NCBI GenBank assembly: GCA_019096065.1
Contig: JAGUCH010000003.1
Span: 10,912,001 to 10,976,000, forward strand
Reading direction: 5' to 3'
Length of the DNA: 64,000 nucleotides
DNA from: Paracyclopina nana
Lineage: Eukaryota; Arthropoda; Copepoda; Cyclopoida; Cyclopettidae
Below are positions 1 through 64,000 of this stretch, in pieces. The translations under genes and the position numbers were made by a program. The notes beneath the pieces are model-generated. The model saw only the letters and a list, made by a program, of their open reading frames with translations, ran no database searches and was not told the DNA's origin. Position 1 is the first letter of the stretch. The number at the start of each line of letters is the position of its first letter.

Positions 1-331
1 GGTGCGCCGAAATGGACGAGGTCTGCCATGTTGTCGGCGGAGAACATGATCCGCAAGCGGCCTCCAGCTGCGGAAGCATCTCCAGAATTGGCCGAGGACG
101 AGCCGTTGATGTTGGCCTCGTTGGGGCCCGAGTTGTTGCTGCTGCTGAATTGGCCCCGTCTCGAGATGGAGGCCATTTCAGTCGTGCCCCATGCATTGGC
201 AGAGGGTTTGGCCATCGAGGTCGCAGTTGCACTGTCTCTCCACATGCTCGCAACGTTATCGTTGATATTAAGCATCTTTTATTGCTGGCTCATCGTAGCT
301 TTGAAATTGGTCTCCTCTGAAGCTCCGCGCG
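1..331 (-). CDS. 5' coding exon of an unidentified gene, running off the left edge
   Basis: On the minus strand an open frame starts at ATG 275-273 and stays open to the window edge (about 91 residues). An in-frame stop lies just upstream (TAA AAG ATG), so this is the first usable start. The peptide begins MLNINDNVASMWRDS and is low-complexity, rich in Ser, Asn, Ala and Gly. Codons favour G/C at third positions, unlike the AT-rich surroundings, which supports real coding. A pyrimidine-rich acceptor (TTATTTCAG) ends at 332, so the exon probably begins at 331. A good donor (GTAAGT at 669-664) may end a non-coding first exon at 670. A four-codon upstream ORF (ATG AGC CAG CAA TAA) sits in the leader. 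I do not recognise the family; such low-complexity N-termini are common in regulatory and RNA-binding proteins, but that is not evidence of function. Confidence 0.55.
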
Positions 332-1336
332 CTGAAATAAGTACGTAGATGCAATTAAGGCCATCATAGCGGAACTCTCGAGGTTTGCAGCGTGCGCGAA
401 AAAAGGCCAACACAAAGGCCTCACCTGGTCGGAGATGCGTACAACTACGCGAAAGGCAGCTGTGGTAAAGTTGCAGTTGAGAAAGGCCGCGTAGTGGAAG
501 GGGCCGACGAGTGTGTTTGGCATGGAAACAAGCGATTGAGACAATGTGCCAAAACAAAGTTCCAGCGAAAAGCTCGAGTCAAGTTCAGTTCACGTAATCG
601 TCCGTGTAGCAACAAACAACTTGAGTGTTGGACAGCGCAAGTAAGCTACGCTACGCGGGCAGAACTTACCCAAAATCTCATTGATTGGAGCAGGCGACGG
701 AGGCGGCCATTTCGAATCTCAATTCAAATCGACGGGGGACCAGAACTGCTCTACAGACGAGGCGAAGTTTGAAGCTTTTGCAGTCAAATAAGCGGAGGAC
801 AGACAAAGGCGGCCCAAAGAGTGTTTAAAGTGAAGCAAGCAGCAAATAACAGCAGCACCACCAGATCTTGTGCTGGACCGGACCACGGCGTTTGGCAGCA
901 GCAGCTTTTGCGGCGGCCAATCGGTCGCTGAGCCGACACGGCCTAAAAGTCGTCAGCCGGCCGTAAAAATGGCCAAAATCGGTTGGGGATCACTCCACGA
1001 TTTTTCATCACCGCTCAACTCATTGTTTTACACGGGTGAATTTGTGCGTTCCCTCTGCTCGCAAATGCCCGAGCGATTTGGCGAGTTTTTTCAGCCGATT
1101 GACGAATGTAAACAAAAGTTGGCGGAAAATGCATAATAATAAATCTGGCAGCTATTTCCTGCCTGACAGCTGCTGCTGATTGGCACGGGCCGACAGACAA
1201 TAAAGGATGCCGGTATACGAAGAAACGAGCGACTTTTTTTCGGGCCGCAATGCCCAAACAAACGACATCTTTATCACCAACAACCTGTTTCTAGTCTTCA
1301 CCCAAGTGAGCAAACATTCAAATATATTTTTTCTTC
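332..1336. other. Upstream/leader region of the left-edge gene; no coding gene seen
   Basis: Several short ORFs on both strands lack codon bias or domain signals. A minus-strand donor (GTAAGT, 669-664) pairs plausibly with the acceptor at 334-332 as a 5' UTR intron. GC-richer sequence around 700-1000 fits a promoter or leader of the minus-strand gene. No TATA element was convincing. Confidence 0.35.
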
Positions 1337-1342
1337 TTTATT
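1337..1342 (-). terminator. Candidate polyadenylation signal of the coiled-coil gene
   Basis: AATAAA on the minus strand, 140 bases downstream of the stop codon at 1482 and the first such hexamer after it. Confidence 0.45.
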
Positions 1343-1481
1343 TCTTATCACGTCTTGACTCAGTTAAAGTCCAAGATGGATTCGATTTCGATTTTGTAAG
1401 TTTGGAAGATTACACTTGACACTTGATCAGGGGGGAGGAAGGTGGGAAAGCTGTTATTTATGTGTGTGTAGATGAAGCCAT

Positions 1482-2554
1482 CTATTCTTGGCCCTGCGAT
1501 TGCTCCTGATCGGGATCGAGAGACCGATTCGATAGGAGCATGTTGACGTCGCCTCGAAGCTGGTCCAGTTGAGATTTGTGCTCTTTCAGTTCATCGCGGA
1601 GCCCTCGGATTTCTGACAGGACCATTTCCAAGCCATGGATGGCGGGGTTGTCATCAGAGCACCCATTCTGCAATTGATCATGTTTCATTTGAATTTGCTT
1701 CTGACCAATTACTCTTGGGCTTTTAATGATGTTTAAGGATGCCTGTCTAGTATTGAAAGTTTAACAGGCTTCAGCAAAACATGTGCAGTAGTTATCACCT
1801 AGATGGAGCTGCAATTTGTGTTAGCTGAAATTTCCTTCTAGACCCAACTTTTTTTCGCCATCCGGCTGTGAAAAACGCCAAAAAAATAAGCAGCGGAAAA
1901 GTTCACTTCTGGTTTTTTTAACCCTTTTTTCAAATTTGCTGAAGTATGAGACATACCTCATGATGCGTGTGAATGTCTCGCACAACCCTTGAGAGCACTT
2001 GTCCCTGATAATCCAACTCGCACCTGATCTCCTGGAGCTGAGTCGTGGGACTTGTCTCTTCCAAGACGAGTGAGTCATGGCTGTTTTGTCCACTTATGAA
2101 AGGGCTGATCCTTTGTCTAGGTGTCATGGATGCAGAAGGAGATATCCTACGACGTCTCATCTGATTGTCTGATTGGCTTGAGCATGATCCGGACCTATGC
2201 AGCTGAGGCTGATGTAGCTGATGAGCCATGAGTTCACTGCTGGTAAACCTGATCTCTCCGGATCTCTTGGCATGCAGCCTTGGCTGATGCTGAGGCTCCA
2301 GTTGATCGTTGAACCTTTTCCTGGCCGAGGTTGGAGGCCTGCTAATGCAACTGGAAAAGGGCGAGGTGGTTGCTAATAACATTCCCAAAATACACATTTT
2401 CAGACTACCCTTGGAGGCTTCTTCGGTCTGGTTCAGGATTGCTGGAAATAGAAATAGGATTTGGCTCGTGCTGCAGAACTTCTTCCACTCCGTTCAACCT
2501 TAGGTGAAACTGGTGAATACTGAATGTCTCATCAGCAGTGCTGTTCAAGCTCAT
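1482..2554 (-). CDS. Coiled-coil protein of unknown function, three exons
   Basis: Three exons join in frame: 2554-2409, 2341-1957 and 1700-1482, giving 249 residues. Introns are 67 bp (donor GTAGTC, acceptor TTAG or TTAGCAG) and 256 bp (donor GTATGT, acceptor GGTCAG). The start is the first ATG in frame (MSLNSTADETF) after an upstream in-frame stop. The middle is basic and Ser/Pro-rich, with RRRRISPS and RQRISPF patterns that look like phosphosites. The last roughly 110 residues hold two heptad-like stretches (around ELDYQGQVLSRVVRD and LEMVLSEIRGLRDELKE), then a Gln/Glu/Asp-rich end. I expect a homo- or hetero-oligomerising helix but recognise no family. Intron 2 contains a dispersed-repeat copy (1800-1920). 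A non-coding upstream exon cannot be excluded. The next gene upstream on this strand stops at 2839. Confidence 0.55.
1800..1920 (+). repeat. Family-2 dispersed repeat, diverged copy
   Basis: The core AGATGGAGCTGCAATTTGTG and the downstream ACTTCTGGTTTTT match other copies near 17674, 18031, 32701, 39886 and 48516. This copy lies inside intron 2 of the coiled-coil gene. Confidence 0.6.
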
Positions 2555-2838
2555 CTTGACATGGACTGCAGCTGCGTTGGGGGGAGCTAGCTTCAAGCAT
2601 CATCTTGTTATCAGCTTCTGATTGCTCAAGGCCTTCACTGTGTGAGCGATCGAGTTCGAGTTTTATAACCTTTATATAATCTAGCTAAATGCGAAGAGAT
2701 GCTCTGCTCAACTGGAATGCAAAAGAGCCTTAGCCTAATATATATATACATTGACAGATGCGCTTATCAGCGGAATAAACCCACGAGACATTCACGAGGA
2801 CACGCAGGAAAAGAGATGCATTTCAGCATATGATTATC

Positions 2839-4109
2839 TTAAATAATTACACAACATCCACCCTTATCTTCAGCCTTTTGCTGCACCGAACCAGTTTGGG
2901 CTCGAATTTTCGTTCCTCCTGCAGACTCCGGAGCTGCCGGAGCAGATTTCTTCTTCATGCTACTCAACTCATTTTTCAGCTTTTCCTGCATCTCCTCCAT
3001 GGTCTCGGCGTTCTTTGCCGTGCCTTCGCCAGGCTCTGGTTTGATAGAGGCCTCTGACTCGGTTGCAATCGTGACAACCTTCTTTTCTGGTACTGACTTC
3101 ATTTCGGCATCTGGAATTTCGAGCTCAGCTGGATTTTCTTTAGCCTCCTCCATGATTCCTTCTGAAGCCTCTGGTGTTTTGTCTTTGGGAGCCTCGGGCT
3201 CCTCTGCTGATGAGCTAGGCAATTCCGTCTCCTTCTCCTCACTTTCCTCAAGTTTTGGCTCTAATTGTGAATTCGATTCCTCGACTGAGTCAAGCACTTC
3301 TGACTCCTTTTGAGTAGCATCATCTGTTTGTGACTCTGTTAGGTCGACCTCGTCGTCTGGAGGAGCCTGGATCACTTCAGGAAGCTGGGCCTCGACATGA
3401 ATGACACTTTGTACCTCTTCGTTGCTATCCTCATCAGACTCAATAGGTGGAGGTGGAGGTGGTGGAACCTCAGCAGGTGGCAAATCATCTGAAGCTAATC
3501 AAACATTGTTTGAAAAAACCAATGACCTCAACTTATCTTAATGACTTTTTTACCTTCAAAACTTGAAGAGTCAAACAAAGGGAGTTTGCTAGAGATAACA
3601 GTCGAAAGAGCGTCATCCACGCTAAATCCAACCTTGTTGTCTCCGATCTGCTTGTGGCAAATGAATCCCCTCGGATCCAGGAGCAAGAGTGCATGCTTAG
3701 CAGTGCCTTGATTGCTATCCAGAAGGTCAAACTTTCGTGTCAATGTGAGGGAGTGGTCGGCCAACAAAGGAAAAGGTAATTTATTGTGCAGGCCATTTTC
3801 GTCCTCGAGACTGGAGGCCGTCCATGCCACATGAGTCTCACCAGAATCCGTGGAACAGGCCAAAATCTAATCAAATAAACTTTAAGCAAGCAGGAATAGT
3901 ATGGGAAAACCAAAATTTGGTACCTGACAGCCCTGACTCATAAAGTGTTCGTGCTGTTCTGCAAAAGCCAGCAACTCGGATTTGGCTAGAGGGGTGAAGT
4001 CACCCGGATAAAAGATCAAAAGCACGTGCTTCCCCTGATACTCTTCTAGGCTAATTTTTTTCAACTCACCATCCGGCATGAGTGCCGAGATGGCAAAAAA
4101 GTCGGACAT
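2839..4109 (-). CDS. Peroxiredoxin-like pseudoenzyme with acidic tail and CaaX box
   Basis: Exons 4109-3924, 3866-3554 and 3494-2839 join in phases 0 and 1 across introns of 57 and 59 bp, giving 384 residues. Residues 1-165 follow the typical 2-Cys peroxiredoxin fold: MPDGELKKISLEEYQGK, LLIFYPGDFT, ACSTDSGETHVAW, PLLAD, LLLLDPRG and a VGFSVDDAL segment. The active-site pattern PxxxTxxC reads P-GDF-T-PL-A, so the peroxidatic Cys is Ala42. The conserved Arg before the next strand is His120, and the C-terminal VCPAGW resolving-Cys segment is absent. Peroxidase activity is therefore not expected. From about residue 167 a poly-Pro run leads into roughly 210 Glu/Ser/Pro-rich residues, ending GGCCVII. 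CVII is a CaaX prenylation box with an adjacent Cys that could be palmitoylated. I infer a membrane-tethered scaffold or sensor. The ATG used is the first in frame after an upstream stop at 4208; it gives a slightly short N-terminus, so an extra 5' exon is possible. Confidence 0.8.
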
Positions 4110-4199
4110 GTTGAAGATGTATTCAAACTTCTCCGAGAATAGGGTAACAAGTTCTTGCTTGCGTGTCGCAAGTCGAATAAGAACGATGACTAGCAAAGC

Positions 4200-4437
4200 G
4201 CTCCCTCATTAGCCAGCTTTTCTCAAATGTAATTAAATCAAATAAAACAGGCCAATCTGCAAGTGCTATACAGTGCGCTCCACAAATGGGGTAGCTAAAT
4301 CTGATCAGCAGTCACGAGAGCTTGCTTTAATTTCAAGGTTTCTGAAACAAAGACGCTTTCCAAGTCAAATCTTACCTTACCAGTGAAACCGAAATTTAAA
4401 GTGCATTTTTAAGTATTTTTTTGTGCAATAAGATTTT
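4200..4437. other. Intergenic spacer between minus-strand genes
   Basis: AT-rich spacer upstream of the peroxiredoxin-like gene and downstream of the DUF4508 gene. It should contain the promoter of the former. No clear core element or ORF was seen. Confidence 0.4.
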
Positions 4438-4443
4438 TTTATT
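4438..4443 (-). terminator. Candidate polyadenylation signal of the C14orf119-like gene
   Basis: AATAAA on the minus strand, about 220 bases after the stop codon at 4663. Confidence 0.4.
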
Positions 4444-4662
4444 GCCAGTACAATAAAAGTTATGAAATTATGAAGCGTCAAGCTTGGCAATTCAGATAGC
4501 CTTCTAAAATGTTAAGAGATTTCATATGACTTAAGTTTACTATATTCCTTTAAAAACTAGTTCTTTAAGTTACACGCTGTATGTCTTATCAGCTTTTTCC
4601 CTTGAACTACAACGAGTAAATATATATATGCTTCTTTCATTCATGCGATTACCTTTTTTTCG

Positions 4663-4992
4663 CTACCTAATCTGCGCATTGATGGATGCAACAAATTCGG
4701 GCGCTATTGCATTGAGTTGAATGATGAACTCGGTGCGGTCAGAGGGATTCCAGCAGCCGTGCCATTTGGAAAATATCTTCATTTGGCACTCAAACACGCT
4801 CGGTCCGTCATTGTTTTTACTTAAGGACATTTGAGTCATTGTTGACATTAGGAATTCAAGGCTTTGATCCACTTCATTGGGCTTGTCCTGCATAATGAGC
4901 GTTCTCGCGAATTCCTGCTTTTGTTCCTCGTTCCAATTTCGAAACCAGGACAAGGCACAAGCGATTTCTGTCCTCGATTTCCCGGAGGCCAT
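4663..4992 (-). CDS. C14orf119-like protein (DUF4508 family)
   Basis: A single exon of 109 residues from ATG 4992 (MASGKSRTEIACALSW). The frame is open upstream to an earlier ATG at 5043, which would add 17 residues (MTFSKLLFALQ...). Diagnostic parts are an N-terminal CxLxWFxNW motif (CALSWFRNW), a central SVFECQMKIFSKWHGCW block and a C-terminal RTEFIIQLNAIAPEFVASI block. These correspond in order and spacing to human C14orf119 (HWFANW, SIFECQLHLWDQWFRGW, RNEFVRQLE...PDFVAKF). The molecular function of this family is unknown to me; it is a small soluble protein found widely in animals. The gene is divergent from alpha-tubulin, with about 500 bp between start codons. Confidence 0.85.
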   Translation of the reverse strand: MASGKSRTEIACALSWFRNWNEEQKQEFARTLIMQDKPNEVDQSLEFLMSTMTQMSLSKNNDGPSVFECQMKIFSKWHGCWNPSDRTEFIIQLNAIAPEFVASINAQIR

Positions 4993-5495
4993 CTCAAATT
5001 CTCCTCGAGGCTGCAGCGCAAACAAAAGCTTGGAAAAAGTCATCAATGATAGCAACAGCCGGAATCTCGCCAAGTCATTTGACGAAAATTAAAAAGAAGC
5101 CTCACAAATGTTTATTGACATTGCGGCGTTGCGAGGGCTTTTTGTGGAGAAAGTGTACGAAAGTTGTCAGAAACAGCCCAAAAATCGCGTGACCTTGGAC
5201 AAACTTGCCTTAGTACCAGCAACGCTTTTCTCTCCCTGAGTGAAATGAAGCTGCCATGAAAACCAAATGCTCCTCATTTGAAATTAAATAGAATATTGTG
5301 CATCCTAAAACCAGTGATGAAATCATTACTCAGCATATTTTCGATAAATTCCACTTGTGCAGGTTAATTTCGCGAAAAAAGGCTTCATTGTTATTTCATG
5401 ATGCGGAAAGGCGCTCCTTACACTTCATTATTTGGAATCGTTCCGTTGGCCGCGGTTTCCGAATAAATTCTACGACTTGACAAAAATCATTCAAA
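4993..5495. promoter_or_regulatory. Shared divergent promoter region (DUF4508 gene / alpha-tubulin)
   Basis: The two start codons face away from each other at 4992 (minus) and 5496 (plus). The interval must hold both promoters and the tubulin leader. I saw no canonical TATA box at a convincing distance. Short ORFs here lack coding character. Confidence 0.5.
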
Positions 5496-7867
<2,372 letters not shown>

Positions 7868-8137
7868 GACGATCTCAAGGAATTGTCTCTCAAAAAACAA
7901 CAACATTAATATTGCAGCATTTTAATTGGACCAAATTATTATTTCCCTCTTAACACACGAAACCTCATGCTCTCCTCCTACTTTCCGCATGGGTGGTTCG
8001 CTTAAAGTATATATAACCCTTTTGACTTTCCACTGCCCGTCCCGCCTGACGTCGTTGTGCTCACACTCTTTTCCCTTATTTCCTTGCTCTTCCTGTAGTG
8101 TTTTCTTTTGAGATTCCGTTTTTGGATATCCGATTTC

Positions 8138-8143
8138 AATAAA
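8138..8143 (+). terminator. Alpha-tubulin polyadenylation signal
   Basis: AATAAA 271 bases after the stop, followed by AT- and T-rich sequence. Confidence 0.7.
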
Positions 8144-8588
8144 GCAACATTTCTTTTCCACCATCTTGACAACACTCGAGGAGGCCCAGGCTTCTCTCGT
8201 GGGGAGTCAAAACTCGTGATTTATTTCCGCGGGATTGCAGAATCCACAAGGAGAAAAAAGGGGGGGAAGAAAAAGTTGCTGTCCTCATCAAGACTGATGG
8301 AGGTTGCTCTGGTCAGGGAATTTTGCTGCTGAAGAAAAGCGCACACAAAGGAGTTGCACAACAACACAAGGGGTCAAAAGATTAATTGATCAGCAGAAAA
8401 TCTCTGCTGCTGTAGTTGTTTATTCTGTGGTTTCACGACTAGAATGAGGTCTTTGTCTTTAATTTTCTCCTGAGTGTGTTTCAGCAGTGTTGTGATGGTG
8501 GTTGCAAAGGTGGTGATTAATTGTAATCATCAAGCAGGTATTTTCTTGTATGAATGAATGGTTTCTCAGGTGTGTTGCGTTGACGAGC
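8144..8588. other. Tail-to-tail spacer and 3' UTR of the Ig gene
   Basis: The tubulin (plus) and Ig gene (minus) end towards each other. Two minus-strand AATAAA hexamers, at 8424-8419 and 8225-8220, are candidates for the Ig gene. The tubulin signal is at 8138, so the two 3' ends are less than 300 bp apart. Confidence 0.5.
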
Positions 8589-8686
8589 TCAGGTGGGCAG
8601 CAAGGCTGGCATCAACGCGATCATCATGAGGAGAGTGGAGGCCATCCTGGTCGAGGCCGTGGAGGCCGCTGTCACTTGATAAAGCA
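8589..8686 (-). other. Ig gene exon 5: hydrophobic C-terminal tail
   Basis: Encodes a Thr/Ser/Ala stretch (TAASTASTRMAS), then TLLMMIALMPALLPT and a stop at 8591-8589. This is the composition of a GPI-attachment signal. Two in-frame acceptors 12 bases apart (ends at 8687 and 8675) would change the protein by four residues. Confidence 0.75.
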
Positions 8687-11600
8687 CTGCAAGCATTGAT
8701 AAATCCGGATGAAGATTTGCTTACTCTAGCTAAAAAATTAAAGTGTACCTTGTCCTTTCAGATACATGGAGTCCGCTTTGGCGGTGAAGCTCGTGCCCGG
8801 AATCGTGAGCAAACATTCGAAGATTGTCTCTGGTTGAAGATCCGACTCGAGCAAGGTTTTATGCACTGACACGTCAAAGAGTCCGTCTCGCTCAAGTGTC
8901 ATCGTCGTCGTTTCTCCCCGGTCGAACCTTGGAGGAAAAAAGGGCATGATTCAGAGAGGCCGGAGAAATTTACGAGTAGTGGACTGGCTTACCTTTGTCC
9001 CCAGAGCAGCCTCAAGTCAGGCTTGGGAAAAACCCCTTTAGCAATGCAAGTCAAATTCACCGTCCTTGAATCCGGCTTAGTATAATAGATCGCGATGTCT
9101 TTGGGGGGAGCTGAAAATGGGAAAAATGCTCATTTATGCTACAAGGCAGAGTGAAAAATGCGAGGAAATGAGCGTGCTATCTCTCTCTAGCTAAAAAGCG
9201 GGGAGGAGTCTTATACACCTTCTTCTATATATATAGTAGTCGACTTATGGGTCACGAGCAGTCCTTTTATTCGGCCCTTTATGGGAGCTCAACCTAAACC
9301 ACCAGAGAGTGCATGGCAGGAATGGAAGAAGAAGAGGAAAAACTGATGGTAGTATATTTGGCCTCTTTCTTCTTCTCCGCACTCTATTGGTCTCCAGTGA
9401 CTACCTTTTTATACATCGATATACTACTGAAGCGCATGGAAAAGCCGGCTTAAAAGCCTTTTCTGGTGTCTCCTGATGATGCCAAATGATGCTTCCCCAC
9501 AAAATTTTTGAAGCGTCCGATTGACGAAACCACGTTGGAATTATCGTGAGAATTTACTTGAGTATCTCATTGATTTTCGTTCGCTATGTGCCAAACCTGA
9601 CGTGGAAATGTAAGATGAGCTGATGATAAATCGTTGTTTTTCTTAACAGGGTTTCATGAGAAGCTGATGCCGGAGATGACGATAGTTGACGCCAAGCAAA
9701 GACACAGGGTGGCCGCGGTCTTGGTTTTTCAACAATTTCTTATGTTAATTAATGAGATACTAACGCAAATGCTGTAGTGAATAAAATGCTAAAAAATGAA
9801 AAACTGACGTAGGAAAAAAACAGTCATTTGTGAGAAATGAAGGCCAGTTTGGCCTTTTTGGCCTTGTAGGCCTTTAATCTTTTAATTTGCAATGTGTTAT
9901 TGTAATAGTAATATCATTCATTCATTTAAATAATTTTCTTCTTGCATTGTCAAGTCGTCGAATCATACTGCAATTCATTGTGCCTCGGGGGTCGTAGCAT
10001 CGTCAGAAGAAGAAGTCAATCTGCGGGTGGGATCCGCAATCCTAGCCCCAGACGTTCCAGGGTGTGCCTAAAAATGTAAAGGAGCATGATTTGTAAAAGG
10101 TAATTATGATAAAATGAGTTGCGGGCTTACAGGTGGGATGGAGGCAGGGTTCTTCTTCTTCTTTTGAGGCTCTTCATCACTGTCCGGATCGGGGGAGCTT
10201 TTCCTCTTCTTGGATGAGTTAGAGCCCTGCAATGAGAGAAATTATTGTGAGCCTTTGCTCATTTCTCTACAGGTCAACTTACAGAATCGTCATCATCATC
10301 GCTGTCGGTAAGAATGGCCTTTTCGAAGTTTTCTTTTGCACTTGTCTTGCCAGATGTTGATGGCAGTGCAGTTGGATCCAATGCTTTCTTGGGGCTGTTG
10401 ATGGTGCCGATGAAAACTTCTGGCTTGTAGGCAGTTCCCTCAGAGGAGTAGAAGTTGAGCAAGTCGTTGATGTTATCTCCGATCTCTTCAACAACCTCGT
10501 TGTAAAGTCGTGGCAGCTAAACAATGAAAGGTTATTAAAACCGAAATGTCTTTGCATTATGATATTGCGATTACCTGAGGCACTGATGGCAAAGCATCAA
10601 ACTCGAGCGTTCTAAAGTCTCGTTTGAAGCAATGAGCACGCAGCACAAATCCTCTTCAAGACTTCCTTCACATCCAGTTCTTCTTTGACGCATGACGATT
10701 TGAGTTCGTCAAACACATGGTTGGGGTCAACATTACGGGTCTTGGTGAACGCCCCAGCTTCTTGGCTCTTCTTGGCATTCTTGAACTGACCTCGATTCAT
10801 GATGTAATCCAAATGTTGATTGTATGACGAGATGCTGACTGAGCTCTTCAAGATGTGCTTGTTGTGCTCATGGAATCGGTAGTCCTCATCTGCAACCTTG
10901 TGAGCCGCATCTTCAACATTGTCAAAGCGAATCCACTGCCAACTGAAGGTACCTCTTCCTATCAGTGCTGAACAATGTGGTGCAGGTTTTCCTCAGATCC
11001 GAAATGTTATTTCGGTGGACTAATGGCGATAAGTTGAACATTTGTTCAATCGCGAGCACCAAAAACTTGTCGACCATATTGTGTAGGCCTTCTGGCAATG
11101 GTCGTTTGTAAAAAACGAGGTTTTGATGGAGCTGTAAGAGAAGTGTTAGTATTCGTAAGTATTTCAATATTTCATCCCCTTTGGTGTATTTTTGGGGGTA
11201 CATTAATTGATTATGTTAGTGTTAGCATTTTGCTTGAGAAAATCATCACTTACTTGTCAATTTTGCCGTGAAATGAGGTGAGCCTCGCCAAAGGAGTGAA
11301 ACAAGTCTACAACGCAGGTTTTAGCCAACGTGAAGTTGATGCCAGCCAACTGCATTTTCTGGAGGTATGGCGTGATGAAGGCGCAAAGCTGCTCCTGAAC
11401 TAACGCGGGCTCGCAAAAAAATACATCACATGCTTTCCCCATGTAGTTAAAGGGGATCAGACGAAGCAGTATGTAAGCGTCCTCGAGTCTCGGTCTGAAT
11501 CTGCATGCTCACAGACTTCTTTGGACTGGCTTTTTGCAACTTGCTCGCTTACTCCAACTATCTTGTTGTTGAGTCCCTTGACATCACGTTTGATTTCCTG

Positions 11601-14600
11601 GATGGACATTTCAGGTTGATATTACTTGTGAAATAAAGAAAGGGAATGATGATTTACTTACGAGGACATATCCAAACTTATTGTCGATCTTCTTGTCTAG
11701 CTTTTGGTACTTGTCATTGACAGCCTCACGAATTTCGGCAGTGATCTCTTGAGCATGAGCCTCCATAACCTCTTGAAAACTTCGCAGCAACTGTGTCATT
11801 TCTCTTTTCAGGAATGCCTTGGTGACCAAATCGCTCGCAGACACAGAGTCCTCTTCGCCCTAAGGTAAGCAAACAATGAAATCTGAAGTAAGAGCAATTA
11901 AAATTAACAACTATTAATATTACTTCAACTTGAGTTGGCATCGGCGGCTGGTTTGGCTCCGATGTGGACTCGTTGTTGTTATCGTCACTTCCCATCATTG
12001 TGCTCGATGTTGTTGGAGCTGTTGGAGCTGTCGCAGCTGTAACGAGGACATTGGCTGGTATAGGTAGGACATCAGCAGCAGTGATGTTGACATATCGCGA
12101 TTCCCCAGGTTGAGTGACAACAACATCCTCAAAGATGTCGGCAGGCAAATCTTGGGAGACTGTCGTTGGCATTGTCTCCGGGAACCAGGATGACATCGAC
12201 GACGTCACTCATACTGGCCTTGATTTCTTCAATCGTGAGAGGCACGGCTCTCTTTGACGAGAAATCAACGGGGGCATCTGATGATGGAATGATCTTGTAT
12301 CCACCCAATGTCAATGGCGTGGTGGCTGATGATCCGGGCAAGCTTGCCGATGAAGTCATAGGCCATTGAGATGTCGTTGCAGGTGGCAACGTCATCTGCT
12401 CGTGGGCGGCAGTCTGCCTTCTTCTTTCTTCAGCCTTCTCAGCTAACGCCTGGTCCAACTTGGCCCTTATCTCGCGAGCTTTCTCCTCAGCAATCTTAGC
12501 TTCATCAATGGCCTTTCTGGTCTTCGGTCGAACGTGATGTTGGCTCGGATTTGGCATGTTGATGTCTGATCCAGCATTGTCATCAGTCAATATTCCAGCG
12601 CTTCGGCTGGTGTCTCTTGAGAAGCGTCGAACCTTGTTCCACGGGTTGAAGTCGAACGTGTTGGTGATCGGATTCCTCATTTCGTAGTGGATGTCCTTCT
12701 CGAGCCTTTCAAAGAAGTCGTCGACCATGTGCGTGCGATAGATTTCGACCCATTCCTCCTCAGAGTACTTCATGATCTCATCATTCAACATCTTGACGGC
12801 CATATCGACTCGGAAATGTTGAAACCTGAGAATTGAATGAGTAGTAAGGATTTGTAGCGAATGGAGAAGAGAGTAACTTTTGAAAGGATTTAAGTGCGAG
12901 AACGGAAAAGAGAGCAACTCGTGATATAATCACCTTGTTCAATCCTCGCAAAGTAGAAGATTTCCTTTTCAGATCCGTTCATCAGTACTGAGACTGGGGT
13001 TGAGTGCCTCAGCTCCTCGATCTTCTTGTAGACGTTGATCTTCTTGGCGACCGCCCTGATCAGGAACGCTTTTGCCGTTGTCCAATTGCAAGTTGAGGGG
13101 ACAAGCGAGAAGGGAGGGGACTCCGATGGGCAGTAGATGATCCCTAGCCGATCGTGAGATTCGCTTAACTTTTGCAGATTTCGCCATTTCAATAATTTTA
13201 AAAAGAGCTGCGTCTTCTTGGGGGGCGGTTTTTTTAACGTGTTGCCGGTTGACGACAAAAAATATTCAAATATATTATTTTCACGCAATATTTAATCACT
13301 GTTGTTTTGACGTTGTGAAATCACGAAAAACTGACGCTGTTATTAATAGAAGCGGCAATGACGGACAACAGCTGAAAAATATTTGCTGAGAAGATTAGCG
13401 TCGTCAAATTTCTAGTAAAATGTCATTGTCATCTCACGAAAAGCAAACTTAACAATGATTTAAGTTTAATTAAATCAGGAAATGCCTAAAAAACTGAAAA
13501 ACTGATCCATTTCCGTCTCATTCAATTTCAGGCCCACAATTATCGGATTCGTTTGCAAAGGATTTGCAAATTGCGAGTACTGCTGCAAAAAGCTCAACAT
13601 GGTTAGGAAGCGAAGCCAGATGATGGCATGCCTGGCAGCCTCCAACGGAAGAAGTGCCCAAAAACGAAGTCTGCATTGAACAAGATGAACAACCGAGCGC
13701 ACGCAACTTAATGCTATTGCGCATGAATGAAGCTCTCGCCAACATCCAAGTTGAACATTCATGAGGATGCAACGAAGATTGATGGCATCTTGCGAGACAA
13801 CAACAAAGGGTACAAATCTAACTCTACATTAAATATTTGCATTTAAACACGTCAGCCAAATTTTAACATTTTCAGGGACCACGACAGGCCCATCAGCGAC
13901 CTCTTCAAGCAAGAAGGAGAGATTCACGCGATCCAAACTGAAGTTGCAAATGCTGTGCAAACGAATTTCTTGACGTCTAGCAGTGAAACTGACGATTGCC
14001 AAGCTGCTTCTAAACTGGATGAAGCTAAAAAACGCAACGTTTTTGTGTCATCAAGTGAAGATGAGTTGCAAGCCATCACTCCTGTGCAAATATTGCAGCC
14101 TTTGCCATCAACTAGTGTGAGGACGGCAATATCCTGCGGGTATGGCGAGAAAGGCACTGGAATCCACTCGAGCACTTGAGCCAGTCGTCCGTCCCGAACT
14201 TCCACCAGTGCTGTTCACAGGATTGGATCCTTCAATAAAGCGTGATTCCTGAAACAGAAGGTTTTCTTTTCAATGATGGCGATTTGCTTGAATATGACGA
14301 TAGAGTGAAAATCAAGATTGATCATGACAGTGAAGTTTCGTCTGGTGATCCTCAAGGATTTGACTACAATGTGACATCGAATCCATCATCACACAGCGAA
14401 AATGAAGAGTCATCGTCAGAGCTATCATCAGAAGATGAAGCTATTCCATTGACGGATGCTTTGGCAACTCCAGCGGACACTCTCGGAAGTATTGCTGATG
14501 ATGAGAGCACTCAAGTTGAGCCTTTACCTGGTACCTCACGAGGTCCTGGTGTGTATGTGAACAATGGTAGTGCAAGTGCCCACCAATCATGGAAGTTATT

Positions 14601-17600
14601 GAGACGGATCCAAGGCTCGAGGCATCTGGAAACGTCAAACTATCCTTCAAAGCATTCAAGGATCATGCAAGAAGAGCTGAGCGAATTTGCGACATTGACT
14701 TGCGAAATAAGGCCTTCTTTGATATGTTTGACACAATTACGTCTCGCACTTGCACTAATGACACTGTGGCCCAAATGTACTACGATTTCTGCCGCGCCCA
14801 GTGTGAAATGAGGTCGCGTCTAATACCAAATATCGCGAGATACCGAAGAGAAGCTGACGCTGATAGGCCAACGGTGGTGATGGACTACGAGATAATGAAT
14901 GTCAGAAGCAAGGAAGTGACGTTCATCGAAAATGCATTCAAGTATCCGCAAAAACTGTACCCTCGGAAGGATTTCGTGAAAGTCAGTGAATATGCTCACA
15001 CGGACATTCGAGAGATATGGAGCCATGCCAACAAGTCTCATGATCACTTGCACAACTACAGGCCTTTCAAGCAGCATCATTTTATTCATGGATGGCTTGC
15101 CATACTCCAAGTCTGGCATCTACAAGTTGAACATGGTGCAAGTGGAAGTGCCGCCATGCAACACTGTCTACACCTGGGGCATGCACATTTATCGTGAGTG
15201 AGAGCAACCTTAACGCTAACAAGATTTTGGCGAGATGCATTTCAGAGCTCAAAGATGCAGAGTTGGTGCACCTGGGCGAGTTATTGGCGATTGCCCAGTG
15301 AGACATGAACTTAAGCGGCATTAAAGGTCATGCAGGGTCCTACTGCGTGCTTGCTGTGCATTGCCAAGGGTGAACATGTGCAGCATCGTCAGGTCTTTCA
15401 TCCAGATACCAAGAATGCCCCAATGCGTGATGACTTTTGGTTCAAGGATATGGCGAGACGCATCAACAAATATGGCATTGAGTACTTTGACCCTGAGGAT
15501 CTCGTTGGCCTGACTGCTGCAACACCTCTTGCGTGCTTGGATGGTTTCAGCATGATCAAGGATTTGCTGTTGGAACCTATGCACAACTTTTCGGGTTGCG
15601 CTTAAGCAAATGATTCGGCTTATGATGGGTTTCGTCAAAGTACAAGTGCAAGAAGAAGACAATCACTCAGATGGGTTTGCTTCATGCCTTTGATAATCGA
15701 TGGGAAGACATCTCCCTCCGCGTGAATTTAATCGTCGAGCTCAGCACAATGGGTGAACATTTCAATCACTACAAAACTCAGGAGATCATGTCGATCATCA
15801 CGTGCGGATTGTTTGCATTTGGCGCCGAAGCATTCGAGGCGATTTCTACAAAGGTTATGTCGAGACGTGGTACACATTCTGCTTCATCATCCATGCCACC
15901 CTGTTTGATGATGAGATGTACGCCCTACATCGGCAGAGAAGTGCAACCTGCTGGAAATGCAAGGTACTTTCTATGATCTCTTGTATAGAAAACTTCGGTC
16001 TCGTGAACTGTTCCGTTGGAATATTCTACGTTTTATCACACTTACTACGCGAGGAGCATCTCACGAATGCCTCACATAAGTGCACTAAGATTTGAAGGAG
16101 ACCTTAGCTTCATTAGCCGCAACATCAAGCCAAACACGAAATCAGTACCGAAGCAGGTCATGCGTCGAGTTTTCACCAGAAACTCGTCAAACCACAGCTG
16201 TGAAAACAAAGTGACCTTCTCCACCGCACCTGCCTCTCGCTTTTGCGATGATATTGTGTATACAAAGGATAGGCGTTTCTTCCGTGTCACTCATGTCTCT
16301 GGAGCTGACTACATCGCTCGTCAGTTTATCACGAAGCCATTCAAAACTCCAGCAGCACCAGACCTGAAATGGGAAGTCATTGGCATCGTTGAATGGGTCA
16401 AGCTTGATCTTGATGTCGACCATGTTGTGCCAAAGAAAGAGTGTGTTGGCAAGGCCATCATTGACAAGCGCTACCTCATCTCATTGCCATTCGACACTTT
16501 TTTCACTTAAGAAGACAACGACGAAGAAAATATGAACTATGTATAGCTTTCAAAACTATGACAATTTTGATTCCACCACTTGATTCTTGTCATGCAATGA
16601 CAAGCTTTGATTTCTTTTCCACCACTAGGGTAATGCATCGTAATCATTGAAACTAATAATACTTGTCACATTGTCTAGTTCAAAATAAACGATATAAAAC
16701 ATGAAATTTTGTTTAAGGGAATTTTCATTTGCTCATATGAAATGCAACCAGAGCTTCTTTCAATTCAATTCATGTATTTGTTCATCGTTCATCAATCCAA
16801 TTGATTGCGATCATCAAGTTTCATCAGATGTGCCTAAGAAAAACACAGAAAATATGAATTAATTTTACTAATTTAATTATCATGATATGCTTGCAATAAG
16901 TCGTTATAGTTTTCATAAGTATTCTTTTCTTTGGATGACAAAAAAAGATCATGAGATTTCTAACTTCCATCTGGCCTAGCTTTTTCCGTCAATCTGGTAT
17001 CATGAGAACCTGACGGTTATTTCATAAGTTTATGACGATCATTCTTAACTGATGTGAATCTGACGCATGACCACGATCTACTCATTAAGAAATGCGTGTA
17101 AAAATTTTGTGGGGTTACGTATGGCACCCTTTTCCCCACTTCAATTTAATATTCATGAGGTTGGGAAAAAAAGAAAGCCGCAGTATATATATAGGCAGCT
17201 TTTGCTCTTGAAGAAGTTCAATCAATAATTGTTTTATTCATGAGCTCTTCTCTCTCATTTGCCAATGCAAATGGCTTTATGATTTGCTCCGGAAAATCCA
17301 TATACTATAAATGGCACTTTGAAGATGGCGGCGCATATAAAATTCCCCTCTATATAGGGAAGAGGAGGCAACATCAGCTCAAAGTGTACTTAAAGTCTTC
17401 TGGTCTTTTTTGCAGTTTTCCTCTGTGGGGAAAAGATTATCAAAAACTTTTCTTTCCCCTCCTTCACAGAGCAGCCGACGACGACCTTGTTGTACATTCA
17501 AGCGGAAAAAAGCCCCTTTTATAGTGCACGCGCGCATATACATGTAAGATTCTCGAGGCAAAAACGTGCTCTAATTGGAATTCAACTGCGTAAAGTTGCT

Positions 17601-20600
17601 AATGCAGCATGCTACTACTATACTGGCTTGAAGAAATGCCCCACAGGCTATATCAAAATACTTGCGGAAAAAATCAGCTAGATGGAGCTGCTGTTTGTTT
17701 TCGAATAAAAAAGTACTATGTTTCGCATGGTTTTCCTCTATTAGTCCGTGAAAAAAGCCAAAAAGGAAAAAGAAAAAAGCCGCATCTGGCATTTTTTCAC
17801 ACATACATATTTGCGGCCTCCAAACGGTGGAAAGATGCTAAGTATGCCAACGACATGAAGAAATGACCCAAAAGCTAAGCACTTGCTTGAAAAAACCCAA
17901 AAGCATGATTAAAAGCCCTCTATAATTATGCCTATTTTCAAACTTTGCTAAGTTGCTTTAAAGAGGCTTTGGTTTGAGAAAATGATTCCCAGCAAGCAGC
18001 AATGGCTATAACAAAATACTACAGGCAAAAATCCGCAAGATGGAGCTGCAATTTGTTTATGCCTAAATTACCCGACTAGTCCCACTGTTTTCCGCCACGT
18101 TCTCTTCAAAAAAGCCAAAATGCATAAATACATGAAAAAGCCACATCTGGCATTTTGTCCCTCCCAAGCTTTGCTCAAAACTAAATCTCTTATTTCTCTT
18201 TTAAGAATGAAGTGATACTTACCATAAACCGTCATGGGTTTCTGCATGAAGTCCTCATCGACGAAACTGCTCACTTTGCACCTGTACATGCCGCTGAGCT
18301 CGGTCGTGGGCTTGAGCAGCTTGATGGCGCGATGCTTGCGAAACTCGTCACTGCCAGCCACCTCATAGGTGAGGTCAATTCTGTCCTTGAAGAGGTCGCC
18401 GATGGTTTGCGGCGGCCTGCCAGGGAGCCACTGGAAGAATGGCTGGGGATCGTCGCGAAAGTACCACTTGAGATCCATTTGATTCCCTTCAGTCTCTCGG
18501 AGGTCGTAGTCGCAATCCAGGATCACGTGGGATTGCGAGCCAGATTCGATCATGCGAGGCACTCGCATGTCTCGGATCTCGACGCCAACAACGAAGCCTG
18601 AAAAGTTAACAAGTGAACATTCATTCCAAACTTTCGATACGGCCTTTCGACACGACTTTCTTTTCCCTATTTGAAGAAATTGAAGGAGAGCATGGCTGGC
18701 TCTCGACTTTCCAAATGAAGTTAGCAAGTTATTTTCTATACTATGTATGGCTGAGCCATCTTCCACTATACCTAATTCAAGTATAAGTCAAAGGCGTATG
18801 GTCGATAGATTCGTAGCGCCATCTAGTATGGCAACTTGGGCAAGTACATTTGACATGGCTACGCTTCATAGACGATCAAAAATTGTCGATTGCTTGGCTT
18901 TTGGAGCGCTTGTGGCAAAAACGTCATTAAAATGCTATAATCTGCAGACAAAATGGCACCTTTAAAAGCAATAAAACCAAGTGCGACACTCGCTAATATC
19001 CAAGCTTTTCATAGTTGATACCAAATTTTTCGAGCCTGGCTCCGCTGATCAGCCAATCAAATTGCCACTCGAAATCACGTGACAAGTATTGAGCATGACA
19101 GTTTTTCCAAAAACACTTGCTCGAAAAGCGCCATCTATCGAAAATGTTTGTCCATTCACGAGCTTATGTAGCAACTCTTTTGAGAGGATATATCAAAGAT
19201 ACACTCGCAAATAAGAGTGAAAGCGCGAAATCCCCTTGATGCCCCTTTTCAAAAGGATAAATTGACCTTTTAGGCATGAAATGCTTTGACAGCCTCAAGT
19301 CTAGTAGCACATGGTATATTTCGCGAGAAAGCCATACATTCTAAAGTTGGCAATTTTGTTGCAGGGCATCCATAAATTTTTCCCATACACCCAAAGTTTT
19401 ATCGTGGAATTTTGCATTGTTCAACCACTTTTGCCACCCACGAGAATCCGAGCCCTATAGTGAGCAACATTTATCAAAAGTGTAGTCGAATCCCATCATA
19501 AGCTGGCTTTCTCTTGGAAATGCAGCAGCACAAGTGTTTAAGGCAAAATGCAGAAAAGTGAGTCAGATTTCAATCTCATTTGGCGACAAGCTACAGGAGG
19601 TCTGCTGTAATATATAACTATTTTCAGTAAGCTGAAAAGTAGTCTAGTCACGCTTCACATCGTCATCATCATCTTTTACGAGCTGCTGCTGTGGAATGAA
19701 AGTCGTAAATCTGGAGAAGGAAGAATTTCTCCCACTGCTTTTTAGCTCAAAAAAATGGGCCAAAAGTGTAGTAGTGTATGAAATCTGCCAACAACTCCAC
19801 CAAGAAAGCCCCATTGTCGATCCCGCAGAAAGCCTTAGAAGCAAGATCAATGGCCGTGATAGCAAGTGAAGATCGAGCCAGCCAATTTCCCACAAAGAAT
19901 GAAATAATCCAGTCAGAAGTCGACCTCCCATCAAGAAGCGCAGCTAGGGAGCTCAAAATCTAGCAAATGCAATATATATCGTATCTGCAGAAGCATAGAT
20001 ACTACGAAACTTTCCTCTCAGGAAAGAAGAAGGAGAAAGTTGGATATGTATCGGAATATGTATGTAACTTTATACTACCTCTCATCTGGTTAATTTGATC
20101 TTATAATAACCGTAGCAATAATTGTTGCATCATCTCCCCAATAATTCAGATGAAGGTGTGCAATTGTTAGGTTTATGGCCAAACTAATGCCATATATAAT
20201 GGCTTTCCACCTTTAGCTTTCGCAATACTTTTCTGCTTGATTTATACACTCCGCCAGCTTTTGTGCCAGGAGGGCATTCCCATATTGACTGGTTAGTCAA
20301 GTTAAGTTAGGCAAAAAGTTAAGCTTAGTTCAGTTCCGTTCTCTGATATTCATGTAAGTATATCCTAACCACGCTTAACTTTATATAGCTCTAGCTTGCT
20401 TGCTAAGTTATGTTTTGTTGCCGAACTATACTTGGCTTTAAAATCTGTTCTCAGATGCTGACCAACTGAACGTTGCTTTAAAAGTGCGAAAAGCTTGCTT
20501 TGCTTATCGGCTGCTGATAACCAACTTGTTGGTGACTCAGTATCGTAACTGATTTAACTTGGCGAAAGCCAGCTGAACTTGGCTAGAACGATCTGATCTT

Positions 20601-23600
20601 AACTAATCAAGAAAGAAACTTAGTATTTAAAAGTGTTCTCATATGCGTCGCGACTGAAGCTTGCTCTATTGTGAAAAGCTAAGCTAGCTCATCGTCAGCT
20701 GTCATCCAAAGCGTTAAAGAGTCAGCATAGCAGCTACCTTAATTTAGCTTAAACCAACTGAACTCGGCTAGAACGAGCTGAGCTTAATTAATCGAGAAAG
20801 GCTACTGTTTTGGCAAGGTAGCTTGACTGAAAATTCGAATATGGGATCGACCTAAAGCCTGAAATGATGAGTAGCTCTAAACAACAACAACTATATACTG
20901 TACAATACTGCCAGGAATTGCTCGTCAACTTTTTGTGCTCCATGGGATTTACTTTTTGCTGCCACTCCAGTCTACCTTTCCTTTTTCAGCTTTACTGGAG
21001 AAAATCATGTGGATTCTTTTGTTGCAGAGCTTTGGGGTAGCAACCGAGCGTGCCAAAAGTTGAAAGTAGCTTCTACAGAGAAATTCTTTTGTATTTGATG
21101 ATCCTGATTTGAAGGAGCAAATCTGCTGCGGCCAAGATGAGCATGATGATGCTCAAGTGCACTCGAGCACGCTTGAAAATTGCCAAAGTTCCCTTCCACA
21201 GACAGATTTGCCCTTAGGATACACATTTTTCCCTACAGTAGTGCATACATAAATGTGAGCAGAAATGCACGAAGAATGCTTCAGTGGCAGAGCAATGTCC
21301 CGAAAAAACTGCAAACTGATTGATAGGCCGAACTCAGAAAGACGAGGAATAGTTGGGCAACTAAAAAGTTCCGATACAAGCAAATACGTATGATTACACC
21401 AAGAATACACTTTTGGACACTAACGTAGCAGCATTACGAAAATAGTAGTACTTCAATAATATAGTGGAAAACGATTGCTATAACCAGAAAATGGAGAGGA
21501 AGACAGATTTTGATAGGATCGAACAATAGAAAGCTGCCAATACTGCTGAGTACACTTTTACCAACGCACACACGAATCGTTTTTCTCTCATCGCTGTTAT
21601 AAGATATTATAAGTACTCTCCTAATAAGCCAAAGGCATAAAGTCGATAGATTCGCAGCGCCATCTAGTCCGGCAACTTGAGCCAGTACATTAGACATGGC
21701 TGCGCAACAAAGACGACTGATAATTGTTGATTGTTTGGCTTTTGGAGCATGTGCGCAAAAACTTCATTAAAATGTTGTAATCTACAGGCAAAACGGTACC
21801 CGTTCAAGACATAAAAGTTACGCAACTCTCGCTAATTTCTAAGCTTTTCATGGTCGAAACCATTTTTCAAGCCAGGCTCCGCCGATCAGCCAATCAAATT
21901 GCCGCTCGTAATCACGTGACAAGTTTCGCGCACGGCAGTTTTTCCAAAAATACATGCTTGAAAAGCGCCATCTAACGAAAAAGTTTGCTCATATCCTATT
22001 ATCCACTTAAAAGTCATATACCTTAAAAATGCCCAGAAAAAAGTGGCTCATGTTGCCCTCTAATGGAGCTTTTATTATCTAATTCATACATTCTTGCATG
22101 AGCCGGTGCACATGAGCAGCTTCGAAAGCAAAGCTGAAGAATACAGCAGTAAAAAAGAAGACAACGTTGTGAAAGCCCAGGGACTTAAGCAAGCGTGACA
22201 AAGAATACATTACACGAGGGAGGCAAAGGCCCTATATCCCGATAAAGAATGCGTCCTAAAGGGTTTCCTCAACCTTTGAATTGAAAAAATAAGGGGGAAA
22301 AGAGTGGATGTGTGTGTGTGCGGTAGAAAAACTGATCAGGCTAAAAGCCAGCATTACCAGCACAGCTGCCCAAGTCCATTTTCGGACTTCCCCTCTCATT
22401 TTGCTGCAGCCAGAGAGTAATGAATACATATAGAAGGGAGGATCCAAGAAAAGTACTGCTTTTTTGCCTCAACCGAAAAAATACATACAGATTGCGGCGC
22501 CGAAATTGCAACCGCGCTACAGCCAATTCGGCCCATTTATTTACTTCATCAGAGAAGCCGGCCGCATGAATTTTCTGAACTTCTTCAGAGCAGCCCTGCA
22601 GTTTCGGAGCCGCATCCTGCACTTTTTTCGGTCGAGGCAAAAAGCAGTACTTTTCTTAGATCCCCGTGCTCGGAAACTGAACGCTAAAGTAAACAAATGG
22701 GCCGAATCGGTTATAGCACGTTATTGCAATTTCGGAGCCGCATCCTGTATGTATTTTATTGTGGGCTGATAGATGTGGGATTATCGGATTCATTTCTGAT
22801 AGCTGGAGCTTTTGTGGAGTTTTGCCTGAATGGAAACTGAGCATAAATGGAGTACATAGTTTGTTGGCAGGATACACATGGCTTTAGTACCTTTTATGTG
22901 AGGGCGGAAAAGTGATAGCATCTGGTACATTTCATTCTTGTTTGGGCCACTTCTTCTTGGCTCTATCTCCAGCATCTAATGAAGAAAGCATTTCCAGGCC
23001 ACAGCAAGGAAAGAGAGTGCATCTTTCTGCAAGATGCCATTTGTCAGCTCTCATAAATGTCCCAGAAGAAGAAGGCCATTCACATCAAAGGCTAAGGAGC
23101 AAATTAACTTAGCCATTTTGCGAGGCAGATTTTTATTTTTTTGCAATATACGAAAAAGTTGGCTTATGAAAGGAGCAACAGCTGTGGCCCTAACATAAAA
23201 AGTTGGTTGGCTACGCATCCAATATTGGTTTTGTTTTGTACATTATAATAGCAGCAGCAGCAGCAGGGCCTTAATTACTGGCTTTGTTGGCAGGTAAACC
23301 TATGCATGTATACATATGAGGCTTTTTGTGCCAAAATTATGCCTGCTCAACTTTTACAAAAGGCTCAGGAATAACCTGTTGTTTACAAGCTGGGATGGCA
23401 AATGCCGAAAGTTTTATATACCAAGATTGCGGACACAATCCTTGGAAAGTTTTTTTCCCTGACTTTATTGAAGTAGCAGGCTGACTACTTTTTTATTGGA
23501 AAATTGGAATCTGTGCTCAGCTACGGGGTGAAATTTAATCATTTTTGCAACAGGCTCAACGTACTGTAATATCTATTTATATTTAAGTGTGGTACATAAA

Positions 23601-26600
23601 CTCGGGCTGTTTCAATATTATCTGAGCCTGCGAGGGAGGTAATCAGTCAGGCATACAAGTTAATTACAAAATGATGCCACTTCATGATGATGCCAGTCAA
23701 ATTAAGGCAACTTATATGGATAAAAGCCAAATCTGGAAGTTCAACTTCCAAAGTAGTAAAGGGGTGAGCAAAATCTAATTTTGAATTTAGCGCTTTTTTC
23801 AATGCCTTTTGACGATTGCAGCGCCCTCTAACAAATGACAAAAATTAGCAACAATCCAACAAAAATAAGTAAAACGTTGCCTCAAGACTGCCTATAGGCC
23901 TAACCTATAGGTGGCCTGGTTGATTACATAAAAAAGCAGACCTTATCGGTAAACTGAATTATAGCACGAGGAAATCGCATTACAATATTATTTTGGCACG
24001 ATTCCATAGCTGCATGCGGTTCATTGATGGGAGCTCCACATGTGACAACACCAGTAGCTGCTACTCTATTGAATATTCCTTGGAATATCCCAAATATGGA
24101 AATTATAGAGGCAGAAAACGAGGAGACAATTGCTTCGTGATCATTGTCAAGGCGAAGAAGATTTCCACTATTTTTATCTATTGATCAAATGATGAAGGAC
24201 TTCCGAGCTCACGATATCAACTTCTTATTCGTAATGATTTCTAAGGTCATTCCTAGCTGTATATACTACAACGTGGGAAAGTGCAATTTGCACTGGAATC
24301 ATGAAAACTCAAAGAATCATGCTGCAATTATCAAACTTTCACAGGAAGCCTCAATCAATTTAAAAAGAAGTGAAGAAGAAGCTACCACATGATCAGCAGC
24401 AAAAAGTGAAAATCAGCCATATGTTGAAGTAGAATCATTGGGAAGTAAGCTTATGGAAACAATTATTTTTGCCAGCATTTTGCTTGAAGAAGCACATGAT
24501 AAGCCAGTGGAGGGACAAACATTTTCGTTAGATGGCGCTTTTCGAGCAAGTGTTTTTGGAAAAACTGACACACGCTAAACTTGTCATGTGATTACGAGCG
24601 GCAATTTGATTGGCTGATCAGCGTATCAAGGCTGGAAAAAATTGATATCCACAATGAAAAGCTTGGAAATTTGCGTGAGTTGCATATGGTTTTATGGCTT
24701 TAAAAGGTGCCATTTTGTCTGTAGATTATAACGTGTTAATGAAGTTTTTGGCGCAAGCACCCCGAAAGACAAACAATTGCCCATTTTTGATCGTCTATGT
24801 AACGCAGCCATTTCAAATGTACTTGTTCAAGTTGCCGCGCTAGATGGCGCTGCAAATCTAGCGACTTTACGCCTTTGCCTTATTTGCATTTATATGACTG
24901 GCATTGAAATAAAGCTAGCAATAATAAGAAATCATCCATATCTGAGCCTAATGTCTTTTGAGTTCAGCGAGGGGTCTTTTGACAGCTTTTTATAATGCTA
25001 CACACCAGGTCATGCGTTCAAAAATAAAATTGCAAACGCATTTTTCATTTCGGGGCTCATTTTCGCATTGCATGCAAAGCTTGCCACTTATCTACGGGTC
25101 AAGCCTAAATATGCTGCTACTAGTATATTAAAAAGGAAGCACGGTGGGAACGCAAATTGCTGCACACTGGTCGGAAATTGAAATGAATCGAGGTTGGCTC
25201 AATTTGCATGGGAAAAAAGGGGGTGGACATTTTCGGCTGTAATCCGAGCCATTCTATATAACGAGATCCCAAATTGAAAAATGCTCCAAACTTTAAGGCT
25301 GCGAAAGAATGCGAGGTAATTTCCAAACTTTTCCTCGGCAGCTTTTCGGCTACAAATATCGCATTTTCAGCTTAGCCAGGGGGAATTTGTCGTCCCCATG
25401 AAAAAGAGAAGAAAGCTTATAAATAACAGCAAGTATAAATTACACGTACACACGCGTGATTTATGGGCCTATTGGACAAGGAGACATTTACTGATAGTAA
25501 TTACGGATTTCTAGCCGTCGTTTTTTCATGCCACATATGACGAAGGTCACTATATAATTGACGAGACTGCATAAAGGGCGCAGTCTCTTACCTTGATTTT
25601 CGTTATTTTCACTTTCTTCGGTTACTTCCTTGAAGAAAACCAGCCTGAAAATGCCTTAAAACCATCATGAATGATAATAGCTAAGGCTCATCCTTTTTTG
25701 CGGCTGTGGGTATTTATTTCTATTTAATATTCCAGAGTGTATTTTACAATAATATAGAGCTATAGTACATTAAATGGACTGTGAGTGGGAACTAGAAAAT
25801 TATTCCAGTCATAATTATCAATAAAAAGGACTGAGCCCATAGTGTTGTTTCCTCAGGCTCAGCCTCTTAAAACACATTTTAAAGAATTGTTCCATTAATT
25901 AAGTAACCTAAAAAAGGAACTAGAAACTCATTCTAGTCATATTGATCAACAAAAAGGACTGAGACCATTTTTGTTTTCTTTGGCTCAGCCTCTAGAGCAT
26001 ATTTTAATATAGTTCCATTTATGAAGTAACATAAAAAAGGAACTAGATACTCACTCTAGTCACAATGATCAACAAAAAGGACTGAGCTAATTTTTTTGTT
26101 TTCTCAGGCTAAGCCTCAAAAACGTTGTATTTGTAGTTACCTTAGCAAAAAACCTAAATATAAGAACTATTAAATTATTGACTGCGCCCACATGTAAGTC
26201 TCAGCCACTAGAACATGCTTTAAAATAGTTCCATTCATGAAGCTAGCCACATTAATGCTCACAAGAGACTGAGCCCACATTTTTGCTTGCTCAGGCTCAG
26301 TCTCTAAACCGTTCCATTAATTCTTAAAGGAAAAGCCTAAAAGTAGGAGTTGGAAAATTGTGCAATCAGCAAAAGAGACTGAGCCCTACATGGTGAAGCA
26401 CAACACGTAGTTACTCCGCTTGGAAGCAAATGGTGTGAATGAGGCTCTGTTGGGTTGCATGCTAATGCTTGGCCATTACGACGACGCACCACATTCATCA
26501 AGACCCGGGGGTCAACCGTGCCAAAGAGAAATGGCGATTGTCTTTATTGCAATTCAATTCCGAGGCAGAGCCACAAAAAGCGGCCTTCGCTGTCGTGTGG

Positions 26601-29385
26601 TCGTAGCCGCAATAACAGCATCGTGATGGAGTACTAGGACCACCTGCTTGTTGCTGGTGTCTCTTGTCAAGCTCAAAGTCACTTTTTTCGTAGCCACAGA
26701 AGAAACCCATTAGCCAGAATTCCAATTCTTATCACCATGTGTATGGGTTGGCTTTTAAGATAAACTCAAGTTTTTCCATTATTAATTTTGTGAAGGAGGC
26801 TGTCCAAGAAAATAAATGTTTACTTTGCTGCTCTATATCCCTTTTTCCCATCAGTCAAAATGAAAAAAAGGAGTTCTGGCAAAAGGATGATGGAAAATGT
26901 CTCTTGCTCCATTAGATTGTGAAGTGGACTTGTTTGTAGATCCAGCCAGCTAAAATGAAGCCCCGTTCATTTATTATTTTCAAATAAAAAATGATCATAA
27001 TCAAGCCTTATATTTATATGAATCTTATCATTTGAATTTAGCTTTAAGCAAAGCAAAGTAAAGAATGACTTGTTTTGGCTTGAAAAGTGCAGATGAATAG
27101 AGACAAAAGTGGCAAAAGTGCCCATAAAAACGCTGCTCGGCTCTAAGCTGAACTAGCACACGGAGTAGTCAGCTGATGAGTGATTTTTGCCCAAGATTAA
27201 AGGCATTTTACATGAACAAGGCCTATATATTTATAAAGAGGCGTCAACAGGTTATCTTTGTATGATCAAAAGTGAGTGGAAGCCATAAAACTTCTTCGTC
27301 TTCTCCTTGTCCTACTCCTCGGCCAGAAAACATGGCCATAAAAAACAAAAGATGTGTCTTTGGTCAAACCTCATGTTCTTCTTCTCCTATTTCGCTACAA
27401 GGTTAAAAAGTGTGACTTTGCCTCATAAACTAGCTACAGATTCGTGAGCTCGCACGGTAAAATGGCTGCATGTTTATCAGATATAATTTTGGTTCCACTA
27501 AAATGAGAGACGGAATTAATGTAAGTGTAAGTAAGCACGCAAATGTTCTACCAATAAACCTACAGCACACACACTGATTCATGCAGTTCCAAGTAGCTCG
27601 CTCTCATGGGCCTCCACATAGCAGAAAGTGATTCATTTTTGCAGCAAAAAGCATATTTTGGCAGTGTGGTATATACAGTGTATATATGGCTGTGACACAT
27701 ACACATTTTTGGCATTAAATGAATGGCGCAACTTTTCCCCCAAGAATGGTAGCTTTCTGGGCTCAAAGAAGCTGCTGCTGTGAAATTTCTGAGAAATTTG
27801 CCTACTTTTGTGAGACTTGGGCCTTTTCAAGCAGCAGCAGCAGCCTTCATTAAACTCAAAAGTGGCCCTGATGGCATGTTTACAAGCATTTGTCACTTTT
27901 ACTATACCTGGTTCTCAGGACTGCACTGCAAAAACCTTTTAAGCAAACATGGCTTTCCCTTTTGAAAAGAAGCAGAATGGCAAAAAAAGCCCTTTGCTAA
28001 GTAATGTAGAAAGCTTGCTTAGTGGTGTGGTGGCTGTTTTTGCAGAAACCAAGACTACTTCTACTGTACAGCACATTGACAAATTGTGGCTGTGGCTTTA
28101 TAGCATAATGAAGTGTACAACAACTATACGCGCAAAACATGTCAAATTCGCGGACAACAGAGCAACTTCTGTGCCAGATGTGTCAGGCTAATTTTGTAAT
28201 TACCTTTCTGGCCTATTATTGCATTATTGCTGTATTTTACATAGCGCAGCAGCAATTGGCTAATTGCGTTCCAACAACATAAACAAAAGCCACGTGGTCA
28301 GCGCGCCAGTTTGTTTTGTTAACCTTTTGTTCATTTAAAAAAGTGTTGCCAGCTGGTGCCCACCAATCCTCCCCAACCAAGTACCATTAAAGCCAAAATG
28401 AGAGAGAAACAATCTTCTGCGTTTGACTGGGGGCAAAAAAGCTGAGTTTATTTAGCGTTATCTCAGCAATTCTATGCAGCAGACGCGTGGCTCTAATGAC
28501 AAAACATTTGCACTTGCTTCCAGCACAAAATTGATCCCATTTAAGTCTTAATGGCTGGCGTATTTCGTAGTTTGCTCCCAACTCAACTCTATATAGTACA
28601 ACAACCAACTAACTTCTTGATGGGACATAAACAAGCACACTGGCCGCAAAATGAGCCCAGCCATGTAATTTTGGCGTGTCATCTCACCAGCAGAATTGGA
28701 AGAAATTCAATTTGGTTAGCTCGAAATTATACCGCACATTTTGAGGTAGCTATAAGGTAAATTAGAGCCACTTTTAGTATAGTAAGGCTGGGAGACAAGA
28801 GGAGCAAATTTGCAAACTACTTGTGCCAAACTTTCCCGGTTGCCCGAGCTCCTTTTCCACCTACACAACTAAACAGTAGATAAGATAATGTCAGACCTAA
28901 TTTTACGGTGGCACCACCTCCACAAAAGAGGAGCACAGTTGATGATATCAAGATACGTCAAACTCCAGCCATTTTTGGCCACTAAATTCTATTTTGAACT
29001 ACAGCAAGGCCACAAAACAGTGAGAAAAGATAAATACTGCTGCTTGGGAGAAGCCTCAATTATTCTTAACAAGGGGCTGTCAACGATTTGCAATTGGATT
29101 TGGCAAGGTTCTTCTTTCATTCGACGACAATGCCACCCACCTAGCTTCTATATACTACAGTATAAATTGGAAAAACGAGCAAAGTTGGAGCTGGCACTTG
29201 AAAGCCAGCTAAATAGGCATTTTGAATTTCAAGGTCCTCATCTCTAATGCAGCCATTAAGCAGAGAAGAGCTCTTTAAAATCCTATGACTTTCTAGTCTG
29301 ATAAAAAAGCATAAAAATTAAGCAGTTCCTTACTTGAAAAAACGACTGTGGTGACGAGAATCCAGGCACTGTGGAAATGTCCCAT
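8589..29385 (-). CDS. Two-Ig-domain GPI-type cell-surface protein, five exons over 20.8 kb
   Basis: Exons 29385-29334, 18597-18223, 9110-8993, 8927-8749 and 8686-8589 join with matching phases 1, 1, 2 and 1 to give 273 residues. Residues 1-17 are a signal peptide. Ig1 is V-like with Cys46 and Cys124, Trp62 in LKWYF, and the SGMYRC signature. Ig2 is C-like with Cys164, Trp179 and Cys220, plus an N-L-T glycosylation sequon at 161. The last roughly 20 residues are hydrophobic after a small-residue Ser/Thr/Ala stretch, as in a GPI-anchor signal. The order and motifs (PRMIESGSQ, FFQWLPGRPP, PTTELSG) resemble the Beat-type Ig proteins of arthropod nervous systems, which act in axon guidance and adhesion; exact orthology is inferred. 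Intron 1 is 10.7 kb and intron 2 is 9.1 kb. Intron 2 hosts a CACTA-like element and intron 1 hosts several MITEs. An additional 5' UTR exon may exist. Confidence 0.8.
8749..9110 (-). other. Ig gene exons 3 and 4: second Ig domain
   Basis: Exon 3 (9110-8993) has the first Cys (VNLTCIAKGVFPKP) and LLWGQ. Exon 4 (8927-8749) has the second Cys (TIFECLLTIPG). The intervening 65-bp intron has donor GTAAGC and acceptor CCAAG. The preceding acceptor is TTTTCAG at 9111. Confidence 0.85.
9111..9494. other. Intron 2 of the Ig gene, segment before the transposon
   Basis: AT-rich intronic sequence with a short TATATATATAG tract around 9225. No exon or RNA gene was recognised. Confidence 0.5.
9495..9509 (+). 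repeat. Left terminal inverted repeat of the CACTA-like element
   Basis: CCCCACAAAATTTTT, a perfect reverse-complement match to 17100-17114. Confidence 0.8.
10274..13190 (-). pseudogene. Second transposon gene, multi-exon, frameshifted, function unknown
   Basis: Coding-like blocks run 13190-12956 (AVAKKINVYKKIEELRHS), 12807-12185 (EEWVEIYRTHMVDDFFERLEKD, then a Glu/Lys/Arg coiled coil near AEEKAREIRAKLDQALAEK), 12185-11926, 11860-11665 (coiled coil, EITAEIREAVNDKYQKLDKK), 11600-11257, 11135-10922, 10851-10612 and 10515-10283 (acidic end with a DSDDDDD run). Splice-like junctions separate several of them, for example donors at 12948 and 11664. Two places need a frame change that no intron explains, around 13160 and 12185, so the gene looks decayed. 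It lies within the terminal repeats and diverges from the transposase, so I treat it as the element's accessory protein. I do not recognise its family. Confidence 0.55.
13875..16510 (+). pseudogene. CACTA/EnSpm-like transposase, frameshifted relic
   Basis: Fragments in order: an acidic Ser-rich N-terminal part (14242-14590), an ADADRPTVVMDYEI region (14589-15085), then in another frame MDGLPYSKSGIYKLN (15090-15200), the motif GIKGHAGSYC (about 15312-15341), FHPDTKNAPMRDDFWFKDM (15400-15460) and AATPLACLDGFSMIKDLLLEPMHN (15515-15595). A C-terminal domain ends RYLISLPFDTFFT (16510). The DG-P--KSS, KGH-GY-C, R-D-FW and SPL...LD-MH series is characteristic of CACTA/EnSpm transposases as I recall them. 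At least three frame changes and in-frame stops (such as 15299) show inactivation. The DxMH-type position reads E-P-M-H, which may also affect catalysis. Confidence 0.65.
17100..17114 (-). repeat. Right terminal inverted repeat of the CACTA-like element
   Basis: AAAAATTTTGTGGGG, the perfect partner of 9495-9509. Subterminal CTGACG motifs precede it at 17010 and 17060. Confidence 0.8.
17674..17800 (+). repeat. Family-2 dispersed repeat
   Basis: Has the core AGATGGAGCTGC-TTTGTTT and the end GCATCTGGCATTTTTTC. The left flank (CTATATCAAAATACTTGCGG) resembles that of the copy at 18031. Confidence 0.6.
18031..18163 (+). repeat. Family-2 dispersed repeat
   Basis: ATCCGCAAGATGGAGCTGCA start, TTCCGCCA middle and ACATCTGGCATTTTGTC end, all shared with other copies. 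Confidence 0.65.
18223..18597 (-). other. Ig gene exon 2: first (V-like) Ig domain
   Basis: Acceptor TTTTCAG at 18598 and donor GTAAGT at 18222. The exon holds the whole first Ig domain, with DCDYDL, LKWYF, QWLPGRPP and ELSGMYRCKVS. The phase (1 at each end) matches neighbours 29334 and 9110. Confidence 0.9.
18783..19167 (-). mobile_element. TA-flanked MITE, copy 1
   Basis: ATAAGTCAAAGGCG start, GCGCCATCTA near both ends and GAGCTTAT end. It is reversed relative to the orientation in which the element reads ATAAGCCAGTGGAGGG. Confidence 0.8.
20278..20846 (+). mobile_element. Family-3 element, copy A (non-autonomous DNA transposon)
   Basis: Starts TCCCATATTGACTGG and ends CGAATATGGGA, an inverted terminal repeat. 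It shares long stretches with 30337 and 33563, such as AGTTAAGTTAGGCAAAAAGT. Confidence 0.7.
21624..21990 (-). mobile_element. TA-flanked MITE, copy 2 (one end degraded)
   Basis: ATAAGCCAAAGGC start. The far end stops resembling the family after CGAAAAAGTTTG. Confidence 0.75.
22438..22755. repeat. Complex foldback repeat with three related arms
   Basis: The left arm (22438-22550) contains GGATCCAAGAAAAGTACTGC and then GCGCCGAAATTGCAA. Its reverse complement appears partly at 22598-22668 (GCAGTACTTTTCTTAGATCC) and partly at 22690-22755 (TTGCAATTTCGGAGCCGCAT). The arms diverge by several substitutions. This looks like a foldback or nested MITE. Confidence 0.65.
24499..24883 (+). mobile_element. 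TA-flanked MITE, copy 3
   Basis: ATAAGCCAGTGGAGGGACAA start and ACGCCTTTGCCTTAT end, with both AGATGGCGC cores present. Confidence 0.85.
25786..26385 (+). repeat. Tandem array of about 125-bp units, about five copies
   Basis: Units begin near 25786, 25917, 26039, 26160 and 26345 (GGAACTAGA...). Each contains GGACTGAGCCCA and, 25-35 bases on, CAGGCTCAGCCTC, able to pair as a stem (GACTGAGCC with GGCTCAGTC). Units further right are more diverged. Confidence 0.75.
29334..29385 (-). other. Ig gene exon 1: signal peptide
   Basis: ATG at 29385 encodes MGHFHSAWILVTTVVFS, a short n-region plus hydrophobic core. It is followed by donor GTAAGG at 29333 in phase 1, exactly what the Ig1 exon needs. A TATAAA lies just upstream on this strand but is very close to the ATG, so the transcription start is uncertain. 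Confidence 0.7.
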
Positions 29386-30336
29386 TTTGCTCTCGCTTTG
29401 ATCCTGTTTATAAATCACATGATATTATGTCTTCCAAGGTGAAGAAGAAGACAGAAGGGCCAAGCAATATCGACACTTTGGTCAAACCTGGTTGAAGAAA
29501 GTAATTTTATTGTGTGTCCAATTCTGACAGAGAGAAGAACACGACTGGCTACTGCCGATTCGGTTTATCCAGACTTTTTCTTCGCGGCGCGCGCGCTTAA
29601 AAGCGCGTAGTAGTAGCTCAAGCGGCGAATCGCGCGCTGAACTCCCGTTAAAAAATCAAATTCACTTCGCTGTTCTTATTTAGTATAAAATACCACGATG
29701 ATTGCTGGCTTCCTTCTTCCTGTGGAAGATTTTCCTCATTTTTTGCACTACTTTATCATTTAGCAATTTTGCATCAGCATGAAAAATAACTTTCACTTTT
29801 GACAAATTCAAATGGCGGCGTTACATTGCAGGCCTGAGATATATGATCATCATTACATAAGTGTGCTCACACCCTAATTTAGGGTTGAGACAACACGACT
29901 TTTTGCAGAGCTTAAAAGTCAATTCTTCCATTAAGGTAAAAGCCTTTTTTCAGGTCCACCATCTCTCTTCTACTTAATAAAAGTGGGCAAGAAACTTTTA
30001 ACGATAAAATAATGGCCATAGACTGCTCTGCTAAGACGCAGCCAAGAAAACTGTAAAATGGAAACTGTGTGAATTTTTCTCACTGCATTCCTCTCAGTTG
30101 GCAACGAATTACACGTACGTAGTACACTAAGACGAATAACAGCTGCAACATTCGGAAGTTAATGCTCTACTCCAATTTCGAGTGATAATCCTAGCTGACA
30201 AAATAATTCCCTCTTCTTTCAAGCAGTAAATAATGCCAGCAGTTTATGGTGAAAACAAAGAAACCTTTGAGAAGACTCAATTTTGCCTCTTGCAAGCCAA
30301 GCTTCATTTATCACAACTGAAGCCTTGGGGGCGCGA

Positions 30337-30896
30337 TCCCATATTGACTGCTCAGTCAAGTTAAGTTAGGCAAAAAGTTAAGTTTGGTTCAGTTCAGTTC
30401 TCTGATATTCATGTAGGTATATCCTAACCACGCTTAACTTTATGTAGCTCTAGCTTGCTTGCTAAGTTATGTTTTGTTGCCGAACTATACTTGGCTTTAA
30501 AATCTGTTCTCAGATGCTGACCAACTTAACGTTGCTTAAGTGCGAAAAGCTTGCTTTGCTCATCGGCTACTGATATCCAACTTGTTGACGAGTCAGCATC
30601 GCAGCTGATTTAACTTGGTTAAAACCAACTGAAATTGTCTGGAACGATCTGAGCTTAACTAATCAAGAAAGGAACTTAGTATTGAAAAGTGTTCTCAGAT
30701 GCGTCACAACTGGAGCTTGCTCTATTGAGAATAGCTAAGTAAGCTCATCAGCTGCTGATATCAAATGAGTTGGATTTTCAGCATAGCAGCTTCCTTAACT
30801 CACCTATAACAAAACTGAACTTGGCTGGAACGAGCTGAACTTAACTAATATATGCTAGAAAGGTCACTAGACTAAAAATCGAATATGCGACCGCCC
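30337..30896 (+). mobile_element. Family-3 element, copy B
   Basis: TCCCATATTGACTG start and GAATATGCGACCGCCC end. Inverted ends may extend to GGGCG. TTG flanks the extended ends on both sides, a possible 3-bp target duplication. Confidence 0.7.
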
Positions 30897-31887
30897 TTGA
30901 AGAAATATCCATTCTTTAATTCTTTTCTGGTCATGTGAAGGTGGTCTTCTTGCAAAACTTTCGATTCCTTTGTCAAGTGTCCCACAACTCATCCTTTTTT
31001 GGCCTGAGCAAAAACTGTGTGCATGGGTGAAATTGGCAATTTGAAAAAAGGCTACTAATAAATACAGGCAAGAGAGAGGCAAGGCTGCCAAAAAGTGAAG
31101 ATGGGCTCATGTTTATGGCTCACGATGAGCCCGTTTTATGGCCAGGCAGGATGAGGTGAGAGAAGATCTCGTCTAAATTGCTACAAATAACCTTGTGAGT
31201 GCTTTATGCTTCCACGGCATAATGAAGGCTTGCAGGCGAAATTGGATTAAATTGCCCATGCGAGCAATTAGAAGAAAAACCTTGCTCTCTTCCATTGAGG
31301 AGAAGCCATTAAGAAGCCAGCCTTTAATGGACTTTTAACGTCTTGAAATGAGGTCGTGCTGTATTACTAACAATATGGTGATAACAACAAGGCAGGATAT
31401 TTAAAAGGATTGTCAGCCGCAACGATGGCCTTCTTCCATTTGGTTAAGCCTTTGATTGTCGTGACCACAATTTGTCAAGGCCTTGTGGCAAGTGGCTTAT
31501 GGGAAGTCCGAATAATAGCACACCACAGTGGGGAAATGAGAGGTGTATTCTTTTGGCTGTTCAGCAGGGAAAAGCTACATTGAATAAGCATGAGCCATAT
31601 ATTCTTTCGAGCTTCTTTCAAGTCTTCTTCTTCTTCTTCTCTACTGCAAGATTTATGCGCGTGCATTAGCGTTGCTGTTTATTCAGCTCACAACAATTCA
31701 GCTCGATTTTCCGCTAAATAAACACAATTATCATAACCTGGGACGAAGAAGCTAGATATGACAAGTTTCTAATTGCTATATCAAGTATGTAAGTATTCAA
31801 TAAGTAAATGAGGTGAATCGAGCCTACATTTCTAAGGCACAGGATGGACTTGGCGCCCGATCCGTCATTTCAAATACATTCATGTGT

Positions 31888-32227
31888 ATAAGCCAAAGGC
31901 GAAAAGTCTACATTTGACATGGCTGCGCTAAATGGATGAACCAAAATTGGCAATTGTTTGGCTTGTGGAGTGCTAGTGCCAAACAAATTAATTATTATGG
32001 CGCAATCTGTAAATAAAATGGAACCCTTTCAAGCCTTAAAAAACAATAAGAAACTAACGCAATTTTGCAAGCTTTTCATAGTTGAAACAAAATTTTCAGA
32101 AAAATCGAGCCTGGCTTCACGGATCAGCAAATCAAATTGCCGTTCGTAATTACGTGACAAGTTTTTCTAAAAATACTTGCTCGAAAAGCGCCATCTAACG
32201 ACAAAGTTTGTCCCTCCACTGGCTTAT
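31888..32227 (-). mobile_element. TA-flanked MITE, copy 4 (internal deletion)
   Basis: Both ends are intact (ATAAGCCAAAGGCG and CTGGCTTAT), but about 45 bases with one AGATGGCGC core are missing near the first end. Confidence 0.8.
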
Positions 32228-32700
32228 TTTAGCACACATTGTGTATCATTTCGAATGATATATATACTGAGTATCTTTCTGGAAGTGATGGGCGTTTAAA
32301 GTGACTAATGATGATCAGAAATGCGGCTATAGCTCCCACTCGCAAAAGGCAGAGGAAGAAGTTCAAGCTGTTGGGAAAATACCAAAAGGAGTGTCAAGGT
32401 TGATCTTGGAACACCACATGATAATGATGATCACTGCCACAGCTCTGGCAGCCGCAATTGGTTTCTTTCTCCTGATTGGCGTCACGACCCTTGATGATGA
32501 TTATTGTGTGGCGAAGCACGTGACATCTTCATAGTTTGTGTGATCCTCCTGCATTGAAAAAAAGAGGATCATCATCAGCTGCTCCATGCCAATCCTCTGG
32601 CGGCAAATCCTCTGTATATAGTGAAAAGTTGTGTGAAATCACAAAGCTAGCTGCGGTTAACTTATGTAGGCTTCCTTCCTAGCATACAATTGTAAATAAA

Positions 32701-32820
32701 ATCCGCTAGATGGAGCTGCGATTTGTTTTTCCGGGACGATACCACCTTTTTCCGCCATTTACTCTCCGAAAACGCCACAAAGAATTAAAAAGGTAAGAAT
32801 CCACATCTGGTATTTTTGTG
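32701..32820 (+). repeat. Family-2 dispersed repeat
   Basis: ATCCGCTAGATGGAGCTGCG start and CCACATCTGGTATTTTTGTG end. Confidence 0.65.
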
Positions 32821-33562
32821 AAAAAGTGTAATTATCTCTACAATTTGAAATTGAAAGAATGGATTTTTGCCAATTCCTTTGTTCAACTTGAATTCCTCCT
32901 TTATTCAAGGGAGCTCAAGTTTGCAAGTCTGTAGCGGCTCACGGCCAGTGCAGCACGGTTGGCCTCACATTTTGAAAAGGACCTCGTTTAGCCAGACAAT
33001 GTGAAATTAATTAAAAGGATCGGGTTTTTTCGATGACAAGGCCGTTCACGATCCATTTAGACTCGGGCCACGATTGAGCATCTCTTATAGACAGAACATC
33101 ACGTTCTTCCCACCAAATATCCCCATGTCATCAGATTTGCTTTATATAGGGCTCACGCATTTCCGGATCAATGCGCTATAGATGACCCGGATCACTGTGT
33201 GTGCTACACACATACCTTTTGGTATCGGGCTGGTCTACAACAGTTATGGTATTATTGTCAGTGTGCAACTCCATCATTTATCCAAGAAATGCAACAATAA
33301 AAAAGAAGCTAGCTCCTGCCCCGTCCACTGAACATTCATCTTTTATGGCTGGCCTTTTATGGTTATCTGGCTTTGCCTCCATATCACGCATTCAAGGAGC
33401 CACTCTGTAAGCTTTGGAAAAGGGTGCTGAAAGATGGGGACAAACATGAACTAGCATTGTATTATTTTAACCTTTACCTATACTCTATGTGTGTTCAGTG
33501 AAAAAGCTGGAAATGCCTGCTGACATTTGAACTTTACACCAACTGTAGTATATATAGAGCGT

Positions 33563-34133
33563 TCCCATATTGGCTGGTTAGTCAAGTTAAGTTAGGCAAA
33601 AAGTTAAGCTTGGTTCAGATCCGTTCTCAGATATTCATGCTGGCATATCCTAACTACGCTCAACTTAATTTAACACTTGCGCGCTTGTTAAGTTGAGTTA
33701 AGTTGCTGAGCTGATCTTATCTATAAAAAGTGTTCTCAGCTACTGATCGACTGAACGTTGATTAAGTGCGAAAAGCTCACTTTGCTCATCGGCTGCTGAT
33801 ATCCAACTTGTTGGTGACTCAGCATCGCAGCTGATTTAACTTGGTTAAAACCAACTGAAATTGTTTAGAACGATCTGAGCTTAACTAATCAAGAAAGGAA
33901 CTTAGTATTGAAAAGTGTTCTCAGATGCGTCACAACTGGAGCTTGCTCTATTGAGAATAGCTAAGTAAGCTCATCAGCTGCTGACATCCAACTCGTTGGC
34001 GCATCATCATAGCAGCTAATTTAATTGTGGTAAAACCATCTGAACTTGGCCAGAACGACCTGAGCTTAACTAATCAAGGTAGCTATTTCAGCAGGGTAAC
34101 TTGACTAAAAATTAGTACATGTGACGACCGCCC
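33563..34133 (+). mobile_element. Family-3 element, copy C
   Basis: TCCCATATTGGCTGG start and GACGACCGCCC end. Its right half is very close to copy B. Confidence 0.7.
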
Positions 34134-35711
34134 TCGTACATCCAGCTTGTTTGGCTTTCTTTGTCTGTTGCTCCCTATTTTGATTGCCTACACTGTGTAG
34201 CAGCAGCAGCAGCGTTACTGGGATGCGCGTGTCTGGCTGCGCGAAATGAAAACAAACGGCGCTTCCACGTGTTTTTTGGCGCACAACGAGCCCATTCATT
34301 CTAATGCGGCCGGTGTCAACAAAGCTATTGAAGCCTACCTTGTCTCGGCCGAGTTGTTTACGTTTTTCTCACATACAAGCACGACTGGCGCGAATCAAAT
34401 TGATGGTAATGTGGGAATCATTGCAGCCATTTTCTCAGTTTTTCCTCCCAATAATGATCATGCATTTCGGATATCCCGTCTTTTAAGAAGAAGATCGGAA
34501 AGAAGCTAAAAGGCAAGAATAAGTGCGATATGGATCCACGTGTGTGTATTGTATATGTTTGCCTTTTCATGAGACCCCCCAATGAGTGGAGAAACTGCGA
34601 AGAGCAAATCGGCTGAGATGGATCCATCACGTAGTGCATTGAATAAATGGGCTCCAAATAACAATAATATGGCGCGAAGAGAATGCACACCTAATTGATG
34701 AGGCTACTATACACCAAAAGCAGCCTCCTTTTCTAAGCCCTCCAGAGCTCAAAATCAATCAGTATATCTTTCCCCCCAGATATGATGACATCTCGACCTA
34801 GTTCACGACAATTCTCATTTTCCAGGCTCTTGGAATACTGATATTATGATATTGTAGTGGAGAGAGCTCTTGAAACTCGAGCAAGCTCCTGTAATCAGTT
34901 CTAAGCTGTGGAAGTATTACCAGCATTATTATTACTATTATGGCCCCCTTTTGGTCAATTTATCTCAATGTGGAAACGAAAGGAGTGGTAGCCATCCCAT
35001 TCGATTTTCCCCAAGACACGCAATAGGGAACAGCATGTGATTTGCCAAGCCGCCCTTAATTACAAAAGGATTTCTTCCAGCTCCATGTAGTTACATAGTA
35101 GAAGTAGTGGGCTGAAAGCCAGCATCGATCGATTGAGGGTATAGCTCACACATGGTCCATTTGGAGTCTTTCAGCAGGGTTTTGTGACCTTTGTGATGTT
35201 GGGCCAAAATTAAAATCGATCAATCTCACATGAGACAAAAGGAGAGTGGACACAAAAAAGAGATCCGTTTAGATCATATAAGCATTATTGTGGGCAAACT
35301 TTCAATCTGTGCTTGCTGTGGTGGGGGAAAAAATACCAAATAGTTGAAATGGCAGGAGTCAGTTTAACAACATTATAATTATAGCTATTAGTCGGCTCCT
35401 CGTTAAACTTTTTACTGCACCTGCAGGGAGGTTAATTGCCATTCTTCTTCCAAAGCTCATCTTTTGCTCAGCGTTTGCAAACAGCAAATTGCTGTGCTTT
35501 GAGTATAGGCTGTGGAATTCAACACCAAGAAGAAGAAGAAGAAGCTGGCAGCATCACTGGATCGTCAACTAAGTGGCTCCAAATTATATGAATTATGCAG
35601 CTTTGAATTGCAATCAAGAGGATCATTTTGCCTCCACAGCAATTGCAATTGCAATTAGATGTCAAGTTATTGTTGCATTATTGCAACAAAGCTCCTTCCT
35701 TTTGTGCCACT

Positions 35712-36095
35712 ATAAGCCAAAGGCGTAAAGTCGCTAGATTCACAGCGCCATCTAGCGCTGCAACTAAAGCAGGTACATTTAACAGGGCTGCGCTACATCG
35801 ATGAAAAAAATTGGCAATTGTTTGGCTAATGAAGCACTTGTGCCGTAAACTTCATTAACATGACATAATCTATAAATAAAATGGCACCCTTTCAAGCCAT
35901 CAAACCATGCACAACTCATGCAAATTGCCAAGCTTTTTGCTATTAAATCCAAATTTTTCTAGCCTGGCTCAGTCGGTCAGCCAATCAAATTGCAGCTTGT
36001 AATCACGTGACAAGTTTTGCGCACCAGAGTTTATCCAAAAATACTTGCTCAAAAAGCGCCACCTAACGAAGAAATTTGTCCTTCGACTAGCTTAT
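35712..36095 (-). mobile_element. TA-flanked MITE, copy 5
   Basis: ATAAGCCAAAGGCG start and CTAGCTTAT end, with the characteristic interior (AATCACGTGACAAGTTTTGC). Confidence 0.85.
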
Positions 36096-36722
36096 GATAT
36101 CAGGCATAGCTAGCATAGTTGCGATTTCAGCCAAGGTTTCCTCGGATTGATGTATTTGTTTGTGTGCAGGGGTCCTGCAATATTGTAAAATTCTCAAGTT
36201 TTCTCCTGTGGAAATGTCCAGCGAGGCGCACGCAAATGTCGTGATTAAATGCATCGGGTAAAAATGATGAAGATGGATAGTTAATCAAGTTATATTCTCT
36301 CTCTCAGACAAGAGAAAGCAACTTAGGAAAAGTTGCTCCTGTTTACTCATGCCATCATTGTTACTTTCCAGATCTCCTGGGACATTTGTGAAATGTGATG
36401 CAAAACTTCCATGGCCATTTGCACTGGTCTCATCTTTTTAAACTGCTTCAGTTTAGAAGTGGCCGCGCTATTTCGCGAGTAATGGATATCTAAGGTTATA
36501 TAATAAATGATGTTGAAATTAAAATGTGCGCGAGTCACGTCATGGATCCCCAACGTGCTGTGGAATAGTGACTCTTCTCCTCTCTTGGTTGAATCCTTAT
36601 GTTGTAGGTCGGCCACCACATAAAAAACTTTTTACTAGGCCATAATTTTTCGGCTTAGAGATGTGAGCTGGTGTCTGGGTAAATGTGTAAAGCTTGCCAT
36701 GCATTTTTCCTCGTAATATGGT

Positions 36723-37106
36723 ATAAGCCAGTGGAGGGACTAACTTTTTCGTTAGATGGCGCTTTTCGAGCAAGTACTATTGGAAAAACTGTCACGTTCA
36801 ATACTTGTCACGTGATTGCAAGCGGCAATTTGATTGGCTGATCAGCGGAGCTAGGATAGAAAAACATGGTTTAATAATGAAAAGCTTCGAAATTGGCGAT
36901 AGTTGAATGTATCTTAATGGCTTGAAAGGGTGCCATTTTGTCTTAAGATTATGTCGTGTTAATGAAAATAACCGCACAAGTGCTCCAAAAGCCAAACAAT
37001 TGCCGATTTTTGATCATCAATGCAGCGCAGCCATTTCAAATGTACCTGCTCGAGTTGCCGCGCTAGATGGCGCTGCGAATTTAGCGACTTTACGCCTTTG
37101 GCTTAA
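36723..37106 (+). mobile_element. TA-flanked MITE, copy 6
   Basis: ATAAGCCAGTGGAGGGAC start and CGCCTTTGGCTTAA end. It lies only 630 bp from copy 5, in opposite orientation. Confidence 0.85.
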
Positions 37107-39246
37107 ACTGGAAAAAAGGCAAGGTGGTTTCTTTCACCCCTTTTTTCCCCATCTGCGAGGCTAATAGAATTTTTCGAGAACGATATGCAAATCACAGATA
37201 TTAACTTTTCTCGCGCTCGTGCTGGGCTTATTTATTGCATATACTACTTTTGATAACTCTGTGCTACAGATGGTTCAGCAAATATGCAAATAACCTCATA
37301 TAGTATGTAGTGGCACCAAATAAACTGCCAGGGATTCCCCTTCTTTTTCCTGTCTCTTGTGTACAATCCATAACCTTGATTAGCCCAGGGAATTGAACAA
37401 CGAAGTAAGGAATGAATTTTTCTTCTAGTCATGCATCATCAAGAATTCATGTGAATGGGAGGCTTAACTGATACATACAACCTGATGATTACATACATAG
37501 ACTGCATAGTCGGGTGGTCAAAGAAAAAAAAAGATACTGCATGAAGACATGATTGAAGAGAAGAAAGTCTTCTCTTTGACACCAGAGGATTGTTGTTAGC
37601 AAAATCTGAAGAATGTGGAAAGTTGACATTCTTTTCCCCAGATTATATATTTGGTTGCACCTCTTCCTGCCTTTGTTTTTTAGCCCTAGAATATTTAGTA
37701 TATTAAGTACTATAATCAGGAAATGAGCGTGTAGTATTGGAATATAAACACATTTAGCTGTTATACTTAGTGCAACAGCTCTTGACAATAGCTAATTCAT
37801 CTGATGGCATTTTAATGAGGTAGGGAATAAATAATTCACCTCCCCTAATCGATACCCTTAGCACCATGCTATAAACTACTTTATCATACCGCTCATTTCA
37901 GCTTTTTTGCCATGCAGACTCGCTAAATGTTACCCATGCAATTCAGCTGACCCAGCTCACAGCTGATAATTCAGTGCTACAATAGAATGGGAAAAAAACC
38001 ACGTGGGCAGCAACAATCATCCATCATGACAGCTAGCTGTAAGGTACGTGGTGAAGCAGGGCAACATGCAGTGCAATACATATATATCGGCCAAAAGATT
38101 ATGACAGATTACCACTCATGCACAATAGCATCGAGAAAATGGCTGTGCAAAAGATATTTTAAACTGAATCAATCATTGTGGGGTATGAGGCGCAAAAAAG
38201 GAGCATTATCAATTAGCCATTATCAAAGTTTTGCTCAAAATGACGAATCGTTCGGGCTGCCTTGAAAGTTGTATCATGAAAATGAAAAAATGCCCTCTAG
38301 GCATCGAGATCCATTGTGTTTTGATGGTACTCCCAAAATATGGCTTTTGACAGAAAAATATTAATCTATCCTGTTGTCAAATTCTCAAACGTGGGCCAAC
38401 ATCTCCATATAGCCTATATATAGATGGGGATTATTCCTCAAGATGGAAATCTCACGCGCGCGCAGCACAAAAATGTATACACACCATTTATTTGGTGCGT
38501 TAAAATAATGCCAAAAACTATATATAGGAGTAGCAAGGCCGGAAACGATGACTTTGCCAAATAGCAACACAAAATTGCGTTAATGTTGTTGCATGACTCA
38601 AAAACAAGCAACTCGCGCTTTTACTATAGACTATAGTGTCAAAACAAAGACACGCCATCTACCGACATGTTTGAAGAAACACTTGGGAGTTGTGCTCAAA
38701 ATCAAGTTTCATTTTGATGAATTGAGTCACTCCTTTTAGGGCGAGTAATCATTACAGATGGTTACTTTTATTGTACTTAATCTTAGGCTATAACATCTCG
38801 AAACATCTTATGGTTATTATAGACTTAAACCACTAAATCATTGTATTATTAAGTAACTATCTAAAAGAAGTTTAATGAGGCTAATTAGCTTGTATCTTTA
38901 TTTCGAACAATTATATTCACTTTTCGAATTGCATAATCATGGTAACTCTTTTTTAATAGAGCAGCGTCAGCTGAAAATCCCAGCTGTTGCCCCTAAAGGC
39001 CGCTGGGGTCGCCCTACATCAGTGATATTGTTGTGATACTGATGTGAATAGCCTAACAGAGCATAAAGAGGCGATGACAGCGTTTTGTGGTTTACTTTGA
39101 TGATTATTTGTGGCGGTGGCCTTGTGCAGGCAAAAAAAATATTTTGGCCAATTCTGCCCATCAAATGGAGAGAGTGAGAGCGAAGTGGCATAAGAAAAGT
39201 TTGAGGGGTGTCAAGCAAAAGTTTGCAAGACATGCAATTCTAGTAG

Positions 39247-39254
39247 TATAAAAG
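39247..39254 (+). promoter_or_regulatory. Orphan TATA-box-like element
   Basis: TATAAAAG followed by a GCGCGCG stretch. No confident gene starts downstream on plus. Confidence 0.2.
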
Positions 39255-39291
39255 CGCGCGTTTTAGCCCTGTGTGACAGCCACTTCATTTC

Positions 39292-39498
39292 CTACTTGTC
39301 CCCAGTGAAAAACTTCAATACTTTTCTGCCAGCTTTTTTTGCTGTTGAAGAGGGAGCATTAACTGATTTTTTTCTCCTCCTCTTATTCGGATTAATTTGC
39401 GGGCAAATCATATAATAGCTGTTGCGGTCTGTAATTTTCCCAAAGCTCTGACCCGAGGGCACCTGTGGACTCTGGAGATCTGGACCATTTTCGACCAT
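39292..39498 (-). CDS. Possible small protein or exon, basic, unknown
   Basis: Sixty-eight codons from ATG 39498 (MVENGPDLQSPQVP) with a strongly basic patch (NKRRRKKS) and end KVLKFFTGDK. Composition is more protein-like than neighbouring ORFs, but no family, splice partner or promoter was found. It may be chance. Confidence 0.22.
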   Translation of the reverse strand: MVENGPDLQSPQVPSGQSFGKITDRNSYYMICPQINPNKRRRKKSVNAPSSTAKKAGRKVLKFFTGDK

Positions 39499-39885
39499 CC
39501 CAAGCTTGAATTATGAATTCGAATTTGCATGGATTGTTTGCCCTTGAGGCAAAAAAAGCCAACCTCTCGCTCCATAACGCAATAATAAAAGTGTGTAATA
39601 TTTATGCATCCGGTAATAGTTTTCTTAAATGGTCTTCTGGGCTCATTCTGCTACCATATCCACTGCGCTGCTGGAAGTGTATGTGTATAGGATATGAGCT
39701 CATCCTTTGGAAAAACAGAAGGCCTTGTTCAATTTGCACACGAACAACTCCGACCAAGCTCCTATACCTGAAAATGGTGCCCAAAATGGAAGTAATGGGT
39801 CATACAACCGTGAAGAGAGTCATGAGTTCCTTATCGGGATTGACATCAGTGCAGTGCTCAACTAAAACTAATGTTATTCACTCTG

Positions 39886-40040
39886 AGCCGCAAGATGGAG
39901 CTGCGATTTATTTTGCAAAAAATATCCCCATTAAGCCGTCAAAAAAGACAAAAAGACAAAATGGCTGAGAAATCCACGTCTGGTATTTTGTCATTTAGTC
40001 CCCCCTCGACGGTGGCGCCATCCTGAACGGTAGCGGTGAA
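39886..40040 (+). repeat. Family-2 dispersed repeat, long copy
   Basis: AGCCGCAAGATGGAGCTGCG start, then CCACGTCTGGTATTTTGTC and a 3' part with GGTGGCGCCATC also seen at 48650. Confidence 0.7.
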
Positions 40041-40563
40041 AAAAGAAACTAGAAACAAAATATTTTGGTTCTGGCTATGGCACAACAGCAAACACACCAA
40101 CAGTTCAGGTTACAAATAATGTATATGGAGTGACACACCCTTCAGCCATCTAGCTACCCTTGCTAATATCAATAACTGATAAGATTCAGCTAGCACTCAA
40201 TAGGCGTGTCACACATTGATTGTCACTTCTGGAGATAAACTGTCCAAGTGTCAACTGCTAATATTGTGTGACCCTCCACAGAGCAACGCCACTCAGGGAG
40301 ACTTTTGCTCCTGCTACAACCCTTATTGTAGATAAAGTAGTTGGCCAAATTATATTGAGGTAGTCCCTAAAGGACTGGAGGGGAAAGAGCTCGGCTGCTG
40401 CTGCTGTAGAAAAAGTTTCCAAAGTGCTTTTGCTGTACAAAGTTTCAACAAATATAATGGCGAGCCAACTTATCCAAGTTGATGATAGTACATTATCACC
40501 TTTCAATGGCTACTCTCCATTTACTATTTATTAGCCTTCAGCCTATAAATTAACATATGCGTA

Positions 40564-40873
40564 GTAAGCCAGAGGAATGACAAACTTTTTCGTTAGATGG
40601 CGCTTTTTGAGCAAGTATTTTCGGAAAAACTGTCATGCTCAATACTTGTCACGTGATTACGAGCGGCAATTTTATTGGCAGATTTGTGGAGCCAGGCCAG
40701 AAAAGTTTGGTTTCGACAATGAAAAGCTCGAAAAATTGAGTGAGTTGCATATGGTTCAAAGGCTTGAAAGGGTGCCATTTTATCTGGACATTATATCATA
40801 TTAGTGAAGTTTAGCTCAAGTTGACGCGCTAGATGGCGCTGTGAATCTAGCGACTTTACGCCTTTGGCCTATA
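40564..40873 (+). mobile_element. TA-flanked MITE, copy 7 (internal deletion)
   Basis: GTAAGCCAGAGG start and CGCCTTTGGCCTAT end. About 75 bases are missing before AGCTCAAGTTG. Confidence 0.8.
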
Positions 40874-41989
40874 CGCCCAAGTATCAGATTGCTAATTGAA
40901 AGAAGATGGCGTCCGCGCGCATGATGACATCGTCATGCACAAACACGTGCGCGCGCTGATGAATCTGTCAAACGTTTTATGTATAAACATAAAAGAGTGT
41001 ACAATTCTTTTTTTTACTGCGTAGCATGCATGGCATGCTGATGAAGATTATTTCCTATAGCAATGTCTTGACATTTCTTGTCAGATTTTGCGCGTTTTAC
41101 GCGCGCGTGCCAAATTGGTACATCAGAATTTTCCTTGATGCCTGGGAAAAAAAACGTGAGCTATAAATTGCCCAGGACCTGTCATCACTAACTATTATCC
41201 TAAAGTTGGAATTGCACTTTGACAGCCAATCTTAATGGCAATTTTCGCCATTTGGCAAATGCAAAGATGAAGATCAAATTTGCGTCAAAGAGACTTTCAA
41301 TCCGTCCTAAGGAAATAGGAGCCTGCGAACGAGCGCAAGGCCATTTTCAGCCCGCAAAGCGTGCAGAAAAAATATTGCTCACATCCTTGTTATTAATAGG
41401 AAGGAAGATTCGCCATTTTTGCTGCCATATTTATAGTCCAACTTGCCAATGAGCTCACTTTGTATCTGATTCACGTTTTGACCTCAGCCTAACGAACTTG
41501 GCTCGACACGTCAAAAAATCGGCTTATGCACGAGAAAAATGTGGCGAGCATGAAAATATGCTAAAATCGCTATATTGCATTATCTCCCAACTTATTCGGC
41601 TTTGCCACCTGCAGGAGATCAACTTTGGATCACCAGAGCCGGAAAAGGGCATATCAATGAATTAAACCATCCTTATTCAGTGAAATCAAGTTCCTTATAG
41701 GGCAAAAATTCATCAGGCGGATGACGTTTTCATTGTAGTAGTGGCAGCTAAATCGTCTTTTCTCACTTCATTTGCATAATACGGAAACACACTCAATTCA
41801 GTCGTTCCAGCCAAAATATGCCATTTTACAGCAGCAGCAGCAGCACATTACCACGTCGACACGGAAAAGGTCATGTATCTTCTTAGCGTTGAGTTTTGGC
41901 TTTGATCAGCAATTGTTCTCATCACTCGGAGTTTCTCACTAATGAGCTGTATATATACACTCAACTCGCATTTCGGTGGTGAGATCATC

Positions 41990-42599
41990 ATGGCGAATTC
42001 ACTCAAGTTCTCGATCCTCCTCTTTCTGGTCTCGTTCCTCGTCCTTCATCAAGGCCAAGGCCAGCAAGACTTCCAGCCTCAGCCGCAGGAATTTTTGTCT
42101 TCTTCTTCCGGAGGAGGAGGAGGAGGACCACTGAGCCAAGAGAACGTGATACGATCCACCAAAGAACGGGTCAGCCTAAATTATCAATCTCTTTCCATGG
42201 ACCCCGATCAATATATTTTTCGTTTGCAATACTTGGCATTCCAGATTCGAAATGGGCTCAAGTTCTTGAAAGCCAACAAGTTGGTCTTCAGGTTTATGAC
42301 CACTTCCGTCAAAGTCCAGCTGGTGAAGAGGTACTCGATCCACATCCTTCATTATTATATTCATTGTAATGAATTTCTTTCGTAGTTCGATGCTGGCTCA
42401 TCAGCAGGAGCTGGAGCTGTTCAAGTCGTTGCCCGAGGACGTCCGCGTGAGGGCCATTGCAGACATCCTCACCGAGGATCCGGACGTGAAAGACATTTAT
42501 GTAGACAATATGGAGGTGCTCCAGCAGTTGAACCTATTCGACGCGGTCAAGGCCCTGAGGTTGGCAGAAGCGAGGCTTTCTCCTCTAAGGATCCCTTGA
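41990..42599 (+). CDS. Small secreted protein of unknown family, two exons
   Basis: Exons 41990-42330 and 42386-42599 join in phase 2 (donor GTACTC, acceptor TTTCGTAG) to give 184 residues. The start MANSLKFSILLFLVSFLVLH is a clear signal peptide, cleaved near GQGQ. A Gln/Pro/Ser stretch and a Gly run follow, then a helical-looking body with no Cys: RLQYLAFQIRNGLKFLKAN, LFKSLPEDVRVRAIADILTE and FDAVKALRLAEARL. TATATATA at 41950 suggests a transcription start near 41980 and a very short leader. An AATAAA follows at 42707. The absence of Cys argues against a toxin or cystine-knot peptide. I do not recognise the family; a secreted structural, reproductive or cuticle-associated role would be guesswork. 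Confidence 0.7.
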
Positions 42600-42706
42600 A
42601 GTGCTTCTCAACCACACTCACTTTATAATAGACTCGTGCTAATAGAATTGACCTAGCTGTAATAGCATTACTTTCGTTTCACCAGGATTTTATATGCCTA
42701 ACCCTT

Positions 42707-42712
42707 AATAAA
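42707..42712 (+). terminator. Polyadenylation signal of the secreted-protein gene
   Basis: AATAAA 108 bases after the stop codon. Confidence 0.6.
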
Positions 42713-43320
42713 TCATACTATTTTGTCAGTTTAGTTAATTTTAAATAACAAATAGCGTGGGCCTCGGTAGATTTTTCAAAGCTCATTTTGGAGATTTAAT
42801 TTGCTTTTGGTTTTTATGGGTGCTCTCCAGGCTCCAGTGGTCATTAGGCGCGGAGTAGCAGCAAGGTAATAATTAGTCTTGGCTAAAAGCTCACTGTTAA
42901 AAGCAAATATATTTTGAGCCAGTTCTCACCATTTTGCTGGCAGACAGCAAAATTGCTCTGCGCACTGGATCAAAGTCAATTTTGGCAGTTCCAATATATT
43001 TCCCTTTTCCATACACTATACATGACAAATACGTGAGCGAATTACTAAACTGAATAATTAATCTTGCATGTCACTTTTTCTTTGGTTCTTTACGCTCTAT
43101 ATTTTTTCTATGGCTTTTTAGAGTCAAAGTCTTTTGGCAAAGCCTCGAAAGAGATTGATTAAGGGCATTACACCGACAATGTCACATTAGTCAAGGCTTT
43201 CTCGGCATTTGAGTGAAAAACGGAGGATTTCACTACCTTATTTAGCGGAACATTTCCGCGCGCCACTCACGCAACCTTAGCTGCAAAACTGCTATCGATT
43301 CCTCCCAGATGTGCGTGTAC

Positions 43321-43605
43321 TTATTTGGTATTCTGAGCGCCGATTGTGTAACACATATTGGCCTTTTCTTTGTGTGCACTACACTGAGAATTTTCCTCTC
43401 CATTTATGCCGCTATATTTGGCAAATAATGATAAATATCGTCGGATTAACTCCTCGATGAAGCCAAATCGCTCCATGATGAAGTCGGGGCGGCGATGAAC
43501 TCGATCAAGGACAAATTGAACTACCTTGAATCTCCTCGTCTTTTTCTGTGATATCCCCTTCGATTTTCGACAACTTGCGCTCGCTTTGCTAATTTGATTT
43601 AGCAT
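43321..43605 (-). CDS. Possible small protein or exon, unknown
   Basis: Ninety-four codons from ATG 43605, basic at the start (SCRKSKGISQKKTRRFK). A well-formed helical segment with mixed hydrophobic and charged residues follows (VVQFVLDRVHRRP, FGFIEELIRRYLSLFAKYSG). It looks more coding than most ORFs nearby, but no family or gene partner was recognised. An exon of a larger gene (AG acceptor inside at 43547) is an alternative. Confidence 0.3.
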   Translation of the reverse strand: MLNQISKASASCRKSKGISQKKTRRFKVVQFVLDRVHRRPDFIMERFGFIEELIRRYLSLFAKYSGINGEENSQCSAHKEKANMCYTIGAQNTK

Positions 43606-46036
43606 TGTGCGGCAACAATGACTCCATTAATCCGGCTCCGCCTTCCTTTTATGTACTACACAATGTTTACCAGTAGATGAAATGCCAATTGATTTTAATT
43701 ACAAATTGCGATTTAAAATGGAGGAATTCGTAATCCCACCCGAAATTGAACTATTTGCCCGCAATGGTTAACGGTAGAATAAATGCGCGTTTTTGAGAGG
43801 ATTACAATATTTAAGCTTTTTTCGGTCCAACAAAATGATGGCAATTCACTTTCATAAACGCGTGAATTTCGCAAGGAGATTTCGTCAAGTCTGCTGATTT
43901 TTCTCTGTTTCTCTTATCGTGAAACAGGCTAAAAGAGTGTTGAGCTAACTAATCAATTAGGTCAATGTCATCATCCGGATTAATCATATGAATTTCTCAA
44001 GGTAATAAGATTTTGATAGCTTTTATGCCACATTGCTCAGAAAGATGACCTATTCAATAAGTGTGGCCTTGATAATTGTAAAATGTAGTGGATCACATTT
44101 TGGCGTAATAAAGGAAGAAGTCGTGGAATATATACAAAGCATATAGGAGGAAGATGACATTAAGTGAATCCAATGAGCTTGGTTGTGACCAGAGCGTGAC
44201 GGAATGTCTTTACGAGTCCCGTAAAGGTTGTCCCCGCCAACTTTCCTCAGAGAGGCGCACAATATTCACCTCGGGACACAGAACTCTTATACAGTGTGCC
44301 ACAGTGTGTGTGTATGTGGTAATAGGGCATAAAGCAGATGTCCTCGGTCAATATTTCACCGCGGATTTTAAGCATTCCTATCCTGAGCTGAAAGTTGACG
44401 ATAAAAAGGCCGAAATTAAAATGCAACGAGGATACTGAATTTGTAGCGGAGTTTTATAGCTGGCATTTCCCCTTTTTTGAGTTGCTCCTCGTATAAATTC
44501 AAATCGGCTCCACTTTCGAATTAATGCACTTTTCGCAGTTACCTCCTGTTGTTGGAAATGTGAAACTCAGCAACTTTTCATCAACCAATTAAATGATCTC
44601 ACATTGCTACAACATTATTTGTGTCAATACTACAAGTGTACTATACTAAAAATTGGCTTAACTGACCTGAGAGCTCAATGCAGTCAAAATCATGTCAGGC
44701 TTCTTCACAAATATCGACATTTGCCTTTCAATCAACTATCAAGCATGGACAACTTTAAGGCATGTAATTATGTGACGATAAATGCCATCAGAGCTAGATA
44801 GTATAACTGTGCTGAATGGAATATTTAACGGTGGATTGTGAGCTCGTACGTCATCCAATTTTAGGGGTGTTAATACACATACATAGTTTGAAGGCCAAAT
44901 GCTCGTATTTTTGTGCAGGATTTCATGATTGGATTCATTAGCAAATGGCACCTCAACCTTCGAGACTCTCACATGAAATTGAAATGAAGCTGGCTTGATT
45001 GGAAGAGTAAAGCCATTGGGTTTCTTCTTGGAAGGAAGAGCAGAAGATCACCACAACAACAATGTCGTCATGCAATCAATTTAGCCCACCAAATTACAAT
45101 GCCTAGAAAGTTCCTTATATTTTATTGGATAGATAACGAGGCACAAAAAATTAGACTTGGTTAGATAACAGCTCCAATTGGTGATCATGATGGCAAATGC
45201 AAGCTGATCGATCTCGTATTTTTAGTATAAGAACACTGCACGAGGAGCTGCTATATAGGAGAGAGAAATTGAGTAACTATTGTACTATATATTGTGTTCT
45301 AAGGGAGAGAAGAAAGCTTTTTCTCTCTTAGCTGGCTCCAAGATTATATTTGATGATGGCAGAAAGTTGACTGCTTCTTTTGAAGACGTTTAATCCTCTT
45401 CCCGAGCATTTCAATCTAATTAAATTAACATTTTTCACTCTACTCACCAACATGAAGGTCAAACAGCCAGGAAAGTCAACTTTTTGCTCTATACCACAGG
45501 AAAATCATTTTCTCAGTATAATTCGGGCTTTATCAGATAATTAATGGGACATAATTATAAGAATGGCAATAATTGGCTGATTGAATCAAAAGCTTGATAT
45601 CCTTTCCTTCCAACTAGTAAGTAGTGGCAGTTTCAATTATCCAGAGTGGTTTTTACCCTTCAGGCAAGGGATAATATAGGTAGCAGCTATCTCCAAAGGG
45701 GAGAAAAAGATATCAGGATTTCCTCGCGCAGTATCTTATGCATGAAGATGATCATGATGGCATGGGTTGTAAATTGAGATATGAAAGTGTTCTCAAACGT
45801 TTAGGGCCATCTGAGATGTGGGAAACGTGTGCAGCTACTGTAGCAGCACAATGTGTCTAGGACATGAAAGTAGGTTAGGCCCTATCCTATTCTCGCGGCG
45901 CGAGCACACGCGTTATTTCATATAGAAAAGACAAAATGTCCCACTGCGCAGGCTAAATGTCGGAAATCAACGAGGTTTGAGCGAACAATGCAGATTTGTG
46001 CTAGAAAGTGTTGATTGCTCTACACTGTAAATGATA

Positions 46037-46421
46037 ATAAGTCATAGGCGTAAAGTGGCTAGATTCGCAGCGCCATCTAGCGCGGCAACTTGAGCAAATA
46101 CACTTGACATGGCTGCGCTACATAGACGACCGATAATTGGCAATTTTTTGGCTTCTGGAGCGCTAATGCCGAAAACTTTACAAATATGATGAAATCTACG
46201 GACAAAAAGGCACCCTTTCAAGCCATAAAGCCATGTACAACACCCGCAAATTTCCAAGCTTTTCATAGTTGAAACCAAATTTTTCGAGACTGGCTCCGCC
46301 AATCAACCAATCAAATTGGCGTCCTTAGTCACATGACAAGTTTCACACACGACAGTTTTTTCAAAAATACTTGCTCGAAAAACGCCATCTAGCGAAAAAG
46401 TTTGTCCCTCCACTGGCATAT
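46037..46421 (-). mobile_element. TA-flanked MITE, copy 8
   Basis: ATAAGTCATAGGCG start and CCACTGGCATAT end. Confidence 0.85.
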
Positions 46422-47742
46422 CGAGGCAAAATCGCACTGTGAGGAAGTAGCCTGGTTTTTGGGCCCAGCCAGGCCTTTGGTGCGTACACTGTGTACGATA
46501 TGTCGTCGTTGCGTTGGGCCAAGCAAGCTGCTGCGTTTTGGTGGACCAAAAGATATCAGTGCACGACGACCTTGAGGATTGCCTCCTCCATCTATAATGT
46601 TCAAACCACATTCATATTTAAAATACACTGGTTGCAAAGGACTGATTTTTGGCAAATTCTATTGATGATCTTTTTTTAACTGGATTGAGTAAGAGATTGA
46701 CCTTTAGAAGCTGGGCAAAGCCAGAAAACTCCAATTTCTACTATGAGATGTGATTCTCGAGGTGTCTGTTGACTTTGCTTCAAGATTTTGTCTCTTGCTT
46801 CGAGGTTAATGCGTAGTACTTTAAGGGCTCTGAAATTAATTGGCCACCAGAGAAAATGGCAGGAAAAAGCAGCATTTGCAGCAATGTCAGTCGTTCTGCA
46901 GTTTCACATACTTATGCAAAAACTTGTGGCTTGCAAGTCAAGACCTAGATCATCTTGGTCAAGACAAATTAATGGCGGTCACGTGGGGCACTTTTCACTT
47001 TGAAATTCTAATTAGAAATTGCAGATATACTACATAAAAATAAAGATGGTTAAAGAAAGCAGATAATGTGTGATTTGGGGCCCTAAATATCCAGGATTGG
47101 AAGAGATGATGATACAAAGCAGAAACTGGTATCCTTTTTGATTGCTGCATCAAAGGCATAAAGTAGGAAAAAAGTATCAAGGTCTTTTCAGCAGTGTGTG
47201 GCTGTCATAAATAATTCAAAATCATCCTTCTGCAGCAAGCTCAAAAAGGCTTGGTCGTACGTACCACAACTACTACAGTGCTATGTACCACTAATTCATC
47301 CTTTTAAAGAGGTGAAATTACCTAATGATGAGAGGATCTGAAAAAAATATTTGCAATTGCGTTTCCGGCCTCAGAATACCACTACATTGCTGCTAATGTA
47401 AATCCACCTGCTAAAAGTGGAGCAGATAATTGGCATTTTGTCACTTATTATTTTTGCTGGTATTTTTTCGTCTGTTAAAATGCCACGTGTAGATCGTGAA
47501 GCTGCTTGCTTGCTGGCACACTGGCAAGGCGATTCTTTTCCACAAAATTCGACCTTCTGATGTTCAATGCACTATACTAGTCTATGCTATCCTTGATTCC
47601 TGACTCAACATCATCTCAAAAGTAGCATAACAACTTGCACTCACAGTATATGCAGTATAGAGTAAATATTGTTACCTTGTTCCAAATGGCAAATTGACCA
47701 ACCGTTCTGGTAGCACAACTTTTCCAATTAATGCCTCGATGT

Positions 47743-48130
47743 ATAAGCCAGTTCAGTCGAGGGACAAACTTTTTAGTCAGATGGCGCTTTTCGTCTAGTT
47801 TTTTTGGAAAAACTGTCGCGCTCAAAACTTGTCATGTGATTAAAAGCGCCCATTTGATTGGCTGATCAGTGAAGCCAGGCTCGAAAAATTCGAATTCAAC
47901 AACAAAATGCTTCCAAATTTGTGGAAATTGAACATGGTTTAATGGCTTGAAAGGGTGCCATTTTGCATGTAGATTATGTCATATTAAACAAGTGCTCAGC
48001 ACAAGTGCTCCAAAAGCCAAAAAATTGCCAATTATCGGTCGTCTATGTAGCGCAGCCATGTCAAATGTACTTGCTCAAGTTGCCGCGCTAGATGGCGCTG
48101 CGAATCTAGCGGCTTTGCGCCTTGGCTTAT
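47743..48130 (+). mobile_element. TA-flanked MITE, copy 9
   Basis: ATAAGCCAGTTCAG start and GCGCCTTGGCTTAT end, with TA on both sides outside TAAGCC/GGCTTA. Confidence 0.85.
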
Positions 48131-48515
48131 AGTTATCGCAATTTATATGTAGGCAAATTGAGACATTGTTTTTGGAACGAGGGCAGAATTATGCATGAGT
48201 CCAATGATGATCAAGATTGATACTTTTGAAGAAACTTGGGAATAATAATTTTTGTGTTCCACATTAGTAGGCAGACGACGCATCATTAGCCATGTTGTGC
48301 ATTTTTCGCATTTCTCCTAGCTCCTCAGCGCGAGTGAAATGTAGTGCTCTGTTATAACACACAAATATCTATATACTGTGTGTATCGAAGACGTTTGCTC
48401 CTAACAATTCTGCAGCAGTTGAGAGGAAGAAACTTTCACTGTAAATGTGTGTGACGAGCTCGAGCAGCCAATTCCACAAACAAATAGTAAATTATAGGAG
48501 CTCCAGCCCAAGTCA

Positions 48516-48680
48516 ATCCGCAAGATGGAGCTGCGATTTGTTTACATCCCGAATGCCAGCCACATTTTTCCGCCATTCACTAGTCAAAAATGCCAAAAGG
48601 GATAAATGGCCAAAAAAGCCACTTCTGGTATTTCGCCTCCCTCAGAGGTGGCGCCCTCTGGAGGAACTGCGAGTAAAGCC
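48516..48680 (+). repeat. Family-2 dispersed repeat, long copy with CTCF-like end
   Basis: ATCCGCAAGATGGAGCTGCG start and GAGGTGGCGCCCTCTGGAGG near the end. The reverse complement of the latter, CCTCCAGAGGGCGCC, fits the vertebrate CTCF core CCASYAGRKGGCRSY at 14 of 15 positions by eye. Confidence 0.7.
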
Positions 48681-50495
48681 TGAACTAAAACTAATTTGGG
48701 ATCAAGTAAACAAAGAAGATAGGTAGTTGTGATATGGGGTCTAAAAAGTCGTTTTCCACTTTTATGCTCGCATTAGCAGCTAGCATAGCTCGTTGCTCGC
48801 TGCTAATGCTATCAGAGCAAGAGGGGAAAGGTTGTGATGTGCCAAGCAAGCTCTTCTTCTTCTTCACCAGCTTCTTCTTTGTCCACGCTGCAGCTACTTC
48901 ATACTATATTGTAGTAGAAACTAGAAGGGGGAAAGACCGATCGATGTGTCAACCTCACTCTCATATAAAGAGCTGTCTTTACTCTGCTTACAGCCAGATA
49001 ATTGTGGAAATGAAACTTATTTTCAGCACTTAATAATTTGATCACAACAACAACAACAAAGAGCAGCTGCCAAATTAGGCACAGCGGAACAGGTGCTTTC
49101 AGCTCTTTTTGAGCACATTTTCCACCTTGCCTTGCACGGTGAGGGCTGAATGCTAAAAATCCACTGTGTGTGTAATATGCCACTTGATGAAACGTTGCAT
49201 GCCATTGCCAACATATTGACACAATTTTCCTGTCACATTCAGGTATATTATAAGCTATATGATTGTGGTGGAAATTGATATCAAAAGTGAAAGCCTCTCC
49301 ACTTCTTTAATTGATTTTGTAGTATTTGCATTGTTGAGCTGCTCTTCTTGGCAAATCCTCGATCCAGTGAGTTATTTTGCGCTAATTTGAGTTTTCCTGG
49401 TGGTGGTCCAACAGCTTGCCTTTGCCACAGCAGCAGCTCGACACAAAGAATAGATATAATGGGCGGTGTACTGCGGCGTTTGGCTAATAATTTGTAGCTG
49501 CTCGCGATTACTTTCCTGAGCTCTCGATGAATTATTTCACTTTTATAATACAACAGTCAAAAGATCTCAATTTTCCCATGCTGCAAAAGCTAACTTCCTT
49601 TTTGATGCTAGATTGCATGCTAAAAACATGTAAAAAAAAGAGCACATTTTGAAAGGCCTAGTGCTGACTCAGTTCTCTGTCAGGCCAGGGGAGAAATAAG
49701 GGGGAGAAAACGGCTATAAATTGTATCAACTAGGGGAGAAATATGCTGTCCTCATGATTCCTCATTTGAGCTGCTGCTGTTGTTCAGCTGTGAGTTCCGT
49801 CAAATAGTTGCGCGCGCGCGCACTGCACCGCGTGGATTTGGTATATACACACACACAGCTTTGGTTCAGATTCAATTCGAGAGATTGCGCCTTTTAACCG
49901 GCCAACCACCGTGACTGACTGCGAACCTGCTGCAAAAGAACCATTATATCTAGCTGTAATTCAACGCTCTTCCTGCTTCCAATTTATGCCTCCAAACGAT
50001 CCGAGCTACAAGCTTAAAAGGCCTATATTTCTTTTGTAATGACTTGGCAGAAAAAAAAACTTTTCAAGTTCGTCAATGCTTTGAAAAACGTGGGCTAAAG
50101 TTTACTTAATAGTGACCTCGCATATTATTGGCTTGCAGTAATGGGTAAAACTGAGATTGTTTATATTGTTTTGATGCGCGATTCCTCCGCGGCGGCATCT
50201 GATTGGCTGTTGCGGAAACTGAGTCGGGATGGGCAGTTGACAGGCAAAACAGTTCCACTTTTTCCCATCATAAAAAATCATTCCAGCTAAGCAAAATGCC
50301 TATTGTTTGCGCCCTAAGAAAGTTCCAGCAGATGGCTTAAAGCAGGAATGGAGGCAGTCATAAATGCAATTAAAGTTTTCTTGCAAAACTGCTGAAAGTT
50401 ATTTTCCCCAGCCATGGCTGTGATTTGTCAGATTTACGCAAATATTCCTCAAAAGATAAGCCAGAAGACCGGTTCCCTTTCTCAAACCACTCATA

Positions 50496-50663
50496 GGCTT
50501 AGTCTTTCGCAAGTTTTGCATAGTCACGCTATTTAAATAGCTCATAGCATAAAATGTATTTAAATAGCCTCTGGATGTATTTAAATAGCTACTATTTAAA
50601 TACGTTTTATGTTATGAGCTATTTAAATAGCGTGACTATGCAAAACTTGCGAAAGACTAAGCC
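50496..50663. repeat. 168-bp near-perfect hairpin (foldback) with ATTTAAAT blocks
   Basis: The left arm begins GGCTTAGTCTTTCGCAAGT and the right arm ends ACTTGCGAAAGACTAAGCC. The arms pair over about 70 bases with few mismatches and a loop of about 20 bases. ATTTAAAT occurs five times. CATA directly flanks both ends if the right arm ends at AAGC, a possible target duplication. Confidence 0.85.
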
Positions 50664-52772
50664 ATAGTCAATCATTTTGCCCAAAGGAAACCTGAACAGA
50701 TAGGTTAATCGTTGACTTGTTTCCGAGCCACTGACTACTGCATTACTGCAAATCAGAGCGTTTTACAATATCAGCCAGTGTATAGTATATGTAGGTATTT
50801 GCTTTGTTAGCCTAGGAGACCTCTGGGGGCCCAGAAAATTGGCTTAGGGGGAAGCCAGCTAAGAAGCTGGATATGTATAGCTAAAGGAGGATATGTATTG
50901 AGAGCTTCAAAAAGGAAGACATCTGCAACAGAAATACTCAGAGAAAAAGCCTTTTCACCAACGCGACCATTTGTCATTTCTAATTGGCTCTTCCAGCTCG
51001 CCTCCTAAACGAATAAACCGCATAATTACACTCTTCTAAGGCAACATTTATACACATGCAGTGGCAGACAATTCATGCTTTTTACTCTGGATGAAAAAGA
51101 GGCATTTTGGTCGATTTTCCTTTGTTTGGCATTCCCAAAATAAGAAGGGAGCTTGTTAACGTTTTTTATCCCTTGATGGTTTGAGTAGATCACAGCACAG
51201 CCAGGGCTTAGAACAGATGTGTGTGACTATAAATTCCACATATACTGCATGCAGTTGTTGGGAGATTTGAGTCGCCCATTTATCCTCCAGATTTCTTTGT
51301 TGTCTAACTTTCTTTCCACGAGCAAGGATACAAGCTAAGGCTGAGTGTGCATAATAGTAATTCAATCTGGTCTCTCTTTTGCATTATTGTGTATACATTT
51401 TAGCTATGGAAAATCACTTTTTAAGATTTGCATCATCTTTTCTACGATTAAGCTGTCATCTGGGAATTTGAACAAATTAATTGACATTTTCCACTCAATG
51501 CAACCGCGTTTCAAATCTCGTTTGGCAACTTCAATTGAATAATAATGTTATAGGTCCTGGGGCTAAAAACAGGCAGTTTGTGTTCATGGTAAACAACGAG
51601 AGCTGATTTTAAAGCAGCTTTTCTCACAAATAGTACACAAACACTTCCTCGTTGCTGTTGTTCATTTTGGGGGCCTTTTACTGAATAAGTTATGAAATAG
51701 TGGAAATACTATAAAATAGCCAACTGCTCCCATCTTCCTCGTCTCTTTTCCAGTTTTTGTTCCAGGCTCAATTTGGCTGGATGGTCTGCTCCACTTGAAG
51801 AAGATAATGGGGTCTTCTTCTCAGGAGTCACACAAATATCCTTCCTAAGTTCTTATCCATATCCACACCACTCTCATATAGTATAGTTACAGCCAGGGAC
51901 AGAGAAGAGCTGAGATGCAGTTCCTCTTCAAGGTCATTTTGCCTTGGCAATGAAGCAGCCAAAGCAGTGGAAGAGTTATAGTACTACATACTAAAAAAGG
52001 GTCTTGTCATCTCTGGACAAAATCTCATTTGACCCCAATGAATACAAAAGAAATGAGCAATTTTCAGCTTCTCAAATATTCTGCTTGGCATGAGACCTTT
52101 GATTGAAAAATGCATCTTACACTGAACTGTGTGTACTTCAGAAGGCAAAATGTGTATTATAACAGTCCTTGGCCCACATGCATGCAGTTCTTTTCATCTA
52201 TAAGTAAAGCTACTGCTACTACTACTACTGCCATAATATACGCTTTTTTGCGCATTGCGTGCCACTGGCTTCACACAGTGTGGTAAGGCTAATCATTCTT
52301 CTTGTAATGCTGCTACTACAATATGCCATAAGACTTGATTTAATGTCTTCTTTGTTTGTCAAGAAGGGAAAAAGCTGACAAAGCAGCAAAGTGCTAGGCA
52401 AGAAGATTTTGGGGCTGAGAAGCAGTCAACTGATCTGATATGATGCACTTTCTTCTATCTGGGCCTGAAAATGCACCTTCAAGACTTATGATGATAGAAA
52501 TACTACTTCTGCAACGATTCTTACCAATCTTCTGCCTTTCACACAGTGCCAACACCACAAGCTACTAAATGCTGTTATAGTTACTACTTGAGAGTACTAT
52601 ACTGAAAGGAAACTTTCCAAACAGCTTGAATAACTAATTAATGTCCCTTATAATGAAGAGCAGCTCTCTGCATACCTCAAGTACTGAAATCAATAGCTTT
52701 TCCGTTCTACAAAGATGCAATCTTGGAATCCAGTGTCAACTGGGATAATCTGGTGTTTTGTAAAAAATCTAT

Positions 52773-53159
52773 ACTAAGGCAAAGGCGTAAAGTAGCTAGA
52801 TTCACAGCGCCATCTAGCGCAGCAACTTGAGCGAGCACATTTGACATGGCTGCGCTGCATTGATGATCAAAAATCAGCATTTGTTTAGCTTTTGAAGTAC
52901 TTGTGCCGAAAACTTCATTAATATGGCATAAATGTGCAGACAAAATGGCACGCTTTCGAGCCTTTGAACCATATGCGACTCTCTCAATTTTTCGATCTTT
53001 TCATTGTCGAAACCAAATTTTTCTGGCCTGGCTCCGCTGATCAGCCTATCAAATTGCCGCTTGTAATCAAGTGACAAGTTTTACGCTCATCAGTTTTTCC
53101 AAAAATACTTGCTCGAAAAGCGCCATCTATCAAAAAAGTGTGTCCCTCCACTAGCTTAT
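52773..53159 (-). mobile_element. TA-flanked MITE, copy 10
   Basis: Slightly altered start (CTAAGGCAAAGGCG) and an intact CTCCACTAGCTTAT end. Confidence 0.82.
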
Positions 53160-54436
53160 AGCTCCAAAATATCTCACCCTTTCTTCAAGGCCATTGAAGT
53201 AAATATGCCTAAAAAGTGCAACTTGCAGCAGCGCATCTTTTTTTTTTTTTTTTTGCAGCCACTTTTAGCCAGGCGGAGACATAAATTAGCAGGGATTGCA
53301 CTTATTTTGCAAGCAATTAAGATGGCGAACCACTCCACTTAAAATAGAGTGTGTGTATATACAAATTCTTCGATTACGCGAGTAAAACGAGACTCGTTTA
53401 TGCCGCATGTATACACATTATTGTATAAGTAATATACTTAACTTTTACGAGTGTGCTGCTGCTACCAAGCTCAACAGCATTTGAGATGCGAGCGATGCCA
53501 GAATGTCTTTTGCAGAAGCTAGCTATTTGCGAGCAAAAAACCTTACTATATACTATGCTACATCCGAGGCAATTTTCATCATGAAAATCTTTTTGAGCTG
53601 CTTCTACTACAACTACTGCAAACTACTGCATTGTCGTCATAGCCATCTTGTAGAGCATGTCAAAACTCAGTTTTGAAAAAATGGGCTAATTCAGCCTAGC
53701 TTCTTTGCCCTTTTCCCAACTTTACATCCACAAAATGCTCTATTTGAGGAAGAAGTGTAAAATCAAGATTCTCCTTCCTTTTTATTCTGTCCATAAAAGT
53801 GCATATACATATAATGGCACATATTTAGAAATCAATCACCTTTTACACAATATTTTTGCTAGCTTTCATAGCTGGTGATCAATTGAATTGCATACTTTCC
53901 AATGCATTTCTGTTAGAGTGTGTTTAGATACAATATATCGATCAAGTAGCTGTAATTTGTATACAGTTGTAGTAGCATTTGTAGGTCATGCTGGAGAATA
54001 AAGCACCATAAAAGTCACACAAAACCCAGCACAGTGCAAAGGAGAAATCTTGAAGAGCAACAATGAGCAAAGAGTGCAAATTAGACCAAAAAGGTTTTAT
54101 AGGACTGCTATAATGCATCAATTGACAGGAAAAAGTGATATAGTACATCAAGAAAACAATCAAGTGAAAGTGCTTCATTTTCAGCAGTGCTGCTGCAATG
54201 CTATCTGTTGTTGCTCTTTTTCACTTCTACTGATGCTAAGCAGACTAATTTCGTATTGAGGCCACACGATGATGATGATGATGCACTCTTTGTACTATGT
54301 ACACAGCTCTAAGTGATGAAGATCATCATCTAGAGCTTGCAAAGTTGAATCTCACACAGGAAATGGAGTCAAGAATCATTTTCTGCCGAGGATTCACGAG
54401 ACACACACACACATATATGTGCAAGAATTGCCTACT

Positions 54437-54820
54437 ATAAGTCACTGGAGGGACAAACTTTTTTGATAGATGGCGCTTTTTGAGCAAGTATTTTTGGAAT
54501 AACTGTCGAGCGTAAAACTTGTCACGTGATTATGAGAGGCAATTTGATTGGCTGATTAGCGAAGCCAGGCTCGAAAAATTTGGTTTCGACAATGAAAAGC
54601 TCGAAAATTTGCGTGAGTTGATTATAATTTTAAGGCTTGAAAGGGTGCCATTTTATACATAGACATATTATATCATGTCATTGAAGTTTACGGCACAAGG
54701 GCTCCAAAAGCCAAATTATTGCCAATTATTGGTAGTCTATGTAATGCAGCCAAGTCAAATGTTTTTCTCAAATTGCCAGGATAGATGGCGCTGCGAATCT
54801 TGCAACTTTTCACTTTTTAT
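54437..54820 (+). mobile_element. TA-flanked MITE, copy 11
   Basis: ATAAGTCACTGGAGGGACAA start and CACTTTTTAT end, TA outside both. Confidence 0.82.
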
Positions 54821-56800
54821 ACATAGAACAATTAAGCGCCATTTTTCTCTTTGCTGAGAATTATTTCAATTCAAAATGATTATTTCCTCTATGGTAAAAC
54901 AAGCTTTGTTCTTCACGGTTTTTTCCCCTGTAGCTTACTTCTCTATAAGCTTGGATTTTCAGGCCCCCTGCAAAAAACAGTGGATCACATTTTTTGCTGG
55001 ATATTGGCAAAAAACCGAGAGAGAGAGAGAGCTGCATGAACTACTGTGGGTGTTCCTTTTGCACGATTATGTGTTTTATTGATGTTGGGGAAAAAAGAGA
55101 CATTTTTGCCCAGCCGATTCTAATTAGTGGAACTTTTTCACTTGCTGTGAAAAAGAAGCATTGAAATTCACTTATTCAAATTGGCTCTGGTAGAAATTGA
55201 TAGAGAGAGAGAGGAAAATTTCAGCAATTTTAGAGTGTTCTCAAAAAAATAATCCTCTTATTTCACAAGTTGGTCGAAAATTTGCAAATTGTACGTAGCT
55301 TGCAGCCCTATTAAATCAAAAGTGGGCAGCCAAGCATAAATAGAAGAAAGTAGTGGATTATTAGGCCCCAAAAAATGGAGCAGCCTTGATACTCATTTTG
55401 GCCTTTCTCCATGAACTTAAAAAGAGAACTAGGCCAGTTAAAGAGAATTACATTTGAAGGCCATCAAGTCAACAATCGATATATACAGCTACGAAAACTT
55501 GACATGTGCGAAAAATAGCTGTAGTGCATTTTTTCTGCCTAATCTCAAGGCAAGAAGGTGTGAAGCATCGAGTCGTCTTTTTTCAAAGGTTAATTCAACT
55601 GCTGCGGAATTTAAGGCAACAACGCTAGTAAATTACAGTTTTGAAGGTCGTTTCGTTGCCAACAACACAAAGAATAAGGATAAGTAGGCCAACTGCATTT
55701 ATATACATTTATACACCTCTTTAGGTCAGCAGATGATGCTGAGAAAAAATGAAAACATACAGGTTGCCCCTCGGAAAACGCAACAGCTGCAGAGCCAAGC
55801 CGCGCGAAAGATTGTTTACATTCACTGCGGTTTCCGCGAGCCGGACTGTAGTAGTACACAAGTACATTTGAATGAATGTAGCAATATATAGAATAGTAAT
55901 TGTGTACTGGCCAATTGTGGACAAAAGAAAACCCTTATCACTGCAACCACGACGAGCTGTTATAGTCACAATTGACTCTGCTGCAGCTCTCAGTGTGTGT
56001 ATTATACACACAGTAAAAGCGAGAGATGGAACTGACAAAAATTCCTGTCCGATTCACAGCAGCAGCAGCAGCTTTACTGCTATTATACTATAGCTTCTCT
56101 GCGAACAAAGAAAATCCATTATATCCAAAGACAGTGAGCTACATAGGAGAAAAGTCGTGAGCAATAAAGTGGGAAAATGCAAATTAAGCCATATCATCTG
56201 GGTGGCCCAATACATTCACTGATATTTTTTCATGCTATACTAATACAGTAATGTGTCACACTTTTTGGCCGATGATGTCAATGTTTGTGTAAATACTACT
56301 AAATGTGAGCTGCATAGAACTTACTCCTCGTACTGGCTGCATGGGGTTAGTAGTAGTAGTGCTAGTTAGCAGCACACAGAGCTAGCTAAAGCTAGCCTTA
56401 TAGCAGAGTACTGCAAGCTAGCTAAAGCTGCTCCTGTTTGAAAATCTGTAGTCGATAATGTTTGCCGAGACGTGTAATGTTTCATGATAATAACGACGCA
56501 GCTCTCTCTCTTATATACATACATACTCCCTTATATGGCAAGTTGCATGTTTTCAGCTTCCCCCTCAACAATTTTCACCCAGCTTTAATTGCCTCGTCTT
56601 CTTCTTCTTCTGCTCTTTTTTTGAGGAATTTCCAAAGGGTTCCAAAGGAGTGAAAGCTAGCAACAACAAAGGCACTAGTGGAAGTGGAGCATAAATCCCA
56701 GGTATGTGAAAAAACACCGTATTTTCAGCTTATGACCTGCCAATATCAAAATGATGCTTTGTTTCGCGGAAAAACTCGGACATCATCAGCTGTGTGAAGG

Positions 56801-56823
56801 GCAGCAGCAGCAGCAGCAGCAGC
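56801..56823 (+). repeat. (GCA)n microsatellite
   Basis: Nearly eight GCA units, the longest of many AGC/CTG runs in the window (others near 23252, 27827, 34200, 41830, 56058, 57537, 60211 and 61862). Confidence 0.9.
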
Positions 56824-56942
56824 CAAATTGCAGCAATGTAGCAGCTTGGGTGGAATTTCACGGGAACATGGACAAAACACCACCATCAGTAGTACTGAGC
56901 AGATCTTTTTCAAATAATCACAACCGCGACCCCGAATTCCGC

Positions 56943-57388
56943 ATAAGCCAGTAGAGGGACAAACTTTTTCGTTAGATGGCGCTTTTCGAGCGAGTATTTT
57001 TGGAAATTCAGTCGGGCGTGAAATTTGTCACTTTATTACGAGTGGCAACTTGATTGGCTGATCTGCAGAGCAAGGCTCGATAAATTTGGTTTCAACTTTG
57101 AAACGACCGACAATTTGCGTGACTTGCACATGGTTTTAATAAATTTGGTTTCAACAATGAAAAGCTTGACAATTAGCTTGAGTTGGGTATAGTTTTATGG
57201 CTTGAAAGTTTTATAACATTTTATCTTTAGATCATAAAAATCAATTTTTTCGCACAAAAGCTTCGTAATAAAACATAAACATTTGCCCATTTTGATCAAC
57301 TGTGTAGTGCAGCCATGTCAAGTGTACTTGCTCAAGTTGCCATGGTAGATGGCGCTGCGAATCTAGCAACTTTACGCCTTTGCCTTAT
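56943..57388 (+). mobile_element. TA-flanked MITE, copy 12 (internal duplication)
   Basis: ATAAGCCAGTAGAGGGACAA start and CGCCTTTGCCTTAT end. It is longer than the family because AAATTTGGTTTCAAC and its surroundings occur twice (57083 and 57141). It shares private variants with copy 13. Confidence 0.85.
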
Positions 57389-58375
57389 GCTACATAAAAT
57401 GATCGATCAATGCCTTAATTCCTTAGCCTCAGATAGAAGATATGGCAATAATTTTCATGGAAGATGGTGACCAAGTTTTCTTTCTTCAGCGTGAGCTTGT
57501 GTAGCAGTGAAAACGAGCCCAGCTGAGTCGTTTTCCTGCTGCTGCTCCTGCTGCTGGCTTGCATTGCATGAGAATGAAGCTCGAGTCAACGCCAACCAAA
57601 GTAAGGCGAGCAGCAGCTCGGTGTGTGTATGAGGAAGAAGAACAAAGTTGTTGAACAACCGCCAAGCTCAATCTCACACAGCAGTGAATTGGACACATCT
57701 TTTCAACTCGAGCAGCAGCATTGTAACTCAGGGCAGATTCTCCACACAAAATCACCTCACACCCAAATTCAGCTGCCGAACCTTGGGTTAATTTGCACAA
57801 AAGGATTGCCATTGAATTAAATTAATTTTCGGGAAAAAATATATCAAATGATGGCAGTTTCAGATGTTTGTGTCAGGTTTTGAGCTTTGAAAATGCAGTT
57901 TTGAGTGAGTGGAAATTGCAAGAGAGTGCAGATGTTTCAGCAGCAATTGCCAGCTTAGACTGGACAGTTTGCTCACTTGAGCAGCCAACAAATTGAGGAA
58001 AACTTGTCACTTTTTAATTACCTCCATCCATTTGAGCTCCTTTTTAGGCGGAATTGCACGACACGAGCCTAGCTGGCTTTCCTCTTTATATGTACTACGT
58101 ACGATTGCATAATATGCTACAGAGTAGCTGCTCTAATCTTATCTCGAAGGAAAACCACTTAGAATTTCAGCTTTGTGCAATTCCCGCTCAAAAATATTTG
58201 AGAGAAACAAAGGCACCATCAAATGTCATATGATGAATGAATTTTCATGACGAGCTATAGGGGAAATGCCATATCGTAGCTCGCATGGGAAAAATTATTG
58301 TGTGTAAATGCTACTCTGAAGTTGGCCAATGAAATGTACTATGCATACAGAGCTTTGCTTTTTGGTTAAACTTCT

Positions 58376-58763
58376 ATAAGCCATAGGCGTAAAGTTGCCA
58401 GATTCGCAGCGCCATCTACCACGACAACTTGAGCAAGTACATTTGACATGGCTGCACTACACAGATGATAAAAATCGGCAATTGTTTATGTCTTATTATG
58501 TAGCGTTTTGTGCGAAAAAATTGATTTTTATGATCTAAAGATAAAATGTTATAAAACTTTCAAGCCATAAAACTATACCCAACTCAAGCTAATTGTCAAG
58601 CTTTTCATTGTTGAAACCAAATTTATGGAGCCTGGCTCTGTCGATCAGCCAATCAAATTGCCACTCGTAATAGTGCGACAAATTTCACGCGCGACAGTTT
58701 TTCCAAAAATGCTCGCTCGAAAAGCGCCATCTAGCGAAAAAGTTTGTTGCTCCACTGGCTTAT
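58376..58763 (-). mobile_element. TA-flanked MITE, copy 13
   Basis: ATAAGCCATAGGCG start and CCACTGGCTTAT end, TA outside both. It is inverted relative to copy 12 and carries the same altered interior (AAATGTTATAAAACTTTC). Confidence 0.87.
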
Positions 58764-60663
58764 AGTGCTATGTATGCTGCAAGTTTGCTCAAACAGCCAA
58801 AGCAGCCATGAAACCATATTCAACTCCTGTGGTCGTAGTAACTTTTACGACGACCCAGCTGCTTTCTCCTCCTCCAGAATTGGTCTTCTTCTTCTTTCCT
58901 CCTTGGCTTAATTTGAACAAATTCCCTCTGATCTGTGTGTATATGAGAAAACGTGAGTCAACATTGAGCTGCAAGAGTTTCATATCCCCATACATATCTA
59001 TATAGACCAACGAAGAAATACCATACTACTATGTAACTTTTCTTGGGAATTTTCCTAAAAAGAGAGCAGCTTTAGGAAAGCGAGTGCAGACGAAGAAAAA
59101 GCTATATTTGTAGCAGAGCAGCATCCTTTTGAGTGGAACTGGGAATTTACGACCGGTTTTTAACGATCATTCACTTTTACTCGCAGGAGATGAAAGTTGG
59201 CAGTTTTCGCATAGATTATGATTTTCCATCAGGAGCAGCAGAAGCCACTTTAGGATATTGAAATACTATGTGTGTAGCATTTTTGCTGCGAGGAGTGGAA
59301 TGACCCGACTCGTCGTCGTCTCAGGTCACTCAATGTGGTTCTAGATACAAAGTTGTAAGTACTACAGTTGTTGCCACCACCATGTACTACTATATGGGAA
59401 AGTCTCTTACTTATGCTCTCTTCTGGGGCTGAAGCACAGTGGGAAATCTACCCACCAAAAGCCCCACTTAATAAACCTACGAGGCAAAAGCCAGCCTCGT
59501 CATTCAGGCTAACAAAAGGCTCATTTTCGTGAATAAAAGTATTTTTAAATAGGTTTTGCTTAAATGTGCTCTCCTAACGATTTATGCCAATTGGAAAGCT
59601 CTACACACACGTGGTAATAATGCTGAAAATAGAGCGTATAGGTCGCTGATCAAACAAGCTGAGAAATTGCGAAAAAAATAACAGAAAGCTGCTGCCCTGG
59701 TTGTTGTACTATACCTCCACAGCCAACTATGGCATCTGCCACTTGGCCTGAGGGGGAAGACTCCAAATGGATACAACTCAAAGCATATACAACATATATC
59801 AGCTCTACATAAAGAGAGATAGGGCTGAATTTCCTCACTTCAAAACTGCGTGGGGAAATTGATACAAGAAAGCAGAAAGTAGGAGATCGAGCTGCTGCTA
59901 CTGAAGAAGCTGCAAAAGTCAGAGTTGAAAGCCTTTCTTCCTTCCCACACTCGTCTGCCATCATAGTGGTGGCATGCCTTCAAATGGATGCTCAACTTGT
60001 ATTATATAGTACAAAACACTATATTGAGAAGATCAAGTCTCACTTGTATTACAGTGAGATTATGTATTATGTACAACAGGATGCTGAAATAGTCATCACA
60101 TTAAGCTTACAGTATTCATTGAATATGGTAGTAATAGCATCATTATGAGTGGTGACAATAAAACTGGATCATCATGATTTTGCTACCATATTGTGAAAAA
60201 ATAGCTGCTTCTGCTGCTGCTGCTGCTGTTGGCTAGCCTTTCTATATCGTGAAAATGCACACATGCTATAGTAGTAGTAGTGGAGAACTGCGAGTGGCAG
60301 CTAGCTATGCTACGACGACTATACGAGGGCTTTCACTTCTTCATTGATCTCCCGTCTTTGTTGGCCAACAAGATTCCCCTTTCCTCGACATGAAAGTAGT
60401 TGTATACCACCACATTGAGTAGCAGTCCTCCTCTGGCTACACTAGCTTTGTGCATGCTTGATTTCACGGCCTTTGTTTTTTCATTTATTGCTGCTGCTGT
60501 ATGTTACATGTAACCACAAGCACAATGGCCTTTCTTCCCATAACAGAGGCTTTTTTAGCTTGTCCTACTGCTACTTCTACAATAATAACGTGGGTGTAGC
60601 ATATCACGTAACTTAATTCAAGTGCATGCATTTCTCAGCAATGTTAGCATTTAGAGCTATGGT

Positions 60664-61043
60664 ATAAGCCAGTGGAGGGACAAACTTTTTCGCTAGATGG
60701 CGCTTTTCGAGTGAGTATTTTTGGAAAAACTTTAACTCGCGAAACTAGTCACGTGATTACGAGCGGCAACGTGATTGGCTGATTGGCAGAGCCAGTCTGG
60801 GAAAATTTTGTTTCGCCATTGAAGAGCTTGGAAATTTGCGTGAGTTGCTTATGGTTTTATGGCTTGAAAGGGTGCCATTTTGTCTGTTGATTATATCATA
60901 TTAGCAAAGTTTTTGGCACGAGCGCTCCTAAAGCTTAATAATTGCCAATTTTTGATCGTCTATGAAGCCATGTCAAATGTGTTCGCTCAAGTTGCCGCGC
61001 TAGATGGCGCTGCGAATCTAGAGACTTTACGCCTTTGGCTTAT
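60664..61043 (+). mobile_element. TA-flanked MITE, copy 14
   Basis: ATAAGCCAGTGGAGGGACAA start and CGCCTTTGGCTTAT end with TA outside each, a clear example of the family termini. Confidence 0.88.
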
Positions 61044-62286
61044 ACGTGAATGCAAAATGAATAAATTTGTCTTCCTGGAAAATTGGCAATTAGCTGAACA
61101 AAAAGCACCCATCAAACCGTGTCAAGCAAGTCATCATGATCAAATAAATGCAAGGTCACACAACCAAACAAAAGGTCAGGTTAACTCTGTAGCATAAAAC
61201 TCCATTATTTCGCAGGAAGACGCGGAAAATAGCTCCAGCTCTTTAAAGAATACAAATTCAAATTTACAATTGATGCATTGTCACAGTGTCATCGCAGCCT
61301 CGCGCGTGAAAGTTGGTAGTCTCAAATGTGGCACCAAGAAGTGCACGCTAATGATTTTGCCTGTAAAATAGGCTCGAGCTGCATGCAGCCATATCATGAT
61401 AGCAGCTAGCGATCCCTGTGCATTACAAATGGGCTGCACTCACTCAATTTCGTAATTGGCCAGAAAGATGGTCAGGAATGAATCAAGGCCATCGTGGCAA
61501 GAGGATATTTTGCGCACTTGTTTTCTACCTCTGTTAGCACCTCTTTATTTTGGTCTGCCTCGATCATGTGCTGGTGTAATTTTGCAGTTGGTTTTCCTCC
61601 TCCAAGGCCCTTAAATTTACGTATCACGTGCATGCCATCATACGCAGAATTTGAACTTAAGCAGGAAAAAAACCTAATTTCCAAGCTTCTCGTAATATCA
61701 AGTTTTTAAAAACCAATTGGAACTAGTTCTTTTCAGAGATCAGCTAGAGAGAATTCCGCTCACTTGGCGAATTCTAGCAACAATTGGTCAATGTCAGCTC
61801 TTATAAGGACAATGATAATAGCGTTTTTAACTCGAGTCGTCGACGATAAGAGATTTGTGTTGCAGCAGCAGCAGCAGCTTCGTTATTGTACATAGCAGCT
61901 ACAGCCAGCAGCTCCACCCTTTTATTTGCTGGTATGTAGTATGTACGTGGTTTTTGCGCCACCATATCCCACTACTGCTGTGTAATGACGTGGGGTCGTC
62001 TCCTTGGATCACCCAGGGACAGTACATCATTGTTTGGCACCACAACTCCTCCTCAGCCAGCTCACCCAGCTGCTTATCACAATATATAGTACATGATCAA
62101 ACGTCCATGCGAAATCGATGAAATCACCAATAATTGCATCAACTAATCAAGACCACGTGGTGATTACGCAATCACTTAGGCCCAGTTCTAATAGAGGTGA
62201 TGATCCATGATCCGGTCCGGTCTTGAGGAGCAAGGAAGCTGGCATAGCCTTATGTAGCATGCCTATAGTAGCATACACCACAGTTT

Positions 62287-62562
62287 ATGCTGTCTGGTGT
62301 CCGTCGACCGTCCGTCGCGCCGCCGTCCTCCGCCGCGGCTGTTTATGCGAGCGCCCCTAAGCACCGAACTCCGGAATGGATAGATTCTGTACGTGCGCAC
62401 CGCGAACAAAGACTTCAGTGGACAACGGAGCGCTGTCAGACCAACACCATGCTACTACTGCTATCCTGAATCACGGAGCATTAGCGGATCTTCAGGATGA
62501 CCAGAGTGAGCCACAGCCATCACCAGATCGGAGCCTCGCGGAGGCTGCCACCCCGAATCACC
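62287..62562 (+). promoter_or_regulatory. GC-rich leader/promoter of the SERTA gene
   Basis: A sharp rise in G+C and CpG begins near 62300 (CCGTCCGTCGCGCCGCC). This marks the 5' UTR or promoter just ahead of the coding exon. No TATA box was convincing. Confidence 0.45.
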
Positions 62563-63567
62563 ATGCTGGCCTCGAGCCCCAAGTACAAGTTGAAGGAGGA
62601 GCGCAAGCGCGTGCTCAAGCTGTGCGTGAAGAAGCTGCGGAGCATCGAGGACCCCGAGGCCTTCCTCTCGAGGTCGGTGCTGATCAACAACACGCTCAAG
62701 AGGCTGCAGTCGGAGGTGCGCGAGGAGAAGGCCGAGAAGAAGATGGTCACCTACTCGCCCAGCCCCTACTCCTTCTACGCCATCGAGAAGCTGGCCTACG
62801 CCGAGAAGATGGAGGACGACCTCGGCGAGGACCAGACCGTCTTCGAGGCCGACGACGAGGCCGAGGAGGAGACCTCGGCCTCCTCCAGCTCCGAGGACGA
62901 GGATGACAGCTCATCCTCATCCTCGGCATCCTCCGAGGCCGAGGAGGAGAAGAAAGTGGTTGCCGAGGCTGCCGCTGCTGCTGCTGCCATCGGCCCGAGC
63001 AGCCTCGAGGACGAACTTTTGTCAGAGGTCTACATGCCGCCGCCCAGGCTGATCCCGCACATTGAGGACGACGTGGAGGACGAGGCCATGGCCATAAAGA
63101 GGCCGTCCACCCCCGTGCCGTGGGAGGCGGCCTCGAGCAACAACAACCCCTCCGCGGAGGCTGTGATCAAGAGTAGCGAGTGCTGTGATACAGAGGCCGA
63201 CATTTGGTCCGAGGCCGTGAGGACAGAGTGCTGGACCAAGCCCGCGGCCATCAACAACATTAAGAACGCGTGGCCTCAGCTCGACTGGCCCACCTACATG
63301 CCCTCCAGCTCCACCAACGGGAGCGAGGCCGTGACGGTGGCGGCCTCGAGCGCCTCATCAGCCTCCGATCAGTTCAATCCAAATATTTGCGTGCCCACTG
63401 CCACCTCAGAGAACACTTGTCACCAGAGCAGTGCCAATAAGGAGAACATTGTGACGTATCATCATCCCACGGCGGACAAGTGCTACTCCTGCGGACAGTC
63501 CTCGCTGTTTCAATCTGAGCTGCAGTCTGTGGTATTCAACAGCCTCATAGCCTCGCTGGAAACGTGA
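62563..63567 (+). CDS. SERTA-domain protein (taranis/SERTAD-like)
   Basis: A single coding exon of 334 residues from ATG 62563 (ACCATGC context). An in-frame ATG at 62497 would add 22 residues. Residues about 8-55 form the SERTA domain: KYKLKEERKRVLKLCVKKLR, then PEAFLSRSVLINNTLKRLQ. A Ser/Glu/Asp-rich acidic stretch and poly-Ala follow (about 88-145), then a Ser/Asn-rich region. The C-terminal block YSCGQSSLFQSELQSVVFNS plus LIASLE resembles the conserved SERTAD tail. SERTA proteins are nuclear co-regulators linking cyclin/CDK, E2F and PHD-bromodomain factors; Drosophila Taranis acts in cell cycle, sleep and homeotic gene regulation. Codons are strongly G/C-ending, unlike the surroundings. 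A distant 5' exon encoding a longer N-terminus, as in long Taranis isoforms, is possible. Confidence 0.88.
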   Translation: MLASSPKYKLKEERKRVLKLCVKKLRSIEDPEAFLSRSVLINNTLKRLQSEVREEKAEKKMVTYSPSPYSFYAIEKLAYAEKMEDDLGEDQTVFEADDEAEEETSASSSSEDEDDSSSSSSASSEAEEEKKVVAEAAAAAAAIGPSSLEDELLSEVYMPPPRLIPHIEDDVEDEAMAIKRPSTPVPWEAASSNNNPSAEAVIKSSECCDTEADIWSEAVRTECWTKPAAINNIKNAWPQLDWPTYMPSSSTNGSEAVTVAASSASSASDQFNPNICVPTATSENTCHQSSANKENIVTYHHPTADKCYSCGQSSLFQSELQSVVFNSLIASLET

Positions 63568-63813
63568 CAGAGACACAGGCGAGGATGCTAAGCATCGTCG
63601 AAACGGAGGCATTTTTCGGTTCAGTTTGTGCTTTACTCAGTGTTATCTTCATTATTATCATCATATATACTATTATATACTTATTAAGCACTACATAGGC
63701 CATCATCAACACCATATAATAATCATCATCATTGTAATTCTTGCTGAAAAAAAAACACGCTATTCTGTTGCACAACAAGAACAATGACAGTAAATCACCA
63801 CCACCAAAAACGG

Positions 63814-63819
63814 AATAAA
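63814..63819 (+). terminator. Polyadenylation signal of the SERTA gene
   Basis: AATAAA 247 bases after the stop, followed by GT-rich sequence (GGTGTGATTGT), a good downstream element. Confidence 0.7.
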
Positions 63820-64000
63820 CGGTGTGATTGTATCACTTTTTACTCTCTCAAAAAAGAATGCATATAGGACAATGATCATGCCCTTTAAAAGCTGTTGTCA
63901 TCTTCATCAAAATGACGTCATTTATCCTGACGATGATGGAGGCCGCCGAGGCCATAAAACTCATTTCTCAGCCGAGTTGAGGAGAGAAAGCCATTTAATT

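Follow-up and report, generated by a model that had tools for sequence, protein, structure and literature searches.

The window, i.e. the whole stretch of 64,000 nucleotides that was analysed, carries a predicted gene on its minus strand, whose three exons are separated by two introns of GT-AG type. The gene starts at 4109, and its spliced reading frame encodes 384 amino acids. The features of the gene model are the following, in window coordinates:

3924..4109, minus strand: exon 1, from MSDFF... to Q62, the first third of a peroxiredoxin domain, containing the dead peroxidatic site
3984..3986, minus strand: the GCC codon of Ala42, at the position of the peroxidatic cysteine according to the alignments
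3867..3923, minus strand: intron 1, 57 bp, GT-AG, phase 0
3554..3866, minus strand: exon 2, the remaining peroxiredoxin domain from I63 to about E166, including His120
3693..3695, minus strand: the CAT codon of His120, at the position of the catalytic arginine according to the alignments
in exon 2, minus strand: PLFDSSSFE, a family-specific stretch located where the segment with the resolving cysteine would follow
3495..3553, minus strand: intron 2, 59 bp, GT-AG, phase 1
2839..3494, minus strand: exon 3, an acidic, proline-rich, low-complexity tail and the stop codon
3427..3465, minus strand: a run of prolines followed by IESDED (residues 177-189) in the tail
2947..3006, minus strand: ETMEEMQEKLKNELSSMKKK, where the tail is most conserved; its counterpart in the relative P0001 is a predicted helix
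2842..2856, minus strand: the C-terminal CCVII of the gene model, a CaaX box (CVII) with an extra cysteine before it

A small DUF4508 gene (PF14969, E 1e-19; 4663-5088, minus strand) is found just upstream of this gene. On the plus strand, the window also holds a long single open reading frame at 6497-7867, which by eye looks like an alpha-tubulin, and, at 62485-63567, an open reading frame whose product has a SERTA motif (PF06031, E 1.5e-13).

In the Pfam search, residues 11-133 matched AhpC-TSA (PF00578) at E 2.9e-25, with a score of 89 bits where the cut-off is 26, and Redoxin matched as well. The top sequence matches in PDB were typical 2-Cys peroxiredoxins from schistosomes, trypanosomatids and mammals, the best being 5jly (E 3e-33). 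Alignments to these matches place Ala42 opposite the peroxidatic cysteine and His120 opposite the catalytic arginine. A preliminary description of this DNA had proposed the peroxiredoxin fold together with these two substitutions, and the Pfam matches, the PDB alignments and the family counts given below all bear it out. It had also stated that the segment with the resolving cysteine was lost. This agrees with Pfam, which found no 1-cysPrx_C domain (PF10417, the domain of the resolving cysteine) in the 384-residue protein. That a canonical C-terminus is concealed nearby was ruled out, as a genome search for PF10417 gave five other places and none at this locus.

Relatives were searched for with residues 1-170 of the protein, resulting in two proteins. 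P0001 (424 amino acids) is 60% identical over 86% and has the same layout, running from Met to CaaX box in one frame. P0002 (466 amino acids) has its start cut and covers the last part of the domain, followed by the tail and the CaaX box. A further relative, P0023, covers the second part of the domain and the tail. With P0001 as the query, the distant P0003 was the only protein obtained besides P0001. A profile search with the domain gave 543 proteins, and the best 120 of these 543 were used. In total 123 retrieved proteins were aligned to residues 1-168, and a protein was assigned to the family if it had an identity of 0.525 or more across the aligned part and a score above 60. The family thus defined has 34 members, 53-86% identical, and 88 peroxiredoxins serve as the comparison set; P0065 is in neither. 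P0059 and P0062 share an identical exon-1 part and were counted separately.

The 34 family members are mostly single exons from environmental assemblies, and the two catalytic sites are therefore usually observed in different fragments. Among the matches listed, the window protein and P0001 are the only molecules where both catalytic losses are seen together. None of the 34 listed members has nr or uniref as its source, and three of them (P0018, P0023 and P0024) carry an ncbi tag. The sets of genome contigs and viral contigs gave 42 and 190 pattern matches, respectively, without a confirmed relative.

Position 42 is occupied by Ser in four, Ala in two and Thr in one of the family members listed (Cys 0/7); the comparison peroxiredoxins listed have Cys in 83 of 88, Trp in four and Asp in one. 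At position 120 the listed family has His in 23 and Asn in four members (Arg 0/27), and all of the comparison peroxiredoxins listed have Arg (85/85). The threonine of the PxxxT/SxxC motif (position 39) was found as Asn in four, Thr in two and Met in one of seven family members among the matches listed. The site of the second arginine is Phe143 in the window protein, and among the matches listed this position is Phe in 25/25 of the family against Arg in 39/65 of the other peroxiredoxins. Cys155, present in 14/23 of the family members listed, is Ser in the window protein, and no new cysteine is common to the whole family among the matches listed. We defined a position as family-specific when at least 85% of the family had one residue which occurred in at most 20% of the other peroxiredoxins. 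Among the matches listed there are 26 such positions, many of them in the regions 100-120 and 133-143.

By sequence and by fold, the latter modelled on the relative P0001, the 384-residue protein belongs to the peroxiredoxin superfamily. Judged by its residues, it qualifies neither as a catalytic peroxiredoxin nor as a typical 2-Cys peroxiredoxin. The peroxiredoxin mechanism is established, and with these active-site residues lost, the window protein is very unlikely to carry out the known peroxidase chemistry. A different catalytic activity of the domain could make use of Lys119, His133, Cys61 and Cys66, which are conserved in 27/27, 25/26, 7/8 and 9/10 of the family members listed, respectively. 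However, Cys61 and Cys66 are also present in ordinary peroxiredoxins (22/88 and 31/88 among the matches listed), and since the family has Ala, Ser or Thr at position 42 and His or Asn at position 120, there is no single new nucleophile at the old site. We therefore give a new activity very little probability.

Two observations were made on proteins outside the family. P0065, a more distant peroxiredoxin fragment of 102 amino acids, also has His at the position of the catalytic arginine (ARHALLLLN), and may be either a family outlier or a separate loss. Four AhpC-like proteins (P0055, P0061, P0063 and P0076) have Trp at the position of the peroxidatic cysteine (FTFVWPTE, FTFVWVTE) with the arginine retained, and may form another, unrelated group of Cys-less peroxiredoxins.

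The exon joins of the gene model were compared with the fragments found in the relatives. In 6/6 exon-1 fragments (P0054, P0058, P0059, P0062, P0064 and P0066) the similarity ends right after Q62. Six exon-2 fragments begin with unrelated residues followed by FQ(I/V)L, as read-through of the acceptor AG would give. The 22 exon-2 ends listed in relatives run into Gly after (F/L)E in 18 cases, which is expected from read-through of the GT at the intron-2 site, into Arg-Gly in two cases and into the tail in two. P0002 and P0094 continue past the intron-2 position into a proline-rich acidic tail like that of the window protein, and this supports the splice junction of intron 2. P0001 is without interruption at both intron positions, and its contig is therefore probably a transcript. 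The frame of P0023 includes about 20 residues that are possibly unspliced intron 2.

For residues 97-150, 12 of 54 columns are invariant in 22 different rows among the matches listed. At least 12 invariant columns were obtained in only 1/200 simulations with a homogeneous rate, and the likelihood ratio test for rate heterogeneity gave 47.5. At the level of the aligned sequences the invariant columns show uneven constraint, which is a measure distinct from dN/dS.

That the gene is a pseudogene, or that the model is wrong and the tail exon comes from another transcript, has next to no probability, and we consider it ruled out. The frames and splice sites of the window gene are intact, relatives have domain and tail in one open frame (P0001) or span the intron-2 position (P0002, P0094), and their columns are conserved. 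The preliminary description had argued against a pseudogene from the frames and splice sites; the frames, intron positions and conserved columns of the relatives lead to the same answer, and the acidic exon very probably belongs with the domain in the same transcript.

The three-dimensional structure of P0001 was predicted as a monomer with AlphaFold2. The pLDDT per ten-residue block was 91-98 over residues 11-160; the mean of the whole model was 69.6, with low confidence over most of the remaining tail. A helix at 361-376, covering the motif L-[KR]-x-E-L-[ST], had a pLDDT of 86 and 75 in its two ten-residue blocks. The model of P0001 is thus a confidently predicted peroxiredoxin fold with a mostly disordered tail carrying one helix. 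Foldseek searched with this model returned human Prx1 first. The target-normalised TM score was about 0.85-0.88 among the best and mostly 0.73-0.88 among the 50 matches listed, and the query-normalised score was about 0.35 because the tail is without counterpart.

The tail of the window protein begins at residue 167 and comprises 218 residues, of which 26% are Asp or Glu and 11% are Pro, with a net charge of -36. It has no aromatic residues in these 218 positions, and cysteine only as the pair in the terminal CCVII. The criterion used for a CaaX box was Cys, two aliphatic residues and any residue. This pattern is seen in CVII as well as in the relatives' CVIS, CVIS and CILM, and the second cysteine is found in 4/4 complete C-termini (window protein CCVII, P0001 CCVIS, P0002 CCILM, P0023 CCVIS). 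P0009 matched the CaaX pattern too, and was left out of the count since its end lies in a presumed intron read-through. The motif L-[KR]-x-E-L-[ST] occurs in 4/4 tails, 35-55 residues before the end. Proline-rich stretches followed by stretches rich in Glu, Asp and Ser are also present in P0001, P0002, P0023 and P0094; apart from the helix and the C-terminal motif, the tails resemble one another in composition and not residue by residue. The proline- and glutamate-rich acidic tail ending in CCVII, which had been described before, is well supported as a genuine fusion, and the orthologues with an intact CaaX box that were sought after it are P0001, P0002 and P0023.

No Pfam family was found above the cut-off in the tail. 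Pfam includes a model of paralemmin, and with the window tail, P0001, P0002 and P0023 no paralemmin match was obtained at E up to 1. The possibility that the tail was copied from the end of another gene was ruled out, as a search of the genome with the last 57 residues gave no match other than these residues themselves.

According to the CaaX rules, Ser or Met at position X suits farnesyltransferase, and Ile is the most favoured residue of neither this enzyme nor geranylgeranyltransferase. The Ile at the end of the window protein was therefore counted against a lipid anchor. The cysteine preceding the CaaX box is, by its position in the sequence, a possible palmitoylation site. Matches to the prenyltransferase beta-subunit family (PF00432) were obtained at three genomic sites, which speaks for the anchor.

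Another conceivable role of a charged, disordered tail is to keep client proteins soluble, and the preliminary description had given a redox-independent chaperone as its example of a function. Some 2-Cys peroxiredoxins are chaperones, one of them as a reduced decamer, according to the accessible part of PMC6368585, which holds no passage on Cys-less forms. However, the window protein has no sequence feature specific for chaperones, and a holdase would not need a membrane anchor. We find this function improbable.

The genome searched has 92 Mb in 10 contigs. TTAGG-repeat matches numbered 5073 on one strand and 4205 on the other, with 0 in the reversed control, and the places listed lie on a single contig. 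As a telomere repeat, TTAGG is indicative of an arthropod. The five other loci with PF10417 are C2, C3, C4:8.25 Mb and two neighbouring ones at C4:3.58 Mb. By resemblance, C2 and C3 are Prx1-like and Prx4-like, and C4:8.25 Mb is Prx3-like; these three loci of 2-Cys type retain VCPTE and Arg. The two adjacent genes at C4:3.579-3.581 Mb are Prx6-like and apparently a tandem duplication. As canonical peroxiredoxins are present in the genome, the dead copy is an addition, and with five loci carrying the canonical C-terminal domain the antioxidant function need not rest on it. The Prx3-like gene has an intron at the place and in the phase of intron 1, and C2 and C3 lack it; this pattern speaks for an ancestral gene that already had the intron. 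In the tree, the window protein and P0001 were joined firmly (100/100) on a long branch of 1.74; with the branching around this pair unsettled, the tree singles out no canonical peroxiredoxin as the parent.

Since active peroxiredoxins of cytosolic type are present in the genome, the dead subunit might still join an active 2-Cys peroxiredoxin in dimers or decamers and tether or tune it at a membrane. The fold is retained in the model of P0001, and Trp77 is retained in 19/19 family members among the matches listed. Against such mixed oligomers stand the loss of the C-terminal segment and the low identity between the window protein and the canonical members of the genome, which is 32-39% in the matched pieces. 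We regard the mixed oligomer as unlikely. An equally doubtful scenario is that, in an arthropod lineage, a peroxiredoxin evolved into a membrane adaptor that is non-enzymatic and doubly lipidated, docks on rings of active peroxiredoxins and thereby places peroxide removal or signalling at the membrane. It would be a pseudo-peroxiredoxin family whose dead subunit occurs naturally.

The explanation we favour, with reasonable rather than strong confidence, is a lipid-anchored pseudo-peroxiredoxin, i.e. a duplicated eukaryotic 2-Cys peroxiredoxin that is no longer a peroxidase and whose domain has been kept as a binding module. On the evidence of the sequences, the relatives included, the peroxidatic cysteine, the catalytic arginine, the second arginine and the segment with the resolving cysteine have all been lost. 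The last-but-three cysteine would be farnesylated or geranylgeranylated, and the cysteine before the CaaX box perhaps palmitoylated. With this terminal pair lipidated, the protein would sit at the cytosolic side of a membrane, where an isoprenoid, and possibly a fatty acid as well, would hold it. The tail would then serve as a negatively charged spacer, long and flexible, with a proline-rich docking stretch, and the family-specific face of the domain around the former active site may keep a partner protein near the membrane. Thus, for the membrane-anchored non-enzymatic protein first proposed, the loss of the catalytic residues stands, whereas we only infer prenylation and membrane binding. 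Points that weigh against the lipid-anchored reading are the small number of relatives found with full-length queries, the joint loss of both catalytic residues in just the window protein and P0001, and tails that are alike mainly in composition. As the relatives share the design, this looks like a real family of non-enzymatic and probably membrane-bound proteins.

Pseudoenzymes are well known among kinases and other classes. In the open-licence literature, searched by titles and the starts of abstracts, we found no natural peroxiredoxin family without both catalytic residues, and neither a prenylated peroxiredoxin nor one ending in a CaaX box. The family is real and conserved and, as far as this literature search reached, undescribed. 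It would be a natural case in which the binding roles of the peroxiredoxin fold are set apart from its role as a peroxidase, and would offer a clean test of whether the scaffolding and chaperone functions of peroxiredoxins stand without the chemistry. It would furthermore add a new architecture to the prenylated proteins. Environmental assemblies contain many relatives, and some of them (P0035, P0054) are named only as AhpC, by automatic annotation, so checks of the active site matter when peroxiredoxins are counted in metagenomes.

Among the known systems, the typical 2-Cys peroxiredoxins (Prx1, Prx2, Prx3 and Prx4) have fold and sequence in common with the window protein over residues about 11-150. 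In contrast to them, it lacks the peroxidatic cysteine, the catalytic arginine and the segment with the resolving cysteine, and adds the acidic tail with the CC-aaX end. A precedent for binding to rings of active peroxiredoxins is given by Tsa1 and Tsa2 of yeast, paralogous peroxiredoxins that can mix in one decamer (PMC13038412, accessible part). There, both natural partners are active and without lipid anchors, and the Cys-less forms are engineered.

MIEN1 (C17orf37) resembles the window protein in that a fold of redox type is joined to a CaaX box: it has a thioredoxin-like fold, and is geranylgeranylated at its C-terminal CaaX box and located at the plasma membrane (PMC6738349, accessible part). 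It differs in having only 115 amino acids, in being selenoprotein-W-like rather than a peroxiredoxin and described as retaining a redox-active motif, and in being without an acidic tail. Paralemmins are anchored in the membrane by prenylation and palmitoylation of a C-terminal cysteine cluster (PMC3405040, accessible part), which is the type of anchor we infer for the window protein; the same part states that none was found in fruitfly or nematode. Unlike the window protein, paralemmins are without a peroxiredoxin domain. MIEN1 and the paralemmins are the nearest designs, and the window protein belongs to neither family.
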